In this document: piece by piece, positions 1-64,000 of the stretch
How the letters are laid out: each line of letters opens with the position of its first letter
Position numbering within the stretch: position 1 is the stretch's first letter
Source of the DNA: Constantimarinum furrinae
Lineage (GTDB): Bacteria > Bacteroidota > Bacteroidia > Flavobacteriales > Flavobacteriaceae
Length of the DNA stretch: 64,000 nucleotides
Assembly (NCBI RefSeq): GCF_014295415.1
Contig: NZ_CP052909.1
Location: forward strand, 992,001-1,056,000
Direction: 5' to 3'
Translations under genes and position numbers: made by a program
The notes under the pieces: generated by a model
What the model was told of the DNA's origin: nothing
The model's database searches: none
The model's input: only the letters and a program-made list of their open reading frames with translations

Positions 1-659
1 TACCACGTTGCCTCTCCGTTGTTGGCGTAGTGGTACAACCCGTATTCCTTTTTGTTTTCTGAAATTACCTTTAGGAGTGCTATTGCCAGATCGTTAGCAT
101 TTGTGGGTGTTCCGGTTTGTTCGGTGGTAATGGTCAGCGGCTTTTTTTCTTCGGAATACTTTAAGATCGTCTTTAAAAAATTATGCCCAAACTGCGAGTA
201 CAACCAAGAGGTTCTGAAAATAAAGTGCGAAGGACAAAATTCAGTTACGTATTCCTCACCTTTTAGCTTTGACGCCCCATACACATTGATAGGATGCGTT
301 GGATCGCTTTCCAGATAGGGAGTTCGCTTTGCTCCATTAAAAACATAGTCGGTGGAGATCTGAAGCATGATCACCTGGTTTTTAGCGCAAGCCTTTGCCA
401 AATGCTTTGCTCCTTCTGCATTTATACCAAACGCGCGCTCCGATTCACTTTCTGCTTTTTCTACATTGGTATAAGCCGCAGTATTGATGCAGTGGGTGTA
501 ATTACCATTCTGAAAAATTTCCGAAACAGCAGTTTCATTTTCGATATCAAGTTCTCCTTTAGAGACATATACCAACTCAATATCTTTAAAACGCGGGGCA
601 GAATGCCTGATACATTTCGCTAATTGTCCGTTTGCCCCTGTAACCAGTACTTTGTTCAT
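1..659 (-). CDS. rfbD: dTDP-4-dehydrorhamnose reductase, 3' part cut by window edge
   Basis: Final step of dTDP-L-rhamnose synthesis: NAD(P)H-dependent reduction of dTDP-4-dehydro-L-rhamnose in the cytoplasm. Reading leftwards from 659 the protein starts MNKVLVTGANGQLAK, a Rossmann GxxGxxG motif. It continues with STDYVFNG and the SDR YxxxK signature (YGASK), and reaches GLYHYANNGEATWY at the edge. About 219 residues are visible of a family norm near 285, so the C-terminus lies outside. The start ATG overlaps the rfbC stop (ATGA), which indicates translational coupling as last visible gene of the rfbB-A-C-D operon. Confidence 0.93.
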   Translation of the reverse strand, partial: MNKVLVTGANGQLAKCIRHSAPRFKDIELVYVSKGELDIENETAVSEIFQNGNYTHCINTAAYTNVEKAESESERAFGINAEGAKHLAKACAKNQVIMLQISTDYVFNGAKRTPYLESDPTHPINVYGASKLKGEEYVTEFCPSHFIFRTSWLYSQFGHNFLKTILKYSEEKKPLTITTEQTGTPTNANDLAIALLKVISENKKEYGLYHYANNGEATW

Positions 660-1201
660 GAAATTGCTTCCTCGAAGGTGGGAAGTTCCAGGTCCTTTTC
701 TGAAACTATAAAATTCTCTTTGGTAAGATGCCAGTCCAAAGATAAGGTTGCGTCGTTGTAAATGATTCCGCTTTCTGAAGCTTTATCGTAATAATTATCG
801 CATTTATATGCAAAAACAGAGGTTTTAGAAAGTGTAATAAAGCCATGCGCAAATCCTCTTGGAACAAACAGTTGCAGGTGATCCACATCATCCAGGATCA
901 CAGAGTAGGACTTTCCGAAGGTTTCAGAATCCTTTCTAATATCCACTACTATGTCCAGCACCTTTCCTTTTATTACTCTTACCAGTTTCGACTGAGCCAT
1001 GGGTCCGTGCTGAAAATGGAGGCCTCTCAACACCCCGTAGCTCGAAACCGACTGGTTATCCTGAACAAAATCGACATCTAATCCGGTGATTTTCTTAAAG
1101 TTCTCCCGGTTATACGATTCGTAAAATATTCCCCTCTCGTCCTTAAACACCCGGGGCTTTAATATAAAGCAATCCTTTAAATTCGTTTTTATCTGTTCCA
1201 A
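656..1201 (-). CDS. rfbC: dTDP-4-dehydrorhamnose 3,5-epimerase
   Basis: Epimerises C3 and C5 of dTDP-4-dehydro-6-deoxy-glucose, the third step to dTDP-L-rhamnose. The 181-residue cupin protein has the family layout: PRVFKDERGIFYESYN near residue 20, RGLHFQ with the catalytic His near 60, FVPRGFAHGF near 115-125, and the catalytic Tyr region DNYYDKASE near 135. Length matches the family. The only start in register is TTG at 1201, four bases after the rfbA stop. Its stop overlaps the rfbD start. Function is secure; the TTG start is inferred from family N-termini. Confidence 0.95.
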   Translation of the reverse strand: MEQIKTNLKDCFILKPRVFKDERGIFYESYNRENFKKITGLDVDFVQDNQSVSSYGVLRGLHFQHGPMAQSKLVRVIKGKVLDIVVDIRKDSETFGKSYSVILDDVDHLQLFVPRGFAHGFITLSKTSVFAYKCDNYYDKASESGIIYNDATLSLDWHLTKENFIVSEKDLELPTFEEAIS

Positions 1202-1205
1202 ATCC

Positions 1206-2063
1206 TTAGTCTAATTGTATTAAATGTTTTCCATATCCGCTTTTCAGTAAGGGTTCCGCCAGGGCGGTCAATTCCTTCTTACTTATAAAACCCATCTCAT
1301 AAGCAGCTTCTTCAATGGAGCCGATCTTCAATCCTTGTCGTTCCTCGATCACCTCGACAAATTGAGCAGCCTGCATAAGGGATGCAAAAGTTCCTGTATC
1401 CAGCCATGCTGTACCCTTATCGAGTATACTAACACTTAGTTTTCCTCTTTGGAGATAGACGTTGTTCACTTCAGTGATCTCCAGTTCACCGCGTGCACTG
1501 GGTTTAATATTAGCTGCGATCTCGACCACATCATTATCGTAAAAATAGATCCCCGGAACGGCATAATTTGACTTTGGTTTAACCGGTTTTTCTTCAATTG
1601 ACAAGGCCTTTCCCTCCTTATCAAACTCCACCACCCCATATCGCTCGGGGTCGTGAACATGATACGCGTAGATGATTCCGCCATCGGGATCGTTATTGGA
1701 TTGCAATAGTTCCTTTAAACCCGATCCGTAAAAAATATTATCTCCAAGAACAAGCGCCACTTTATCGTCTCCAATAAAATCCCTTCCAATAATAAATGCC
1801 TCCGCCAGTCCGTTGGGATTGGGTTGCTCGGCATAGGTAAATTCACAGCCGTATTTTTTACCATCCCCCAGAAGTTTTTGAAACAACGGCAGGTCCTGAG
1901 GTGTCGAAATGATAAGTATTTCCTTAATCCCCGCATACATTAGCGTAGACAATGGATAATAGATCATCGGTTTGTCATAAACCGGCATCAATTGCTTGCT
2001 AACAGCCAGAGTAATAGGGTGTAAACGTGTTCCGGAGCCTCCTGCTAAAACTATTCCTTTCAT
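1206..2063 (-). CDS. rfbA: Glucose-1-phosphate thymidylyltransferase
   Basis: Makes dTDP-glucose from dTTP and glucose-1-phosphate, the entry step of the dTDP-rhamnose pathway. The N-terminus carries the nucleotidyltransferase signature [11 protein letters not shown] (residues 8-18), with [20 protein letters not shown] right after and the metal-binding VLGDNIFYG near 107-115. A 285-residue length is normal for RmlA. It lies 15 nt after rfbB and 4 nt before rfbC, so it is an internal operon gene. RmlA enzymes are commonly feedback-inhibited by dTDP-rhamnose; nothing in the DNA shows local transcriptional control. Confidence 0.97.
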
Positions 2064-2078
2064 ATCTTCAATTTCGTG

Positions 2079-3095
2079 TTATAATCTGTCACTGTGTTCT
2101 AAATACCACGTTATGGTCTTTGTAATTCCACTTTCAAAATTTTCTTCGGCCTTCCATCCCAACTCATTTTCGATTTTTGAGGCATCGATGGCATAGCGGA
2201 AATCATGCCCGGGTCGGTCGGTCACAAAAGTGATCTGATCAAGATAACTGTTCTGTTGAGGCTTGAGATTATCAAGTATCTTACAAATGGTATGGGCGAT
2301 ATACAGATTTTCCCGTTCATTTCGCCCGCCGATATTGTAGGTTTCGCCCAGTCTGCCTTTGTCTATGGCAAGCTTTATTCCTGTGCAGTGATCTCGTACA
2401 TATAGCCAATCGCGAATATTTTTTCCATCTCCATAGATAGGGATGGGCTCTCCCGAGATCGCCTTTCGAATAATCGTAGGGATCAATTTTTCTTTATGCT
2501 GATTTGGACCGTAGTTATTTGAACAATTTGTGGTCACCACAGGCATTCCGTAGGTATGAAAATAACTTCGAACCAGAAAATCTGAAGAAGCTTTTGAAGC
2601 ACTATACGGACTGTTTGGCGCGTACGATGTTTCTTCCGTAAACAACCCGGTTTCGCCCAGAGTTCCATATACTTCATCGGTGGAGACGTGTAAAAATCGC
2701 GCGTGATCGTAGGCTTCCTTAAGTAAGTTAGGACCTTTCATCCACAATTTATAAGCACTTTGGAGCAAATTGAAGGTTCCTATAATATTAGTATTTACAA
2801 ACGCTCCCGGACCACTTATTGAATTATCTACATGAGATTCGGCTGCAAAATGCACCACTTGCGTAAACTCATGCTTTTTAAATAAGGCATCCACAACATC
2901 TGCATCACAGATGTCACCTTCAATAAATGTATAATTTGGAAGGTGCTTCACGCCCTCAAGATTGCGCAGATCACCGGCATATGTAAGCTTGTCCAACACA
3001 AATACCTCATCCTTGGATTCCTCCATAAAGTAGGCGACATAATTAGACCCTATAAAGCCTGCGCCTCCTGTTATCAATACTTTGTTGTTTTTCAA
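2079..3095 (-). CDS. rfbB: dTDP-glucose 4,6-dehydratase
   Basis: Converts dTDP-glucose to dTDP-4-dehydro-6-deoxy-glucose with bound NAD. This is an extended SDR: GGAGFIGSNYV at residues 10-20, STDEVYG near 139-145 with the Asp-Glu pair that acts in dehydration, and YSASKASSD with the catalytic Tyr and Lys near 168-176. The 338-residue length is typical. The start is TTG (no ATG in register fits the family N-terminus), 14 nt after the preceding gene's stop. First rhamnose gene of the operon. The product would feed O-antigen, capsule or glycan assembly encoded left of the window. Confidence 0.96.
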   Translation of the reverse strand: MKNNKVLITGGAGFIGSNYVAYFMEESKDEVFVLDKLTYAGDLRNLEGVKHLPNYTFIEGDICDADVVDALFKKHEFTQVVHFAAESHVDNSISGPGAFVNTNIIGTFNLLQSAYKLWMKGPNLLKEAYDHARFLHVSTDEVYGTLGETGLFTEETSYAPNSPYSASKASSDFLVRSYFHTYGMPVVTTNCSNNYGPNQHKEKLIPTIIRKAISGEPIPIYGDGKNIRDWLYVRDHCTGIKLAIDKGRLGETYNIGGRNERENLYIAHTICKILDNLKPQQNSYLDQITFVTDRPGHDFRYAIDASKIENELGWKAEENFESGITKTITWYLEHSDRL

Positions 3096-3109
3096 AATAT
3101 ATTTTTAGT

Positions 3110-4777
3110 TTAATCTAAAATCTGTTTTAACAGTTTTTCGGTTATTAAATAGGTGGGTTTTACTCCTGAAATTCCAAGTCCGCCGCTAGCCAATGTGCTT
3201 CCGGTTTCCAATGGATTATCTGATGCGTAATAGGCATATCGCAATTCAACTTTCGGGCTAATACTTCCCCGTATTCGCGATGCGGCCTGTATGGCTTTTT
3301 GATAATGGGCGCCCTCCATTTCCAGGCCTATCACATTCCAGGTAGAGTTATTAAAGAATCGCAATATATCCCTGTTCTGCAACGATGTTCCTAATACCGT
3401 GATCATTGTGCCTGTACAGACTTTTATATTGTCGCCATCAAATAACGATTTCTTCAATTTGTTCTTAAACGGATAATTATCTGCGGTTCCTTCAAAAACA
3501 TGTGCCGACGGGATCATGATATCTCCTTTCCCACCTTCCAGAATGCCCGCCTTGCCCATCACTGAAATAGATTCGACATTCAAAAAATGTTTTTTCTTAT
3601 CCCCGTTAAATGGTTTCAATAGTTCATCCATGGTTTCATAGGCCTGTTCGCCAAAAGCGTAATCCATCACCAGAATTACAGGATAGTCTTCTAGGGATCG
3701 ACCGGGTCTTTCAATGAATTTAGATGTATCGAATATCTGAACATTTATATTGGTCCCGCTACTGTCTTCAATATACGTCATCCCACTATTTAAAGCGGTT
3801 TTTAGAATCTTTTGCTGAAGTGTCGCATTCGCAGGATCGCTTAATTTTCCATATACCTCATGAGGCCTATTTTTTTTAAATTCTGAAGCCAGTGCCTGTT
3901 CTGCAAATAAACTGTTGAGCACACTGTGCATATTCGCGCTAATTATGTGCAAAGGTCGAGCGAGAAGCCCCTTATCCTGAAGGGTCTGTTTAATCTTTAA
4001 TGCCCACTGCTCTCCGTGAATATGATGCCCCAGACGTTCTCTTAATACCGGACTGAAAGTGATGATCCGCTTTTGGTCGGTCAAAACTTCTTCCATGGCT
4101 AATTTTCCGAGGAAATAAATAATGTTCAGAAAACGATCTTTATCCTCACTACTCGCAAAAAGTGGGTAAATCGCGCTTACTTCTTCAAAAGTACGTCCTA
4201 AAAAATTTGCGGTGTGTGTGAGTGCGATCTCCTTTTCAGTCTGACTCAGTTCCCTTTTGCCTGTTACTGCCGCTTCCAGCTTCTTCCAATCGCGTATTAC
4301 AGCTCCGGAATCATCGATCATTACTTGTTTCATGATCTTGTGAGACTCGATATACAAAAAAGTCAAGTGGGTGAGTATATCGTAAATTTCCGAACGACCA
4401 CGAGTGATCTCAATGTTCATCTGCTCCTCATCGATCCTGTAGCAATTGCGCCTTCTCTTGGCCGGGATAATTGGTTTAAAATGAGAGCGCTTATAGCCCT
4501 CATCACTTGTTAAATTGATAAAGCGACATTCCTCAATTCCATATGGAAGCCGATCCATTACATACAGCAACCCCTGTAATTCAATCTTTTCTTCGTTTAT
4601 AGACCCGTAGATCTCCGGTCTAAGTATAAGTAATGACTCCCTTAGTGTTTCTCCCGAAATCCCCATAGGCTTGTAAAACCCACGGTTAAAAAGGTGCCGC
4701 ATGGTAATATACAATCGTTCTATGGCGCCCGAACTCTCCTGAGCTCTAGTTCTGTTATGTGTTTTAAAAGTCGTCAT
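3110..4777 (-). CDS. Uncharacterised Bacteroidota protein with AMP-nucleosidase-like C-terminal half
   Basis: Function unknown. The 555-residue soluble protein matches, from memory, a Bacteroidota family called DUF6909. The N-terminal ~330 residues are predicted helical and unrecognised. The C-terminal part looks like the nucleoside-phosphorylase/AMP-nucleosidase fold: VMGKAGILEGGKGDIMIPSA (406-425, like the family's GKxGGL..GDLxLP), EMEGAH (486-491, like the substrate-binding DMExA motif) and YYASDNP (517 on, like the catalytic SDxP). No signal peptide or membrane segment. It sits between the GH3 gene (24 nt) and rfbB (14 nt), with its own -7 box at 4785-4792. Enzymatic activity is inference. 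Confidence 0.8.
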   Translation of the reverse strand: MTTFKTHNRTRAQESSGAIERLYITMRHLFNRGFYKPMGISGETLRESLLILRPEIYGSINEEKIELQGLLYVMDRLPYGIEECRFINLTSDEGYKRSHFKPIIPAKRRRNCYRIDEEQMNIEITRGRSEIYDILTHLTFLYIESHKIMKQVMIDDSGAVIRDWKKLEAAVTGKRELSQTEKEIALTHTANFLGRTFEEVSAIYPLFASSEDKDRFLNIIYFLGKLAMEEVLTDQKRIITFSPVLRERLGHHIHGEQWALKIKQTLQDKGLLARPLHIISANMHSVLNSLFAEQALASEFKKNRPHEVYGKLSDPANATLQQKILKTALNSGMTYIEDSSGTNINVQIFDTSKFIERPGRSLEDYPVILVMDYAFGEQAYETMDELLKPFNGDKKKHFLNVESISVMGKAGILEGGKGDIMIPSAHVFEGTADNYPFKNKLKKSLFDGDNIKVCTGTMITVLGTSLQNRDILRFFNNSTWNVIGLEMEGAHYQKAIQAASRIRGSISPKVELRYAYYASDNPLETGSTLASGGLGISGVKPTYLITEKLLKQILD

Positions 4778-4784
4778 TAGGCTG

Positions 4785-4792
4785 CAAAGATA
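4785..4792 (-). promoter_or_regulatory. Bacteroidota -7 promoter box for the 3110-4777 gene
   Basis: Read on the - strand this is TATCTTTG, a full match to TAnnTTTG, 7 bases before the start codon. No TTG at the ideal upstream spacing was found. It implies a very short 5' leader and that this gene and the rhamnose genes need not depend on GH3 readthrough. Confidence 0.5.
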
Positions 4793-4801
4793 ACACTAAT
4801 T

Positions 4802-6298
4802 TTACGCTTGAAGCCTGTGTAGCGCATCGGCAATTTCTCGATCATTCGCCAGTCTGGGTATCTTGTTTTGGCCGCCGAGTTTTCCTTTCTCCTTCATTAA
4901 ATTTGTAAAGCTGTGCCGCTTCAAAATGGTAATCTTTAACCGCTGAAGCACCTTTCCTTGGATAAGATCTGCATAGTATGAATTCTGTTGCTGCAAGGCG
5001 TTATCTAAGGTAGTTTCTACTTTCGTCATTTCTTTCGGAGGGGATTCAAACTCGATAAGCCATTCATGATACGGCAATTCTCCTTCCGCTACCGTGGTTT
5101 GTGGTGCTACTGTAAATTCTGAAATTAAAAAACCGTGTTCTTCCATGGTAGTTTGCATGGCTTCCTCTACTTCTTTTCCAATCACGTGTTCTCCGAAGGC
5201 CGAGATAAAGTGTTTGATTCGACCGGAAACGATTACCCGGTATGGCTTTGTCGAGGTAAACTGCACGGTGTCTCCAAGATTGTACGCCCAAAGACCGGCG
5301 TTGGTTGAAATGATCATTACGTAGTTTACCCCTGTTGCCACTTCCGAAATGGTCAATCGTGGCGGATTTTCCTCAAAAAACCGATCTGCTTCAACAAATT
5401 CATAGAAAATTCCCGAATCGAGCAGCAAAAGCATACCGCTCTCCTGTTGTTTATCCTGAAAGGCAAAAAATCCTTCACTGGCAGGATAAAGCTCAATACT
5501 GTCTACTTTGCGTCCTATTAAAGCTTCAAATTTAGCGCGATACGGCTCATAGTTTACTCCACCATAGATGAAGAGGCTAAAGTTCTTAAAAAGATCTCCT
5601 ACATGCTTCCCCGAGGCCTTTTTTAGTTTCTCAAAGTACATCTGAACCCAGGAAGGTATCCCGCTTATCACGGTCATATCTTCATCTCTGGTTTCAGCGA
5701 CGATGGCATCAACCTTTTGTTCCCAATCTGCGATACAATTGGTTTTCCAACTCGGTAATCGGTTTTTCTGAAGGTATTTAGGCACATAATGAGCTACGAT
5801 CCCGGAAAGCCTCCCTACCTTAATTCCGTTCTTTTCCGCAAGTTCGGGGCTTCCCTGTAAAAAGATCATTTTACCGTCAACAAAGGCACTGTTTCCCGTT
5901 TCATGTATATAACACAATATAGCATTCCGTGCAGCTTGTGTGTGATATGGCAGGGATTCCTTTGTGAGTGGAATATATTTTACTCCAGAGGTGGTTCCCG
6001 AGGTTTTAGCAATATACAGGGGTTTATCGGGCCACAGGATATCGGTTTTTCCTTCCACCATCTCGTCTATATACCTTCTAAGTCCTTCGTAGTCACGAAT
6101 AGGAACTCTTTGAACATAGTCGGCATGCGATCTGATGTTCGAAAAGTCATGATCCCGGCCAAATCGGGTTGATGAAGCCTTTTTGATTAGCGAACGAAAA
6201 ACCTTCTTCTGTGTCTTTTTTGGGGAAGTTGACCATTTTCGAATATCTCTAACGACTTTTTTGGCGAGTATTTTGGAAGCGGTGGATTTTAAGGACAT
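4802..6298 (-). CDS. GH3 auxin-responsive-promoter family acyl-adenylating enzyme
   Basis: GH3 proteins are ANL-superfamily enzymes; characterised plant members adenylate an acyl acid and conjugate it to an amino acid, releasing AMP. The bacterial substrate is unknown. The 498-residue length fits bacterial GH3. The ATP-binding P-loop KTSGTTSG is at residues 98-105, followed by KYIPLT. Further matches are FIYGGVNYEPY near 240, ELYPASEGFFAFQ near 270, and the hinge-like SGRIKHFISAFGEH near 355. No membrane segment. It lies 6 nt after the M23 gene on the same strand and before the AMP-nucleosidase-like gene. Specific acid and amine partners cannot be read from sequence. Confidence 0.9.
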   Translation of the reverse strand: MSLKSTASKILAKKVVRDIRKWSTSPKKTQKKVFRSLIKKASSTRFGRDHDFSNIRSHADYVQRVPIRDYEGLRRYIDEMVEGKTDILWPDKPLYIAKTSGTTSGVKYIPLTKESLPYHTQAARNAILCYIHETGNSAFVDGKMIFLQGSPELAEKNGIKVGRLSGIVAHYVPKYLQKNRLPSWKTNCIADWEQKVDAIVAETRDEDMTVISGIPSWVQMYFEKLKKASGKHVGDLFKNFSLFIYGGVNYEPYRAKFEALIGRKVDSIELYPASEGFFAFQDKQQESGMLLLLDSGIFYEFVEADRFFEENPPRLTISEVATGVNYVMIISTNAGLWAYNLGDTVQFTSTKPYRVIVSGRIKHFISAFGEHVIGKEVEEAMQTTMEEHGFLISEFTVAPQTTVAEGELPYHEWLIEFESPPKEMTKVETTLDNALQQQNSYYADLIQGKVLQRLKITILKRHSFTNLMKEKGKLGGQNKIPRLANDREIADALHRLQA

Positions 6299-6304
6299 AG
6301 GTTT

Positions 6305-7168
6305 TTAGTCAAAGTCAATAAAATTAGTAGGATTAATGGGATAGCCATCACTCCAGAGTTCAAAATGGAGGTGAGGGCCGGTCGTGAGCTCGCCGGTATT
6401 CCCTACTGTAGCGATAACTTCTCCTGCCTTAACGAACTGTCCTTGGGTCTTGGTCAAGGATGCATTGTGTTTATACACCGAAATAAGATTGTTGCTGTGC
6501 TCAATAATGATCACATTGCCGGTGTCTGCCGTCCATTCGGCAAAGATCACTGTACCATCGGCAGTAGCTTTTACCGGAGCGTCCTTCACGGTGATAATAT
6601 CTACAGCAAAATGTTTTTCCTTGGGGTTATAGGTTTCAGAAATACTCCCTTTTACCGGAGGAAATAATACGATATTCACGTCATTCTGCGCCAATGGATT
6701 GTATTTATCTTCGGCAAGCACCTTTTCTCTGAGCAAAGAATCCTGCCTGGAGGCAGCCAAATTTATAATCGACGGATCGATCTTGGCGGCATTTAAAATA
6801 GAATCCTTGTTAAATTCGACGGTTTTTACGTCACCCGATAGTACTTTACGTATAGAGGCCAGGTATTGTTCGTTAATGTTAATCGTTTGTTGCAGCGAAT
6901 CGGTCTTGAAGGTGAGGTCTGTGGCCTTTTTCTTCAGCGAAGTTGAAGAATAGCCGGGAATGTACTCCCTTAGCGGTGTAAAGGCGATCAAAAGAGTAGT
7001 AATAACAATAAGAAAAACCGCAAACAAAGTGCTGAAAACAAATACATTCAAGCGGTTAAGCTTAAATGAAAATCGTTCTTCGAAGGTGTCTTCATTTAGC
7101 ACCACCAGCCGGTACTTGTGAAGCAACTTCTTCTTGATCTTTTTGGTTCTTTTTTCTTTTTCGGCCAT
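6305..7168 (-). CDS. M23 (LytM) family metallopeptidase, membrane-anchored
   Basis: Likely cell-wall endopeptidase or activator acting in the periplasm. A basic Lys-rich N-terminus (1-20) is followed by one membrane segment at about 43-63, then a predicted coiled coil at about 78-115 and a C-terminal LytM domain. Zinc ligands are visible: HFAVDI (His and Asp) near 187 and HLH at 266-268 in GPHLHFELW. Length 287, normal for Bacteroidota M23 proteins of this architecture. It heads the - strand run to GH3 (6-nt gap), divergent from tatA. The domain is intact and probably active; the exact peptidoglycan bond is not determinable. Confidence 0.93.
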   Translation of the reverse strand: MAEKEKRTKKIKKKLLHKYRLVVLNEDTFEERFSFKLNRLNVFVFSTLFAVFLIVITTLLIAFTPLREYIPGYSSTSLKKKATDLTFKTDSLQQTININEQYLASIRKVLSGDVKTVEFNKDSILNAAKIDPSIINLAASRQDSLLREKVLAEDKYNPLAQNDVNIVLFPPVKGSISETYNPKEKHFAVDIITVKDAPVKATADGTVIFAEWTADTGNVIIIEHSNNLISVYKHNASLTKTQGQFVKAGEVIATVGNTGELTTGPHLHFELWSDGYPINPTNFIDFD

Positions 7169-7186
7169 AAGCTTACATCAGCAATG

Positions 7187-7194
7187 CAAATATA
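7187..7194 (-). promoter_or_regulatory. -7 promoter box for the M23 gene
   Basis: TATATTTG on the - strand, matching TAnnTTTG, 18 bases before the M23 start codon. No consensus TTG at the expected distance was found. Confidence 0.45.
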
Positions 7195-7258
7195 AAACAA
7201 ACTAAGCGCCATACACGCTAAACTTAATTTGAAAACGTTTTATCTAAGGAATTCTTGT

Positions 7259-7266
7259 TACCTTTG
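7259..7266 (+). promoter_or_regulatory. -7 promoter box for tatA
   Basis: TACCTTTG, a full TAnnTTTG match, 19 bases before the preferred tatA ATG at 7286. It supports the shorter tatA start, because an upstream start at 7229 would place the promoter inside the gene. Confidence 0.5.
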
Positions 7267-7285
7267 TTCTTTAAATTATAATATC

Positions 7286-7474
7286 ATGGTTGCATTATTG
7301 ATCCCAATGGCGATTGGTCCCTGGCAGATAGCATTAGTTGTTATCGTTGTTTTACTTTTATTCGGCGGAAGAAAAATTCCCGAATTAATGCGTGGATTAG
7401 GAAGCGGAATAAAAGAGTTTAAAGATGCTTCAAAAGAAGATCCGGACGATAAAAAACTGGATGAAAAAAAATAA
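7286..7474 (+). CDS. tatA: Sec-independent protein translocase TatA/TatE subunit
   Basis: Pore-forming subunit of the twin-arginine pathway, which exports folded proteins across the inner membrane. From ATG 7286 the protein has 62 residues: a short N-terminal stretch, a membrane helix (about 11-26), the FGGRKIPE hinge, an amphipathic helix ([15 protein letters not shown]) and an acidic/basic tail. This is the TatA layout, and Bacteroidota TatA proteins are this small. The frame stays open upstream to 7229, but that extension overlaps the promoter box and is unlike the family. It is a single-gene unit closed by a strong hairpin at 7498-7530. tatC is not in the window. Confidence 0.93.
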
Positions 7475-7497
7475 TTTCTGAATTATTTCAGAATATG

Positions 7498-7530
7498 AAG
7501 GTCCGTCATGCGTTGCATGTCGGACTTTTT
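7498..7530. terminator. Bidirectional intrinsic terminator between tatA and the DUF4837 gene
   Basis: A 14-bp stem (AAGGTCCGTCATGC pairing with GCATGTCGGACTTT, two mismatched positions) around a 3-nt loop, followed by a T run on the + strand. It lies between two converging genes and its last base is the first base of the DUF4837 stop codon. Confidence 0.8.
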
Positions 7531-8504
7531 TATTTGATCTTGGCCGATTTCAGAATGGATTCTAACTCAAATTGAAGGTCTCTTTTAGCTACCGAAGGCG
7601 CATAGGTAAAGCCCTCCAGGATCAAGTAGCGATCATTTGCTGTGTCCTTTACGGCATAATTTAAGAAAGGTCCGGCCATATATTGGTCCTTCACTTCCCA
7701 AATACCCTTGGTCTCATAGGCAAACTTTCCGTCAATTTCAGTAGTAAACAGGTACGGCGCATAGGCTGCTTCAGTAATAAATCGATCGTCATCTTCAACC
7801 GGTAAATAACTCCCTCCTATAGAATCGCGTATCTTGATGATCTCGCCAACAGCGGTACTATCGTTAGTAATGAGACTTAAAGGTACTTCATACACCAGTA
7901 TGTTGGTGCTTCCCGACTTAAGGTCTTTGCGGATCCAATAAAAGTCTGAATTTCCATGGGCTATTCGGTATGCGGAAGGAACCTTTAGTGAAAGTCCGAA
8001 TTCCATCTCTAAGGAATCCAGGTTTTTAAGTGAGATCTTTATACGCTTCTGGTTTTCCTGTATCTCTGAAGCCTTAAAGGCCGAAATGATCTCTTTGTGG
8101 TTTTCCGAAATAAGTTTTATTAAGCTTTCTTTGGACCTTGCGGTAATAAAAGCACCTATTTGCGGCTTTGCATAAGAGTTTTTCTTAATACTTACATTGT
8201 CTTCATTACCAAGGGTTACGTGTAAAAAAGTGCGGTACTTTCTGGCAAAATCGGTGTAGGTAGAAGGAGGCATCTGATTCATTGAAAATAATGGCTCTTC
8301 CTGAGGTAATCCATCCACAGGTGCTGCAAAATAATCCCGAATTGTCTCTCCAACGGCACCGTTCCACAGGTCGTTTGTAATGATGACTTGGAGCGAGTTG
8401 GTGGTTCCAAGCGATTCGGGTAGAAAGGAAGTGTCTCTTTTTCCGTTGTCCTCACATGAAAAAAGCAGAATAACAGAAAGAATTGCTAAATAAAATGGTT
8501 TCAT
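7530..8504 (-). CDS. DUF4837 family lipoprotein
   Basis: Function unknown; the family is restricted to Bacteroidota and usually about 320-340 residues (here 324). A lipoprotein signal is clear: hydrophobic stretch then LLFSC with the lipidated Cys at 17, then an acidic/polar linker consistent with surface or periplasmic anchoring. The family block NSLQVIITNDLWNGAVG follows at about 35-51, and a conserved C-terminal part ends in LEGFTYAPSVAKRDLQFELE. It lies 20 nt downstream of the lytic transglycosylase on the same strand, so a cell-envelope role is plausible but only by context. Confidence 0.85.
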   Translation of the reverse strand: MKPFYLAILSVILLFSCEDNGKRDTSFLPESLGTTNSLQVIITNDLWNGAVGETIRDYFAAPVDGLPQEEPLFSMNQMPPSTYTDFARKYRTFLHVTLGNEDNVSIKKNSYAKPQIGAFITARSKESLIKLISENHKEIISAFKASEIQENQKRIKISLKNLDSLEMEFGLSLKVPSAYRIAHGNSDFYWIRKDLKSGSTNILVYEVPLSLITNDSTAVGEIIKIRDSIGGSYLPVEDDDRFITEAAYAPYLFTTEIDGKFAYETKGIWEVKDQYMAGPFLNYAVKDTANDRYLILEGFTYAPSVAKRDLQFELESILKSAKIK

Positions 8505-8524
8505 TAAAGACTTTTTTTGGAAAA

Positions 8525-10087
8525 TCAGCCCTTTTGAATTTTTAGCTTCATCCCCGGTTTCAATTTGTTACTACTAATATCGTTCCATTTTTTGATATTT
8601 TCCACCGTAACTCCAGGAAATTTTTGCGAAATGCTCCATAGCGAGTCTCCGCTTTTTACTGTGTAGGTCTTTACATTTTCAGAGGATGTCGTTGCTGTAG
8701 AGGTGTTAGCACTTGATCTGCCGGGGTTTTTTGGATGAATTGTGAGTCGCTGTCCAATTTTTAATCTATTGCTCCTCAGATTATTCCATCGCTTAATCTG
8801 ATTTACCGTAACTCCGTATTTGTCGGCAATCTTTCCAAGATAATCGCCACTCCGTACCCGATATCTTATGCGATTAGACGATTCAAAAAACTGTGGCAAT
8901 GCCTTTTCTCTATCGTTAAATTCTTTATCGGCAAATGCGTAGATCGCCTCTTCATTGGCCACAAACTTGCCTATGGCGTGAAGTGGAAGTCGCAACACGT
9001 AATTCTCATCGGCAATAAACGGAATGATCCCAAGTTTGTATGAAGGATTCAGGAATTTCAATTCTGAAACATCGGTATTGGTTACCTTAGCCACCTGATC
9101 GAGGCTAATCATTTTCTTTACTCGAACCGTATCGGTTGCGATATATGGAAATTGGGGTCCGTTACTTTTAAAACCGTGCTCTTCGGCATATTCAAAAATG
9201 TACATGGTTGCCAGGAACGCAGGTAAATATCCTGCTGTTTCACGTGGAAGGTGATGCCTTATGTTCCAGTAGTTGGTATAGCCTCCTGCACGTCGTAGGG
9301 CTTTTGAAACATTACCCGGGCCGGAGTTATACGCTGCAAGGGCCAGATCCCAATCATCAAGACTGTTATAGAGACTTTTCAAGTATTTACATGCCGCTTC
9401 GGTGGCGAGGATAGGGTCCGATCGCTCATCAACATAACTGCTTACTTCGAGACCAAACATTTTTCCCGTTGCATACATAAACTGCCAAAGCCCTGTAGCT
9501 CCTACTCTGGAGCGTGCCTGTGGGTCTAATGCCGATTCCACAATGGCAAGATATTTTAGTTCCAGAGGAAGATTGTGCCGGTCTAAGGCCTCTTCGAACA
9601 TTGGGAAATAATAATCGCTTAACGCCATAAGCCTCCCCATGGTTGTTCTTCTGTTTTTGAGATATTGACGAATCACACTTTCGAGAGAAGGGTTGTATTC
9701 TACATTAAATGGAGTCTTGGCGTTGAGTTTTGCGAGTCGTTCTTTGAGTACTTCGGTAGGCAATTCTTCATACTCCAAAGGTTCATATTCCTGAGTGGTG
9801 ATTGTTCCGTACACCTCTTCGAATAATTCGTTATTGTACAACTGACTTAGCCATAGACTGTCTACCTTCTGAGCTTTCGAAATATCGGTGAGGTCGAAGA
9901 CGAGTGTGTCCTTGACGGTTGTTTTTACTACGGTTTTGGGAAATTCATCAGAAACACTCGTAACTGCGATAGAATCGATGATCCTCACCTTTTTCATCGG
10001 TAACGAATCCATATTCTTGCCGGGTTTCTGCGCAACAATCACGCCGCAGATCAGCAAACATAACAGAGAGAATACGTAGGTCTTCAT
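8525..10087 (-). CDS. MltD-like lytic transglycosylase with two LysM domains
   Basis: Periplasmic murein lyase that cleaves the glycan strand between MurNAc and GlcNAc. Start chosen at ATG 10087, giving a clean signal peptide (MKTYVFSLLCLLICGVIVAQ) and 520 residues; an upstream in-frame ATG at 10126 would bury the signal. The SLT domain spans about 145-290, with catalytic Glu184 in AIVESALDPQARS and the family GLWQFM and AYNSGPGNV motifs. Two LysM peptidoglycan-binding repeats (starting RYRVRSGDYLGKIA and KTYTVKSGDSLWSIS) form the C-terminus. Co-directional with the DUF4837 lipoprotein gene. Confidence 0.93.
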   Translation of the reverse strand: MKTYVFSLLCLLICGVIVAQKPGKNMDSLPMKKVRIIDSIAVTSVSDEFPKTVVKTTVKDTLVFDLTDISKAQKVDSLWLSQLYNNELFEEVYGTITTQEYEPLEYEELPTEVLKERLAKLNAKTPFNVEYNPSLESVIRQYLKNRRTTMGRLMALSDYYFPMFEEALDRHNLPLELKYLAIVESALDPQARSRVGATGLWQFMYATGKMFGLEVSSYVDERSDPILATEAACKYLKSLYNSLDDWDLALAAYNSGPGNVSKALRRAGGYTNYWNIRHHLPRETAGYLPAFLATMYIFEYAEEHGFKSNGPQFPYIATDTVRVKKMISLDQVAKVTNTDVSELKFLNPSYKLGIIPFIADENYVLRLPLHAIGKFVANEEAIYAFADKEFNDREKALPQFFESSNRIRYRVRSGDYLGKIADKYGVTVNQIKRWNNLRSNRLKIGQRLTIHPKNPGRSSANTSTATTSSENVKTYTVKSGDSLWSISQKFPGVTVENIKKWNDISSNKLKPGMKLKIQKG

Positions 10088-10191
10088 ATTAGGTATAACG
10101 TAGGAATTGGGGTTTAAATATCGCAAAAATTAGCCAATTGTGAGAATATGGTCTATTTTTAACAGTATACGCCCTAATTTCTATATAATTT

Positions 10192-11379
10192 TTAATCTAA
10201 AATAGCCTTAATCCCGGGAAGCGATTTACCCTCAAGCATTTCTAACATTGCGCCGCCACCTGTGGAAACGTAGCTTACCTTTTCGGTAAACCCAAACTTC
10301 TTTACCGCGGCCACTGAATCACCTCCTCCAACGAGTGAAAAAGCTCCGTTTTTAGTAGCTTCTGCAATGGCATTACCCAATTCGATAGTTCCTTCAGCAA
10401 ACTTGTCCAGTTCAAAGACACCAACCGGCCCATTCCATAAGATCGTCTTCGATTCGAGTATAACCCGCTTAAACAGCTCATTGGTTTTAGGCCCTACATC
10501 TAGTCCCATCCAACCTTCTGGGATGTTATCCACCGGATCGGTCTCGGTATTTGCAAATTCGGAAAAGCTATCGGCTATAACGGCATCCACCGGTAAATGA
10601 AGCTGTACTTTTTTTGATTTTGCCGTTTTCATGATCTCCAATGCAAGACTCTTTTTATCCTCTTCCACTAAGGAGCTTCCAATGTTTCCACCCTGCGCTT
10701 TTATAAACGTAAAGGCCATTCCGCCTCCAATAATTAGATGATCTACCTTGTCCAGAATATTTTCAATTATGGTGATCTTTGACGATACTTTAGCGCCACC
10801 AATTATCGCTGTTACCGGCTTTGTGCTGTCGTTAAGCACTTTACTCACGTTTTCAATTTCAGAAGCGAGCAGTAGTCCGAAGCACTTCCTTTTGTCAAAA
10901 TATTTTGCGATGATCGCGGTAGAAGCATGAGCCCGATGTGCAGTTCCGAAGGCATCATTTACATAAATATCCCCCAATTGTGCCAATTCTTTAGCAAATT
11001 TGGTATCTCCTTCGGTCTCTTCTTCGTAATAGCGTAAATTTTCCAACAATAGAATTTCACCCGGCTTTAAATTTGAGGCGGCCTCTACTACAGATTTTCC
11101 TCTGCAGTCTTCAACGAATTTCACCGTCACTCCAAGCACCTCACTGGCCGTACTCACAATGTGTTGTAACGAAAATTCACTTTCCCTATTTTTGGGCCTG
11201 CCTAAATGCGACATTAATATACAGCTTCCACCATCTTCCAGAATTTTAATTATGGTGGGCTTTGCCGCTTCAATTCTTGTTGCATCGGTCACTTCCCGAT
11301 CATCATTGAGGGGAACGTTAAAATCTACACGTATTAGTGCTTTTTTATTGTTAAAATTAAAGTCATTTACTGTTTTCAT
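10192..11379 (-). CDS. pgk: Phosphoglycerate kinase
   Basis: Glycolysis and gluconeogenesis: transfers phosphate between 1,3-bisphosphoglycerate and ADP. The 395-residue protein is complete. Motifs include [11 protein letters not shown] (14-24, substrate-binding Asp and Asn), the basic SHLGRPK segment near 60, [13 protein letters not shown] near 160, a Gly-rich [21 protein letters not shown] near 312 and the C-terminal nucleotide loop [11 protein letters not shown]. Monocistronic by appearance, with a -7 box at 11397-11404 and divergent from holB. Confidence 0.98.
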
Positions 11380-11396
11380 AGGAGGATTTTATGCTG

Positions 11397-11404
11397 CAAA
11401 TATA
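11397..11404 (-). promoter_or_regulatory. -7 promoter box for pgk
   Basis: TATATTTG on the - strand (TAnnTTTG match), 17 bases before the pgk start. Confidence 0.5.
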
Positions 11405-11442
11405 AGGCAAATCACTCAGCTATTTTGGAAGTAAAATTTACG

Positions 11443-11450
11443 TAGTTTTG
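11443..11450 (+). promoter_or_regulatory. -7 promoter box for holB
   Basis: TAGTTTTG ends 3 bases before the holB ATG at 11454. A TTG at 11425-11427 lies upstream with a 15-nt spacer, shorter than ideal. If used, the mRNA would be nearly leaderless. Confidence 0.35.
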
Positions 11451-11453
11451 TAC

Positions 11454-12608
11454 ATGGATTTTTCTGATATCATCGGGCAACAACACATCAAGTCACACCT
11501 CCTAAAAACCATTGAAAACGGCCGTATTCCTCATGCGCAATTGTTTGTAGGAAATAACGGAAGCGGTATACTGGCATCAGCTTTGGCGTATGCCAAGTCC
11601 CTACTTTGCCAACAGCATGCTTCAGGCAGTCCCGAACACCAACTTTGTGCGCACAAAGTAGACAGAATAGCACATCCCGATCTGCATTTCGTGTATCCAG
11701 TAACGACCAATGATACTGTAAAAAAACACGCTGTATCCGATTCATTTTCAGAAGAATGGCGCTCTTTTATTCTGAAAAAGCCCTATGGATCACTATTCGA
11801 TTGGTTTCAGACGTTGGGAATTGAAAATAAACAAGGAAATATAAGTGTTAGGGAGGCGGAAGAAATTGCCAGAAAACTTACACTGAAATCCTATGAAGGC
11901 GGGTATAAGGTTCTCATCATCTGGATGGCGGAAAAGATGAATACCGAATGTTCAAATAAAATACTGAAGGTATTAGAAGAACCCCCCGAAAAAACGGTCT
12001 TGCTATTGCTCACGGAAGATGAAGAACAAATTCTAACGACCATCACATCGCGTTGCCAGAAATTGAGATTTCCTTTACTTCCGGAGGACGAGATCTCAAA
12101 AACCCTAATCAACAAGCAGCTCACGACTGAAAATAAGGCTCGTAAGGTCGCAAAACAGGCTGCCGGGGATTATAATAAAGCACTACATATATTAAACGAA
12201 GACGGTGATGATCTCTTGTTTGAAAAATGGTTTGTAAGTTGGGTGAGAACAGCCTTTAAAGCAAAGGGTAACAAATCGGCCATCAACGAGCTGTTGCGAT
12301 GGAGTGATTCTCTAGCAGGGGAAGGAAGAGAAACCCAGAAAAAGTTTTTGGGTTATTGTATGGAGATGTTTCGTCAGGGTTTACTTCGGAATTACGGAAC
12401 AGATACCTCCATGCACTTTGAAACTGAAAGCGGTCAATTCTCTTTAGATAAATTTGCGCCATTTGTACACCAGAATAATATTTATGATATTATTTCGGCT
12501 TTGGAGGATGCCTCCTATCATATTGAACGAAATGGAAATGCCAAGATAATTTTTACGGATCTCTCCATTCAATTAACCCGGCTTATCCACCGCAAAGAAC
12601 TTGTATAA
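11454..12608 (+). CDS. holB: DNA polymerase III subunit delta'
   Basis: Clamp-loader subunit that helps load the sliding clamp at replication forks. From ATG 11454 the protein has 384 residues and starts MDFSDIIGQQHIKSHLLKTI, the usual delta' opening. The P-loop position reads GNNGSGIL and lacks the Walker Lys, as expected for the non-hydrolysing delta' subunit. EEPPEKTVLLLLTEDEEQILTTITSRCQ matches the sensor-1 region with its SRC motif. C-terminal collar-domain helices follow. Single gene, divergent from pgk, convergent with the methyltransferase. A TTG two codons upstream (11448) is a less likely start. Confidence 0.93.
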   Translation: MDFSDIIGQQHIKSHLLKTIENGRIPHAQLFVGNNGSGILASALAYAKSLLCQQHASGSPEHQLCAHKVDRIAHPDLHFVYPVTTNDTVKKHAVSDSFSEEWRSFILKKPYGSLFDWFQTLGIENKQGNISVREAEEIARKLTLKSYEGGYKVLIIWMAEKMNTECSNKILKVLEEPPEKTVLLLLTEDEEQILTTITSRCQKLRFPLLPEDEISKTLINKQLTTENKARKVAKQAAGDYNKALHILNEDGDDLLFEKWFVSWVRTAFKAKGNKSAINELLRWSDSLAGEGRETQKKFLGYCMEMFRQGLLRNYGTDTSMHFETESGQFSLDKFAPFVHQNNIYDIISALEDASYHIERNGNAKIIFTDLSIQLTRLIHRKELV

Positions 12609-12657
12609 ATTTTTCTTATTTGTATTGTGTTCTGAATAAACTCCCTTTATTAAAAAC

Positions 12658-12683
12658 GAGGCTTATTTTAGCCTCTCTGAGGC
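12658..12683. terminator. Possible terminator/alternating hairpin in the holB-methyltransferase gap
   Basis: GAGGCT and AGCCTC (12658-12663, 12670-12675) form a 6-bp stem. The same GCCTC can instead pair with a second GAGGC at 12679-12683, so two mutually exclusive hairpins are possible. A T-rich run (cgctttta) follows. The position between converging genes suits termination, but the stems are short. Confidence 0.4.
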
Positions 12684-12752
12684 GCTTTTAGCTCCCCGCC
12701 CACACTTCATAATAAAGGCTTAGAAAAAGTTCTTAAATACGCTTTATTTAGC

Positions 12753-13601
12753 TTATTCTGACTTTTTAAAGCAATAAATCAGAGAAGAGTACTCCTTTGT
12801 CCTCCAGGCTGCGATGTTTGACCATATTCCGATGAAAAAAGCCCTAATAGAAAATGAATTACCCGTTTTGTATTTTTCTGAAAGCAAACTCACGTAAAAC
12901 GAATCGAAGATCATTGGTTTTTTTTTAAGCAATCGCAGCATTGGCCGAAATAAGGTCTCCATGGACTTTCTCGAAAAATGCCAGAGGTGTCTGGGAACGT
13001 CATAAGCAGCCCAAAATTCTTTATAATACTTCGCATCGAAAGATTTGTAGTTTGGGACGGCCACAACTAAAAGTCCGTTTGGCAAGAGCATATGTTCCAG
13101 TTGCTGTGTGGTTTTTTCCAGATCCGGAATATGTTCTAAGACATGCCACAATGTGATTACGTCGTACTTGCGACTTTGCACATCTGTTATGCTTTTTCCT
13201 AACTCTAATCCCTTTTCGACAGCGCTATTTCTGGCCTTGTCATTGGGTTCTACTCCAAATGTCTTCCACCCCTGCTTCATTGCCAAAGCGAGAAATGCCC
13301 CTGTTCCTGCGCCTATATCCAACAAAGTGCCTTGGCTTTCAGAATAACGATTTATAAGCCGAAGCTTTTTCTTAAGTGATCGTTTTTTAACGAGGCCGTA
13401 TAAAAAAGGTATCATTCCCTTCTTATTATCGGTATGTGAAATATAGGCATCGCTTTCATAGTATTTGGGTAAATCTCCCGTATCCGGTTTTGGTGAGGTG
13501 ACCAGCATTTCGGTTTCAGGAATTTCCAAAAGATCAAAGGATTCTCCTGTAACAAGAAAATCCTTTGTTGTAAGCTTACTATTTCTTTGGTGTAAATTCA
13601 A
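12753..13601 (-). CDS. Class I SAM-dependent methyltransferase
   Basis: Methyl transfer from S-adenosylmethionine to an unidentified substrate. Motif I is LLDIGAGTGAFLALA (about 94-108), followed by the acidic VEPNDKA. Motif II/III areas include DVITLWHVLEHIPDLE near 150 and LLPNGLLVVAVPNYKS near 178. These resemble the Methyltransf_23 type often found with polysaccharide or quinone modification. The 282-residue frame begins at TTG; an in-frame TGA lies four codons upstream, and the next ATG (residue 32) is also possible. The parS-like site at 13615-13630 lies immediately upstream, between this gene and mnmG. Confidence 0.82.
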   Translation of the reverse strand: MNLHQRNSKLTTKDFLVTGESFDLLEIPETEMLVTSPKPDTGDLPKYYESDAYISHTDNKKGMIPFLYGLVKKRSLKKKLRLINRYSESQGTLLDIGAGTGAFLALAMKQGWKTFGVEPNDKARNSAVEKGLELGKSITDVQSRKYDVITLWHVLEHIPDLEKTTQQLEHMLLPNGLLVVAVPNYKSFDAKYYKEFWAAYDVPRHLWHFSRKSMETLFRPMLRLLKKKPMIFDSFYVSLLSEKYKTGNSFSIRAFFIGIWSNIAAWRTKEYSSLIYCFKKSE

Positions 13602-13614
13602 TTTAAAAAATCAT

Positions 13615-13630
13615 TGTTCCACGTGAAACA
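13615..13630. other. parS-like palindrome downstream of mnmG
   Basis: TGTTCCACGTGAAACA matches the widely conserved ParB-binding consensus TGTTTCACGTGAAACA at 15 of 16 positions. It lies in the 35-bp gap between mnmG and the methyltransferase gene. A partner site lies on the other side of mnmG at 15521-15536. ParB binding is inference from the consensus. Confidence 0.7.
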
Positions 13631-13636
13631 TTGTTA

Positions 13637-15508
13637 CTAACGTCCCATATACACTAATAGTACCGAAATGTCATTAGGAGAAACGCCGCTTATTCTCGAG
13701 GCCTGTGAGACCGTCGCAGGTTGAATGGCAGATAACTTTTCCTTGGCTTCAAACGATAAGGATTTTAAGCGGGAATAATCGAAATTAACCGGGATCTTTA
13801 TTCCTTCCAAACGATTCAGTTTATCTGCATTGTTCTTTTCCTTTTCAATATATCCGGCGTATTTCACCTGAATCTCTGCCTGTGTCAATACTTCATGGTC
13901 GATATTATTAACCTGAATAAATTCTTCCACAGCACTCAGCTTTCTCATGTCGTCCATGCCTATCTCCGGACGAGAAAAAACCTTGAACATCTTATCACTT
14001 TGCTTTACCGAAGCCGAATTATTTGATTCCAGAATAGGATTAATCTCCTCGGGTTGAACACTGGTTTCCTTAAAGAAATTCACAAATTTTTGAGCGCTTT
14101 CTTTCTTTTCCTCCATCTTTTTTAGCCGTTCGTCACTTGCCAAACCAATGGCATGCGATCTTGGTGTTAAACGAAAATCGGCATTATCTTGCCGAAGCAG
14201 CGTTCGGTATTCGGCACGGGAGGTAAACATTCTATAAGGCTCTTCTGTTCCCTTTGTAATTAGATCATCTATAAGCACTCCAATATAGGCTTCATTGCGT
14301 TGAAGAATAAAAGGGTCTTGCTCCTTAACCTTTAAATGTGCATTAATCCCGGCCATCAAGCCTTGTGAAGCAGCTTCTTCATAACCGGTGGTACCGTTTA
14401 TCTGGCCCGCAAAGAATAAGCCTGAAACCAATTTGGTTTCCAGAGTATGCTTTAACTGTGTTGGAGGAAAATAATCATATTCTATAGCGTATCCGGGCCT
14501 AAAAAACTTTACATTTTCAAATCCCTCCACTTGCTTCAAGGCTTTAAACTGAACTTCCTCCGGAAGTGATGTAGAAAACCCATTGATGTAATACTCTACC
14601 GTATTCCATCCTTCAGGTTCAACAAAGAGCTGATGGCGGTCTTTATCGGCAAAGCGATTGATCTTATCTTCTATTGAGGGACAATATCTTGGCCCAATAC
14701 TTTGTATTGCTCCGTTAAACATGGGAGAACGATCAAACCCTTCTTTCAGCATTTCATGAACCAACGGACTCGTATAGCTCATATGACAATCACGCTGTTG
14801 TGTGAGCGGTTTCGTACTATCAGAATAAGAAAACTTTTCAGGATGCTCATCACCGGGCTGCACGACCATTTTTGAAAAATCTAAAGATCTTCCATCTACT
14901 CTGGGTGGTGTTCCGGTTTTCATCCTTCCCGAATCAAAACCAAGATCAACTAGATCCTTAGTAATTCCGGTAGCAGCCTTTTCACCGGCTCTACCACCAC
15001 CAAACTGTTTCTCTCCTATATGGATCAATCCATTCAAAAAGGTACCATTGGTAAGAACGACTGTTTTACCTTTAATTTCGAGTCCGAGGGAAGTTTTTAC
15101 TCCCACGATCCGATCTCCTTCTACCATAATTCCGGCTACCATTTCCTGATAGAAATAGAGATTCTTAGTTTGCTCGAGCATCAATCGCCATTCTTCCGAA
15201 AAACGCATTCGATCACTCTGAACCCTTGGGCTCCACATAGCCGGCCCTTTGGATTTATTCAGCATCTTAAACTGAATCGCAGTCTTGTCTGAAATTATTC
15301 CGCTGTACCCTCCTAGGGCATCAATTTCACGGACGATCTGCCCTTTAGCAATCCCCCCCATGGCGGGATTACAGGACATCTGACCGATATTCTGAAGATT
15401 CATGGTGATAAGCAAGGTGCTTGACCCCATATTCGCCGCGGCGGCGGCGGCTTCAGATCCGGCATGACCTGCTCCAACAACGATTACATCATATTCCTTT
15501 TCAAACAT
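13637..15508 (-). CDS. mnmG: tRNA uridine-5-carboxymethylaminomethyl(34) synthesis enzyme MnmG
   Basis: With MnmE, adds the carboxymethylaminomethyl group to U34 of tRNAs reading split codon boxes; FAD and folate dependent. Start chosen at ATG 15508 (623 residues, family norm), giving MFEKEYDVIVVGAGHAGSEAA with the FAD GxGxxG. An in-frame ATG at 15541 would add 11 residues encoded by the parS palindrome and is unlike the family. Conserved SCNPAMGGIAKGQIVREIDALGG near 47 and the GEKQFGGGR block near 176 are present. A -7 box lies at 15558-15565. The gene is flanked on both sides by parS-like sites. Confidence 0.96.
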   Translation of the reverse strand: MFEKEYDVIVVGAGHAGSEAAAAAANMGSSTLLITMNLQNIGQMSCNPAMGGIAKGQIVREIDALGGYSGIISDKTAIQFKMLNKSKGPAMWSPRVQSDRMRFSEEWRLMLEQTKNLYFYQEMVAGIMVEGDRIVGVKTSLGLEIKGKTVVLTNGTFLNGLIHIGEKQFGGGRAGEKAATGITKDLVDLGFDSGRMKTGTPPRVDGRSLDFSKMVVQPGDEHPEKFSYSDSTKPLTQQRDCHMSYTSPLVHEMLKEGFDRSPMFNGAIQSIGPRYCPSIEDKINRFADKDRHQLFVEPEGWNTVEYYINGFSTSLPEEVQFKALKQVEGFENVKFFRPGYAIEYDYFPPTQLKHTLETKLVSGLFFAGQINGTTGYEEAASQGLMAGINAHLKVKEQDPFILQRNEAYIGVLIDDLITKGTEEPYRMFTSRAEYRTLLRQDNADFRLTPRSHAIGLASDERLKKMEEKKESAQKFVNFFKETSVQPEEINPILESNNSASVKQSDKMFKVFSRPEIGMDDMRKLSAVEEFIQVNNIDHEVLTQAEIQVKYAGYIEKEKNNADKLNRLEGIKIPVNFDYSRLKSLSFEAKEKLSAIQPATVSQASRISGVSPNDISVLLVYMGR

Positions 15509-15520
15509 AATTCTAGGTAA

Positions 15521-15536
15521 TGTTCCACGTGGAACA
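15521..15536. other. parS-like perfect palindrome in the mnmG leader
   Basis: TGTTCCACGTGGAACA is a perfect 16-bp palindrome that differs from the parS consensus TGTTTCACGTGAAACA at two symmetric positions (14 of 16). It lies between the mnmG promoter box and the preferred start codon, so it would be in the 5' untranslated leader. Confidence 0.68.
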
Positions 15537-15557
15537 AACATTTAGTTTTTAGGGCTG

Positions 15558-15565
15558 CAAATATA
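15558..15565 (-). promoter_or_regulatory. -7 promoter box for mnmG
   Basis: TATATTTG on the - strand, with a TTG (- strand) at 15587-15589 after a 21-nt spacer. It lies 50 bases before the preferred start and places the parS-like palindrome inside the transcript. Confidence 0.5.
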
Positions 15566-15621
15566 CAGTAAATAACTTAAAATCAGCAACTTACAAAGTT
15601 AAAATATTGATAATCAAGGGT

Positions 15622-16038
15622 CTAAAGAAATCTACGCTGTGCAAGTGCCCGTTCTTCCATCTGTCTCATTTCAATTTCTTCAGCTTCAGTCTTATCCTGA
15701 TAACCGCAAAAATGAAGTATGCCGTGGATCATGACGCGATGTAATTCAGAAATAAAATCGGTTTTAAAATGATGCGCATTCTCTCTCACGCGATCAACAG
15801 AGATATAGATCTCCCCGTTAACCTGATTCCCAAGTCTGTTGTCAAAACTAAGTATGTCGGTATACGTATCGTGATCTAAAAAATCCACGTTCAATTTGTG
15901 AAGATATTCATCATCGCAAAATACATAGATCAGTTCTCCAGGCTCCAATTCTTCAGATCTAATCACCTCTAAGATCCACGAAGCCACCTCGTCCTTTTGC
16001 TCGAGCGAGAAATCTGTTTCAGAATAAAATTCAATCAT
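15622..16038 (-). CDS. ybeY: Endoribonuclease YbeY (16S rRNA 3'-end maturation/quality control)
   Basis: Single-strand-specific metal-dependent endoribonuclease acting in 16S rRNA maturation. The 138-residue protein has the family core VFCDDEYLHKLNVDFLDHDTYTDILSFD and the metal motif HRVMIHGILHFCGYQD. The first two ligand histidines (HGILH) are present, but the third, His in E. coli at +10, is Asp here. I recall this variant as common in Bacteroidota. The start overlaps the end of the DUF4175 gene by 8 bp, which implies coupling. Transcribed after DUF4175 on the - strand. Confidence 0.93.
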   Translation of the reverse strand: MIEFYSETDFSLEQKDEVASWILEVIRSEELEPGELIYVFCDDEYLHKLNVDFLDHDTYTDILSFDNRLGNQVNGEIYISVDRVRENAHHFKTDFISELHRVMIHGILHFCGYQDKTEAEEIEMRQMEERALAQRRFL

Positions 16039-19000
16039 TCTTTGTCTTGAAATAGGTCTGAACCTTTTCTTTATAGTTCTGGCGCAAAGGTAGTGCCTCC
16101 CGGTTCAATATTTCGGTAGTATTGAAATATTTCTTTACATCCTCCGGGGAGAGCCGGAGTTTATTCTCATAACGCGAACGATTGGTTCTGGATTCTCTTC
16201 TGGTTTCCTGACCCTGTTCAAAATCGGCTTCCTCAAGTTTCAATAACTCATACTTCAAATTAAGCATTTGTTCTAATGTCCGCTCATTAAAGCCCTTGTC
16301 GAGCAACTGCTGTTCTATATTCTCCATCTTGCGTAAAAGATCACCGCCCTTCCCATCGAGGCCTTCTTTGCTCAGCTTATCCTGCAACTGCTGCCGAAGC
16401 ATTTGTTGCTGCTTGTAGATCTCATAGAGTTCGCCATTCATTTCTTCCGAACCCCCTTGACCGTTCTCACCTTCTTTGCCTTCTTTACCATCACCTTGAC
16501 CGTCACCACCATTTTCTCCATTGCGACCATTTCCATTTCCGTCACCTTGTCCATCACCATTACCATCACCTTCTCCCTGGCCTTCCCCTTCACCCTGACC
16601 GTCTTTACCTTCTCCTTTACCCTCTTTGCCTTTTCCCATGCCCTCCTTCATCTTTTCTGAAAGACTTTCCTGTTGTTTTATAATGTCGGGTAGCTGAAAG
16701 CCCTTTCCTTCACCCTGACCTTCTCCTTCTCCCTTACCCTGACCTTTGCCGGACCCTTGTCCGGACATTTGCATCTGGTTTTGCATACTGTTCAACAGAT
16801 CGCTGAGTAAAATCGCTAACTCATTGGCTCCCGTAACGGTGTATTGCTGATTGGCAATACCCTGACGCATTTGATTTTCGGCCAGACGCTCGAGCGATTT
16901 ATTCAAATTAAACTCAACGTCGGTTAAGGATTCGTTGATCATATTGCTTATCATAGGTTGACGCAAGGAAAGCGCAAACAGGCTGTCATCTATATGCTGA
17001 AAGTTTAATTTCAGATCATTTTGAATATTTAGTTTCTTTCCAAAAACAGGATTCCCATACTCTATTCGCTTAAAATCTTCCATTAAGGCTTCCTGTTCGA
17101 ACGAAAACACAACCAGATTATCTAGGATCTGCCGTAACATTGCGACATCCTCCTGAATGGTTTCCATTTGCCCGGACATCATTTGAGCCTGCATCTTTTC
17201 TCCCATTTGCTTCATCTTTTGACCTGCTTTCTTCTGATTCTCCTTTGCGCCGGATTTGTTCTCCTTTTCCAACTTATCGGTTGCCTTTTCCTGCTCTTCG
17301 TCTATTTGTTTTTCATCAGATTTATCCTGCGGAATATCCATGGGGTCTTTTAATCCCTCATTTTCCTTCTGAAGCTCGTTCATTTCCTTTTTGTAATCCT
17401 CAAACTTCTCATTGAGCTCTTCCTGCTTTTCCTTAGTGTTTTCCTGATCCTTCTTTTCTGAAAGTTTCTCCTGTTCGTCACCAAGTTTATATAGTTCTTC
17501 GGCTAACTTTTCGGCCTTCTTAGCCACATAATAGCGTTTGGTAAGTTCTAACAACTGCTCGAGATTCTTTTCCTGATTCTTATTCTGTTTTGCAAGTTTT
17601 TCCAGCTTTTCAGTCAGATCCTCTTTTTGGATCTTTTCCTGAAGCTTTTCGAGCTCTTCCAATAATTTTTCGTTTTCCTCCAGGCGCTCCTCATTCTCGT
17701 CCAGGCGCTTTTCCAGTTGTTCCTTAAAAGGATCGTTTTCCTCGTTCTCCGGCTGGAATTCTTCTAATTGTTCCTTCAGCTCCTTCGAAAAGTTCTTCAT
17801 CATTTCTTCCTGCTGCTTCTGTCGCTTAATAAAGTCTTCGAGCTTCTTTTTATCATTCCAGTTAAGTTCCTTTTTTTCCTTCTGAATTTTAGAGAGCTCC
17901 TCTAGCTTCTTTTCCTGATCTTTAAGATTCTCGAGCGATTTATCCAACCCTTTTATGCTGTTTTCCTGATTCTGTAGTTGCTCCTTTTCCAATTCATCCT
18001 TGGTGAGCTTTCTGAAAAAATAAACCCCACTCTTACTGGATTTGAAACGATGAATAGCATCATTATCGAAAACTTCAAAATAATACTCATAGGCCGTTCC
18101 ATCCTGTAGTTGAAGTTCTCCGGGGAAGGTATACACAAACTGATCGAAGTTGGTTTTGCTCAGCGGAAGAGGTACTGTGTTTTTATTCGCTTCATCACCT
18201 TCCGGGTAATACACCAGACGCAGTTTTGTAAGTCCGTAGTCATCACTAACTCTACCCAGAAAATATACCAACTGACTGTCGGTACTGTCCTGTTTTGATT
18301 GAACGGAGATCTCGGGATATTCGTCTTTAATCACGCCCAAGGTAAAAGAGAGATTTTCGTAGTCCCTCAACTTTTCATTGGAAGTTGTGATCGCATAGTC
18401 CAGCTTGCTGTATATGCCTTTTTTAAAGTTGAATTTCTGATCTTTTTCAGAAAAAAAATAAGCGGTGTCGCTGGTCTTAAGATGCACTGTTTTAGTATTC
18501 TTTGTAGCCACTTTCCAGGTTATCTGTGTTCCTTCGGGAACTGTGGCATTTCCAGTACTTTTTAAAACTTCATCCCGCTTACCTGTATAGGAAGGATAAT
18601 TTAATTCCATCTCGAATCCCAGTAACGAAGGGGTTTCCAGCACGTCCAAATGATATTCTCTACTGGTTACCTTATTGGCTTTTAGCTGAAAATCAATTGC
18701 TCTTGAAGGCTGCAAAAATGTATATTCAAAAAGTCCGGGAGCGCTTTGCTGCAAGTAGTAGGTTTCACCGTTGTATTGGATGGAGGCATTCTCTGGAACG
18801 ACAGCACCTTCAGTTCGTACTTTTAGTGTGTAATTCTTGTTCTCTATAGCGGTGAGGTCGTCGTTTAATACTATAAATGAAAAAGGAGCGGGTGGTTCGT
18901 AGGCGGTGTCGTAATTTACAACCCGCTCGTAGCTGCTGGAGAATATATCTCTATCGCCAAGTACACTTATCAGCACAAAGATCACAACCGGGATAGCCGC

Positions 19001-19465
19001 ATATTTGAGATACTTCGCATTTTTCTTGAAGTTAACTGCGGTTTGGAAAGGAACAGGCTGCATTTCTGAAGCTTTTTGATCGATGCTGGCCGCAAGCAAT
19101 TCAGATTCCCGCTGATTCTGATTTAGCTGTATAACATTAAGCAATTTATCATTCACTTGTGGAAAGTGATTCCCTATAATACGCGATGCTTCTTCATGGG
19201 TAATCCCACTTTGCAGTTTAAATAGCTTTGCTAACGGAAAGGCAATAAAACGGACGAAAAGCCCCATTTCAACGGCCACTACAAGCCAGAACAATACGGT
19301 TCGTCCGGTAGGACTAAGCCATAAAAAGTATTCGATAAGAAGCGTTGTCAAAAAATAAAGCACCCCAATAGCAAAGAATAAAATACTCCCTTTGATCAAC
19401 TCATTGGTGTAGTATTTTCTAATAAACTGTTCCAGCTTTTGCTGAATAATGCTAAATGTGCTCAT
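16031..19465 (-). CDS. Large DUF4175 family membrane protein
   Basis: Function unknown; DUF4175 proteins are very long membrane proteins common in Bacteroidota and some Proteobacteria. Of 1144 residues, membrane segments lie at about 26-49, 56-77 and 152-170. A beta-rich extracytoplasmic region follows (about 175-490), then a long Glu/Lys/Gln-rich coiled coil (about 495-740). A mixed helical part comes next, then a low-complexity Gly/Glu/Gln/Lys/Asp tract of roughly 110 residues (about 930-1040) and a final helical domain. Neighbouring ybeY overlaps its 3' end. The coiled coil and Gly tract suggest a scaffold or envelope-spanning role; this is inference. Confidence 0.85.
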   Translation of the reverse strand: MSTFSIIQQKLEQFIRKYYTNELIKGSILFFAIGVLYFLTTLLIEYFLWLSPTGRTVLFWLVVAVEMGLFVRFIAFPLAKLFKLQSGITHEEASRIIGNHFPQVNDKLLNVIQLNQNQRESELLAASIDQKASEMQPVPFQTAVNFKKNAKYLKYAAIPVVIFVLISVLGDRDIFSSSYERVVNYDTAYEPPAPFSFIVLNDDLTAIENKNYTLKVRTEGAVVPENASIQYNGETYYLQQSAPGLFEYTFLQPSRAIDFQLKANKVTSREYHLDVLETPSLLGFEMELNYPSYTGKRDEVLKSTGNATVPEGTQITWKVATKNTKTVHLKTSDTAYFFSEKDQKFNFKKGIYSKLDYAITTSNEKLRDYENLSFTLGVIKDEYPEISVQSKQDSTDSQLVYFLGRVSDDYGLTKLRLVYYPEGDEANKNTVPLPLSKTNFDQFVYTFPGELQLQDGTAYEYYFEVFDNDAIHRFKSSKSGVYFFRKLTKDELEKEQLQNQENSIKGLDKSLENLKDQEKKLEELSKIQKEKKELNWNDKKKLEDFIKRQKQQEEMMKNFSKELKEQLEEFQPENEENDPFKEQLEKRLDENEERLEENEKLLEELEKLQEKIQKEDLTEKLEKLAKQNKNQEKNLEQLLELTKRYYVAKKAEKLAEELYKLGDEQEKLSEKKDQENTKEKQEELNEKFEDYKKEMNELQKENEGLKDPMDIPQDKSDEKQIDEEQEKATDKLEKENKSGAKENQKKAGQKMKQMGEKMQAQMMSGQMETIQEDVAMLRQILDNLVVFSFEQEALMEDFKRIEYGNPVFGKKLNIQNDLKLNFQHIDDSLFALSLRQPMISNMINESLTDVEFNLNKSLERLAENQMRQGIANQQYTVTGANELAILLSDLLNSMQNQMQMSGQGSGKGQGKGEGEGQGEGKGFQLPDIIKQQESLSEKMKEGMGKGKEGKGEGKDGQGEGEGQGEGDGNGDGQGDGNGNGRNGENGGDGQGDGKEGKEGENGQGGSEEMNGELYEIYKQQQMLRQQLQDKLSKEGLDGKGGDLLRKMENIEQQLLDKGFNERTLEQMLNLKYELLKLEEADFEQGQETRRESRTNRSRYENKLRLSPEDVKKYFNTTEILNREALPLRQNYKEKVQTYFKTKND

Positions 19466-19639
19466 TGGGCAACTTTGTAATAAACAAACTTCTAAAATAC
19501 GATTTTATTTCCTTAACCGTAAGGGAATTGTTACCTAACAAAAATCACTCCATAATTGAATCGACCCTTTTAAACCGATAAGGATAAAAGAACAAAGCGT
19601 TTTCGTATCTTAATCTGTGTTCCCGAGATAATTTTCTGC

Positions 19640-19669
19640 TTGATATGCCCACATAGAATTGTACCTTTG
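19640..19669 (+). promoter_or_regulatory. gltX promoter (TTG-N19-TACCTTTG)
   Basis: TTG at 19640-19642, exactly 19 nt, then TACCTTTG at 19662-19669: a complete Bacteroidota sigma-A-type promoter. It ends 25 bases before the preferred gltX ATG and supports that start over the upstream in-frame start at 19659, which falls inside the promoter. Confidence 0.75.
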
Positions 19670-19694
19670 TGCTTTCATCATAAAGAGAAAATCT

Positions 19695-21206
19695 ATGTCT
19701 CAAAAAGTGCGGGTCCGGTTTGCACCCAGCCCTACAGGACCATTACATATTGGCGGTGTTCGAACGGCTTTATTCAATTATCTGTTTGCTAAAAAGAACG
19801 GAGGAGATTTTGTGCTTCGTATTGAAGATACAGATCAGACCCGTTATGTGAAAGGCGCCGAAGAATACATTTCCGAATCCCTTAACTGGCTCAACATTCC
19901 TTACGACGAAGGCCCGGGGAAGGAAAAGGGCTACGGACCATACCGACAAAGCGAGCGCAAAGAGCTATATAAAGAATACGCCGATACCCTTATTGCCAAC
20001 GGAAATGCCTACTACGCCTTCGATACTTCAGAAGAACTGGACGCACACCGGAAAGACCATGAGGAAAACGGCAAAACATTTATCTACAACTGGCACAACC
20101 GCAATAAATTAAAGAACTCTCTTTCGCTTTCCGAAACGGAAGTCAAGCAAAGGCTGGAGAGCGGAGCTGATTATGTGATACGCTTTAAGACCCCTGAAAA
20201 TGAAACCTTGCAATTACAGGATATCATTCGCGGGGATATACTCATAGATACTTCTGTTTTGGATGATAAGGTGCTTTTTAAAAGTGACGGCATGCCTACT
20301 TATCATCTGGCGAATATTGTGGATGATCATCTAATGGAGATCACTCATGTGATCCGAGGGGAAGAATGGCTGCCTTCGCTTCCGCTTCATGTTCTTTTGT
20401 ATCGTGCTTTTGAATGGAAAGCACCCGAGTTTGCGCACCTCCCTCTCATCATGAAGCCGGTTGGGAAAGGAAAACTCAGTAAACGCGATGGTGATAAGAT
20501 GGGCTTTCCGGTTTTTCCGTTAAAATGGAAAACTGCTGAAGGCGATATTTATTCAGGATACAGAGAAGACGGATATTTGCCGGAAGCCGTTGTGAACATG
20601 TTGGCGCTCCTGGGTTGGAATCCCGGAACAGAGCAGGAGATCTTCGATTTGGCCGATCTTACACAACAGTTCGACCTGGATCGTGTAAACAAATCGGGAG
20701 CACGCTTCGACCCGGAAAAAGCAAAGTGGTTTCAGCATCATTATCTTCAGCAACAAAGTGATGTGGATATCGCTGCTAAATTTTCGTTATTCTTAAAGGA
20801 CAAAGGAATTGAGCCGGGACCTCATCTGGTTCCAATAGTTTCTAGTTTAAAGGAAAGAGCAACTTTTGTTGAAGATCTGTGGGAGCAGGGAAGCTTCTTT
20901 TTTGAGCGCCCCAATTCCTATGATGAAAAGGCTTCAAAAAAAGCGTTTAAGGAGGATACACCACAGCTTTTACAAGAGGTGATTCGATTAATGAGTAGTA
21001 CAGATGAATTTACCTCCCCTGTGCTTTCAGATAAAATTAAGGGATGGATAACCGCTCAGGACATCGGATTCGGAAAGGTCATGATGCCCTTAAGACTCTC
21101 TTTGGTAGGTGAAATGAAAGGTCCCGATGTATTTGAGATCGCGGCGCTTCTAGGCAAGGAAGAAACCGTAAAAAGACTCGAAAATGCTATAGCCTCAATG
21201 AACTAA
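19695..21206 (+). CDS. gltX: Glutamate--tRNA ligase
   Basis: Charges tRNA-Glu with glutamate, a class I synthetase. From ATG 19695 it has 503 residues and starts MSQKVRVRFAPSPTGPLHIGG with the HIGH motif (HIGG variant) near 18. The KMSKS equivalent reads KLSKRDG near 262. Length is typical. Its stop codon overlaps the stop of the convergent outer-membrane gene (CTAA, 4 nt), so no terminator separates them. glnS also lies in this window, so Gln-tRNA is made directly rather than only by transamidation. Confidence 0.97.
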   Translation: MSQKVRVRFAPSPTGPLHIGGVRTALFNYLFAKKNGGDFVLRIEDTDQTRYVKGAEEYISESLNWLNIPYDEGPGKEKGYGPYRQSERKELYKEYADTLIANGNAYYAFDTSEELDAHRKDHEENGKTFIYNWHNRNKLKNSLSLSETEVKQRLESGADYVIRFKTPENETLQLQDIIRGDILIDTSVLDDKVLFKSDGMPTYHLANIVDDHLMEITHVIRGEEWLPSLPLHVLLYRAFEWKAPEFAHLPLIMKPVGKGKLSKRDGDKMGFPVFPLKWKTAEGDIYSGYREDGYLPEAVVNMLALLGWNPGTEQEIFDLADLTQQFDLDRVNKSGARFDPEKAKWFQHHYLQQQSDVDIAAKFSLFLKDKGIEPGPHLVPIVSSLKERATFVEDLWEQGSFFFERPNSYDEKASKKAFKEDTPQLLQEVIRLMSSTDEFTSPVLSDKIKGWITAQDIGFGKVMMPLRLSLVGEMKGPDVFEIAALLGKEETVKRLENAIASMN

Positions 21207-21865
21207 AAATAGATCACAGCGGCAAGGGTGATGGTGGAGCTCTTTCCGTCGAAATCTGAATATTCCAGTTCCTTGTCGTTCAGGTTTTTCAGCATATTGG
21301 TAAGTCCGTATTGGTAGCTAGCACTAAGTCTGAAGTTCTCCAAACCTGCCGTAATTCCGCCCATAACCCTAAAGTTTATTTTGGAAATATCCTCGATATC
21401 CCCTGCTCGAAGCGTTGTGTAACCATCGACAATATAATTCTCAAATTGGTCGCTATCCAGCTTTAGTTTGCCGTTAACATTTAAAATAGGGCCAAATTCG
21501 ATGCTTAGATGATGTTTTACTATGTTGTAACTGCCCAGAAAATTGAGCTGTGCAGCCTGAATGGTATAACCCATAAACGTAGCGTCGCCAAGGCCTCCCG
21601 GTCTTTTCCCTTGAATACTCACTTTGGAATTGTAAAAGCTAATTCCATAGATAAGATCGAAACCATTTCGAAATGCACCTCTGGTAGTAAAGCCTCCCAT
21701 AAAGCCCTCACCCTGCTGGGTGATAAAGTCGGAAGTATTGATGTCGAACAGCACCAGCCCTCCCTGAATACCCAGGTGATTGTATTCTTCAAAGTTGCGT
21801 TGTGAATAGGTTTGTTGAAATAATAGTATAGAAAAAGTAACGAATAACAGCTTTTTAAGACTCAT
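21203..21865 (-). CDS. Outer-membrane beta-barrel-like protein
   Basis: No specific function recognised. The 220-residue protein has a signal peptide (MSLKKLLFVTFSILLFQQTYSQ, cleavage likely after SYSQ-like TYSQ near 22). Alternating short amphipathic beta strands follow, separated by turns with Gly/Asn, and it ends in an aromatic residue (TLAAVIYF), as outer-membrane barrels usually do. It fits the small Bacteroidota barrels annotated as PorT-like/OmpA-like barrels without an OmpA C-terminal domain. Single gene, convergent with gltX, divergent from the SPFH gene. Confidence 0.75.
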   Translation of the reverse strand: MSLKKLLFVTFSILLFQQTYSQRNFEEYNHLGIQGGLVLFDINTSDFITQQGEGFMGGFTTRGAFRNGFDLIYGISFYNSKVSIQGKRPGGLGDATFMGYTIQAAQLNFLGSYNIVKHHLSIEFGPILNVNGKLKLDSDQFENYIVDGYTTLRAGDIEDISKINFRVMGGITAGLENFRLSASYQYGLTNMLKNLNDKELEYSDFDGKSSTITLAAVIYF

Positions 21866-21899
21866 AGTGAGGTTGCAATTTAGGGCGTAAAAGTAGCTT

Positions 21900-21907
21900 T
21901 AATTTTG
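21900..21907 (+). promoter_or_regulatory. -7 promoter box for the SPFH gene
   Basis: TAATTTTG (TAnnTTTG match), 36 bases before the SPFH start; no well-spaced TTG element. Confidence 0.35.
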
Positions 21908-21943
21908 TATCTTCAAATTCTTTATCAACTAAAATTATACGCA

Positions 21944-22930
21944 ATGGGTGGTTTTCTCTTTTTAATTCCGGTATTTATTATCGGGTTCTTTATTTTACTC
22001 TCCGGAATTTTCACCGTAAGGCAGCAAACTTCTGCCATCGTAGAACGCTTCGGAAAGTTTTTAAGTATACGTTCTTCAGGATTACATTTTAAAATTCCGG
22101 TATTCGACAGGATAGCCGGACGTATCAATCTGAAGATCCAACAGTTAGATGTCCTTGTAGAAACAAAGACCAAAGACGATGTTTTCGTGAGGCTGAAAAT
22201 ATCAGTACAATTTCAGGTTATAAAAGAAAAAGTCTACGATGCGTTTTACAAGCTTGAAAATCCGCATGACCAGATCACCTCCTATGTATTTGACGTGGTG
22301 CGAGCCGAAGTTCCTAAAATGAAACTGGATGATGTGTTCGAGCGTAAGGACGATATCGCTATCGCCGTAAAAACCGAATTGAACGAAGCGATGATCAACT
22401 ACGGTTATGATATCATTAAAACACTCGTTACCGATATCGATCCCGATGTGCAGGTAAAGGCGGCAATGAACCGTATTAATGCTGCCGAACGCGAAAAAGT
22501 AGCGGCCGAATATGAGGCCGAAGCCGAGCGGATTAAGATCGTTGCAAAAGCACGTGCTGAGGCCGAAAGCAAACGATTACAAGGACAGGGTATTGCCGAT
22601 CAGCGTCGTGAAATTGCACGCGGACTCGAAGAAAGCGTTGATGTACTCAACAATGTGGGAATCAATTCTCAGGAAGCGTCTGCCTTGATCGTTGTAACAC
22701 AACATTATGACACCCTCCAATCCATTGGGGAAGAGACAAATACCAACTTAATTCTATTGCCAAATTCACCTCAGGCCGGAAGCAATATGCTCAACGATAT
22801 GATCGCCTCCTTTGTGGCAAGTAATCAGATAGGGGAGCAAATGAAGAAGGAAAATGAAGCCAAGGGAATAGGAAAGACTAAAACCAAACGGCGTCCACCT
22901 CCAAACAGGGAAGATGATGTCGCTTATTAA
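21944..22930 (+). CDS. SPFH/band-7 domain membrane protein (stomatin/QmcA type)
   Basis: Membrane-microdomain scaffold protein. From ATG 21944 it has 328 residues: an N-terminal membrane helix (about 4-24), then the band-7 domain (about 25-185, with the block RQQTSAIVERFGKFL). A charged coiled coil rich in Ala/Glu/Arg follows (about 180-240), with a C-terminal hydrophobic/variable tail ending in basic and Pro residues. The layout matches stomatin-like QmcA proteins. No NfeD partner is adjacent. A strong hairpin at 22935-22963 ends the transcript. Role in membrane organisation is family knowledge; the specific client is unknown. Confidence 0.9.
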   Translation: MGGFLFLIPVFIIGFFILLSGIFTVRQQTSAIVERFGKFLSIRSSGLHFKIPVFDRIAGRINLKIQQLDVLVETKTKDDVFVRLKISVQFQVIKEKVYDAFYKLENPHDQITSYVFDVVRAEVPKMKLDDVFERKDDIAIAVKTELNEAMINYGYDIIKTLVTDIDPDVQVKAAMNRINAAEREKVAAEYEAEAERIKIVAKARAEAESKRLQGQGIADQRREIARGLEESVDVLNNVGINSQEASALIVVTQHYDTLQSIGEETNTNLILLPNSPQAGSNMLNDMIASFVASNQIGEQMKKENEAKGIGKTKTKRRPPPNREDDVAY

Positions 22931-22934
22931 AATT

Positions 22935-22963
22935 AAAAAGCCCCGCTGTTTGCGGGGCTTTTT
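22935..22963. terminator. Bidirectional intrinsic terminator after the SPFH gene
   Basis: A perfect 12-bp stem (AAAAAGCCCCGC pairing with GCGGGGCTTTTT) with loop TGTTT. With A and T runs on both sides it can serve both the SPFH gene (+) and the DUF6327-type gene ending at 22982 (-). Confidence 0.92.
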
Positions 22964-22981
22964 AATCTTTCAATTTCAATT

Positions 22982-23224
22982 TTATCGTTTACCGATCTTA
23001 CTTGCCAGATAACTCACTCCAAGGCCCAGCAACGGACTCAATACTTTAAACACTACGGCTCCGGTTGCAGCGCCACCTATTAATCCTGTCACCAAATTTG
23101 AGGGGGACAGACTTTCCTTTGTTTCGTTAAAATTGATCTTTAACTCCTCCTTGTCGATTTGAGACTGTAAGTGCAGCCATTTCAAATCTCTGTCTATTTC
23201 TTCAAAAGAAGTGTATCTTTTCAT
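22982..23224 (-). CDS. DUF6327-type small protein
   Basis: Function unknown. The 80-residue protein begins with a charged helix (YTSFEEIDRDLKWL and following), a segment I associate with the Bacteroidota family DUF6327. It has a Gly/Ala-rich hydrophobic C-terminal stretch at about 44-75 that can form a membrane hairpin. Its ATG overlaps the stop of the holin-superfamily gene (ATGA), so it is translationally coupled as the last gene of a ytxH/holin/DUF6327 trio. The trio resembles small envelope-associated stress cassettes. Confidence 0.75.
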   Translation of the reverse strand: MKRYTSFEEIDRDLKWLHLQSQIDKEELKINFNETKESLSPSNLVTGLIGGAATGAVVFKVLSPLLGLGVSYLASKIGKR

Positions 23225-23646
23225 GATTGCTGGTTTAGGTTCTCTTCAGATTCATTTATTAAATTCTGTTCTACCTTCTCTTTTGGGGAAAGATCGTCAT
23301 CGTCTGCAAGGAGTTCTGAAAAACGGTATAACAGACTTTTTACGATAACATCCTTGGCAAATAGCAAGATGATTATAAAAACGATCATGTAAATTCCACC
23401 AACAATAAAGAATCCCGCGGCGTAATTTTCCATAGCCCCTCCAATGACCAATGCCAGCCCAACCGACAAAAAAGCAAGCACAAAAAGTCCTGCACCGCTT
23501 AAAAGAAGCATATTAACTAATGAAGTTGCGAGCTTCATTGAAGATTTAAACAAGCGGAGTTTATAATACTCCGCCGTGTTTGTTAAATATTCTTCCGCTT
23601 TTTTTCCGGTGGTTTCAAGGTTGTCTGCAAGTGACTTAAAAGCCAT
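23221..23646 (-). CDS. Phage-holin-superfamily (DUF1469-like) membrane protein
   Basis: The 141-residue protein has an N-terminal amphipathic region and two strong membrane segments at about 42-66 and 74-98. A charged, Asp-rich tail (LADDDDLSPKEK) follows. This layout matches the holin superfamily III/DUF1469 group found in non-phage loci, often beside YtxH proteins. The name does not imply lysis and no phage genes are nearby. It lies 1 nt after ytxH and overlaps the next gene by 4 nt. Confidence 0.75.
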   Translation of the reverse strand: MAFKSLADNLETTGKKAEEYLTNTAEYYKLRLFKSSMKLATSLVNMLLLSGAGLFVLAFLSVGLALVIGGAMENYAAGFFIVGGIYMIVFIIILLFAKDVIVKSLLYRFSELLADDDDLSPKEKVEQNLINESEENLNQQS

Positions 23647-23647
23647 A

Positions 23648-24025
23648 TTACGCTGTTGCTTTCTTAGCTGTGGTCTTCGCTTTAGCTACTGTAGTGTCTT
23701 TTTGAAGTTTTGCATTCTGACGACGCAATGCTTCTAATTTATCTTCCATAGCTAACAATATATCGTCTGCCTTATAGCTTGCAGAGGAAAGCGTGTCTTC
23801 AAGTTTTTCATTAAAGCTCAAACGCGCCTTCTGAGCCTTTTCACTTAAAGTACTCTGCGTATCTTTTATCTGTTTCTGTAATTTTTTCTGCGCCTTTTTA
23901 GTTTCTTTACTAATCTTACTTCGTGTCTTAGATCCTTTGTCGGGAGCATAAAGAATTCCCAAGCCCGCTCCAATAGCGGCTCCGGTAAGTAAGGCTAAAA
24001 GCGTCTGTCCTGTATTTGATGCCAT
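23648..24025 (-). CDS. YtxH domain protein
   Basis: General-stress/envelope protein family of unknown mechanism. The 125-residue sequence starts with a short hydrophobic helix (LLALLTGAAIGAGLGILYAPDKGSKTR area, about 7-32), containing the YtxH hallmark GAAIGAGLGILYAPDKG. A long Lys/Ala/Gln-rich coiled coil and a basic Ala/Lys tail follow. First gene of the trio with the holin-type and DUF6327-type genes. YtxH members are induced by stress in other bacteria; here regulation is not visible. Confidence 0.88.
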   Translation of the reverse strand: MASNTGQTLLALLTGAAIGAGLGILYAPDKGSKTRSKISKETKKAQKKLQKQIKDTQSTLSEKAQKARLSFNEKLEDTLSSASYKADDILLAMEDKLEALRRQNAKLQKDTTVAKAKTTAKKATA

Positions 24026-24168
24026 GATAATGTTATTTTTATTAGTTAATATTCAATTGTCAATCAAAGATACATTCAATGCTTCCGCGCCGCTGTTAAT
24101 AACCGGTTAATAGTTGATTTGCAAACAATAAAGTATTCTTAAAATGGTAGATTTTCTGCCAAAAACTC

Positions 24169-25659
24169 TTAATGTTTTGGTAAATCGTCTAGTTCAATTC
24201 CCAAAATTTCCAATAGTCGGTAAAAAATGACATCGGTGGTAATGGCTAAAAATTGTTCTTCGGAAAGGGCTACAGTTAGCTCGGGATATTTTGCCAGAAA
24301 CGCATCTGAAAGCCAGATCATATACGCAGGGTTTTTAAGCGCTTCTCCTTCCTGCGCATGAAGCCATTTGCCGTCTTCTCCCAGCAGTTCACCATGATCT
24401 GAAACATAGACCATGGCTGAAGGTATTTCTTCGGTCTTTAAGCGGGAAATCACTTCAGCTAAAAAATGATCCAGATACAAAATGGTGTTGTCGTAAGAAT
24501 TGATCAGCTGCTCATTTGATAGCGACGGAATGTACTTACTGTCAATCACCGGTCGGAATTTGCGATGAATATCGGTGTATCTGTTCTCATACCACCAGTG
24601 ACTTCCAATCATATGCAACGTAATGAGTTGCTTAGGGTTAAGTCGCAGCACCGAATCCAGCAACGGCAGCATAGCCTCGTCCCGCTTTTTATCAAAGCTG
24701 AACTCAGATTTATACTTATCGACCAATACCTGTTCCTTATTGGTTTCTACTATAGGGGAAAAGGATTTCTCTACGGTCTGGTTAGCGATCCATGTGGTGT
24801 GGAAACCCGCCTTATTGGCAACAGTATATACCGAAAGAAATTCCCTCGTACTGTCTTCCAAATTCTCGTCTGTAAGGAGCTGCGGAACGCTGGTGGCGGT
24901 ATAGGTCTTGCTGGTAAAAAGCCCCGGATAACTAATTAAATTGCGTTCTTCTGAAAGTCTGGGCGTGGTGTTCCGCTCATAACCGTTGAGCCCCAGATGA
25001 TCTGCCCGAACGGTTTCACCAAGCACAAAAACTACTTTTAAAGAGTCGGTTGCTGTTGTCACTGACGGAATATCCTTCTTTAATTGAAGGGAAGGTGTTT
25101 CAGAATAGGTTTTTATTCCGTAGACCACATTATAGGGCAAACGATTCTTTAAACTTCCCGGGCGCTTCTGTTCAAGAACAAAGAACAGACTCATACAAAG
25201 TAATGCCGGAATTATAAAATATTTAAATCCATGAGTTCTATTCAGTCTGCTATGCCACTTCAGAATACATAATAACACAATTAAAGCCAGCAGAAAAAAC
25301 AATAGATAGGGCAGCGTGATCACATCCATGGCAATGTCTGCCTTGGTTTCAAAGACCGAATGAATAAGCGCCGGAGTAACTGAAACATCCTGAGAATATG
25401 CCCAAAACGAAAAGCAACAATAGCCTAAAAACAATATGGAAAATACGATTCGAAATATCCACTTATTTAAGCTAAGAACATAAAGAAATCCAGCAAGCGT
25501 AGTTTGAAGTGCACATAAATGCAAAAAGTAGATGACAGTATCTTTGGCCCCTTGTAACGGAGTGTGATAATAAGAAGCGCCGGTTATAAATAACACCACT
25601 GCCAGATTAAGGAAGAGGTGAAAATAAAGTAACGGTTTAAGATTTTTTAGTTTTTCCAT
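24169..25659 (-). CDS. Phosphoethanolamine transferase (EptA-like, sulfatase superfamily)
   Basis: Inner-membrane enzyme family that moves phosphoethanolamine from phosphatidylethanolamine to lipid A or other glycans on the periplasmic side. Start at ATG 25659 gives 496 residues; a TTG at 25686 would extend it. Several N-terminal membrane helices (first about 170 residues) precede the catalytic alkaline-phosphatase-like domain, whose nucleophile motif is FVLGETVRADHLGLNGY. The zinc-site region YVSDHGELLGEDGKWLHA lies near the C-terminus. It overlaps the end of the acyltransferase gene by 23 nt, a coupled surface-modification pair. The acceptor is unknown. Confidence 0.88.
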   Translation of the reverse strand: MEKLKNLKPLLYFHLFLNLAVVLFITGASYYHTPLQGAKDTVIYFLHLCALQTTLAGFLYVLSLNKWIFRIVFSILFLGYCCFSFWAYSQDVSVTPALIHSVFETKADIAMDVITLPYLLFFLLALIVLLCILKWHSRLNRTHGFKYFIIPALLCMSLFFVLEQKRPGSLKNRLPYNVVYGIKTYSETPSLQLKKDIPSVTTATDSLKVVFVLGETVRADHLGLNGYERNTTPRLSEERNLISYPGLFTSKTYTATSVPQLLTDENLEDSTREFLSVYTVANKAGFHTTWIANQTVEKSFSPIVETNKEQVLVDKYKSEFSFDKKRDEAMLPLLDSVLRLNPKQLITLHMIGSHWWYENRYTDIHRKFRPVIDSKYIPSLSNEQLINSYDNTILYLDHFLAEVISRLKTEEIPSAMVYVSDHGELLGEDGKWLHAQEGEALKNPAYMIWLSDAFLAKYPELTVALSEEQFLAITTDVIFYRLLEILGIELDDLPKH

Positions 25660-26629
25660 CCAAAATTGGAGCGTATTTATTGACAAGCCATATCACAGGA
25701 ATCACCATGATAATCTGAATTATAGAAAGTATAAGTTTTTCAATTTCAGAAAAATTAAAGACGGTCACACCCAGAATCAACATTAATGCAAGCTTAATTA
25801 CTGTAAGCATCCTCGAATGCGTAGCCAACAACACTATGGTGTGCCTTCCCAAATACCCTAAAAATTTAAATACCGGAACAAGTTTAAAGAAGAGGATATA
25901 AGCAAAAGATCCTGTGAGTCCACTAATGAAGAACAGCAGTTCATTGCCATAGATGGACCGGTACATATCGGGTTTTGTGGTATTGTAATAAAAGGCTGCC
26001 AGATGTATCACAAAGAGAATCGTCATTAAGGAGAGCGCCTTAAATTGAGAAATTCGAACCAATTGTTCTTTTAAAACATATCCTATACCGTAGAAGCCCA
26101 TGGCTACAAGCGCAACATCAATACTCCAGGGAAGGTGAATGTCTGTAAACACCGCCCACAGAAAGCCCCCTGTAACCAGCACCGTAAATACTATGGCCGC
26201 CAGTATATTATTCTTAATTTTTCTAATTCCTGAAAAGAATAAAAATACCAAAAAAATACACGGCAGAAACCACATGGGGATACCCCAATCCATATATTCG
26301 GGGCCACCTTGGGCATAAAATATCCCTATAAAATTATCCAATGGTGAAAGCGCTACTGTCGCACTTTCTCCATACTTCCGGCCCGCGAAGAACCAAAAAA
26401 GAAACAGCGCTGTGGCCCAGAAAAAATAAGGAATAAGTATCATTTTTGCCCTGCGTTTCACCGTGTTGATAGTGACCTCCTTCGGGTGAAACAATCCGGC
26501 TATCAAAAAGAACAATGGAACGTGAAAGCTGTATATATATGGCTCGTTTACCGGAAAGTTGTGACCGTAAACCACCAGGAATATCGATAATCCCCGTGCC
26601 TGGTCGATCCAATCCAGTCGTTTTGCCAT
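25637..26629 (-). CDS. Acyltransferase family 3 membrane protein
   Basis: Integral membrane O-acyltransferase family (OafA/NodX-like) that acylates sugars or peptidoglycan at the envelope. The 330-residue protein has the family opening RLDWIDQARGLSIFLVVYGHN, in which an N-terminal helix carries the conserved His. About ten membrane segments follow. It ends 2 nt upstream of nothing functional but overlaps the phosphoethanolamine transferase start by 23 nt, and its start lies 1 nt after the glnS stop. The glnS-acyltransferase-transferase order suggests one transcript. The acceptor cannot be read from sequence. Confidence 0.85.
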   Translation of the reverse strand: MAKRLDWIDQARGLSIFLVVYGHNFPVNEPYIYSFHVPLFFLIAGLFHPKEVTINTVKRRAKMILIPYFFWATALFLFWFFAGRKYGESATVALSPLDNFIGIFYAQGGPEYMDWGIPMWFLPCIFLVFLFFSGIRKIKNNILAAIVFTVLVTGGFLWAVFTDIHLPWSIDVALVAMGFYGIGYVLKEQLVRISQFKALSLMTILFVIHLAAFYYNTTKPDMYRSIYGNELLFFISGLTGSFAYILFFKLVPVFKFLGYLGRHTIVLLATHSRMLTVIKLALMLILGVTVFNFSEIEKLILSIIQIIMVIPVIWLVNKYAPILDGKTKKS

Positions 26630-26630
26630 A

Positions 26631-28307
26631 TTATGCCAATTTAGCCCATGAATCCCTTAAGGGAACTGTTCGGTTAAATACTATTTTATCTGAAGTACTG
26701 TCTTTATCCACAACAAAATATCCCAACCGCTGAAACTGGAATTTATCTTCAGGCTTTGCATCTTTCAGTCCCGGTTCTGCATATCCGGTAATCACTTCAA
26801 GAGAATTCGGATTAATAAATTCCATAAAATCTGTGTCCTTATGCGTATCCGGAGAAGGCTCTGTAAATAGCCGGTCGTATAAACGAACTTCTACTTCCAA
26901 AGCATCTTTGGCTGAAACCCAATGTAGGGTACCCTTTACTTTGCGCAGGGAAGCTTCAGAACCGCTACCGCTTTTACTTTCAGGATCGTAGGTACAATGA
27001 ATTTCCGTAATATTTCCTTCAGCATCTTTAACTACAGATTCGCCTTTGATAATATATGCATTCTTCAATCGCACTTCCTTGCCCAGGGTCAATCTGAAAA
27101 ACTTGCGGTTGGCTTCTTCTTTAAAGTCTTCCTGCTCTATATAAAGTTCGCGCGAAAATGGAATTTTCCGGCTTCCCGCACTTTCATCTTCAGGATTATT
27201 TTCTGCTTCCAGCCATTCGGTTTCTCCTTCAGGATAATTGGTTATAACCAATTTTACAGGGTCGAGCACCACCATAACCCGGGGAGCCTTTTTATTCAGG
27301 TCCTCGCGCACATTGAATTCCAAATGCGAAACATCTATGAGGTTCTCCCGTTTTCCAACTCCTATACTGTCTGCAAAATTACGGATCGACTCGGGAGTAT
27401 ACCCTCTTCTGCGTAAACCGGAGATCGTTGGCATTCGGGGGTCATCCCATCCTGTTACAATTCCTTCTTCCACCAGCCTGGCGAGTTTGCGTTTGCTAAC
27501 CACAGTATGGCTTAAATTCCGTCTTGCAAATTCTCTTTGTTTGGGCCGTAATTTTTGATCATCGTACACCTGATCCAGAAACCAATCGTACAACTCCCGG
27601 TGAGGCAGGAATTCCAGAGTACAAAAGGAATGTGAAACTTGTTCTATATAATCACTTTCACCGTGAGTCCAGTCGTACATAGGAAATATCTTCCAATCGG
27701 TGCCGGTACGGTGATGATGTTTGTGCAAGACTCGATACATAACCGGGTCGCGCATCAGCATATTAGGCGAAGCCATATCTATTTTAGCTCTCAATACATG
27801 CTCTCCCTCTCCAAATTCGCCATTCTTCATTTTTTCCAGAAGTTCAAGGTTTTCACTAACCGAACGATCCCGATAGGGGCTGGCTGTTCCCGGGGTGTTT
27901 GGGGTTCCTTTTTGTTCTGCTATTTGTGCCGAAGTCTGTGAATCGACATAGGCCTTTCCGTCCTTGATGAGCTGAACTGCCCAATCGTACAATTGTTGAA
28001 AATAATCGGAAGCATAGCACTCGGTATCCCACTCATAACCCAGCCATGAAATGTCCTTTTTAATGGCATCGACAAATTCCTGTTCTTCTTTCGCGGGATT
28101 GGTATCGTCAAATCGCAAATTTACCGGTGCACCATACGATTCTCCCAAACCGAAATTGAGACAGATAGAGGAAGCATGACCAATGTGAAGATATCCATTG
28201 GGTTCGGGAGGAAACCGAAACCGAAGCTCATCTTTAGAATGTGTTGAAGAAAGATCTTCTTCAATTATATGTTCAATAAAATTAAGCGGTGATTCTTCGT
28301 TTGCCAT
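26631..28307 (-). CDS. glnS: Glutamine--tRNA ligase
   Basis: Charges tRNA-Gln directly with glutamine, a class I synthetase of eukaryotic ancestry found in some bacteria. The 558-residue protein has the HIGH motif in PPEPNGYLHIGHASSI (about 33-48), RFDDTNPAKE near 66, and the KMSKS equivalent VVSKRKLARLV near 272. A two-barrel anticodon-binding C-terminal half follows. First gene of a probable glnS-acyltransferase-phosphoethanolamine transferase run. Its -7 box (28325-28332) lies back to back with the folB promoter. Confidence 0.97.
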   Translation of the reverse strand: MANEESPLNFIEHIIEEDLSSTHSKDELRFRFPPEPNGYLHIGHASSICLNFGLGESYGAPVNLRFDDTNPAKEEQEFVDAIKKDISWLGYEWDTECYASDYFQQLYDWAVQLIKDGKAYVDSQTSAQIAEQKGTPNTPGTASPYRDRSVSENLELLEKMKNGEFGEGEHVLRAKIDMASPNMLMRDPVMYRVLHKHHHRTGTDWKIFPMYDWTHGESDYIEQVSHSFCTLEFLPHRELYDWFLDQVYDDQKLRPKQREFARRNLSHTVVSKRKLARLVEEGIVTGWDDPRMPTISGLRRRGYTPESIRNFADSIGVGKRENLIDVSHLEFNVREDLNKKAPRVMVVLDPVKLVITNYPEGETEWLEAENNPEDESAGSRKIPFSRELYIEQEDFKEEANRKFFRLTLGKEVRLKNAYIIKGESVVKDAEGNITEIHCTYDPESKSGSGSEASLRKVKGTLHWVSAKDALEVEVRLYDRLFTEPSPDTHKDTDFMEFINPNSLEVITGYAEPGLKDAKPEDKFQFQRLGYFVVDKDSTSDKIVFNRTVPLRDSWAKLA

Positions 28308-28318
28308 AGCTGTTTGTC

Positions 28319-28347
28319 TTGCGACAAAGGTAAAAAAAGTATCTTTG
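28319..28347 (+). promoter_or_regulatory. folB promoter (TTG-N18-TATCTTTG)
   Basis: TTG at 28319-28321, an 18-nt spacer and TATCTTTG at 28340-28347, 14 bases before the preferred folB ATG. It overlaps the glnS promoter region on the other strand. Confidence 0.65.
28325..28332 (-). promoter_or_regulatory. -7 promoter box for glnS
   Basis: TACCTTTG on the - strand, 17 bases before the glnS start. It sits within the spacer of the divergent folB promoter, so the two polymerases would occupy the same DNA. Confidence 0.5.
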
Positions 28348-28361
28348 TAAAAACACCCGAA

Positions 28362-28718
28362 ATGAGCACCATTCGATTAAAAAATATTAAGATCTATGCC
28401 TTTCACGGCTGCCTGGTTGAAGAGGGGAAAATTGGTTCAGATTATCTGGTGAATCTCACGGTTAAGGCAGATCTTACAAAAGCTGCTATTAGTGATAATC
28501 TCAGTGATACGGTAGATTATGTGCATCTTCAAAAGATCGTGAAAAAGGAAATGGGAGTTCGTTCAAAATTGCTGGAACACGTGGGTCAACGAATCATTGA
28601 CAGTATTTTTAAGGAAATTTTGCTGGTTCACCAAGTAAAAGTTACCGTGGCTAAGGTAAATCCGCCAATTGGCGGGGATGTAGCGGAGGTTAGCGTAACC
28701 ATGAGATCATCCAGATAA
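28362..28718 (+). CDS. folB: Dihydroneopterin aldolase
   Basis: Folate pathway: cleaves dihydroneopterin to 6-hydroxymethyl-dihydropterin and glycolaldehyde. From ATG 28362 the protein has 118 residues, the usual size. It starts MSTIRLKNIKIYAFHGCLVEE, with the conserved YAFHG stretch near 12-16. DTVDYVHLQKIV follows near 49, and VKVTVAKVNPPIGGDVAEVSV near the C-terminus holds the catalytic Lys region. A longer frame from 28314 overlaps the promoter and is rejected. Monocistronic with tRNA-Cys 56 nt downstream, which has its own -7 box. Confidence 0.94.
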   Translation: MSTIRLKNIKIYAFHGCLVEEGKIGSDYLVNLTVKADLTKAAISDNLSDTVDYVHLQKIVKKEMGVRSKLLEHVGQRIIDSIFKEILLVHQVKVTVAKVNPPIGGDVAEVSVTMRSSR

Positions 28719-28753
28719 TTTAAGGGAATGGTAGTTTTTAGATTATATATTTT

Positions 28754-28761
28754 TATATTTG
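28754..28761 (+). promoter_or_regulatory. -7 promoter box for tRNA-Cys
   Basis: TATATTTG (TAnnTTTG match), 13 bases before the first base of the tRNA; the upstream TTG element is not clear. Confidence 0.45.
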
Positions 28762-28774
28762 CCCCTGTTAATAA

Positions 28775-28845
28775 GGCATCATGGCCGAGTGGCTAGGCAG
28801 AGGTCTGCAAAACCTTCTACAGCGGTTCGAATCCGCTTGATGCCT
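28775..28845 (+). tRNA. tRNA-Cys (GCA)
   Basis: Cloverleaf read by hand: acceptor GGCATCA pairs with TGATGCC, and the D arm is GCC...GGC. The anticodon stem GAGGT/ACCTT carries loop CTGCAAA (anticodon GCA), and the T arm contains GGTTCGAATCC. The discriminator base is T73, the known Cys identity base. CCA is not encoded. A terminator follows within 4 bases. Confidence 0.96.
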
Positions 28846-28848
28846 CTT

Positions 28849-28878
28849 AAACCTTCAGTGAAAACTGGAGGTTTTTTT
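28849..28878 (+). terminator. Intrinsic terminator after tRNA-Cys
   Basis: AAACCTTCAGT pairs with ACTGGAGGTTT (one wobble) around a 4-nt loop, followed by a T run. It overlaps the stop codon of the convergent LysE-type gene. Confidence 0.85.
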
Positions 28879-29590
28879 ATGGCAATTCTTCAGCCGGAGG
28901 GATAGGCAGCTCTACCGATTGCCCCTGTCCGGGTATCTTTTCCAACCCTGCTTTTACTTCATTGGGAAAGACCCCTTGCAGCAATAACAATACACCAAAT
29001 CCAAGAATTAAAATACTCACCCATTTTTTTGTTTTAAAAATAAATCGAGGGGTCATTTTGCTTTTTAATTTTTTTGCCAGTGAGATCTTTACCAGATCGG
29101 TTAGAAAAAAAGTAACCAAGACCGTAGTTAAAAAAAGGAAGACTCCGTTTTCAGAAGAGGTTAAGGCATTGGCCATTATTATGGTTCCAATCCACCCTGC
29201 TAAAACGCCAAAGTTGACAAAATTCAGTAAAAAACCTTTTAAAAAAAGACCGCTAAGATTTTTCTTAACTTTCACCGCATAATGTTCTCTGGCGATCTTG
29301 ATAAAAGATTTTGCAGTACGTATATACGAAATAACGCCATAAGCGATCAAAACGGCTCCTCCAAAAATGAGCAGCCCCGGATCATCCTTTACCTTTTCCA
29401 GAATCTTACTCGTACTGAAAAACGCCAGAATTATAAAAAGTATGTCCGCGAAAATAGCACCCAGATCGAAGAAAAGGCCGGCCTTAAATCCTTTGGTGAT
29501 ACTGGTCTCAATTAGCGTAAAAAAAACAGGTCCTACCGCAAACGCCAGTAGAAATCCGTAAAAAGCAGCATACCACAATCCATCAAACAT
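28877..29590 (-). CDS. LysE family translocator
   Basis: Inner-membrane exporter family for amino acids and related small molecules. From ATG 29590 it has 237 residues (a TTG at 29608 is the alternative). The family opening is present: YGFLLAFAVGPVFFTLIETSITKGFKAGLFFDLG (about 11-44), containing the GPVFF and KG-AG-DLG motifs. About six membrane segments are predicted and the tail is Pro-rich (QSVELPIPPAEELP). Substrate unknown. Transcribed alone or after rnr (29-nt gap), convergent with tRNA-Cys. Confidence 0.88.
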   Translation of the reverse strand: MFDGLWYAAFYGFLLAFAVGPVFFTLIETSITKGFKAGLFFDLGAIFADILFIILAFFSTSKILEKVKDDPGLLIFGGAVLIAYGVISYIRTAKSFIKIAREHYAVKVKKNLSGLFLKGFLLNFVNFGVLAGWIGTIIMANALTSSENGVFLFLTTVLVTFFLTDLVKISLAKKLKSKMTPRFIFKTKKWVSILILGFGVLLLLQGVFPNEVKAGLEKIPGQGQSVELPIPPAEELP

Positions 29591-29619
29591 AGTGATGTAA
29601 AAGTACAAATAATTTTAGC

Positions 29620-31833
29620 CTATACCCTGGGTTGATATTCATTTTGATGACCCAACATTATGAAATCGAGATGTTTCTTAACAAGATCTGCATTTTTCAC
29701 TTTTACATATACTTCATCACCCAACTGATACACATTCTTGGATTTAGAACCTACCACGGCATATTCTTCCCTGTCGAACACATAATGATCATCCTTCAGG
29801 TCTTGCAATCGCACCATACCTTCACACTTATTCGAAATAATTTCGACATAAACACCCCATTCGGTCACCCCGGAGATCACTCCTAAAAAGTCCTGATCTT
29901 CATGATCTTTCATATATTTCACCTGCATATACTTGATGCTGTCGCGCTCGGCATTGGAAGCCAAGTTTTCCATATCACTGGAGTGGCTGCAGCGCTCCTC
30001 ATAAAGCTCTTCCTTTGCAGAGGGTTTTCCATCCAGATACTTTTGTAACAGTCTATGGACCATTACATCGGGATAACGTCTAATGGGTGAAGTAAAATGA
30101 GTGTAATAGTCGAATGCGAGCCCGTAATGGCCAATATTATGAATAGTGTAAATCGCCTTACTCATACTTCGTATTGCCAGGGTATCGACCAGATTTTGCT
30201 CCTTTTTCCCCTGAACATCGTGTAATAGTTTATTTAAAGAAGCAGCTGTGCTGTTTCTGTCCCGGGTGTTCAATTTATAACCGAATCGTTTAATAATGTT
30301 TTCCAGCGCAGCAATTTTCTCATCGTCAGGTTCGTCATGAACCCTGTACACAAAGGTTTTCTTCGGATTTTGCTTTCCAATAAACTCGGCGACGCTACGG
30401 TTGGCCAGCAACATAAATTCTTCAATGAGTTTATTCGCATCTTTACTTTCCTTGAAATACACTCCTTCCGGGTTATTTTGCTCATCCAAAATGAACTTAA
30501 CTTCTACCTTGTCAAAGGATATGGCTCCTTGACGCATTCTTTTTTTCCGAAGGATCTTAGCCAGTCGGTCCATTTCCAGAATGGCCCGGGCAATTGCCGG
30601 ATCTACCCTGTATGTCTTTCCGGTGATTGAAATTTGAGATGGCATCTCATGACTTTCAGCTTGAGGATTCTCTATAACATATTGCGCTTCTTCATAGGCA
30701 AATCGAGCATCACTGTAAGTAACCGTTCTTCCAAACCACTTATTAACAACTTCAGCATTATCGTTAATTTCGAATACCGCAGAAAATGTATATTTTTCCT
30801 CGTTAGGGCGTAATGAACAGGCATTATTGGACAGTATTTCAGGAAGCATGGGTACGACACGGTCTACCAGATAAACAGAAGTTGCTCTTTCGTACGCTTC
30901 ATCATCCAATACAGTTCCCGGTTTCAGGTAATGCGACACATCGGCAATATGAATTCCTATCTCATAATTTCCATTTTCTAGTTTTTCAAAAGACAAGGCA
31001 TCATCAAAATCCTTTGCGTCTTTTGGGTCTATGGTAAACGTGAGTGCTTTACGCATATCCCGTCTCTTTTTTATCTCAGCTTCCTGTATGGATGTATCAA
31101 GATTATTGGCGTATTCTTCCACCTCATGCGGAAACTCGTAGGGCAATCCGTATTGAGCAAGAATGGAATGGATCTCGGTATTGTGCTCACCCGGTTTTCC
31201 AAGGACCTTTATAACTTTTCCCATAGGCGACTCGGCATTATCTGCCCAGCCTTCCATGGCCACTAAAACTTTATCTCCGTCTTCAGCTTTTCCTATATTT
31301 CCCTTCGGAACAAAAATATCGGTATACATTTTAGCACTGCTACAATCTACAAAGGCAAAGTTTTCCATCACCTGGATCACTCCTACGAATTCTGTACGTT
31401 TTCTCTGAAGGATCTTAGTGATCTCTCCTTCCGTTTTTCCTTTCTTTTTGCGTTTAAAAACATAAACTTCCACCACATCGCCATGCAGTGCTTTATTGAG
31501 ATTCTTATTCTTAACAAAAATATCTTCGTCAAGATCATCCACAACGATGTATCCTTGTCCGCGTCCGGCAATATCCACTACACCGGTATAATAATTCTTT
31601 GAAGGAGCCAGAATGTACTTTCCTCGTTCAATTTCTTGTATACTTCCCTTTCCTTGTAATTTCTTAAGTGTTTTAATAATATGATTCCGACTACTTGCAT
31701 CATCCACACCAAGTTTGGCCGCGATCTGCTTATAGTTGAAAGGTTTTGAATGGTCTTTTCGAAGAATGTTTAATATACTAGTACTGTAGTCTGAAATGTT
31801 CTTTTTCTTCTTTGTTCTTTTATGTTGAGGCAT
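29620..31833 (-). CDS. rnr: Ribonuclease R
   Basis: Processive 3'-5' exoribonuclease (RNase II family) that degrades structured RNA. The 737-residue protein has an N-terminal winged-helix region, then two cold-shock domains (about 75-225). The RNB catalytic domain opens TIDPKDAKDFDDALSFE near 260, with the metal-binding Asp cluster, and includes the VHRLLQKYL region. A C-terminal S1 domain (about 655-735) starts DFLGVISGVTEWGVYVEI. All parts are intact. It is the last - strand gene before the strand switch at about 31.9 kb. Confidence 0.96.
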   Translation of the reverse strand: MPQHKRTKKKKNISDYSTSILNILRKDHSKPFNYKQIAAKLGVDDASSRNHIIKTLKKLQGKGSIQEIERGKYILAPSKNYYTGVVDIAGRGQGYIVVDDLDEDIFVKNKNLNKALHGDVVEVYVFKRKKKGKTEGEITKILQRKRTEFVGVIQVMENFAFVDCSSAKMYTDIFVPKGNIGKAEDGDKVLVAMEGWADNAESPMGKVIKVLGKPGEHNTEIHSILAQYGLPYEFPHEVEEYANNLDTSIQEAEIKKRRDMRKALTFTIDPKDAKDFDDALSFEKLENGNYEIGIHIADVSHYLKPGTVLDDEAYERATSVYLVDRVVPMLPEILSNNACSLRPNEEKYTFSAVFEINDNAEVVNKWFGRTVTYSDARFAYEEAQYVIENPQAESHEMPSQISITGKTYRVDPAIARAILEMDRLAKILRKKRMRQGAISFDKVEVKFILDEQNNPEGVYFKESKDANKLIEEFMLLANRSVAEFIGKQNPKKTFVYRVHDEPDDEKIAALENIIKRFGYKLNTRDRNSTAASLNKLLHDVQGKKEQNLVDTLAIRSMSKAIYTIHNIGHYGLAFDYYTHFTSPIRRYPDVMVHRLLQKYLDGKPSAKEELYEERCSHSSDMENLASNAERDSIKYMQVKYMKDHEDQDFLGVISGVTEWGVYVEIISNKCEGMVRLQDLKDDHYVFDREEYAVVGSKSKNVYQLGDEVYVKVKNADLVKKHLDFIMLGHQNEYQPRV

Positions 31834-31941
31834 GGTAATTTATTGATTCTTGTAAAAGTACGTTTTATAAAACAATAGTCGATTTATATTAGGAAAGTTT
31901 TAGTACCTTTAATTATAGGGTTTTATATCGAATATAAGCAA

Positions 31942-32181
31942 ATGGAAAATTTCAAAACCGTCGCTATCTTTACATATCCGAGCGATTATGCCGTATTGAG
32001 ATTATTGCTGGAACATGAACACATTCGTCATGTTTTTCAAAATGAAACCATGATAAGCGTCCTTCCGTTTCACTCCAATGCCATAGGGGGTATTCGTTTA
32101 AAAGTTCACGTCGACGATATTCTTAAAACCGAAAGGATCATCGCTAACTTGAATGATTCTGCAAACCTTAAGATCGTATAA
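31942..32181 (+). CDS. DUF2007 putative signal-transducing protein
   Basis: Function unknown. The 79-residue protein starts MENFKTVAIFTYPSDYAVLRLLLEHEHI and matches the DUF2007 pattern: a strand, then 'Y...DAxLLRxxLExxGI-like' helix, then the FQNETMI strand and a C-terminal helix with GIRLKVHVDD. No signal peptide or membrane helix. It is the first + strand gene right of rnr and borders the long AT-rich gap. Its family often sits beside unrelated core genes, so context says little. Confidence 0.8.
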   Translation: MENFKTVAIFTYPSDYAVLRLLLEHEHIRHVFQNETMISVLPFHSNAIGGIRLKVHVDDILKTERIIANLNDSANLKIV

Positions 32182-32702
32182 TTTTTTAGTTGTTAACACA
32201 TATATATACATCATTTTTCTTTTTTAAAATTTCTTAAAATAAAATGATGATGATGATAGGCTGTTGATATGTACAATAACTTTTTAAGCAGATGCTTTGA
32301 TATGTTACTTATCGCAATTTACTTGCGGCTTATTAACAGTGATATGCTATAAAAAACATCTGATAAATAAGGAATTGGTCAAATTCATTAACAACTGTCA
32401 ACAACTCGAAATAACACTATATTATTAATAAATTACAACTTTAATTTTGTTGGGAAATAAAGAAAGACGACTCATAATTTGAGGACAAATGAATACTTAA
32501 AAATTTGTTAAATACAATTAAAAGTTGCTATTGGAATTAAGAATTAATTCTCCAACTTTTTTTACGCATTTTACCAGTGTAAATATCAACACCTTTGTTA
32601 ACTAAAATGTAATGTACATATTAACAAATTATTAAAAAGCTTAGCTGCAATAAATTAATAACGCATCACTTGTATTTGTTATCTTTGTAAAAACGATCTG
32701 CT
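32182..32702. other. 521-bp AT-rich intergenic region, candidate replication origin
   Basis: The only gene-free stretch over 300 bp. GC is about 25% by hand count over 32221-32640, well below the flanking genes. Degenerate DnaA-box-like motifs (two mismatches to TTATCCACA on one strand or the other) are TTATTAACA at 32330-32338, ATATCAACA at 32583-32591 and TGTTGATAT at 32262-32270. It also holds TGTTAACAC at 32191 and a GAT-repeat at 32244-32256. It coincides with the switch from mostly - to mostly + genes. Its right end contains the rpiB promoter. Origin function is inference; dnaA is absent from the window. Confidence 0.45.
32680..32687 (+). promoter_or_regulatory. -7 promoter box for rpiB
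   Basis: TATCTTTG (TAnnTTTG match), 15 bases before the rpiB ATG; TTG upstream not well placed. Confidence 0.5.
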
Positions 32703-33134
32703 ATGAAAATCGCAATAGGAAACGACCACGCCGGCACCGACTATAAAAACACAATAACCAACTATCTTCGCAAGGAAGGTCACGAAGTGACTAATTATGG
32801 AACCGATAGTAATGAAAGTGTGGATTACCCAGATTTTGTACATCCTGTGGCTAAGGATGTTGAAAACAAAGCAGTAGATTTCGGTATTATTATCTGCGGA
32901 AGTGGAAACGGGGCAAATATGACAGCTAACAAGCATCAAAATGTTCGATCTGCGCTTTGCTGGACCAAAGAAATTACTGCATTAGCAAGAGAACACAACG
33001 ATGCCAACGTGCTTAGCATTCCCGCCCGATTTACAAGTGAACCTCAGGCTTTAGACATGGTCAAGACCTTTTTAAATACCGATTTCGAAGGCGGCCGCCA
33101 CCAAAGAAGGGTTGAAAAGATAGCCTGCTCATAA
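32703..33134 (+). CDS. rpiB: Ribose-5-phosphate isomerase B
   Basis: Interconverts ribose-5-phosphate and ribulose-5-phosphate in the pentose phosphate pathway. The 143-residue protein starts MKIAIGNDHAGTDYKNTI with the substrate-binding DHAG at 8-11. The active-site block IIICGSGNGANMTANKH (about 62-78) has the catalytic Cys, and the C-terminal GGRHQRRVEKI is also typical. Length matches RpiB. It is followed 10 nt later by the cation exporter and 2 nt after that by the GNAT gene, a likely three-gene operon. Confidence 0.96.
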   Translation: MKIAIGNDHAGTDYKNTITNYLRKEGHEVTNYGTDSNESVDYPDFVHPVAKDVENKAVDFGIIICGSGNGANMTANKHQNVRSALCWTKEITALAREHNDANVLSIPARFTSEPQALDMVKTFLNTDFEGGRHQRRVEKIACS

Positions 33135-33144
33135 CCCTTCCCCT

Positions 33145-34056
33145 ATGGCACATTCCCACTCCCATAACCATGATCATCACGATGTCAAGGGAAGGAATCT
33201 GTTGCTTACCATCGTACTTAATGTGATCATTACAGCCGCGCAGGTGGTTGGCGGACTTATCTCCGGAAGTCTTTCCCTGCTTTCAGATGCGTTGCATAAT
33301 TTTAGCGATGTATTATCTCTGGTAGTAAGTTATGTTGCCGATAAATTTTCTAAAAGAGAAGCATCATTCGATAAAACTTTTGGCTATAAACGCGCAGAGA
33401 TCCTGGCAGCGTTCGTAAATGCCGCGACACTTTTAATTGTTGCGGTTTATCTAATCTATGAAGCTATACTGCGATTTTTGGATCCTCAGACCATCGAAAG
33501 CGGACTGGTGATCTGGTTAGCTATATTGGGTATTGCAGCGAATGGATTCAGTGTTTTATTACTTAGGAAGGACAGTAAGGAAAATATGAACATGCGCTCC
33601 GCCTACCTTCATTTATTTACAGATATGTCTGCTTCGGTGGCTGTATTGATAGGCGGTTTATTGATGAAATATTTCGGGTGGTTTTGGGTAGATAGCTTAC
33701 TCACGGTATTGATAGCACTATACCTTATTTTTATGGGTTACGATCTGTTAAAAACATCTTTCAAAGTACTTATGTTATTTACTCCGGATGATATTAATCT
33801 GGAAAAGATACGAGATGCGATTTCGATCCACCCAAAGATCAAGAACGTACATCATATGCATATCTGGCAACTGAATGAAAAAGAAACCCACCTGGAAGCG
33901 CATATCGATTTTAGCGAAGACATTACCCTTTCAGAGTTTGATGCCATTCTAGACGAAGTTGAAGCAATGCTGCATGAAAAATTTGAGATAAATCACGTGA
34001 ATATTCAACCCGAATATCAAAAGGATGATGCTAAGGACATCATAGTGCAGGATTAA
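33145..34056 (+). CDS. Cation diffusion facilitator transporter (zinc/cobalt/cadmium efflux)
   Basis: Proton-coupled metal exporter of the CDF family in the inner membrane. The 303-residue protein has a His-rich N-terminus (AHSHSHNHDHHD). Six membrane segments are predicted, including the metal-binding SLSLLSDALHNFSDVLSL (about 46-63) and the second-site HLFTDMSASV near 153. A cytoplasmic ferredoxin-like C-terminal domain contains HHMHIWQLNEKETHLEAHI. Substrate is most likely Zn2+ by similarity to CzcD; Co or Cd are possible. Middle gene of rpiB-CDF-GNAT. Confidence 0.93.
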   Translation: MAHSHSHNHDHHDVKGRNLLLTIVLNVIITAAQVVGGLISGSLSLLSDALHNFSDVLSLVVSYVADKFSKREASFDKTFGYKRAEILAAFVNAATLLIVAVYLIYEAILRFLDPQTIESGLVIWLAILGIAANGFSVLLLRKDSKENMNMRSAYLHLFTDMSASVAVLIGGLLMKYFGWFWVDSLLTVLIALYLIFMGYDLLKTSFKVLMLFTPDDINLEKIRDAISIHPKIKNVHHMHIWQLNEKETHLEAHIDFSEDITLSEFDAILDEVEAMLHEKFEINHVNIQPEYQKDDAKDIIVQD

Positions 34057-34058
34057 TT

Positions 34059-34499
34059 ATGGAAATACTAATAAAAACTTTTTCAGAGTTAAATACAGAG
34101 GAGCTTTACGAGATCTTGCAGCTTCGTAGCGAGGTCTTCGTGGTGGAGCAGGATTGTGTGTATCAGGATATTGACGGAAAGGACCAAAAAGCCCTTCATG
34201 TTTTAGGAAGAAAGGACAAAAAATTAGTTGCCTACACCCGCTGTTTTGCTCCGGGTATATATTTTTCTGAAGCCGCCATAGGGCGAGTGATCGTAAAAGC
34301 TTCGGAACGAAAATACGGTTATGGACATGACATAATGAAGGCTTCAGTAGACGCTATAAAAAAAAGGTTTGATACCGAAACTATAAAACTTTCAGCTCAA
34401 ACCTATTTAATAAAATTTTATAACACCCATGGTTTTCAAACCACCGGGGAGGAATATTTGGAAGATGGTATTCCGCATATTGCCATGATCACAACTTAA
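34059..34499 (+). CDS. ElaA-like GNAT acetyltransferase
   Basis: Acetyl-CoA-dependent N-acyltransferase with unknown substrate. The 146-residue protein resembles ElaA: LYEILQLRSEVFVVEQDCVYQDIDGKDQ (about 14-41), then the GNAT acetyl-CoA loop region IGRVIVKASERKYGYGHDIM and a C-terminal YNTHGFQTTGEEYLEDGIPH. It lies 2 nt after the cation exporter. Its 3' end overlaps the convergent 34489-34860 gene by 11 nt. Confidence 0.88.
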   Translation: MEILIKTFSELNTEELYEILQLRSEVFVVEQDCVYQDIDGKDQKALHVLGRKDKKLVAYTRCFAPGIYFSEAAIGRVIVKASERKYGYGHDIMKASVDAIKKRFDTETIKLSAQTYLIKFYNTHGFQTTGEEYLEDGIPHIAMITT

Positions 34500-34860
34500 T
34501 GAGATTCTTTTGAAGATTAAGGTCTGCCAGCATCTCGTTGGTAAACTTATAATGACCCCGTCGCGTAATGATCTTAAAGCGTTCGTTTCTCATCCGGGAC
34601 AATACATCCAGAAAGCGCCACTTCGACTTTAGCAATGTTGGTTGTTGCGACTTCAAACTTACCTCAAAATAGTGTTTAACTCCCGCACGCTCCGCTACAA
34701 TATCCGGGGTAATACTAATATCACTTCCCTTTTTATTGTAAGACTTCGGAGTCTCGTATCCTTCAATGTCGGCTTTGATATTTTCAAAACCTCTGTGCTC
34801 TAAATAAGCCACCGATTCTTTAATGGTTTCGGTGCTCTCCTCTTTATCTACTTGTATCAT
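34489..34860 (-). CDS. Small hypothetical protein, PD-(D/E)XK-nuclease-like
   Basis: Not firmly recognised. The 123-residue protein has a core resembling a restriction-endonuclease-like fold: an N-terminal helix (TETIKESVAYLEHRGF), then SDISITPDIVAERAG with a candidate acidic residue, then a strand HYFEVSLKSQQ with Glu and a nearby Lys. That spacing is E-x3-K rather than the canonical E-x-K, so the active site may be degenerate. No signal or membrane segment. It overlaps the GNAT gene's end by 11 nt tail to tail. Confidence 0.6.
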   Translation of the reverse strand: MIQVDKEESTETIKESVAYLEHRGFENIKADIEGYETPKSYNKKGSDISITPDIVAERAGVKHYFEVSLKSQQPTLLKSKWRFLDVLSRMRNERFKIITRRGHYKFTNEMLADLNLQKNLIKL

Positions 34861-34907
34861 AACCTACATGATACGAAATATTATGCTTTTTTTCCGCTAA
34901 AATTCTG

Positions 34908-35741
34908 TTAATTGGCAGAATCTCGTCTTTTGGAACGCACACTTTTATTAAATGGAATCCCTAACTGAACCCACAAATTCTCGTCATCGGTATGGTCCGA
35001 AATATCGAGACCGTATTGTATCGTCTTAGGATCTTCATATACAAACGTGCCAAACAACCGGTCCCAGATCGAAAGCATATTACCGTAATTGGTATCGGTC
35101 CAGGGAAGCTTAAAATGATGGTGAAACTTATGCATGTTCGGGCTGACTATAACATAACTTAGCGTCTTGTCCAGCCATAGCGGCATTGAAATATTAGCAT
35201 GGGTGAAGTAAGTAAAAAGCACACTCAAAATACGATAAAAAAAGTAGAAGGAAATGGGCATCCCCATGATCACAACAGCGCCAAGGGCAAAAAGCTCTCG
35301 GATTAAAAAATCGATAGGATGGTGCCTTGTTCCCGTGGTAGCATCAATATTCTTATCGCTGTGATGAACAATATGAAGTCGCCACATCCACGATACCTGA
35401 TGAAGCAGATAATGAACTCCGTATTGTGCGATGAGATCCAAAACCATGATCGACAACAACAACTCTACCCAAACCGGGGCTTCAAACAGATGCAATAACC
35501 CAAAATTACTTTCGTTCAACCATACGAATATTCCCAGGGTGAGTATACCAAATACCGCATTTATAACCATAACGAAAACCAGTAGCAGCAAATTAACCTT
35601 CGCATGCTTCCATTTTTTATATTTCAGAACGACCAGACTGTAGTACCCCTCCAGGACCCAGAAGATGGCCAGACAAAAAAATACCCATCCGGCTTTCATC
35701 CAGATGGGCATGGTTTCAAAAAAGGTTAAAATATCTTCCAT
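34908..35741 (-). CDS. Sterol desaturase/fatty acid hydroxylase family protein
   Basis: Membrane di-iron enzyme family that hydroxylates or desaturates lipids. The 277-residue protein has four or more membrane segments and the His-box set: HYLLHQ near 110, HIVHHSDKN near 123, the TRHHP box near 138 and HKFHHHFKLPWTDTNYG near 215. This pattern fits the family; the substrate (sterol, carotenoid or fatty acid) is unknown. Lies 21 nt after the S41 protease stop region on the same strand. Confidence 0.9.
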   Translation of the reverse strand: MEDILTFFETMPIWMKAGWVFFCLAIFWVLEGYYSLVVLKYKKWKHAKVNLLLLVFVMVINAVFGILTLGIFVWLNESNFGLLHLFEAPVWVELLLSIMVLDLIAQYGVHYLLHQVSWMWRLHIVHHSDKNIDATTGTRHHPIDFLIRELFALGAVVIMGMPISFYFFYRILSVLFTYFTHANISMPLWLDKTLSYVIVSPNMHKFHHHFKLPWTDTNYGNMLSIWDRLFGTFVYEDPKTIQYGLDISDHTDDENLWVQLGIPFNKSVRSKRRDSAN

Positions 35742-35762
35742 TCAAGCGTAATAAACAAACGA

Positions 35763-37403
35763 CTATTTTAAAATTCTGGCATAACGGCTCTCATCATTTA
35801 AAACATCAATTGCAGCTTTAATTTCAGGATTGTGTGTTACTTGATAATTATAAAGCCCCTCACGATAGAAGTACCGCTTTAGGATCTCGTCACTAATAAG
35901 CCATTTTATCTCTTCTTTTTTATTGAGAAGTGCCTTATCTTTTGCTTTGTCGACGGTAGCCATTAAAGCGTTGTAACTTGCTGCGATCTCCTCACTTAAA
36001 TCGTCATCTTCGGAACGGCGAAGTGCTTCCGCAAATTCCTTTTCCGTTTGTGTCTCGTAAGTAAAATTATTTTGTTTAAGGAACTTTAGAAAATCCTGAA
36101 AATCCCCATCCGAGAACTTAAAATTCTTCCAATCGGTAAGTTGATGACTGTAATAATACTGTGTAGCATAATCGAAAATAGCATTGTCTTTAAGCAAAGC
36201 CGTGGTAATCGGACTAAACACTGCAGTTTCCACCTCTATGTCCGGAAGGATCCCTCCGCCATCATATACCGTTCTGCCTCCTTTGGTAGTGAATTTGTTG
36301 TATTCCTTGGCATCGACACGAATAGGATCTCCGTTCTCATCCCGGTTCCAATAATCCAACGCCTGTATACACCTTCCGCTGGGAGTGTAATAGCGGGAAA
36401 TGGTAACCTTCAGCTGAGTGCCATAAGTAAGTTTTTTAGGACGTTGCACCAACCCCTTCCCAAAACTACGGGCTCCTACTACTACAGCTCTGTCCAGATC
36501 CTGCAACCCCCCCGAAACGATCTCGCTGGCAGAGGCACTTCGGCCATTAACCAACACCGCAAGCGGAATTTCCTTATCCACAGGGTCATTCAGCGTTTTA
36601 TAGGTCTTATTGTATTTTTCGATCACCGACTTGGTCGTGGTGATCACCTCCCCTTTATCAACAAACAGATTCACTACGTTAATAGCTTCGTTAAGAAGTC
36701 CGCCGGGATTCCCCCTAAGGTCCAAAATGATCTTAGTGGCCCCCTGTTCTTTAAGATCCTGTAGTGCCGCTCTGGTTTCTATGGTAGTTTTACTGTTAAA
36801 AGCACTTAAGACGATATAACCAATGTTGTTGTCGAGTAATTTATAAAAAGGTACGGCTTTTACATCTACAGCTCCCCGGGTAAGCGTTACTGTGTTTGTT
36901 TTTCCCTGCCTTATATAGGTTAATTCAACAGTAGACCCGGGAGTTCCCTTTAATAATTCTCCGGCGTCATTCTCAAAATCTGAAATGCGCACCGAACCTA
37001 TTTTTACGATCTCATCGCCTGCCTTTAGTCCGGCCTTATCGGCGGGATAATCCTTGTAGGGTTCCACCACAACGATCTTGTCCTTCTCACTTCGCGCCGT
37101 TGCGCCTATACCGGTATACACTCCGCTATTGTTGATTCTGGCATCTTCCACCGCCTGTTCGTTCCAGTACACCGTGTAAGGATCGAGGTCTTCCAGCATA
37201 CCCTTAATGGCCTTGTCCATTAAAATAGCAGGGGTTACTTCATCCACATAATTCATGTTCAATTCCTTAAAAAGAGTTGTGAAGATCTCTATTTGTTTGG
37301 CGATCTCAAAAAAGTCGCTTCTCAAACTAAAAGCAGTGGTAGAAAACAGGATTCCGGCAGCAAGGACGGGTAGAATAAGCCTGCGCTTTATAATTTTTTT
37401 CAT
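35763..37403 (-). CDS. S41 family carboxyl-terminal processing protease
   Basis: Periplasmic Ser-Lys protease with a PDZ domain, of the CtpA/Prc type. The 546-residue protein has an N-terminal membrane/signal segment (about 8-27) and a PDZ domain (about 85-170: GIGATARSEKDKIVVVEP, GLKAGDEIVKIG). The protease core follows, with LDLRGNPGGLL, the nucleophile NGRSASASEIVSGG and the general-base Lys in GARSFGKGLVQ. A long helical C-terminal extension (about 400-546) follows. It lies 6 nt after rnpA, a pairing I recognise from other Flavobacteriia. Substrate not readable. Confidence 0.93.
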   Translation of the reverse strand: MKKIIKRRLILPVLAAGILFSTTAFSLRSDFFEIAKQIEIFTTLFKELNMNYVDEVTPAILMDKAIKGMLEDLDPYTVYWNEQAVEDARINNSGVYTGIGATARSEKDKIVVVEPYKDYPADKAGLKAGDEIVKIGSVRISDFENDAGELLKGTPGSTVELTYIRQGKTNTVTLTRGAVDVKAVPFYKLLDNNIGYIVLSAFNSKTTIETRAALQDLKEQGATKIILDLRGNPGGLLNEAINVVNLFVDKGEVITTTKSVIEKYNKTYKTLNDPVDKEIPLAVLVNGRSASASEIVSGGLQDLDRAVVVGARSFGKGLVQRPKKLTYGTQLKVTISRYYTPSGRCIQALDYWNRDENGDPIRVDAKEYNKFTTKGGRTVYDGGGILPDIEVETAVFSPITTALLKDNAIFDYATQYYYSHQLTDWKNFKFSDGDFQDFLKFLKQNNFTYETQTEKEFAEALRRSEDDDLSEEIAASYNALMATVDKAKDKALLNKKEEIKWLISDEILKRYFYREGLYNYQVTHNPEIKAAIDVLNDESRYARILK

Positions 37404-37409
37404 ACTAAA

Positions 37410-37766
37410 TTAATTTATCAATTGTGACAGCAATTTTTTTACCGAATTTTCCAGCTGTTCGTATTTCGGTTTATCCTTTCCAATATATAAAAATAACAAC
37501 GCAAATTTAGAGTCATTATTGGAGCTTAACACCTCTTTCTGAAGTCGGTAGCTCTCCCGCATCTGTCTTTTTATCCGGTTTCGGGTCACCGCCAGCTTAA
37601 AACTGCGCTTTGGCACTGCAAAAGCCGCTTTGTTTTCCACAGCCTCATCGTCGGCCATATAAATTAATTTCACAGGAAATTTGGTGATGGATTTCCCTTC
37701 TTCAAAAAGACGCCCGATAGCCTTCTTACTTTTTAGTTTTTCCGATCCTGGAAACTTAGTGCTCAT
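37410..37766 (-). CDS. rnpA: Ribonuclease P protein component
   Basis: Protein cofactor of RNase P, which matures tRNA 5' ends. Start chosen at ATG 37766 (118 residues), giving MSTKFPGSEKLKSKKAIGRLFEEGKS, the normal RnpA opening. An in-frame upstream ATG at 37820 would read through the GC-rich structured element and is rejected. The RNA-binding RNR motif reads TRNRIKRQMRESYR near 66-79. rpmH is not adjacent, unlike in many other phyla. Followed by the S41 protease gene after 6 nt. Confidence 0.92.
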   Translation of the reverse strand: MSTKFPGSEKLKSKKAIGRLFEEGKSITKFPVKLIYMADDEAVENKAAFAVPKRSFKLAVTRNRIKRQMRESYRLQKEVLSSNNDSKFALLFLYIGKDKPKYEQLENSVKKLLSQLIN

Positions 37767-37786
37767 ATCGTAAATGTAGTTTTTTT

Positions 37787-37891
37787 GGGCACGTCTGCCA
37801 AAGCCAGACCGCGCTTTCACTACTCGCTTCCCCTACGTCCTTATGCACGACGCAGGAGGAGAGCTCAAACAGTCCGTTCAATCGCTCGCGC
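37787..37891. repeat. GC-rich structured intergenic element (REP-like), 105 bp
   Basis: GC content is 63 of 105 (60%) by count, in a region otherwise near 40%. It contains a GTCTG/CAGAC hairpin at 37793-37809 and a longer imperfect hairpin around CCCCTACGTC (37830-37839) and GACGCAGGAGG (37849-37859). It ends in CAATCGCTCGCGC, directly abutting a terminator. The GGGC...GCTTTCACTACTCGCTT...CAATC..CGC layout resembles, from memory, an intergenic repeat family of Flavobacteriia. Only one copy is in this window, so repetition is not shown here. Confidence 0.5.
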
Positions 37892-37927
37892 AAAAAAAAT
37901 CCCGCTTTAAGAAGCAGGATTTTTTTT
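37892..37927 (-). terminator. Intrinsic terminator after the M1 peptidase gene
   Basis: A 16-bp stem, AAAAAAAATCCCGCTT with AAGCAGGATTTTTTTT (one mismatch), loop TAAG, with T runs on either strand. It lies 17 bases past the M1 stop codon in its direction of transcription and could also stop + strand transcripts. Confidence 0.88.
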
Positions 37928-37943
37928 AAAGGTAATAAGAGCG

Positions 37944-39785
37944 CTATTCCTGTTCCATCCCAAAGGTGTTGTTCTTTGGGTTTATATCTGCCATCCGTCG
38001 AGAAGCATCTATCATCATACTCTTTACTTTTTTGTCCCCGTCGATCTGAAACGAATAGGTAGGATAGGCCCAGGCCCAATCGGGTAGTACTGTTCTTTTT
38101 AAATTAGGATAGGGATTGTCTTTTTCTGCTCTCGCCATTTGTAACGGAATGTAAAACGATTCCTGACTCCAGTCTTCGTACTGCACGTAGAGGTCAATGG
38201 GCATTGGCATTAAGCCGATACGCTCCAAGGTAACTACAGTGCCCCCTTTGTTAAAAGCCACATCTTTAATGGAGTAATCGATCGTATTCGTGGTTTGAGT
38301 CCAGTCGGTTAGATACCAATCCAACTCAAATCCTGAAACTTTTTCAGCAATTCGAATAAAGTCGTTTGGGGTGGGATGTTTAAACGCCCATTCCTTATAA
38401 TAGCGTTTCAATGTTTCATTTAACTTGTCTTTGCCAATCACATACTCCAGCTGCGCTAAAAATACGGCGCCCTTGCTGTAAGCACTTATTCCGTAGCCTC
38501 TGTTGGAGGTATACCGATCTGCATGGGTAGACTGGGGTTGCTCCTGACCGCTGGTGGCCAAAAATACGTATCCTCTGTAGGATCCCGACTGCGGATTGGC
38601 ATCATTCTCCTGCATCACCACATTCATTGCTTCTCCCGAAATATAGGAAGTAAAACCTTCGTCCATCCACTCGTGCTTGGCTTCGTTGGTAGCCAATAAG
38701 AACTGAAACCAGCTGTGAGCTAATTCGTGTGCGGTCACTCCAACCAAGCTCTCAAACTTTCGGTTTCCGGTGATAAGGGTACACATAGCGTATTCCATTC
38801 CACCGTCACCTCCCTGAATTACGGAGTACTGCTTGTAAGGATACATCCCGATGTTTTCATTAAAATAAACCATCAATTCGGCTGTCTTAGGCTGCAGGTT
38901 TTTCCAGTTCTCTTTAATGTCGGGATTGTTTTTATAAAAAAAGTGGAGGGTAACGCCGTTAGGCCCTGCATAGGTATCGTGTATATAATCATCATCGGCC
39001 GCCCAGGTAAAGTCGTGTACATTGGGAGCTACAAAATGCCAGGTATACTTTCCTTTTTTAGGTTTCATGGTTTTTTGATTGGGCTGCTGATATCCATGAC
39101 CGATCTCGGCAGGGTTCTGCAGATACCCCGAACCACCAATGGTGTAATCGGCATCAATGGTGATCTTTACATCGTAATCTCCCCAAACACCGTGAAACTC
39201 TCTTCCAATATAGGGGTCGGCATGCCAGCCCTCAAAATCGTATTCGGCCAGTTTTGGATACCATTGTGTCATAGAAAGCGCTACGCCTTCTTCGTTGTTT
39301 CTACCACTGCGACGTATCTGAACCGGCACTTGAGCATCCCACTCCATATTAAATGTAGTGCTAGCCCCGGGCATGATAGCTTTGTTAAGTGTTACTTCCA
39401 AGATGGTACCCACTACTTCGTATTTTAAGGCTACACCATCCTGAGTGAGTAATGTGGGTTTTATATATCCTATTTCAGCAGGTGTAAGCTTCGAAATTCG
39501 CTCGGCTACGCGACCATCGGGATCGGAAATGGAACGGGACCTGGCGTCCATTTCACTCCCGGGTTGGAAGGCATTAAAATACAAGTGGTAGAACACTCGA
39601 TTTAGGGTGTCCGGAGAATTATTGGTATAGGTTAAAATTTGCTTGCCCTTATACTGATAGCTTTCAACATCCATATCGATCTCCATCTTGTAGTCGACTT
39701 TCTGTTGCCAATACGAACAGGTGTTTTGAGCAATGCTGACTGTTGTTAATAGAACGGTCAATAAGCTTCCGAAGAAAAATTTCAT
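37944..39785 (-). CDS. M1 family metallopeptidase
   Basis: Zinc aminopeptidase-type enzyme, exported by its signal peptide (MKFFFGSLLTVLLTTVSIAQ). The 613-residue protein carries HELAH followed after exactly 18 residues by the third ligand Glu (HEWMDEGF): a complete HExxH-x18-E site. The exopeptidase GxMEN motif is replaced by GGMEY, so substrate end-specificity is uncertain. An N-terminal beta-sandwich (about 25-240) precedes the catalytic domain; no type IX sorting domain is visible. It is the next gene after S8 on this strand but is separated from it by a terminator. Confidence 0.93.
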   Translation of the reverse strand: MKFFFGSLLTVLLTTVSIAQNTCSYWQQKVDYKMEIDMDVESYQYKGKQILTYTNNSPDTLNRVFYHLYFNAFQPGSEMDARSRSISDPDGRVAERISKLTPAEIGYIKPTLLTQDGVALKYEVVGTILEVTLNKAIMPGASTTFNMEWDAQVPVQIRRSGRNNEEGVALSMTQWYPKLAEYDFEGWHADPYIGREFHGVWGDYDVKITIDADYTIGGSGYLQNPAEIGHGYQQPNQKTMKPKKGKYTWHFVAPNVHDFTWAADDDYIHDTYAGPNGVTLHFFYKNNPDIKENWKNLQPKTAELMVYFNENIGMYPYKQYSVIQGGDGGMEYAMCTLITGNRKFESLVGVTAHELAHSWFQFLLATNEAKHEWMDEGFTSYISGEAMNVVMQENDANPQSGSYRGYVFLATSGQEQPQSTHADRYTSNRGYGISAYSKGAVFLAQLEYVIGKDKLNETLKRYYKEWAFKHPTPNDFIRIAEKVSGFELDWYLTDWTQTTNTIDYSIKDVAFNKGGTVVTLERIGLMPMPIDLYVQYEDWSQESFYIPLQMARAEKDNPYPNLKRTVLPDWAWAYPTYSFQIDGDKKVKSMMIDASRRMADINPKNNTFGMEQE

Positions 39786-39807
39786 GTGTATTTTATTTAG
39801 GTTACAA

Positions 39808-39852
39808 TAAAAAAGATCGATAGGAAAGCTATTGCATCACCCATATCGACCT
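39808..39852 (-). terminator. Intrinsic terminator after the S8 peptidase gene
   Basis: On the - strand AGGTCGATA pairs with TATCGATCT (one wobble), followed by a T run, starting 9 bases past the S8 stop. The loop is about 20 nt, so the structure is weaker than the others. Confidence 0.65.
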
Positions 39853-39860
39853 TTGATGTT

Positions 39861-41540
39861 TTAGTTATTTGCGCGTGACATTTTATCGGCCATGATAAGT
39901 GCATTGTACAGATTTACCATTTTACCCGAACTTGAAATATTTGCGAAATTATCTGTGTTTGAAGCATCAGCGCCTAATACTACAGGACTTTGAGATGAAA
40001 GTCCACTATCCATTAGGATCTGCTTTACCTGTGCGGCAGAAAGCTTTGGATAGTAGGAGCGAATCACCGCCGCCACTCCACTAACTGCAGGAGCAGCCAT
40101 AGAGGTTCCCTGTTGATACTCGTAGGTGTTCAATGGAGTGGTAGACCAGATCTTAACACCGGGTGCAAATACATCGACATTTGCCTTTCCATAGTTTGAA
40201 AAATTAGCTACCACTTCGCTCCCGTATTTAAAATTAAGTGCTCCAATAGTGATAAAATTATTGGCAATCTCCGCACCGGTCCCCTCCTGGTCATTAGGAT
40301 ATACCTGAGTGCCATCGAGATCTAAACCTTCGTTACCCGCCGCATTTACAATAAGCACATCCTTAGAAGCGGCATATTTAATAGCGTCCCAAACCCACTC
40401 GGGGTGAGGAGAATAATATTTTCCGAAGCTGGTGTTGATCACCTTGGCACCATTATCGGCCGCGTATCGAATGGCAAGCGCAATGTCCTTATCGTACTCA
40501 TCACCATCTGGAACAGCACGCAAAACCATGATCTCCACGTTATTGGCCACTCCATCCATTCCAATGCCATTGTTTCGTTGAGCAGCAATAATTCCGGCTA
40601 CATGAGTTCCGTGCATGGCATCCTCTTTTTTTACGTCGGGACCGTCAACATCGTTATTTCCGTAATTTGTATCGTTGATATCATCAGGATTGTCTCCCAA
40701 AACAGTCCGAAAATCTTTTTCCAGATTGAAGTGAGTATCTAATCTACCGCCAAAGTAAGCGATACCATCTTCGAGCTGGTGGATTACATCGGGCACTGTA
40801 TCTCCAAAATTCAACATTTGAGTAAGCATTGGGATTTGCTGTTGTTCTGCGGCTGTCGGACTTTTAATATCTGCCAGATCCTCTTTAGTATAGTCTTCTT
40901 TTCCTAGTTTCTTTGCCATCGCTGCGTGTGCCGGTCTTACTTGCTGCAAGATCTGCTCGTATTGGGCTTTATTGGCCATAGCCTGCTGGTATTCCTTTTC
41001 GTATTCGGCCTTGGCCTTTTGATAGAGAACAAAATCTGCACGGTCTGTTGCACTGATCGAGGCTTCAGTTTTACCCTCAAATTTAGGACCCAGTTTCTTC
41101 ATATAGCGAACATACTCCATGTTCTCTCCTACTATGTCACCAAGGAAATTCCATCCGTGAATATCATCAACGTAACCATTGTTGTCGTCATCAATTCCGT
41201 TTCCGGGGATCTCGTCATCATTCGTCCAGATCACATTTTTAAGATCTTCGTGCTCAATATCCACACCGCTGTCAATTACGGCAACGATTGTAGTCTCTCC
41301 TTTTCGCTTGTTTAGAATTTCGGCATAGGCCTTATCCACACTCATCCCGGGAATGGTGTCGGTAATAAGGTCTTTTGCACCCCAGTTCTTATACTGGTCT
41401 GTGGTTAAGGGCGCAATCTTTAAGGGTAAGGTGTCGATATTTTCGATAGGTGTAGAAATAATTGGGGCGGATCCACCACCGCAACTTACCAAAAGCATTG
41501 CTGCAACAAGAGTTAGAAGAGAAATTCTGAATAGTTTCAT
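39861..41540 (-). CDS. S8 (subtilisin-like) family serine peptidase, lipoprotein
   Basis: Secreted, lipid-anchored protease: signal with LLVSC, lipidated Cys20, then GGGS. The catalytic triad is complete: Asp90 in AVIDSGVDIEHEDL, His310 in HGTHVAGIIAA, Ser480 in GTSMAAPAVSG. The oxyanion Asn lies in NAAGNEG (about 399-405). Between Asp90 and His310 are 220 residues, far more than the 30-50 usual, with an inserted charged helical region at about 140-285. A Ca-binding-like DDDNNGYVDD follows the Asp. Length 559. Lies 8 nt after the MBL gene on the same strand. Confidence 0.93.
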   Translation of the reverse strand: MKLFRISLLTLVAAMLLVSCGGGSAPIISTPIENIDTLPLKIAPLTTDQYKNWGAKDLITDTIPGMSVDKAYAEILNKRKGETTIVAVIDSGVDIEHEDLKNVIWTNDDEIPGNGIDDDNNGYVDDIHGWNFLGDIVGENMEYVRYMKKLGPKFEGKTEASISATDRADFVLYQKAKAEYEKEYQQAMANKAQYEQILQQVRPAHAAMAKKLGKEDYTKEDLADIKSPTAAEQQQIPMLTQMLNFGDTVPDVIHQLEDGIAYFGGRLDTHFNLEKDFRTVLGDNPDDINDTNYGNNDVDGPDVKKEDAMHGTHVAGIIAAQRNNGIGMDGVANNVEIMVLRAVPDGDEYDKDIALAIRYAADNGAKVINTSFGKYYSPHPEWVWDAIKYAASKDVLIVNAAGNEGLDLDGTQVYPNDQEGTGAEIANNFITIGALNFKYGSEVVANFSNYGKANVDVFAPGVKIWSTTPLNTYEYQQGTSMAAPAVSGVAAVIRSYYPKLSAAQVKQILMDSGLSSQSPVVLGADASNTDNFANISSSGKMVNLYNALIMADKMSRANN

Positions 41541-41548
41541 GAGTAGTA

Positions 41549-42415
41549 TTAATTAAAAAGTTCGTTAAATGTGAATACCTTATCAAGTCGCACTCCTTTT
41601 TCGGTGTGCTTTACTGTAATAATTTGATTATGAGCATCGTGCTCCAAAAATAAATAATAATTGTGTTCTGCGGCAGCATTTAAAAACTTTTCCTTCTCGG
41701 GAAGCGTTAATAATGGCCTTGTGTCGTAACCCATCACAAAGGGCAAAGGTAGATGACCCGCCGTAGGCAAAAGATCGGCCATAAATACCAGTGTTTTGTC
41801 GCCTATGTTGATATGAGGGATCATTTGTTTTTCGGTATGACCGTCTGCAAAGAAAATACCAAAATCCAATTCCTGAGCTGTGGTAAAATCTTCCGCTTGT
41901 TTTGGGCCTTCAACAAATTGGAGTTGTCCCGCCTCCTGCATAGGAAGGATGTTTTCCTTTAAAAAAGAAGCCTGTTCTCTTCGGTTCGGGTTTACAGCCC
42001 AATTCCAGTGTTCTTTATTGCTCCAATATCTGGCATTCTTAAAAGCTGGCTCATACCCCGTTCGGTCTTTATTCCATTGCACACTTCCACCGCAATGATC
42101 GAAGTGTAAGTGTGTCATAAATACGTCGGTGATATCATCCCGGTGAAATCCGTGCTTTTGAAGAGAGCTGTCCAGATCGTGATCGCCCCAACGGTAGTAA
42201 TAACCGAAAAATTTTTCACTCTGCTTATTTCCCATTCCGGTGTCGATAAGCGTTAGTCGGTTACCGTTTTCCACCAGCAGACAACGCGCCGCAATATCGA
42301 TCATATTGTTCGAGTCTGCCGGGTTGGTACGAGTCCATAGGGATTTCGGGACAACGCCAAACATTGCGCCTCCATCCAGTTTAAAATTTCCTGCTTCAAC
42401 GGGATACAGCTTCAT
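41549..42415 (-). CDS. MBL-fold metallo-hydrolase
   Basis: Metallo-beta-lactamase-superfamily hydrolase of unknown substrate, of the type often annotated near lactonases. Start at ATG 42415 gives 288 residues beginning MKLYPVEAG; a TTG at 42436 is the alternative. The metal motif THLHFDHCGG (HxHxDH) lies near 110-119, and later ligands are plausible at FFADGHTEKQ and the C-terminal EHDAHN. No signal peptide. It precedes the S8 peptidase gene by 8 nt on the - strand and diverges from the antiporter across a 204-bp gap. Confidence 0.88.
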   Translation of the reverse strand: MKLYPVEAGNFKLDGGAMFGVVPKSLWTRTNPADSNNMIDIAARCLLVENGNRLTLIDTGMGNKQSEKFFGYYYRWGDHDLDSSLQKHGFHRDDITDVFMTHLHFDHCGGSVQWNKDRTGYEPAFKNARYWSNKEHWNWAVNPNRREQASFLKENILPMQEAGQLQFVEGPKQAEDFTTAQELDFGIFFADGHTEKQMIPHINIGDKTLVFMADLLPTAGHLPLPFVMGYDTRPLLTLPEKEKFLNAAAEHNYYLFLEHDAHNQIITVKHTEKGVRLDKVFTFNELFN

Positions 42416-42619
42416 ATTCTGTAATAGAGGCTGCAAAATACTAAAACCAAAACGTTATGTTTAAGCCCGAGTTAATTAATTATACTATTTTTAACAAATT
42501 TCAATAATATACACCAGAGCGGGAGATCCGGTGTAAATTTTGAATGTAAATGTGAGATTAAAAGGGAGCAAAATCGTTTCAGAATATAAATCTTACTTAT
42601 TTTAGTCAAAAAATCGCCA

Positions 42620-44500
42620 ATGTTAGAATTAGCAGGAATTATAGTTTTAGGGATCTTGGCCCAATGGGTCGCATGGAAGTTCAAATTGCCTGCAATTTTA
42701 CCCCTTATTCTTATCGGTCTCTTCGTTGGACCAATTTCAACGCTACTTTCTGAAGACGGCACCCAGTGGATACAACCTATATACAATGGAGAAAAAGGAC
42801 TCTTTCCCGGAGAAAATCTGTTCTATTTTGTTTCACTCGCAATTGGAATCATCCTGTTTGAAGGCGGACTTACGCTTAGAAAATCTGAGGTGAAAAAGGT
42901 TGGTGGCGTTATCGGAAAGCTTATCAGCCTGGGCTCTACCGTTACCTTCATAGGGGCAGGAGTAGCAGCTCATTACGTTTTCGGACTCGATTGGCGGATC
43001 TCATTCCTCTTTTCGGCTCTCATAATTGTAACAGGTCCTACCGTAATAACACCGATCTTAAGAAACATTCCACTGAAAAAGGACGTTTCTGCAGTATTAA
43101 AATGGGAAGGTATTTTAATAGACCCCATTGGAGCCCTGGTTGCTGTATTGGTTTTTGAGTTTATTAGTGTGGAGGGCGATGCCGGGTATACCAAACAAGC
43201 ACTCATTGAATTCGGGAAGATCGTAGTTATTGGTTTTTCCTTTGGGATCGCTGTAGGATATGCACTTTATTTTGCGATCAAGAAAAAATTAGTACCCCAT
43301 TACCTGCTCAACGTTGTTTCCCTTTCCGTGGTACTTATGGTATTTGTGCTTAGCGATCAGTTTGCGCATGAATCGGGTCTCCTTGCCGTGGTGGTCATGG
43401 GAATGTTTTTAGGGAATAGCGACCTTCCGAGCTTAAAAGAATTGCTTTATTTTAAAGAATCGCTAAGTGTACTTTTAATTTCAATTCTCTTTATTCTCCT
43501 TGCCGCAAATATTAGTATCGAAGATCTCTTGTTGATCTATAACTGGAAAACAGCGACCTTATTAGCGATCATCATCTTTGTACTGAGGCCACTGGCCGTG
43601 TTTTTAAGTACGGCCTGGTCTTCGCTAAAAATAAATGAGAAGTTGTTTATTAGCTGGGTGGGTCCGCGTGGTATCGTCGCCGCGGGTATTGCTTCTCTTT
43701 TTGGAACCAAGCTGGTAAAGGAAGGTGTTCCCGGAGCCGAGTATATTACCCCCCTGGTGTTTGCGGTGGTATTGACGACTGTTTTACTCAATGCGACTAC
43801 AGCACGTTTTTTCGCTTCTGTAGTTGGCGTTTTCTTAAAGACTTCGGAAGGAATACTCATTGTTGGATCCTCTAAAATGTCCAGGCTTATAGGCACCTAT
43901 CTTCAGAAGAACAACAGACACGTAGTATTGGTGGATAATAACCGAATCAATATTGAAAGAGCAAAAGAATTAGGTCTGGAAGCGATCAATGCCAATATCT
44001 ACTCCGATGATCTTACCGACAATATTGAACTCAACGATATTGGATATTTGCTCGCAATGACCGGAAACGACGAGATCAACAAATACGCGATCAATCGTTT
44101 TGGCAGTGTATTTGGCGAGAACGGAGCATTCAGATTAATGAACACCGATGAAATAACCGTAAAATCTAAGATGGAGTCTAAGGAACTTTTTTCAAGAACC
44201 CATGATTATGTGAAATTTACCGAGGTAGTTCGTGATTATCCGTCTATTCAGGAAATACCGGTAAATTCAGAAGAGAGCTTTTTGAAATTGCTCGGCTTCA
44301 TTGAAAATGAAGAAGAAGCGGTTGCCTTATTTTTAAAAGACAGTAACAATCAATTGAGACTAATCGTTTCGCCTACCGAGATGGAAGTAACAGAAGGATC
44401 ACACCTGGCATATCTCGGAAAGCCTATCGATTTTGAAGATGTTGTGAATGCTACCAAAGATGAAGATGAGGAGAGAGTTAAGAAAATAAACCCAAAATAA
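42620..44500 (+). CDS. CPA1-type cation:proton antiporter with C-terminal TrkA-N domain
   Basis: Inner-membrane Na+(K+)/H+ exchanger involved in pH and salt balance. The 626-residue protein has about 12 membrane helices in the first 400 residues. These include the NhaP-like ILFEGGLTLRK (about 75-85), TGPTVITPIL near 138 and SWVGPRGIVAAGIASL near 345. The cytoplasmic part starts GILIVGSSKMSRLIG (about 413), a Rossmann RCK/TrkA-N domain likely to bind NAD(H), with a further C-terminal domain. Single gene followed 31 nt later by a small lipoprotein gene. Confidence 0.92.
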   Translation: MLELAGIIVLGILAQWVAWKFKLPAILPLILIGLFVGPISTLLSEDGTQWIQPIYNGEKGLFPGENLFYFVSLAIGIILFEGGLTLRKSEVKKVGGVIGKLISLGSTVTFIGAGVAAHYVFGLDWRISFLFSALIIVTGPTVITPILRNIPLKKDVSAVLKWEGILIDPIGALVAVLVFEFISVEGDAGYTKQALIEFGKIVVIGFSFGIAVGYALYFAIKKKLVPHYLLNVVSLSVVLMVFVLSDQFAHESGLLAVVVMGMFLGNSDLPSLKELLYFKESLSVLLISILFILLAANISIEDLLLIYNWKTATLLAIIIFVLRPLAVFLSTAWSSLKINEKLFISWVGPRGIVAAGIASLFGTKLVKEGVPGAEYITPLVFAVVLTTVLLNATTARFFASVVGVFLKTSEGILIVGSSKMSRLIGTYLQKNNRHVVLVDNNRINIERAKELGLEAINANIYSDDLTDNIELNDIGYLLAMTGNDEINKYAINRFGSVFGENGAFRLMNTDEITVKSKMESKELFSRTHDYVKFTEVVRDYPSIQEIPVNSEESFLKLLGFIENEEEAVALFLKDSNNQLRLIVSPTEMEVTEGSHLAYLGKPIDFEDVVNATKDEDEERVKKINPK

Positions 44501-44531
44501 AACCGTTTGTTGAGGTATACCATCACACCTT

Positions 44532-44759
44532 ATGAACCTTACTAAATACAGCCTTCTTCTAATAATACCGGTATTTGTCTTTTCGTGTAAGAGCGATGAC
44601 TCACGGTCATGTACGACCTGTAACTCGCCTCAAACTACAGAATTTGAAGTGTGTGAAGAAAGTGACGGTAATGCTTCAGTAAACGGAGAAAATACCGGAA
44701 CCCGATTCGATATTTATCTTGCCGATCTGCAGGCTGCAGGAGCCAGTTGTGGGATTTAA
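44532..44759 (+). CDS. Small hypothetical lipoprotein
   Basis: No family recognised. The 75-residue product has a clear lipoprotein signal ([12 protein letters not shown], lipidated Cys19) followed by Lys-Ser-Asp-Asp. It has four more Cys residues, including a CTTC pair at 27-30, which could form disulphides. The tail is acidic and polar. It may be co-transcribed with the antiporter (31-nt gap). Its stop codon overlaps the lepA stop tail to tail. Existence as a gene rests on the signal peptide and coding-like composition. Confidence 0.65.
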
Positions 44760-46552
44760 TCGTTTAGCTTTAAAACTGCCATAAATGCTTCTTGGGGGAT
44801 TTCCACATTCCCAACCTGACGCATTCGCTTTTTTCCCTTTTTCTGCTTTTCCAATAGCTTTCGTTTTCTGGAAATATCACCACCATAACATTTTGCAGTA
44901 ACATCTTTACGCAAGGCCTTTACTGTTTCCCTGGAAATGATCTTAGCACCTATGGCCGCCTGAATAGGAATATCGAATTGCTGTCTGGGGATAAGTTGAC
45001 GAAGCTTTTCACACATTTTTTTGCCGATGTCATAGGCATTGTCCTTGTGCAATAATGCCGAAAGCGCATCAACGATATTTCCGTTCAATAATACATCAAC
45101 CTTAACCAATTGCGAAGTTCTTAGTCCTATAGGAGAATAATCGAAGGAAGCATATCCTCTGGAAACAGTTTTCAATCTGTCGTAAAAATCGAACACGATC
45201 TCTGCTAAAGGCATATCGAATTGCAGCTCGACACGCTCGGTGGTTAGATAGGTTTGATTGGTGATCTCTCCCCGTTTTTCGATGCACAAAGACATCACAT
45301 TCCCAACATAATCTGATTTGGTAATGATGGTGGCTTTAATGTAAGGTTCCTCAACCCTGTTTAACGAAGAAGGCTCGGGAAGATCGGAAGGATTATTCAC
45401 TAAAATTGGGGTGTCCGGTTCGCGGTTGGTATAGGCTTGATAAGACACATTGGGCACGGTCGTAATAACCGTCATATCAAATTCACGCTCTAATCGCTCC
45501 TGAATGATCTCAAGATGCAGCATTCCCAAAAACCCGCAACGGAATCCAAATCCGAGTGCGGCAGAACTTTCGGGGATGAACACCAGGGAGGCGTCGTTGA
45601 GCTGTAATTTTTCCATGGAGGCTCTTAATTCCTCGTAGTCTTCAGTATCAACAGGGTAGATTCCGGCGAAAACCATAGGTTTTACATCTTCAAATCCTTC
45701 GATCATGTTGGTAGTGGGGTTTTTTGAATCGGTGATCGTATCCCCAACTTTTACTTCTTTGGCTTCTTTAATTCCCGTGATCAAATAACCAACGTCCCCG
45801 GTTTTAATAGTTTGTTTTGGCTGCTGTTTTAACCTTAAAGTCCCTACCTCATCGGCATAGTAGGATTTTCCTGTTGCCATAAACTTAATGTGCTGTCCTT
45901 TGGTGATCTCACCGTTAAGCACCCGAAAGTATGTTTCAACACCACGGAAAGGATTATACACGGAATCAAAGATAAGCGCCTGTAAAGACTCATCCGGATT
46001 GCCTTTAGGAGCAGGAACACGTTCGATAATCGCCTTGAGAATTTCTTCAATTCCAAGTCCGGTTTTTGCACTGGCGGGAATAACTTCTTCGGGATCGCAG
46101 CCCAGCAGATCAACGATATCATCGGTGACCTCTTCAGGATTTGCCGAAGGAAGGTCTACTTTGTTCAATACCGGAATGATCTCCAGGTCATTTTCCAAAG
46201 CCAGATAAAGATTTGATATGGTTTGCGCCTGTATGCTTTGAGCTGCGTCAACAACCAACAACGCACCTTCACAAGCGGCAATAGACCGTGAAACCTCATA
46301 AGAGAAATCAACATGCCCGGGAGTGTCAATAAGATTTAGTATATACTTTTCTCCTTCGTATTCATAATCCATTTGGATGGCATGACTCTTAATAGTTATG
46401 CCCCGCTCCCGCTCAAGATCCATGTTGTCGAGGAGCTGATCCTGTTTTTCACGATTGGTTACCGAACCGGTAGCATCAAGCAACCGGTCTGCCAGTGTGC
46501 TCTTACCATGATCAATATGTGCGATGATGCAAAAATTCCTGATATTCTTCAT
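44756..46552 (-). CDS. lepA: Elongation factor 4 (LepA) GTPase
   Basis: Ribosome-associated GTPase that acts in translation initiation/back-translocation. The 598-residue protein is complete: G1 AHIDHGKST (about 10-18), G3 DTPGH near 77-81, G4 NKVD near 131-134. EF-G-like domains and the LepA-specific C-terminal region ending in [20 protein letters not shown] follow. Length matches the family. A -7 box lies at 46582-46589. Convergent with the small lipoprotein gene, with overlapping stops. Confidence 0.98.
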
Positions 46553-46581
46553 AAGTGTGTAACCTGCCTAACTTTAGGCTG

Positions 46582-46589
46582 CAAATATA
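46582..46589 (-). promoter_or_regulatory. -7 promoter box for lepA
   Basis: TATATTTG on the - strand (TAnnTTTG match), 29 bases before the lepA start. Confidence 0.5.
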
Positions 46590-46759
46590 ACCTAAAAACA
46601 CAGATTTAAAGTAAATAAAGCAGTTCATCGAAAAATCTTTCCGAATAAAAAATATTTCAGAAATAATCGACACCTTTGTGTGGCTCGGTGAAAATGGAAT
46701 CCAACAAATACCTTTAATTTCGGGCATAACACTAACAAAAACCTCATTTTATCCCCGGC

Positions 46760-49174
46760 ATGTTAAAAAACAGCCACATTTTTGTTTTGCTTTTCTTAAG
46801 CGGGGTGCTGGCAGCTCAAAACTCCGAACTCACCGGAAGAGTAGTTGACAGCGAAAAAAATCCGCTCGCGTATGCGTCGGTAGTACTCTATGAAGAAGGC
46901 AGCGAAGTGTCATTATTTGGTGCGTCTACTAATGAAGAAGGGGTGTTTGTAATTGAGGAAGTTCCGCCAAAGACTTATCGCATTACTTTTAGTTATATTG
47001 GTTTTAAGACGAGGGAAGAAACATTTACGGTGGGTGAAAACTCCGTTATTGGAACCATAATCCTCGAAGAGGAGGCCGAGACTCTGGAAGAGACCATCAT
47101 CACCAATAGGGCACCAACACTTATCAAGGAACCCGGCAAACTTATTTTTAATGTTGAGAACACCTCGTTGTCAACCGGGAACACCCTCAACCTACTATCT
47201 AAAACTCCGGGGGTACTGCTCATTCAGGGTTCCATATCCATAAAGAATACAGCTCCAACGGTCTATATAAACAATAAAAGAGTCTATCTTTCTTCCACCG
47301 AAATTCTCTCACTGCTATCCAATACCGATGCCTCAAATATTAAATCGGTAGAAGTGATCACTAACCCTTCGGCACAGTATGATGCCGATGCCGGAACCGT
47401 GTTAAACCTCGTAACGTCTAGGCCTATTTCGGTGGGATATAAAGGCTCGGTTAACGGCACTTATGAACAGGCTGTATACCCTAAATATTCTTACGGAACA
47501 GCGCATTTTTATAAAAATAACTGGGTAAGTCTGTATGCGAGCTATGCTATAAATTCGCGAAAAGAATTTAAAGATCAGCGTGATTTTATACGCTACTTTA
47601 ATCCCGATGGAAGTGTAAAATCGATCTGGAATTCTGATTTTGACCGTACCACCACGGCTAATGCTCATCAGGGAAATGTAATTGCAGATTTTACGCTTAA
47701 TGAAAAAAACACCCTCAGTTTCTCATCCAACATTCTGGTGGCGCCTAACAAGGAATTCAATAATAATGTTTTTGCAACGATCAGAAATGCGCAGCAACAA
47801 ATTGACTCTACCTTTATAACCCGAAGCTACCTGAATAACGACAAGTCCAATCTGTCTTTTAATCTTGCTCATAAGCTAATAATAGGAGAACAGGGCGCAA
47901 CTGTAAAGACAGCGGTTAACTATATTAGATATAATGACGATCAGTTTCAGGATGTGAACACCACTTATTTTTCTCCCAACGGAGAGGTGCTTCGGAATAA
48001 CAGTTTTTTTACCCAGGCCATCCAAGAGAGCGATATTATTACCGGACAAATCGATTTGGCCTCTCCTTTTATGTCGGGAGATCTCAATACGGGCTTAAAA
48101 TATTCGAATATAGACACTCAAAGCGGCCTGGATTTTTTCGACACCAATAGTCTGATCACAACACTCGATTTAACCTTGTCTGATGATTTTATGTACGAAG
48201 AATCCATATATGCGGGATATATAAGTTTTTCAAGAGAATGGGAACAATGGGCATTAGAAGCCGGTTTGCGAGGTGAGTATACCGATGTAGCCGGCAACTC
48301 ACGATCGTTGGGGGTTGTGAATACTCAGGAATATTTTGAATTGTTTCCTTCGGCATCAGTTCACTATACGATCAACGAAAATAACAGTATGGGTTTAAGT
48401 TATGCCCGGCATATTACCAGGCCAAGATATCAGAGCCTTAACCCCTTTAAGTATTTTCTGAACGAGAATAATTTCAATGCCGGAAACCCCAACCTGGTCC
48501 CGGCCATAGATAATAAGATCACCTTAGACTATAATTATAAGAACACCTGGTTTGTGGAATTGTATTATCATCGCACCGAGGAAACATTGAGCTTGCTCAA
48601 CTTTCAGGATAACACCAATAGTATTATTCGCAGTATAGACGCTAACCTCATTGGGGATTTTCAGTATAGCCTGGATTTGATCTATGCATCATCGGTAGCT
48701 TCATGGTGGTATTTAAGCATCTATACTTCGAGCTTTTATTTTGAAAACGAATTCTTTTCGGTAGAAAGCGTTCCATTAACGTATACCAACAGCACTTACG
48801 GGTTTTACGGCCAGCTTTACAGTGGGATCACGCTTTCAGAAAAAGCATCCTTAAGCAGTGATATTACCGCGGTCTATCTATCGAACTTTATTTATGGTTC
48901 TTACACTTATGGCGACCAGTTCAATTTGTCCGTTTCTTTTCAAAAGACCTTTTGGGACAACAGGGCAAGTCTTACTTTGGGAGTTGACGATATTTTCAAC
49001 ACTTACAATGTGCCGGTAACGTCTAAGTATTACAATCAGGATAACTCCTACTTTGCCATGCCCGAATCAAGACTGTTTAGACTTGGATTTAAATACACTT
49101 TCGGCAATGCCATTCTAAGAGACAACAAACGCTCGACCAAAACGACTGAAGAAGTTCGTTTGGAGAAAAATTAG
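46760..49174 (+). CDS. TonB-dependent-receptor-like outer membrane protein (OMP_b-brl_3 type)
   Basis: Outer-membrane beta-barrel of the TonB-receptor superfamily, ligand unknown. The 804-residue protein has a signal peptide (about 1-19) and a carboxypeptidase-regulatory-like domain (about 22-105, LTGRVVDSEKNPLAYASVVL). A plug-like domain follows (about 115-215, with VYINNKRVYLSSTEI and SVEVITNPSAQYDADAGTVLNLVT), then a long C-terminal barrel rich in aromatic beta strands. There is no SusD-type neighbour, so it is not a polysaccharide utilisation locus. Diverges from lepA across 207 bp. Confidence 0.9.
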   Translation: MLKNSHIFVLLFLSGVLAAQNSELTGRVVDSEKNPLAYASVVLYEEGSEVSLFGASTNEEGVFVIEEVPPKTYRITFSYIGFKTREETFTVGENSVIGTIILEEEAETLEETIITNRAPTLIKEPGKLIFNVENTSLSTGNTLNLLSKTPGVLLIQGSISIKNTAPTVYINNKRVYLSSTEILSLLSNTDASNIKSVEVITNPSAQYDADAGTVLNLVTSRPISVGYKGSVNGTYEQAVYPKYSYGTAHFYKNNWVSLYASYAINSRKEFKDQRDFIRYFNPDGSVKSIWNSDFDRTTTANAHQGNVIADFTLNEKNTLSFSSNILVAPNKEFNNNVFATIRNAQQQIDSTFITRSYLNNDKSNLSFNLAHKLIIGEQGATVKTAVNYIRYNDDQFQDVNTTYFSPNGEVLRNNSFFTQAIQESDIITGQIDLASPFMSGDLNTGLKYSNIDTQSGLDFFDTNSLITTLDLTLSDDFMYEESIYAGYISFSREWEQWALEAGLRGEYTDVAGNSRSLGVVNTQEYFELFPSASVHYTINENNSMGLSYARHITRPRYQSLNPFKYFLNENNFNAGNPNLVPAIDNKITLDYNYKNTWFVELYYHRTEETLSLLNFQDNTNSIIRSIDANLIGDFQYSLDLIYASSVASWWYLSIYTSSFYFENEFFSVESVPLTYTNSTYGFYGQLYSGITLSEKASLSSDITAVYLSNFIYGSYTYGDQFNLSVSFQKTFWDNRASLTLGVDDIFNTYNVPVTSKYYNQDNSYFAMPESRLFRLGFKYTFGNAILRDNKRSTKTTEEVRLEKN

Positions 49175-49213
49175 ACTTTTACATTTCATTCTTACACTTC
49201 AAAGCTAATTATG

Positions 49214-49221
49214 TATTTTTG
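49214..49221 (+). promoter_or_regulatory. -7 promoter box for the dus gene
   Basis: TATTTTTG (TAnnTTTG match), ending 8 bases before the ATG at 49230; implies an almost leaderless transcript. Confidence 0.4.
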
Positions 49222-49229
49222 CAGCAATT

Positions 49230-50222
49230 ATGGCAAAGATTGGAGACATAGATGTTGGAGATTTTCCGCTGCTGCTCGCCCCTATGGAAGATGTGAGCGA
49301 CCCACCTTTTCGTGCTTTGTGTAAGGAACAGGGCGCCGATGTGGTGTATACCGAATTTATTTCTTCGGAAGGATTAATACGCGATGCTGCCAAAAGTGTC
49401 ATGAAATTGGACATTTACGAAAAGGAACGTCCGGTAGGGATACAGATCTTTGGAGCCGTATTGGATTCTATGCTCAAAAGTGTTGAGATCGTTGAAGCCA
49501 GTGGTCCAGATATTATCGATATCAATTTTGGATGCCCGGTGAAAAAAGTCGTTTCTAAAGGCGCCGGCGCCGGTATTCTTAAGGATGTTGATCTTATGGT
49601 TAGCCTTACCGAGGCCATGGTAAAACATACTAAACTTCCGGTTACTGTAAAAACAAGGCTGGGTTGGGATCACGATTCTATTATGATCGTTGAGGTGGCC
49701 GAACGCCTACAGGATGTGGGTTGTAAAGCGATTTCCATTCACGGGCGAACCAGGGCACAAATGTACAAGGGAGATGCCGATTGGGCGCCTATAGCGGAAG
49801 TAAAGAATAATTCGAGAATGCACATACCTGTTTTCGGAAATGGCGACGTAGATTCACCCGAAAGGGCTATGGAAATGCGTGATAAATATGGGCTGGACGG
49901 GGCGATGATTGGAAGAGCAAGCATTGGATACCCCTGGTTCTTCAAGGAAGTAAAGCATTATTTTAAGACAGGAGAACATCTGGCACCGCCAACCATGCCC
50001 GAGCGTGTCGAGGCCGCGCGTAGACATTTACAGATGGCCATAGATTGGAAAGGAGAAAAGCTGGGAGTTTTTGAAACCAGAAGACACTACACCAATTATT
50101 TTAAAGGCATACCTAACTTTAAGGAATTTCGAATGAAAATGGTAACCAGCGATGATTCTGCAGCTGTGTTTGCGGCTTTCGATGAAGTGCTTGAAGAATT
50201 TGGCGATTTTCAGTTCGCTTAG
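49230..50222 (+). CDS. dusB: tRNA-dihydrouridine synthase
   Basis: FMN-dependent reduction of specific uridines in the tRNA D-loop. The 330-residue protein starts with the FMN-binding LLLAPMEDVSDPPFRALCKEQGAD (about 14-37). The catalytic-Cys region is NFGCPVKKVVSKGAGAGIL (about 99-117); ISIHGRTRAQMYKG and VFGNGDVDSPE follow. This is the DusB-like subgroup by overall pattern, but the dus subtype assignment is less sure than the family. Its stop overlaps the stop of the convergent permease gene (4 nt). Confidence 0.93.
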   Translation: MAKIGDIDVGDFPLLLAPMEDVSDPPFRALCKEQGADVVYTEFISSEGLIRDAAKSVMKLDIYEKERPVGIQIFGAVLDSMLKSVEIVEASGPDIIDINFGCPVKKVVSKGAGAGILKDVDLMVSLTEAMVKHTKLPVTVKTRLGWDHDSIMIVEVAERLQDVGCKAISIHGRTRAQMYKGDADWAPIAEVKNNSRMHIPVFGNGDVDSPERAMEMRDKYGLDGAMIGRASIGYPWFFKEVKHYFKTGEHLAPPTMPERVEAARRHLQMAIDWKGEKLGVFETRRHYTNYFKGIPNFKEFRMKMVTSDDSAAVFAAFDEVLEEFGDFQFA

Positions 50223-51424
50223 GCTATTAGTTTTGCCCGTACGCGACTTGAGGCAATTTTGGAAGCAATGATTCCCAGTAAACTTATCGTTATAAAAACC
50301 ACGGCGATATTAACTATACTCAGCTTAACAGGATACGGCAAGGTTGAAGTGATCTTTACAAATTCGAATTGAAGTTGTAAAACAACGGCAATTACACCAA
50401 GAAATATTCCGAATAATCCTCCAAGAGTAGTCATTAGCGTTCCTTGAACAAAGAAGATACTTCGTATTTCCTTTAGAGTTGCACCAAGATTATAGAGTGT
50501 TTTTATATTCTTTCGCTTGTCGAGGATCATCATAATGATCGAACCAATAACATTGAAAAGCGCAATAATAAGCACCAGAGTGAAGATAAGATACACCGCA
50601 ATATTCTCAGTATTCAGCATTTTGTACAACGCATCATTTTGCTGAATACGATTCTTTATAAGGACATCTGTTGAAAAAGCCGCAATTAATTGTTCTCGTA
50701 TATTCTCTTCGGAAACATCCGGTGACAATTTGATTTCCAAAGACGAAATTGCGGTACTGTCTCTATTCAATAAAGCGCGAGCCATATCGATATCGGCAAA
50801 AACATACTTACTATTAATGTCCTCATTGACTTCGTAAAACCCTGAAACGACAACCCGATCTTTTGTAAATGCATTTTGAATATTGAGTTCGGTGATCTGA
50901 CCGGTCCCCGGATTGGGCACGTATATTTCAAGCAAATCGGTATAATCGCGAATTCCCAAAGACAATTTTACAGCCGTACCGGTACCTACTACTACTTCTC
51001 CTAGTCCGGGCTTAAACCACTCACTTAAAAAAAGAATACTGTCTACCGGGTTTACCTTTGAAAAATTTTCATCCACACCTTTTAAATATGCGATATGGTT
51101 TTTTCCTTTATACTGGAGAAACACTCGTTCTTCGATCACTTTGGAGTAAGCAGCGATTCCCTCGATTTGTTTTAGGTTTTTTTCTGAATTTAAATCGAAA
51201 CTTAAGGTTTTTCCGCTTGCCGGATAAACTTTTAGATCACTGTCAAATACATTGGTAAACTGAAGGCTGAAATCCTTCAGTCCTGAAAAACCTGAAAGTA
51301 CAATAAAAAGGGACATTGCGCCAACCACTACTCCCACTGCAGCAATTCCGGTAATTACATTTATTGCATTGTTACTGCTTTTAGAAAACAAGTAGCGCTT
51401 TGCAATATAAAATGGGAAGTTCAA
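50219..51424 (-). CDS. ABC transporter permease (LolC/LolE-FtsX family)
   Basis: Inner-membrane permease of the type that extracts lipoproteins for outer-membrane sorting; the partner ATPase is not adjacent. The 401-residue protein has the family layout: first membrane helix at about 22-48 (AINVITGIAAVGVVVGAMSLFIVLSGF), a periplasmic MacB-like domain (about 50-270), then three C-terminal membrane helices (about 275-300, 320-350, 365-390). The start is TTG at 51424, one base after the rbfA stop; no ATG fits the family N-terminus. Co-transcribed with rbfA. Confidence 0.88.
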   Translation of the reverse strand: MNFPFYIAKRYLFSKSSNNAINVITGIAAVGVVVGAMSLFIVLSGFSGLKDFSLQFTNVFDSDLKVYPASGKTLSFDLNSEKNLKQIEGIAAYSKVIEERVFLQYKGKNHIAYLKGVDENFSKVNPVDSILFLSEWFKPGLGEVVVGTGTAVKLSLGIRDYTDLLEIYVPNPGTGQITELNIQNAFTKDRVVVSGFYEVNEDINSKYVFADIDMARALLNRDSTAISSLEIKLSPDVSEENIREQLIAAFSTDVLIKNRIQQNDALYKMLNTENIAVYLIFTLVLIIALFNVIGSIIMMILDKRKNIKTLYNLGATLKEIRSIFFVQGTLMTTLGGLFGIFLGVIAVVLQLQFEFVKITSTLPYPVKLSIVNIAVVFITISLLGIIASKIASSRVRAKLIA

Positions 51425-51425
51425 A

Positions 51426-51821
51426 TTATATCTTTTTTCGTTTGGGCAACAGATCGGAATCCTTTATAGGGTCTTCCGTACCCTTTACTGCCTTTTCAAT
51501 TTTGTCTATATATTCAAGACTGTCGTCGTTGTAAAAGGAAAGGTCGGGCATCTTTCGCAACTGATGACGCGTAAGCTGAGCGATCTGATGTTTAATTTTA
51601 GGCTTGATGGCGTTTAATTCGGTTACGATCATATTGGCCTTGTCTGAAGGAAATACACTCACATGTACTTTTGCCAATGAAAGGTCTACACTTACGTTAA
51701 CTTTGGAAACCGAAATGATGATTCCGGTCTGTCCAGATTCTCTAAGCAGATTTTGAAGTTCTTTAGCAAGATCGTTTTGAAGAACTCCCGCAATTTTTTT
51801 CTGTCTGTTACTTTCTGTCAT
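51426..51821 (-). CDS. rbfA: 30S ribosome-binding factor A
   Basis: Assembly factor for the small ribosomal subunit, needed for late 16S processing and cold growth. The 131-residue protein has the KH-like fold pattern: RQKKIAGVLQNDLAKELQNLL at the N-terminus, then SVDLSLAKVHVSVFPSD and LTRHQLRKMPDLSFYNDDSLEYIDKIEK, the RbfA hallmark. The tail is basic. It is followed immediately by the LolE-type permease (TTG start). A -7 box lies at 51826-51833, very close to the start codon. Confidence 0.94.
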   Translation of the reverse strand: MTESNRQKKIAGVLQNDLAKELQNLLRESGQTGIIISVSKVNVSVDLSLAKVHVSVFPSDKANMIVTELNAIKPKIKHQIAQLTRHQLRKMPDLSFYNDDSLEYIDKIEKAVKGTEDPIKDSDLLPKRKKI

Positions 51822-51825
51822 ACTG

Positions 51826-51833
51826 CAAAAGTA
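51826..51833 (-). promoter_or_regulatory. -7 promoter box for rbfA
   Basis: TACTTTTG on the - strand (TAnnTTTG match) only 4 bases before the rbfA ATG. If used, the mRNA would be leaderless. Confidence 0.4.
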
Positions 51834-51879
51834 CTATAAATACCCTTTTGTTATTTTTGTATTTGATATATTTAACTTT

Positions 51880-52287
51880 ATGAACAGAATCGAACATATA
51901 GGAATAGCCGTTAGAGATATTGAGGAAGCAAATAAGGTGTATGCCGGATTATTGGGCTATGAACATTATAAGACCGAGGAGGTACCCTCGGAAGGAGTTT
52001 TGACATCTTTTTTTAGGTGCGGAGAAAGCAAGATAGAGCTTTTGAAAGCAACAAATGCCGAAAGTCCGATTGCGAGATTCATTGAGAAAAAAGGAGAGGG
52101 AATCCACCATGTCGCATTTTACGTAGATGATATATACAAAGAGGTTAAACGTCTGAAAAATGAAGGATTCCAGATTTTAAATGAGGAACCAAAAAAGGGA
52201 GCGGATAATAAACTAGTGGTGTTTTTACATCCAAGATCTGCTCATGGAGTGTTAATAGAACTATGCCAGGATATTACTAAAACATAG
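51880..52287 (+). CDS. mce: Methylmalonyl-CoA epimerase
   Basis: Interconverts (S)- and (R)-methylmalonyl-CoA in propionate and odd-chain metabolism. The 135-residue VOC-fold protein starts MNRIEHIGIAVRDIEEANKVY with a metal His in EHIGIAV (His6), then KIELLKATNAESPIARFIEKKGEGIHHVAF with further ligands. The C-terminal VFLHPRSAHGVLIELCQ carries the last Glu ligand. Length and motifs fit the epimerase rather than a general glyoxalase. The mutase genes are not in this window. Single gene, divergent from rbfA. Confidence 0.93.
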   Translation: MNRIEHIGIAVRDIEEANKVYAGLLGYEHYKTEEVPSEGVLTSFFRCGESKIELLKATNAESPIARFIEKKGEGIHHVAFYVDDIYKEVKRLKNEGFQILNEEPKKGADNKLVVFLHPRSAHGVLIELCQDITKT

Positions 52288-52315
52288 TGTTTTGGTAATA
52301 ATATTATTAATTCCT

Positions 52316-52345
52316 TTGCAAGATTTGTAAAGTGTTTTACATTTG
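52316..52345 (+). promoter_or_regulatory. tRNA-CAU promoter (TTG-N19-TACATTTG)
   Basis: TTG at 52316-52318, a 19-nt spacer and TACATTTG at 52338-52345: a complete Bacteroidota-type promoter 12 bases before the tRNA. Confidence 0.75.
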
Positions 52346-52357
52346 CAAACTGTTTTT

Positions 52358-52431
52358 GGTCCCATAGCTCAGCTGGTTAGAGCACCTGACTCATAATCAG
52401 GGGGTCCTTGGTTCGAGCCCAAGTGGGACCA
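52358..52431 (+). tRNA. tRNA with CAT anticodon (probably elongator Met; Ile2 not excluded)
   Basis: Acceptor GGTCCCA pairs with TGGGACC, and the D arm is GCTC...GAGC. The anticodon stem CCTGA/TCAGG carries loop CTCATAA (anticodon CAT). The T arm contains GGTTCGAGCCC and the discriminator is A. CCA is not encoded. It is not initiator tRNA, since the three G-C pairs of the initiator anticodon stem are absent. Distinguishing elongator Met from lysidine-modified Ile2 needs comparison with the other CAT tRNAs of the genome. Confidence 0.93.
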
Positions 52432-52643
52432 CAAAGCTTTTGATGATCGCACCTTACGCAGGATTCTAGCAGGTGCATTTTGGACGGGAATTTTACCGGT
52501 TTCAAGAGATAATGAAGTCCAAGCGGGATGACATTTTTTTGGTGAAAGTGTACAATTAATATGTAAAAACCAAGTTATTAACGATTCGATAATTTGATTT
52601 TTTCTTTGTTGTTTAAAAAAAATTATTACTTTAGACCCTTAAT

Positions 52644-52871
52644 ATGCGACCCCAAATCGTAACTATACTAGCCTTAGTACTAAGCTTTCTTAGCAGTACG
52701 ACTATGCTTGCACAGCCCTCGGGCAGTGATACAGGCCCGCCTCCTCCACCTCCAACTCCACCACCAGAACTGCCACTTGATAGTGGAATTTTTATTCTTA
52801 TAGCAGTTGGAATTATCTACGGATGTTACGTTTCAGCGAAAAGAATTCGAGCTAGTCGTAAATTTTCTTAA
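52644..52871 (+). CDS. PID-CTERM-like mini-protein
   Basis: The 75-residue product has a signal peptide (about 1-23, ending MLAQ) and a Pro-rich linker (GPPPPPPTPPPELP). The C-terminal tripartite signal is LPLDSGIFILIAVGIIYGCY followed by a basic stretch (SAKRIRASRK). This resembles the short Bacteroidota PID-CTERM sorting proteins (P-[IL]-D-x-G, hydrophobic helix with AGxxYG, basic tail). The mature region between the signals is almost only proline. Function of the class is unknown. Its 3' end overlaps ribE by 20 nt tail to tail. Confidence 0.65.
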   Translation: MRPQIVTILALVLSFLSSTTMLAQPSGSDTGPPPPPPTPPPELPLDSGIFILIAVGIIYGCYVSAKRIRASRKFS

Positions 52872-53442
52872 GTTTATTTAAGTATTTTCCTACAAGATCA
52901 AACTCCAGATTAACGATGGACCCAACATTGATTTTGTTAAAGTTTGTATGGGCATAGGTATATGGAATAATTGCCACACTAAATTCGTTCTTTTTTGAAT
53001 TTACAACAGTGAGACTTACCCCGTTAATGGTGATCGAGCCTTTTTCGATCGTAATGTTGTCCTGTGAATTGTCATACGAGAAACTAAAATACCAGCTTCC
53101 TCCGGCTTCTTCAATTTTAGTACAGATACCCGTCTGGTCTATATGGCCTTGCACCAAATGACCGTCCAAACGATCACCGAGTTTCATGGCGCGTTCAAGA
53201 TTAACGGCCTGTCCGACTTCCAGCTCACCAAGGTTCGTTTTTTTTAAGGTTTCCAAAATTGCGGTCACTTTATAAGATTTCTTCTTAACATCAACTACGG
53301 TGAGACATACACCATTGTGCGCTACACTTTGATCGATTTTAAGTTCGGAAGACAGGGGACTCTCTACTTCAAAATGAATGTTCTCTCCATCGGGAGTCTT
53401 GCTTTTAATTTTCCCGATCCCTTCAATAATTCCTGTAAACAT
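52852..53442 (-). CDS. ribE: Riboflavin synthase alpha subunit
   Basis: Converts two 6,7-dimethyl-8-ribityllumazines into riboflavin. The 196-residue protein has two lumazine-binding repeats: MFTGIIEGIGKI at the start with SVAHNGVCLTVV near 38-49, and GHIDQTGICTKI near 98 with SITINGVSLTVV near 135. Both carry the GVxLTVV motif. Length is typical. Divergent from pdxA across only 42 bp, too short for an FMN riboswitch. The - strand -7 box is at 53469-53476. Confidence 0.96.
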   Translation of the reverse strand: MFTGIIEGIGKIKSKTPDGENIHFEVESPLSSELKIDQSVAHNGVCLTVVDVKKKSYKVTAILETLKKTNLGELEVGQAVNLERAMKLGDRLDGHLVQGHIDQTGICTKIEEAGGSWYFSFSYDNSQDNITIEKGSITINGVSLTVVNSKKNEFSVAIIPYTYAHTNFNKINVGSIVNLEFDLVGKYLNKLKKIYD

Positions 53443-53455
53443 GACGGCAATTAGT

Positions 53456-53463
53456 TACATTTG
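53456..53463 (+). promoter_or_regulatory. -7 promoter box for pdxA
   Basis: TACATTTG (TAnnTTTG match), 21 bases before the pdxA ATG; its upstream element would fall within the ribE 5' end. Confidence 0.45.
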
Positions 53464-53468
53464 TAGTG

Positions 53469-53476
53469 CAAAAGTA
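53469..53476 (-). promoter_or_regulatory. -7 promoter box for ribE
   Basis: TACTTTTG on the - strand (TAnnTTTG match), 26 bases before the ribE start; its upstream element would fall in the pdxA start region. Confidence 0.4.
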
Positions 53477-53484
53477 ATAATTAT

Positions 53485-54561
53485 ATGACGGCAAGTACGA
53501 GCAAGCAGGATAAATTAATCGTAGGAATTTCTATTGGCGATCTCAATGGTATTGGAAGTGAAATTGTTTTAAAGACCTTTGAAGATTCCCGGATGCTTGA
53601 ATTTTGTACACCAGTGATTTTTGCTTCAGTAAAAACAATGTCATTCGTTAAAAAAGCACTCGAACTGGATATAAGTCTCCACGGAATTGATTCATTGGAC
53701 GCCTTGGTTCACAAAAAGGTGAATGTTTTAAATATTTGGAAAGACCTTGTAGAAATTGACTTCGGAAAGGAAGATAAAAAAGCCGGAGAGTATGCCATCC
53801 TTTCACTTAAGGCAGCGGTAGCCGCTTTAAAAAATGACAAAGTTGACGTTCTGGTAACCGCCCCCATTAACAAATCGAATATTCAGTCTGAAACATTCAA
53901 TTTTCCGGGGCACACAGACTATCTTGCAAAAGAACTGGAGGGGAACAGCCTTATGCTAATGATCTCCGACTCATTACGGGTAGGCTTACTCACAGACCAT
54001 GTTGCGGTAAAGGATATTTCAGAAACAATTACCCGCGAATTGATCGAGAAGAAGATAAACATCATTCACAAAACATTAATTCAGGATTTCGGAATACCTA
54101 AACCAAAAATAGCAGTACTAGGCATAAATCCACATAATGGAGACCATGGTGTTATTGGAACCGAAGATGACACCGTTTTGATTCCTACTCTGGACAATCT
54201 TCGAAAGAATGGAAAAATGGTTTTTGGTCCTTATGCAGCCGATAGCTTTTTTGGATCGGGGAATTATAAGAATTTCGACGTTGTTATCGCTGCCTATCAC
54301 GACCAGGGGTTAATTCCTTTTAAGACCATTACTTTTGGATCTGGTGTGAATTATACGGCCGGACTTAATAAAATAAGAACGTCACCGGACCACGGAACTG
54401 CGTACGACATGGCCGGAAAAAATGAGGCTAATTTCGACAGCTTTAAAGAAGCTGTTTTTAGTGCAATTTCCATTTACAAAACCCGAGAACAATACCTTGA
54501 AGCGGCAAAAGACCCCCTCACTAAAAATCGTAAAAAACCGGCGTTAAAAAAGAATCGATAA
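53485..54561 (+). CDS. pdxA: 4-hydroxythreonine-4-phosphate dehydrogenase
   Basis: NAD-dependent oxidation of 4-phosphohydroxy-L-threonine in DXP-dependent pyridoxal phosphate synthesis. The 358-residue protein shows ISIGDLNGIGSEIVLKTF (about 15-32), TAPINKSNIQ and FPGHTDYLA near 137-145, DHVAVKDIS near 172, NPHNGDHG near 215, AYHDQGLIPFKT near 270 and RTSPDHGTAYDMAG near 297. All metal and substrate residues are present. It has a short basic C-terminal extension (KNRKKPALKKNR). First gene of the + strand run to accC, but with its own promoter. Confidence 0.95.
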   Translation: MTASTSKQDKLIVGISIGDLNGIGSEIVLKTFEDSRMLEFCTPVIFASVKTMSFVKKALELDISLHGIDSLDALVHKKVNVLNIWKDLVEIDFGKEDKKAGEYAILSLKAAVAALKNDKVDVLVTAPINKSNIQSETFNFPGHTDYLAKELEGNSLMLMISDSLRVGLLTDHVAVKDISETITRELIEKKINIIHKTLIQDFGIPKPKIAVLGINPHNGDHGVIGTEDDTVLIPTLDNLRKNGKMVFGPYAADSFFGSGNYKNFDVVIAAYHDQGLIPFKTITFGSGVNYTAGLNKIRTSPDHGTAYDMAGKNEANFDSFKEAVFSAISIYKTREQYLEAAKDPLTKNRKKPALKKNR

Positions 54562-54587
54562 ATAAAGGGGCTATTAAAATAATTTTT

Positions 54588-54595
54588 TATCTTTG
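54588..54595 (+). promoter_or_regulatory. -7 promoter box for the DUF177-rpmF operon
   Basis: TATCTTTG (TAnnTTTG match) 44 bases before the DUF177 ATG, leaving a leader of about 35-40 nt. Confidence 0.5.
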
Positions 54596-54639
54596 CAGCC
54601 GCCTTAAAGCTAAGGTAGAAGTATTAAACAGGTGTGATA

Positions 54640-55182
54640 ATGAAGGAACTGAAAGAATTTACTATCCCGTTCGTGGGATTGAAATTGGGAGAGCATCGGT
54701 TTGACTTTAATATTGGAAAAGTGTTCTTTGAACATTTTGAGTATGAAGACTTCAACGATGTAAATATCGATCTTGATGTTCTGCTGACTAAAAAGACGAC
54801 TCTCTTGGAGTTTACGTTAAATTTTAATGGCTTTGTAAATGTTCAATGTGATATCACAAATGAACCCTACGACCAGAACATTGACGGGGAATTTCATTTT
54901 GTTGTAAAATTCGGCGAGACCTATAATGACGAGAATGAAGAATTGTTGATCCTTCCACACGGAAGTCATGAAGTTAATATTCAGCAATACGTATATGAAT
55001 CCATAGTGTTGGCGTTGCCAATACGGAGAATTCATCCCGATGTTGAAAATGGAACAATGAAATCTGAAATACTCGACAAACTCGAAGAATTAAAACCTAA
55101 GATAATTGACGATGCTCCCGAAGAAGGAGAGAAAACAGATCCCAGATGGGACGAATTAAAAAAACTATTAACGGATAAATAA
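54640..55182 (+). CDS. DUF177 (YceD-like) protein
   Basis: Family linked to 23S rRNA/50S biogenesis and found next to rpmF across bacteria. Start at ATG 54640 gives 180 residues; a GTG two codons upstream is the alternative. The DUF177 pattern is visible: LDVLLTKKTTLLEFTLNFNGFVNVQCDITNEPYD (about 46-79; the family Cys/His area is reduced to one Cys). An acidic middle and a DPRWDELKKLL C-terminus, typical of the family, follow. It lies 9 nt before rpmF, so they are co-transcribed. Confidence 0.9.
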   Translation: MKELKEFTIPFVGLKLGEHRFDFNIGKVFFEHFEYEDFNDVNIDLDVLLTKKTTLLEFTLNFNGFVNVQCDITNEPYDQNIDGEFHFVVKFGETYNDENEELLILPHGSHEVNIQQYVYESIVLALPIRRIHPDVENGTMKSEILDKLEELKPKIIDDAPEEGEKTDPRWDELKKLLTDK

Positions 55183-55191
55183 CATATAGTA

Positions 55192-55389
55192 ATGGCACAT
55201 CCTAAAAGAAAGATCTCCAGAACAAGAAGAGATAAAAGAAGAACACATTACAAAGCAACTACACCACAAATTGCAACCGATCCAACTACGGGTGAAGCAC
55301 ATTTGTATCACAGAGCACACTGGCATGAAGGGAAATTATATTACAGAGGCCAGGTTGTAATTGATGCTACTGAAGAAGTAGAGGCATAA
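55192..55389 (+). CDS. rpmF: 50S ribosomal protein L32
   Basis: Structural protein of the large subunit. The 65-residue protein has the family N-terminus [21 protein letters not shown] and the [19 protein letters not shown]-terminal part. It contains no cysteine, so it is the zinc-free form. Follows DUF177 after 9 nt; ended by a perfect terminator at 55407-55440. plsX, which often follows rpmF in other phyla, is absent here. Confidence 0.97.
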
Positions 55390-55406
55390 GCCAAAAAAAC
55401 ATATAG

Positions 55407-55440
55407 AAAAACTCTCACAAATTACTTGTGAGAGTTTTTT
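55407..55440 (+). terminator. Intrinsic terminator after rpmF
   Basis: A perfect 14-bp stem (AAAAACTCTCACAA with TTGTGAGAGTTTTT), loop ATTAC, and a T run. It separates rpmF from the fabH-accB-accC genes, which need their own promoter in the 55441-55561 gap or readthrough. Confidence 0.9.
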
Positions 55441-55561
55441 GTTGTTTATAACTTAAAATATCAAAAAGGGACTATAAAAAGGCTGTTTTTGATTAAAATT
55501 TAGTAATTTTCACTTCTTTTTAAAGGTTTTTGGACCTTTTTTGCGAATCTAATTCAAAAAT

Positions 55562-56557
55562 ATGAGTACAATCACAGCAGCAATCACAGCTGTAGGGGGC
55601 TATGTACCGGACTATGTTCTCACCAACCAGATACTGGAAACGATGGTGGACACTAATGACGAATGGATCACAACGCGTACTGGGATCAAAGAACGTAGAA
55701 TTTTAAAGGATAAAGACAAAGGGACTTCCTATTTGGCCATTCAGGCCGCCAAGGATCTTCTAAATAAGAGCAATACCGATCCCGAGGATATCGATATGGT
55801 GATCATGGCAACAGCCACACCCGATATGCCGGTGGCAGCAACAGGCGTTTACGTAGCAACACAAATTGGAGCCGTAAACGCTTTTTCATATGATCTGGTG
55901 GCCGCCTGCTCGAGTTTTTTATTCGGAATGTCCACGGCCGCGAGATACATCGAATCCGGAAAGTATAAAAAAGTATTATTGCTTGGAGCAGACAAGATGT
56001 CGTCAATTATAGATTATGAAGATCGGGCAACCTGTATTATATTTGGTGATGGAGGAGGCGCAGTGTTGTTCGAACCTAACACTGAAGGATATGGCGTTCG
56101 TGATGAAGTTCTAAAAACTGATGGCATAGGAAGACAGAGTTTAAAAATTGATGCAGGCGGATCGATACTTCCGGCTTCAGCAGAAACGGTTGCCAATAAA
56201 CAGCATTATGTTTTTCAGGATGGGAAAACTGTATTTAAATTTGCAGTTTCAAACATGGCCGATGTTAGTGAACAGATCATGAAGCGAAATAATCTAAGCG
56301 GAGAAGACATTGCTTTTCTCGTACCACATCAGGCAAATAAGAGAATTATTGATGCCACTGCCAAAAGAATGAACCTTCCTGAGGAAAAAGTGATGATCAA
56401 CATTCACAAATACGGAAATACAACCTCTGCGACACTGCCGTTGTGTCTGCGCGATTATGAGAAGCAACTTAAAAAAGGAGATAATCTTGTATTTGCCTCT
56501 TTTGGAGGTGGATTTACCTGGGGCGCCGTTTATGTAAAATGGGCGTATAATTCATAA
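55562..56557 (+). CDS. fabH: Beta-ketoacyl-ACP synthase III
   Basis: Starts fatty-acid synthesis by condensing an acyl-CoA with malonyl-ACP. The 331-residue thiolase-fold protein has the full triad: Cys116 in VAACSSFLFGM, His256 in PHQANKRI, Asn286 in HKYGNTTSA. GGGFTWG lies at the C-terminus. Length is normal. Branched-chain starter preference, common in Flavobacteriia, cannot be read from sequence. It precedes accB by 32 nt and with accC forms a fatty-acid initiation/elongation supply block. Confidence 0.96.
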   Translation: MSTITAAITAVGGYVPDYVLTNQILETMVDTNDEWITTRTGIKERRILKDKDKGTSYLAIQAAKDLLNKSNTDPEDIDMVIMATATPDMPVAATGVYVATQIGAVNAFSYDLVAACSSFLFGMSTAARYIESGKYKKVLLLGADKMSSIIDYEDRATCIIFGDGGGAVLFEPNTEGYGVRDEVLKTDGIGRQSLKIDAGGSILPASAETVANKQHYVFQDGKTVFKFAVSNMADVSEQIMKRNNLSGEDIAFLVPHQANKRIIDATAKRMNLPEEKVMINIHKYGNTTSATLPLCLRDYEKQLKKGDNLVFASFGGGFTWGAVYVKWAYNS

Positions 56558-56589
56558 AAATTAATAAAAAAGTACTAAACCAAAATACT

Positions 56590-57081
56590 ATGGAATTAAA
56601 GGATATTCAAAATTTAATAAAATTTGTGGCTAAATCTGGCGCAAGTGAGGTAAAATTAGAGACAGACGATATCAAGATCACAATTAGAACCGGTGATCCA
56701 GAAAGTAAAGGCGAAACAACCTATATTCAGCAAATTCCAACCATGGCCGCACCACAACAGCCTGTAGCTCCTCCGGTAGATACTGCAGCGGCACCCGTCG
56801 TTAAAGCCGCAGCTGCTGAAACTTCAGATGAAAACTCAAAATATATTACTATAAAATCGCCAATTATAGGTACTTTCTATAGAAAACCTGCACCCGATAA
56901 ACCTATGTTTGTTGAGGTGGGAAGTGATATTAAAACCGGCGATGTTCTTTGTGTGATCGAGGCAATGAAGCTATTCAACGAAATTGAAAGCGAAATTTCC
57001 GGTAAGATCGTAAAAATCCTGGTTGACGACGCTTCACCCGTAGAATTTGACCAACCGTTATTTCTCGTAGACCCATCGTAA
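56590..57081 (+). CDS. accB: Acetyl-CoA carboxylase biotin carboxyl carrier protein
   Basis: Carries biotin for acetyl-CoA carboxylase. The 163-residue protein has an N-terminal helix (MELKDIQNLIKFVAKSG), an Ala/Pro-rich linker (about 50-85) and a C-terminal biotinyl domain (about 88-163). The modified Lys127 is in the EAMKLFNEIE motif. PIIGTFYRKPAPDKP is the typical start of the domain. It lies between fabH and accC; the carboxyltransferase genes are not here. Confidence 0.96.
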   Translation: MELKDIQNLIKFVAKSGASEVKLETDDIKITIRTGDPESKGETTYIQQIPTMAAPQQPVAPPVDTAAAPVVKAAAAETSDENSKYITIKSPIIGTFYRKPAPDKPMFVEVGSDIKTGDVLCVIEAMKLFNEIESEISGKIVKILVDDASPVEFDQPLFLVDPS

Positions 57082-57160
57082 ATTGTCAAATCCCGGATCC
57101 CATTGATCAAAATCCTGTACCGTGGAATTTGATTGTTGAGATTTGAAATGTCATTCAACT

Positions 57161-58516
57161 ATGTTTAAAAAGATATTAATAGCTAATAGAGGAGAGATCG
57201 CACTGCGAATTATTCGCACTTGTCGTGAGATGGGAATAAAAACAGTGGCTGTATATTCTAAAGCCGATGAGGAAAGTTTGCATGTCCGATTCGCAGATGA
57301 AGCAGTTTGTATTGGCCCACCACCCAGTAGCGAAAGTTACCTAAAGATCTCAAATATTATTGCAGCTGCAGAAATTACCAATGCCGATGCTATTCACCCG
57401 GGATACGGCTTTTTGGCCGAAAATGCCCGCTTCTCGAAAATATGTGAAGAACACAATATTAAATTTATTGGTGCTTCCCCTGAAATGATCGAGCGAATGG
57501 GGGATAAGGCATCTGCTAAAGCAACCATGAAGGAAGCAGGGGTTCCATGCGTACCGGGAAGTGAAGGAGTGATTCCCGATTTCGAAACCTGTAAAAAACT
57601 TGCCAAGGAAACCGGTTATCCGGTAATGCTTAAAGCTAGCGCCGGGGGTGGAGGAAAAGGAATGCGCGCCGTTTGGAAGGAAGAAAACCTTGAAGATGCT
57701 TGGGAATCTGCCAGACAAGAGAGCAAAGCAGCGTTCGGAAATAATGATATGTATATGGAAAAACTCATTGAAGAGCCACGACATATCGAGATTCAAGTGG
57801 TAGGAGACAGTACCGGAAAGGCATGTCATTTAAGTGAAAGAGACTGCTCCATTCAGCGTCGTCATCAAAAATTGACTGAAGAGACACCGAGTCCGTTTAT
57901 GACTAAAAAATTACGGAACGATATGGGTCTCGCGGCAGTTAAAGCGGCTGAATTCATAAAATATGAAGGAGCCGGTACGGTAGAATTTTTGGTGGATAAA
58001 CACCGTAATTTCTATTTTATGGAGATGAACACCCGTATACAGGTGGAGCATCCTATTACAGAGCAGGTGATAGACTTCGATCTAATTCGTGAGCAGATCC
58101 TTGTAGCGGCCGGGGTACCCATTTCTGGGAAACATTACACCCCAAACCTTCATAGCATAGAATGCCGTATTAATGCCGAGGATCCCTACAATGATTTCAG
58201 ACCTTCACCCGGAAAGATCACCGTATTACATGCACCGGGAGGACACGGTGTACGGCTGGATACTCACGTATACGCAGGTTATACCATTCCGCCAAATTAC
58301 GACTCTATGATAGCCAAGCTTATCACCACCGCACAAACGCGTGATGAAGCGATCAATAAAATGAAGCGTGCGCTGGATGAGTTTGTCATTGAAGGTGTAA
58401 AAACCACCATACCATTTCACCGACAGTTGATGGATCATCCCGATTATGTGGCAGGGAACTACACCACAGCGTTTATGAATACGTGGAAAATGAACGAACC
58501 TGAAGAAGAAGAGTAG
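57161..58516 (+). CDS. accC: Acetyl-CoA carboxylase biotin carboxylase subunit
   Basis: ATP-dependent carboxylation of biotin on AccB, the first half-reaction of malonyl-CoA synthesis. From ATG 57161 it has 451 residues. The N-terminal [21 protein letters not shown] and the ATP-grasp Gly loop [13 protein letters not shown] (about 160-172) are followed by the HIEIQVVGD and [13 protein letters not shown] (about 286-298) active-site motifs. The TTG at 57143 is rejected because the ATG matches the family start. 79 nt after accB; a hairpin terminator follows at 58545-58592. Confidence 0.97.
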
Positions 58517-58544
58517 CAAACTCTATTCATAAGGGATACATTCA

Positions 58545-58592
58545 GAACGTTGCAGGAACAGGATTAACGCCGTTTTTGCAACGTTCCTTTTT
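58545..58592 (+). terminator. Intrinsic terminator after accC
   Basis: A perfect 10-bp stem, GAACGTTGCA with TGCAACGTTC, around a 22-nt loop and followed by a T run. It lies 28 bases past the accC stop and separates the fabH-accBC block from the FAD oxidoreductase operon. Confidence 0.8.
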
Positions 58593-58603
58593 AATAGTAA
58601 AGT

Positions 58604-59734
58604 ATGAATCTTTCTTTCTGGGAACGGGATACCTGGTTTTCAAACATCGATTTCGCGGTTATTGGAAGTGGAATTGTAGGACTAAGCTGTGCATTATCAC
58701 TTCGGAAAAGATTTCCCAATGCTAAGATCGTGGTATTCGAAAAAGGCATGCTTCCCAGTGGAGCAAGTACTAAAAATGCCGGCTTTGCTTGCTTCGGAAG
58801 TGTTTCTGAAATACTGGATGATCTTAGAACTCACTCTGAAGAAGAGGTGGTAGAATTGATTAGGGCGAGAGTTAACGGACTTAACCTACTTCGGAATACA
58901 TTAGGAGACTCGCAGCTTGAATTTCAGCAACAAGGCGGATATGAGCTCTTTACTGAATATGATCGCGAATTGTACGAAAATTGCCTCGAAAAAGTCCCCT
59001 ACATAAATTCGCTGTTAAAAAATGTGTTTTTTGACGAAAATGAAGTGTTTTCGATCAAAAATGATCCATTTTCCTTTAATAACATTCAAAAACAGCTAAT
59101 TTTTAATCGATTTGAAGGTCAGTTAAATACCGGAAAGATGATGCATGCCTTGATCAGAAAAGCTTCAGAAATGGGCATTTTAGTACTGAATAATGCTAAT
59201 ATCGTCTCATATTTAGATAAAAACGACCAAATATTGATAAAAATGCCCGAAAATGTCGAATTTTCATCAAAGAAGCTATTTATCGCTACAAATGGGTTTG
59301 CAAAACAACTTTTCTCAGAAGATGTAATACCCGCCAGGGCTCAAGTACTTATCACACATCCCATTAAGAATCTTCATATCAAGGGAACATTTCATTTAGA
59401 TAGAGGATACTATTATTTTAGAAATGTAGGAGACAGGGTCTTATTTGGGGGTGGACGAAATTTAGATTTTAGTACGGAAGAAACTATGGATTTTGGAACT
59501 ACCGGACTGGTACAGAACCGACTGGAAGAATTGCTTAGCACAACAATTTTACCAAACACTTCGTTTACTATAGATACCCGATGGAGCGGAATTATGGGCG
59601 TTGGCCAACAAAAAAAGCCTATCGTTAAACAACTTTCCAATAATGTTTACTGTGGCGTTAGGTTGGGTGGAATGGGCATTGCTATAGGAAGTTCTATCGG
59701 AAAGCAACTCGCAGATCTTTTACCTTCTTCATGA
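58604..59734 (+). CDS. FAD-dependent oxidoreductase (DAO family)
   Basis: D-amino-acid-oxidase-superfamily flavoprotein of unknown substrate. The 376-residue protein has the dinucleotide fold FAVIGSGIVGLSCALSLRKRF (about 16-36, GxGxxG) with the Glu at the end of the second strand in VVFEKG. SGASTKNAGFACFGS follows near 50, typical of glycine/sarcosine-oxidase-like DAO members. The C-terminal FAD motif GVRLGGMGIAIGSSIG is present. No signal peptide. Its stop overlaps the mtgA start (ATGA), the first of two 4-nt overlaps in this operon. Confidence 0.88.
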   Translation: MNLSFWERDTWFSNIDFAVIGSGIVGLSCALSLRKRFPNAKIVVFEKGMLPSGASTKNAGFACFGSVSEILDDLRTHSEEEVVELIRARVNGLNLLRNTLGDSQLEFQQQGGYELFTEYDRELYENCLEKVPYINSLLKNVFFDENEVFSIKNDPFSFNNIQKQLIFNRFEGQLNTGKMMHALIRKASEMGILVLNNANIVSYLDKNDQILIKMPENVEFSSKKLFIATNGFAKQLFSEDVIPARAQVLITHPIKNLHIKGTFHLDRGYYYFRNVGDRVLFGGGRNLDFSTEETMDFGTTGLVQNRLEELLSTTILPNTSFTIDTRWSGIMGVGQQKKPIVKQLSNNVYCGVRLGGMGIAIGSSIGKQLADLLPSS

Positions 59735-60420
59735 TAAAGAGACTCTTTAAATTTCTCATCAAGACAGCCATTTGGTTCGTGGTATTAAGTGTACTATGGG
59801 TGTTACTCTATAAGTTTGTTCAGGTGCCGTACACCCCTTTAATGGCAATTAGATACGTGGAATCTGATATGAAACTGGAAAACAGGTACCAATGGAAACC
59901 CATTGAAGAGATATCACCCTATTTACAACTTGCTGTTATTTGTTCGGAAGACCAGAATTTCTTAAAACATAACGGTTTTGACGTAAAATCGATCAAAAAA
60001 GCCTATAAAAACAACCAAAACGGTCAAAAACTGAGAGGAGGAAGCACTATTTCACAGCAAACGGCAAAAAATGTTTTTCTGTGGCCTCAACGAAATTGGT
60101 TGCGAAAAGGTCTTGAAACATGGTTCACTTTTCTTATTGAAATGTTATGGAGTAAAGAACGTATACTGGAAGTGTATTTAAACAGTATAGAAATGGGAGA
60201 AGGAGTGTATGGAGCTGAAGCGGCTTCCCGACATTGGTTTAACAAAGAGGCATCCCACTTAACCATAGATAATGCAGCCGCAATTGCCGCCGTATTGCCC
60301 AATCCTAGAAAATACAGAGCGAATCCCGCATCTAAATTTATTAGCAGCAGAGTGTATTGGATCAAAAATCAAATGCAAAATTACGGTACCTTTACATTAC
60401 AAGAAGAACATGAAAAATGA
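59731..60420 (+). CDS. mtgA: Monofunctional peptidoglycan glycosyltransferase
   Basis: GT51 glycosyltransferase that polymerises lipid II into glycan strands at the outer face of the inner membrane, without a transpeptidase domain. The 229-residue protein has one N-terminal membrane segment (about 12-32). The GT51 motifs are CSEDQNFLKHNGFD (catalytic Glu near 72), RGGSTISQQTAKNVFLWPQR near 103-122 and KERILEVYLNSIEMG near 146-160. Length fits MtgA. Coupled by ATGA overlaps to both neighbours. Confidence 0.95.
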   Translation: MIKRLFKFLIKTAIWFVVLSVLWVLLYKFVQVPYTPLMAIRYVESDMKLENRYQWKPIEEISPYLQLAVICSEDQNFLKHNGFDVKSIKKAYKNNQNGQKLRGGSTISQQTAKNVFLWPQRNWLRKGLETWFTFLIEMLWSKERILEVYLNSIEMGEGVYGAEAASRHWFNKEASHLTIDNAAAIAAVLPNPRKYRANPASKFISSRVYWIKNQMQNYGTFTLQEEHEK

Positions 60421-60875
60421 ATGTAAAAGAACTCAAAACGGGTTTGCTGCATCACTGTAAGGATACAGTAGAAAAGCGATTTCAGAAGATAAAACAAACC
60501 ATTACCGATATTGAGGAATCCCTGCAGGAAGAGTCTAAAAGCAGTGCGGGAGATAAACACGAAACCGGCCGTGCAATGCTTCAAATAGACAGGGAAAATG
60601 CAGGCAAACAGTTGCAGGGGATCGAAATGGTGCAATCGCTACTTAAAAAAATAGATGTTTCGGCGGTTTCAGACTATGCGCGTCTGGGGAGCATGGTATA
60701 CACCAATCAGGGGAATTATTTTATGAGCATTTCCATAGGAGCGGTAACAATGAACAAAACGCCTTACCTCTGTGTTGCCTTGAATTCACCCATAGGAGCA
60801 CATTTGACAGGTAAGAGGAAAGGAGAAACCTTTCGATTTAACGAGAAGGATTTTGTCGTGACCAGTGTGCGCTAA
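60417..60875 (+). CDS. GreA/GreB-C-terminal-like coiled-coil protein
   Basis: Function not established. The 152-residue protein has an N-terminal helical coiled coil (about 1-75, with SSAGDKHETGRAMLQIDRE). A beta-rich C-terminal domain (about 85-150) resembles the FKBP-like end of Gre factors: YFMSISIGAV, LNSPIGAHLTGKRKGETFRF. The SPIG..L.GK..G pattern is the Gre hallmark. Proteins of this kind in Bacteroidota are sometimes labelled 3-oxoacyl-ACP synthase, which the sequence does not support. Coupled to mtgA by a 4-nt overlap. RNA polymerase binding is inference. Confidence 0.65.
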   Translation: MNVKELKTGLLHHCKDTVEKRFQKIKQTITDIEESLQEESKSSAGDKHETGRAMLQIDRENAGKQLQGIEMVQSLLKKIDVSAVSDYARLGSMVYTNQGNYFMSISIGAVTMNKTPYLCVALNSPIGAHLTGKRKGETFRFNEKDFVVTSVR

Positions 60876-60897
60876 TTTCTTGGCAATCCAGAGCTGC

Positions 60898-61422
60898 TTA
60901 ATTTGGCAAATATTCCTTCGGAATGGGATTGGATGATGTTTCAGGAGTCCAATAAATATTCATGATCCACCAGCGGTTTCCATCATGGAGCATCTGAATG
61001 CTATTTATACCCCTCATAAATGGTTTTGTGTCACTTTTACTCCGGTAAGACTCATAGGTGCTGAAAACCTGCACTACAGGTCCAAAACGATCTACTTTTC
61101 GAAAGAGTTCTTTTTCATAGAATCCGTTTTCGACCAGCCAATCTTCTGAAGATTCTATATAGTCATTCGGACTTAAAAAGCGTGGATGAAAAATTCCTTC
61201 CCCATCTTTACCAACGGGAATTAGTTTCGCTTCCGCATCAAAGAGGTATCTGAATAGTTCCCAGTTGCGGGTTTCACCTTTTTCACCTGAGATCACGGCA
61301 TACAATGTTTCAATGGTGCTGTCCAGTGTTTGCACCTTTACCAGATATTCAGACTCTTGTTGCGCCTGTACATGTTGTGTGAATACCAGAAGTAAAAGGG
61401 CAATAATTTTAATTGTTTTCAT
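60898..61422 (-). CDS. Exported NTF2-like (SnoaL/DUF4440-type) protein
   Basis: No precise function recognised. Start at ATG 61422 (174 residues) gives a signal peptide (MKTIKIIALLLLVFTQHVQAQ). The mature part has the alpha+beta order of the NTF2 fold: helices around TIETLYAVISGEKGETRNWELFRYLF, then strands ending FSTYESYRS, GINSIQMLHDGNRWWIMNIYW. The NWELFRYLFDAEAKLI segment is typical of periplasmic NTF2-like proteins. Its start overlaps the end of the ABC ATPase gene by 14 nt. Confidence 0.75.
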   Translation of the reverse strand: MKTIKIIALLLLVFTQHVQAQQESEYLVKVQTLDSTIETLYAVISGEKGETRNWELFRYLFDAEAKLIPVGKDGEGIFHPRFLSPNDYIESSEDWLVENGFYEKELFRKVDRFGPVVQVFSTYESYRSKSDTKPFMRGINSIQMLHDGNRWWIMNIYWTPETSSNPIPKEYLPN

Positions 61423-62362
61423 GATATGATAGATATATTGTCTCGTCACCTTTCAGAGAAACAGGGTGTAAAAAGTAAACCTCCACGATACCCCATATCC
61501 CAAAGATCAAATAATTAGCACCCTTAAAATACGATTTTATCACCTTTATTTTCAGTTTTGTTTCTACAGGAGATGGTTTTAACTGATGGGGAAGCACAAT
61601 TATAGCTTCGGAAGAATCTGAATCGAAAAGGACATTTTTGGGGAGTATTGAAAATTCTGAAAAGAAACCGGCCTGAAAAGGTGTAGCGATGCCGCGGTAA
61701 ATTTCCTCGGGCGTTCCAATAGCTTCAAGCGATCCATTTTTTAACATCAGAATTCTGTCTGCATAAGACAAGGCTTCTTCGGCATCATGTGTGGCAGTGA
61801 TACAACTGATATTTTTTGATTTCAGGTAATTGAAAAGTTTTCGCCTTAGAGAATTTTTCCTAAATGTGTCAATGTTACTAAAAGGTTCATCCAGCAAGAG
61901 CAGTTGCGGGGCATTTGCGAGGGCGGTGGCGATCGCGACTCGTTGCTTTTGGCCCCCACTAAGATTTTTCACCAAGGTATCTTTGTAGTCGTAAAGATCA
62001 ACGACCTTTAATAATTCTGAAATTCTTACCTTATCTGCTTCTTCGTCCAGCTTTGAAAGATGCGTTGCAATATTTTCAGACACCGAGGTAAAGGGCATCA
62101 CATTAAAATCCTGTGCTACCAACTTTATAAATTTCTCACCGGGAATAAGATGGTGCCCGGGACCTAAAAGTGGCTTATTCTGCCACTTAACGGTTCCCAT
62201 GTCTAGCGGGAGCAAGCCATAAATGAGATGTAACAATGTAGATTTTCCACCTCCACTTTCTCCCAGGATCACCAAATGCTCTCCTTGTTCTAATGAAAAG
62301 GAAAGCTCCTTCAGAATTTCTTTTTCCGCATAACGGAAGGATCTAATATCTAGTTCGAGCAT
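61409..62362 (-). CDS. ABC transporter ATP-binding protein without adjacent permease
   Basis: ATPase of an importer-type ABC system, substrate unknown. Start at ATG 62362 gives 317 residues. Walker A GESGGGKST is at 34-42, the Q-loop in LVAQDFNVMPF, the signature LSGGQKQRVAIA near 134, Walker B LLLLDEPFSNID and the H-loop TATHDAEEALS. A C-terminal part (about 225-317) resembles the regulatory region of FbpC/ModC-like ATPases. No permease or binding protein is nearby. A strong hairpin terminator ends 5 bases before its ATG, so how it is transcribed is unclear. Confidence 0.88.
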   Translation of the reverse strand: MLELDIRSFRYAEKEILKELSFSLEQGEHLVILGESGGGKSTLLHLIYGLLPLDMGTVKWQNKPLLGPGHHLIPGEKFIKLVAQDFNVMPFTSVSENIATHLSKLDEEADKVRISELLKVVDLYDYKDTLVKNLSGGQKQRVAIATALANAPQLLLLDEPFSNIDTFRKNSLRRKLFNYLKSKNISCITATHDAEEALSYADRILMLKNGSLEAIGTPEEIYRGIATPFQAGFFSEFSILPKNVLFDSDSSEAIIVLPHQLKPSPVETKLKIKVIKSYFKGANYLIFGIWGIVEVYFLHPVSLKGDETIYLSYHENN

Positions 62363-62366
62363 TGGT

Positions 62367-62416
62367 AAAAAAAAAGGTTGCCGCAATTTCTTGAATTAAA
62401 TCAAGGACGGCAACCT
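62367..62416 (-). terminator. Intrinsic terminator after the prolyl oligopeptidase gene
   Basis: On the - strand AGGTTGCCG pairs perfectly with CGGCAACCT, with an inner CTTGA/TCAAG stem, then a run of nine T. The T run ends 5 bases before the ABC ATPase ATG. Confidence 0.85.
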
Positions 62417-62433
62417 AAAATGGGTTGTTGAAT

Positions 62434-64000
62434 TTATTGTTTTACACCTTCATTTACTTTTTCCGGAAGCACCTCATATCCCATGTTGTACAGGGTGAAT
62501 CCAAAAATATCGGCAAATTGTTCGATCGTTTTGGTCACAGGAGTTCCTGCTCCGTGACCTGCATCTGTTTCAATTCGTATTAGCACGGGATTCGGGCCTG
62601 CTTGTTTCTCCTGTAGCTCGGCGATATATTTAAAACTGTGTGCCGGTACTACCCGATCATCATGATCTGCCGTTGTCACTAAAGTTGCCGGATATTCGGT
62701 CCCCGCCACCACATTATGTACCGGAGAATACCCTTTTAAATATTCAAACATTTCCTTGCTGTCTTCGGAAGTACCATAGTCATATGCCCAGCCGGCACCG
62801 GCTGTGAATGTGTGGTAACGCAACATATCCATAACACCAACTGCGGGTAAAGCGACCTTCATAAGATCCGGGCGTTGTGTCATGGTAGCACCCACCAGGA
62901 GTCCCCCATTAGACCCCCCCCGGATGGCCAGATAATCACTGGAGGTATATTTGTTTTCGATAAGATATTCGGCAGCCGCGATAAAATCGTCGAACACGTT
63001 CTGCTTTTTCATTTTAGTTCCGGCCTTATGCCATTCTTTTCCGTATTCACCCCCACCACGTAAATTGGGGACTGCATAAATTCCACCCTGCTCCATCCAC
63101 ACAGCATTTGGAATACTGAAACTAGGGGTTATACTGATGTTAAATCCGCCATATCCATATAATATCGTTGGATTCTTTCCATTGAGCTCTAATCCTTTTT
63201 TATGCGTGATGATCATCGGAACCTTGGTGCCGTCCTTTGATGTATAGAATACCTGCTTGCTTTCGTAATTTTCAGGATTAAAATCTATTTCCGGTTTGCG
63301 ATATAATTCAGAGGTCCCCTTTTCAATATTGTATTTATAAATACTGTTAGGCGTTGTGTAATTGGTAAAGGAGTAGTAGAGTTCTGTTTCTTCCTTTTTT
63401 GTACCGAAGCCACCAGCGCTACCCACTCCGGGAAGAGTAATCTCGCGAACCAGATTTCCGTCGTAATCATATTGAAGCACTTTGGACACGGCATCTACCA
63501 TATATTCAGTAAAAATGTACCCACCGCCGGTTGAAGGTGACAGTACATTTTCGGTTTCCGGAATAAGATCTACCCAGTTTTCAGGAGTTGGATTGGAAGC
63601 ATCTACTTTTACGATCTTTCTGTTGGGCGCGTTTAGATTGGTGACCAAAAACAAAGTGGAACCATCATTATCCAGCAAACCTGTATCGCTGTCGGTATGA
63701 TCCAGAATGGTTACGAACTTACTTCCCGGTTTTGTAAGATCTTTAATAAACAGTTTATTCCCCGAGGTTGAAACACTGGCAGAAACCAGTAGATATCGAT
63801 TGTCTTCGGTAACATACCCGCCTACATAACGGTGTTTTTGAGCAGCAGTACCACCAAATATCAGCTCGTCACTGCTTTGTGGGGTTCCTAATTTGTGATA
63901 GTATAGTTTATGCTGATCGGTTTTGGCCGAAAGCTCACTTCCTTTGGGTTTATCGTAACTCGAATAATAAAAGCCTTCGTTGGCTTTCCATGAGAGTCCG
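62434..64000 (-). CDS. Prolyl oligopeptidase family (S9A) serine peptidase, 5' end cut by window edge
   Basis: Cleaves short peptides after proline. The frame is open from the right edge (no start in the window; a TTG at 63678 is internal) to 62434, 521 residues visible of a family norm near 700. The visible N-terminal part is beta-propeller ([28 protein letters not shown]). The hydrolase domain has the nucleophile in GGSNGGLL, the catalytic Asp in [11 protein letters not shown] and the His in DAGHGAG. It ends with ...EKVNEGVKQ and is followed by a strong terminator. Confidence 0.94.

Follow-up and report, generated by a model that had tools for sequence, protein, structure and literature searches.

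A gap between rnr and rpiB as the probable replication origin of Constantimarinum furrinae, with a conserved module resembling a DnaA-trio unwinding system

Where does the chromosome of Constantimarinum furrinae start to replicate? An earlier note on a stretch of 64,000 nucleotides (the window; bases 992001–1056000 of the single source contig of 2,987,299 bp) had placed the replication origin in or close by one intergenic gap, at 1,024,182–1,024,702 in genome coordinates. Our analysis supports this proposal by strand skew, parS, a cluster of box-like sites and a conserved module, and we conclude that the gap is very probably the chromosomal origin (oriC). The gap, its neighbours and its least stable part are the following (window coordinates).

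32182–32702, no strand: candidate oriC, the intergenic gap between a 79-aa ORF/rnr and rpiB (inside the 95% skew interval)
29620–31833, minus strand: rnr (ribonuclease R), left neighbour (TIGR02063, 745.1 bits)
31942–32181, plus strand: 79-aa ORF, labelled DUF2007 in the earlier note, a label that Pfam does not confirm
32703–33134, plus strand: rpiB, right neighbour (TIGR01120, 143.3 bits)
32201–32242, no strand: AT-rich tract, probable start of duplex unwinding (position 32201 begins the window's second least stable 40-mer)

The gap had been described as AT-rich and 521 bp long, and we measured 521 bp and 24.6% GC. By nearest-neighbour energy, position 32162 begins the least stable 500 bp of the window, which overlap the gap, and this instability suggests that the gap holds the AT-rich unwinding element expected of an oriC. 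The DUF2007 label of the 79-aa ORF had to be given up, as no Pfam match was obtained at E ≤ 1. The closest named relatives of the RpiB protein are Flavobacteriaceae, e.g. Ulvibacter litoralis (87%), which points to this family for the window. Conservation of the order rnr–gap–rpiB in relatives had been set as a check, and the order was found conserved: rpiB has an rnr match next to it in 26 of 30 short loci and in 19 of 20 longer loci, some with an extra ORF in between.

A switch of GC skew at the gap was another check set beforehand. The raw cumulative GC skew (10-kb bins) had near-equal minima at 1.03–1.04 and 1.22–1.23 Mb, ∼0.19 Mb apart, and a top near 2.40–2.45 Mb (50-kb sampling). The two minima and the blurred curve trace to the many minus-strand genes right of the origin. 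As minus-strand coding at 1.05–1.33 Mb blurred the raw curve, we dropped it as an origin locator and fitted a coding-corrected model, in which the skew of a gene is set by its co-orientation with replication. The model used GC skew at the four-fold sites of 1104 ORFs (1.498 Mb sampled) and two free breakpoints. It placed the origin at 1.025–1.030 Mb and the terminus at 2.42–2.45 Mb (best coarse pair, 1.025 Mb with 2.425–2.45 Mb; 1.030 Mb on a finer grid). The gap falls inside the 95% profile of the origin breakpoint, 1.020–1.0575 Mb, and in 100 bootstraps with the terminus kept at 2.42–2.46 Mb the median was 1.030 Mb, the 95% range being 0.985–1.125 Mb. Hence, the corrected breakpoint coincides with the gap within resolution. 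AT skew was uninformative as an origin indicator.

With a dif pattern we observed two dif-like sites genome-wide, one at 2,429,936 (3 mismatches) and another such site at 1,688,852. The minus strand, which on the left arm is the leading strand, carries both 16S genes (24 kb and 2.594 Mb). The proposed switch of gene orientation at the gap did not survive: it is not sustained, the coding length at 1.05–1.33 Mb being mostly on the minus strand. Because the switch ends beyond the window, gene orientation is a weak argument for an origin, and we rejected it as evidence. The weak co-orientation near the origin at 1.05–1.33 Mb perhaps reflects an inversion. Genome positions 1,200,000–1,230,000 (L027 and its neighbours) form a 30-kb block without any plus-strand ORF of at least 120 codons, on the lagging strand of the right arm.

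We fitted the skew breakpoint singly in ten genomes, C. furrinae and nine relatives. Three of the ten were uninformative (G023, G071 and G117). Among the seven informative genomes, the fit included the gap in four (G000, G021, G032 and G107) and excluded it in three, by −12 kb (G059), −20 kb (G061) and −56 kb (G034). The breakpoints of these three are all shifted towards parS, yet the conserved module described below sits in their gap. A leading/lagging strand switch, as expected of an oriC, is found here within the 95% profile, with deviations of 12–56 kb in three relatives. In a pooled fit of nine genomes, from which G023 was excluded because rnr and the module were not found near its rpiB, the best break was 4 kb left of rpiB, and the position of rpiB itself was 4.8 units worse. 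A break fixed at parS was 47.7 units worse than one fixed at rpiB, and a break 22 kb from parS beat any fixed distance from rpiB by 10.5 units. The point 22 kb from parS is ∼4 kb from the gap in C. furrinae, so that the two anchors are indistinguishable there.

When 21 genomes were stacked, the skew of minus-strand genes left of rpiB was −0.02 to −0.09 in eight of ten one-kb bins (−0.22 and −0.30 in the others), and it was −0.13 to −0.36 in all eight bins with data from 1 kb right of rpiB. For plus-strand genes the values were −0.14 or lower left of rpiB and −0.12 and −0.01 in the first two bins on its right; further right these genes were sparse and mixed. Skew places the origin within some 20–40 kb, and the same region has the box-like cluster, the module, the linkage to parS and the AT-rich instability. 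Skew resolves no better than kilobases; the narrowing to the gap comes from the module. In the near-complete genome G023 (L112) parS lies 43 kb from rpiB, the module was not found and the skew is uninformative; perhaps its origin has changed.

Next to the skew we considered parS and dnaA. The relevant features of the window, with two genes that enter the argument later, are as follows.

13615–13630, no strand: parS-like site TGTTCCACGTGAAACA (1 mismatch to TGTTCCACGTGGAACA)
15521–15536, no strand: parS-like site TGTTCCACGTGGAACA, a perfect palindrome (perfect match)
13637–15541, minus strand: mnmG (gidA), named with a predicted origin in two related genomes (TIGR00136, 839.9 bits)
19659–21206: gltX, inside the window

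The parS-like sites reported 17–19 kb left of the gap were borne out. They sit at both ends of mnmG and are the only two sites in the whole genome with up to two mismatches to TGTTCCACGTGGAACA. We also observed a third, weaker site, TGTTTCACGTGGAAGG (window 9236–9251; 3 mismatches). A similar sequence, TGTTTCACGTGGAAGA, occurs a few kb past the parS pair in several relatives (G059, G040, G068, G106 and G322), and from this recurrence window 9236–9251 may be a conserved degenerate parS.

We compared parS and dnaA in 18 near-complete relatives of 1–8 contigs. The best parS-like sites were upstream of rpiB in all 18, at a distance of 6–63 kb in 17; G025 has a single site, across a contig end from rpiB. 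Extra sites with two mismatches were seen elsewhere in 6 of the 18, and a reversed control pattern had 1–2 matches in 8 of the 18. An origin-proximal parS, another mark of an oriC, is thus present in C. furrinae and likewise near rpiB in 18/18 relatives. The usual arrangement is a pair ∼2 kb apart, unlike that in one genus (g121; G322, G459, G287 and G432), where arrays of 7–8 parS-like sites occupy ∼0.4–1.0 kb.

An oriC beside dnaA is common, not obligatory. The sole DnaA-family match in the genome is the gene from contig base 104, so that the absence of dnaA from the vicinity of the gap, raised earlier against an origin here, is true: the two are ∼1.02 Mb apart. This distance loses its force because the relatives also have their full-length dnaA match ∼0.8–1.9 Mb from rpiB, unlinked in 18/18; G021 has two additional weak partial matches, one of them ∼31 kb from rpiB. 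With parS near rpiB and dnaA far away in these 18 relatives, the parS–rpiB region is conserved without dnaA.

The earlier note had pointed to three DnaA-box-like nonamers, at 32262, 32330 and 32583. All three are present, each two mismatches from TTATCCACA, and yet they are not above chance, as the window has 232 matches to TTATCCACA with up to two mismatches versus 221.7 ± 13.5 in shuffles. A perfect TTATCCACA is absent from the gap, as had been said; the 1.5 Mb sampled has 20 perfect copies, never two of them within 521 bp. Being at chance level in the window, E. coli-type boxes were discarded as a yardstick.

We learned the box dialect from 43 gaps, including that of C. furrinae, after four duplicate loci and three loci without a gap had been dropped before motif counting. 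Against dinucleotide shuffles, TTATTAACA was observed in 30 of 43 gaps (2.75 expected), GTTATTAAC in 23 (0.85 expected) and TTATCAACA in 16 (1.02 expected). Because TTATTAACA-type sites, and not TTATCCACA, prevail in the gaps of relatives, the lack of a perfect box loses its force. The pattern NTRTYAACA has 7 occurrences in the gap and 239 in the 1.5 Mb sampled. Its densest cluster in the sample is the gap, with up to three per 521-bp window elsewhere. These seven sites, with zero TTATCCACA, are the putative DnaA boxes of the gap. The plus-strand matches are listed here.

32190–32198, plus strand: box-like TTGTTAACA, overlapping GTGTTAACA on the minus strand (dialect match)
32330–32338, plus strand: box-like TTATTAACA (dialect match; the 9-mer found in 30/43 gaps)
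32395–32403, plus strand: box-like CTGTCAACA (dialect match)
32583–32591, plus strand: box-like ATATCAACA (dialect match; 2 mismatches from TTATCCACA)
32618–32626, plus strand: box-like ATATTAACA (dialect match)

The nonamer TTATTAACA has also been proposed as DnaA box in Mycoplasma hominis, an unrelated lineage, with two copies upstream of dnaA; the account of these boxes mentions no triplet module (PMC2751442).

The gap contains a module that is conserved in the family. Its order is weak box, box, 4-nt spacer, five period-3 triplets and AT-rich tract, and its parts in the window are given below.

32216–32287, minus strand: conserved module of ∼70 bp, the putative origin core (profile and covariance model matches)
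32271–32279, minus strand: upstream weak DnaA-box-like site TTATTGTAC (family form TTATnCCAn; profile columns 13–21; putative binding site)
32262–32270, minus strand: DnaA-box-like site ATATCAACA adjoining the triplets (commonest family form NTATTAACA; binding presumed)
32258–32261, minus strand: 4-nt spacer GCCT (third-base C 93% conserved, column 33)
32243–32257, minus strand: five period-3 triplets ATC ATC ATC ATC ATT, DnaA-trio-like (containing the GAT repeat)

The GAT repeat noticed earlier is real and consists of four GAT at 32246–32257, inside the module. The consensus of 102 distinct module copies is AAAAAgTTATnccannTATtAACAnnCtATaATaAnCAtCATT, followed by T-rich and A-rich tracts, and the weak box TTATnCCAn has C at position 7 in 67 of the 102. 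Across the five triplets, A recurs at every third base of the box strand with frequencies of 1.00, 1.00, 0.90, 0.96 and 0.99, and the T that gives an opposite-strand A with 1.00, 0.98, 0.48, 0.65 and 0.82 (102 copies).

According to a published rule, a DnaA-box should lie within 16 bp of at least three opposite-strand NAN triplets (PMC8287927). If the identity of the box is assumed, at least three such triplets are present in 49 of the 102 distinct copies, and five in the window copy. In the NAN-giving frame the window copy reads 3′-TAG-5′ four times and 3′-TAA-5′ once, with no canonical 3′-GAT-5′ triplet; what the family conserves is A on the box strand. As in the basal unwinding system (BUS) with DnaA-trios of Bacillus subtilis (PMC8287927, PMC6669920), a short spacer comes right after the box(es) of the module, and a period-3 array and then an AT-rich tract come next, the order and orientation being constant. 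Unlike in Bacillus, the family array keeps the box-strand A (0.90–1.00 at the five positions) and not the opposite-strand middle A of every repeat. In the family consensus the canonical 3′-GAT-5′ fits the first triplet alone, the family boxes are mostly NTATTAACA and dnaA is not adjacent.

The ts1–ts2–spacer–trios–AT-rich layout given for oriC2 of Helicobacter pylori (PMC8235120) also matches that of the family module. There, ts1 is described as a weak ATP-type box, TYATTCCWT, with C at position 7, and this C is common to the family form TTATnCCAn; the weak box of the window differs from it in having T at this position. The perfect triplets of H. pylori are 5′-CTA-3′ on the box strand, whereas those of the family are ATN. 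The module resembles a DnaA-trio unwinding system in which boxes and triplets are both altered. It reads like a basal unwinding system, and we do not class it among the canonical DnaA-trios.

We seeded the module profile by aligning the GAT-repeat region of six gaps, and it recruited 38 of 43 gaps at E < 0.01, all on one strand. A profile without the C. furrinae copy matched 32287–32216 at E 2.4e-12, the next best match in the 1.5 Mb sampled being at E 3. The first 50 loci represent 46 distinct genomes, and the module was observed in 43. The module-less L083, L093 and L112 had no rnr in the stretch examined; a whole-genome search found the module ∼2 kb upstream of rpiB in G073 and G106, the genomes of two of these three loci.

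With a sequence-only covariance model made from 42 module copies, including that of C. furrinae, 106 of 120 family genomes had a module match at E ≤ 0.01. These include the 42 genomes used for training, so the independent figure is 64/78. In the whole C. furrinae genome the model, which includes this copy, gave a single match at E ≤ 0.01. A second, weak match was present in 7 of the 106, and the best match was weaker than E 1e-3 in 5. At E ≤ 0.01 the module was not found in 14 of the 120 family genomes, the near-complete G023 among them. Among 80 named loci, some of the same species as other family genomes counted, 68 had the module at E < 1e-3, always opposite to the strand of rpiB and at a median of 499 bp upstream. 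The other 12 comprised four with a weaker match in the same place, three with <300 bp of upstream sequence and five with nothing clear, including Myroides, Capnocytophaga and Avrilella. In a draw of 395 genomes from the phylum, searched with strict filters that lose weak matches, the module was found at E ≤ 0.01 in 36/41 family members and 8/354 others. Outside the family only G346 (1.1e-5) was below 1e-3, and the other seven look like chance.

The module lies 300–1000 bp before rpiB on the opposite strand in 96 of the 106 genomes (95 by script, plus G112). Ten modules are placed otherwise, among them those of G003, G055 and G035. The search for parS covered the other seven genomes, and module and parS were on one contig in 7/7. 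In G073, G106 and G002, rpiB is 2–3 kb and parS 13–20 kb from the module. In G078 (parS at 4 kb) and G057 (parS at 7 kb, module turned round), rpiB is on another contig. In G060, parS-like variants are 4 kb and rpiB 18 kb from the module, the parS-like pair being a variant with central T, just 37 bp apart. G079 has no RpiB match and has parS 35 kb from the module; there the reversed control gave 4 matches versus 2 real ones, the latter with 0 and 1 mismatch and 2.1 kb apart. Together with eight more genomes, the module–parS distance was 4–51 kb on one contig in 15/15 searched. In the four tested genomes that lack rpiB or have it at a distance, the module stays near parS, so that a role as rpiB promoter is improbable. 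The new content of this work is a family-wide module with altered boxes and triplets that is independent of dnaA and rpiB. G079, a near-complete family member without a detectable RpiB match, keeps both the module and the parS pair.

From these features we infer how initiation most likely proceeds. DnaA from a gene a megabase away would bind family-specific boxes (NTATYAACA and relatives) across the gap, and a DnaA oligomer would extend from the box pair at 32262–32279 over the adjacent five period-3 triplets. The oligomer would then open the AT-rich tract 32201–32242 and let helicase load, after which two forks would leave the gap. ParB on parS 17–19 kb away would segregate the sister origins.

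The C. furrinae DnaA (L003:104-1534) reads RDHATVLHA where PDB chain 8btg_A, presumably from B. subtilis, reads RDHTTVIHA. By this alignment C. furrinae, the one genome from which this is known, appears to have Ala where E. coli has Thr435, in the DNA-recognition helix. In E. coli DnaA, Thr435 is described as a box-contacting residue (PMC7561715), and T435M as defective in box binding (PMC5742627). Flavobacteriaceae may have a distinct origin code, in which DnaA with the Thr435-equivalent Ala would read TTATTAACA-type boxes and its oligomer would be guided by triplets with an invariant box-strand adenine, so that the unwinding read-out would differ in strand or register from the Bacillus DnaA-trio. 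We offer this tentatively and regard it as rather doubtful.

Could the origin lie elsewhere in the same neighbourhood? Papers on the family have rotated genomes to dnaA or placed origins near mnmG/gltX. Ori-Finder put the origin at or next to mnmG in two flavobacteria (PMC11278836, PMC12843772), and a flavobacterial origin was assigned at gltX (PMC9867689); in PMC11278836 dnaA does not match the skew, and one figure legend labels mnmG as ter. These origins come from GC skew, and both genes are inside the window, in the same neighbourhood as the gap; the statements on the origin name a gene, and not the rnr–rpiB gap, the box dialect or the module. The origin might then be at or beside mnmG/parS or gltX and the gap merely origin-proximal, and the skew of three relatives does point between gap and parS. 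We consider this improbable, as an origin at parS carries the 47.7-unit penalty relative to rpiB in the nine-genome pool, the listed ORFs leave just 35 and 80 bp beside mnmG, and dialect boxes number at most three in every sampled 521-bp window outside the gap. Another reading is that the module regulates the divergent rnr/rpiB, as a promoter, an operator or a leader RNA, and is not an origin, which would suit its place between divergent genes, at a set distance before rpiB on the opposite strand in most genomes. It is very unlikely, given that the module is kept in G079 without an RpiB match, that in G060, G057 and G078 it lies 4–7 kb from parS with rpiB 18 kb off or on another contig, and that it is made of box-like repeats and a period-3 array. 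Also, no Rfam match was found in 31700–33200 at E ≤ 1.

That the skew minimum merely records an old origin or rearrangement history, the active origin being elsewhere, e.g. near dnaA, is hardly credible. The two near-equal minima of the raw skew and the weak strand bias of genes would agree with it, but the coding-corrected fit, the dif-like site at the inferred terminus, the occurrence of parS at this region alone and the unlinked dnaA of 18/18 relatives argue against it. Elsewhere in the literature, the skew switch of Blattabacterium, which is without dnaA, is placed in dapB (PMC2768785), and an Ori-Finder origin of Elizabethkingia has TTATCCACA-like boxes 1.9 Mb from dnaA (PMC8994065). In the papers searched we found no description of the rnr–rpiB gap as an origin or of the module, and predictions in DoriC, in supplements or in figures may overlap with it.

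With the rnr–rpiB gap as oriC, a single recognisable module of 57–70 bp would allow origin calling in most family genomes, drafts included, and would aid growth-rate (peak-to-trough) estimates, which need the true origin. It also makes the DnaA-trio model testable in a lineage with drifted box and triplet. Between gltX and the gap, at window 24169–26629, a lipid A phosphoethanolamine-transferase-like gene adjoins an acyltransferase-family gene.
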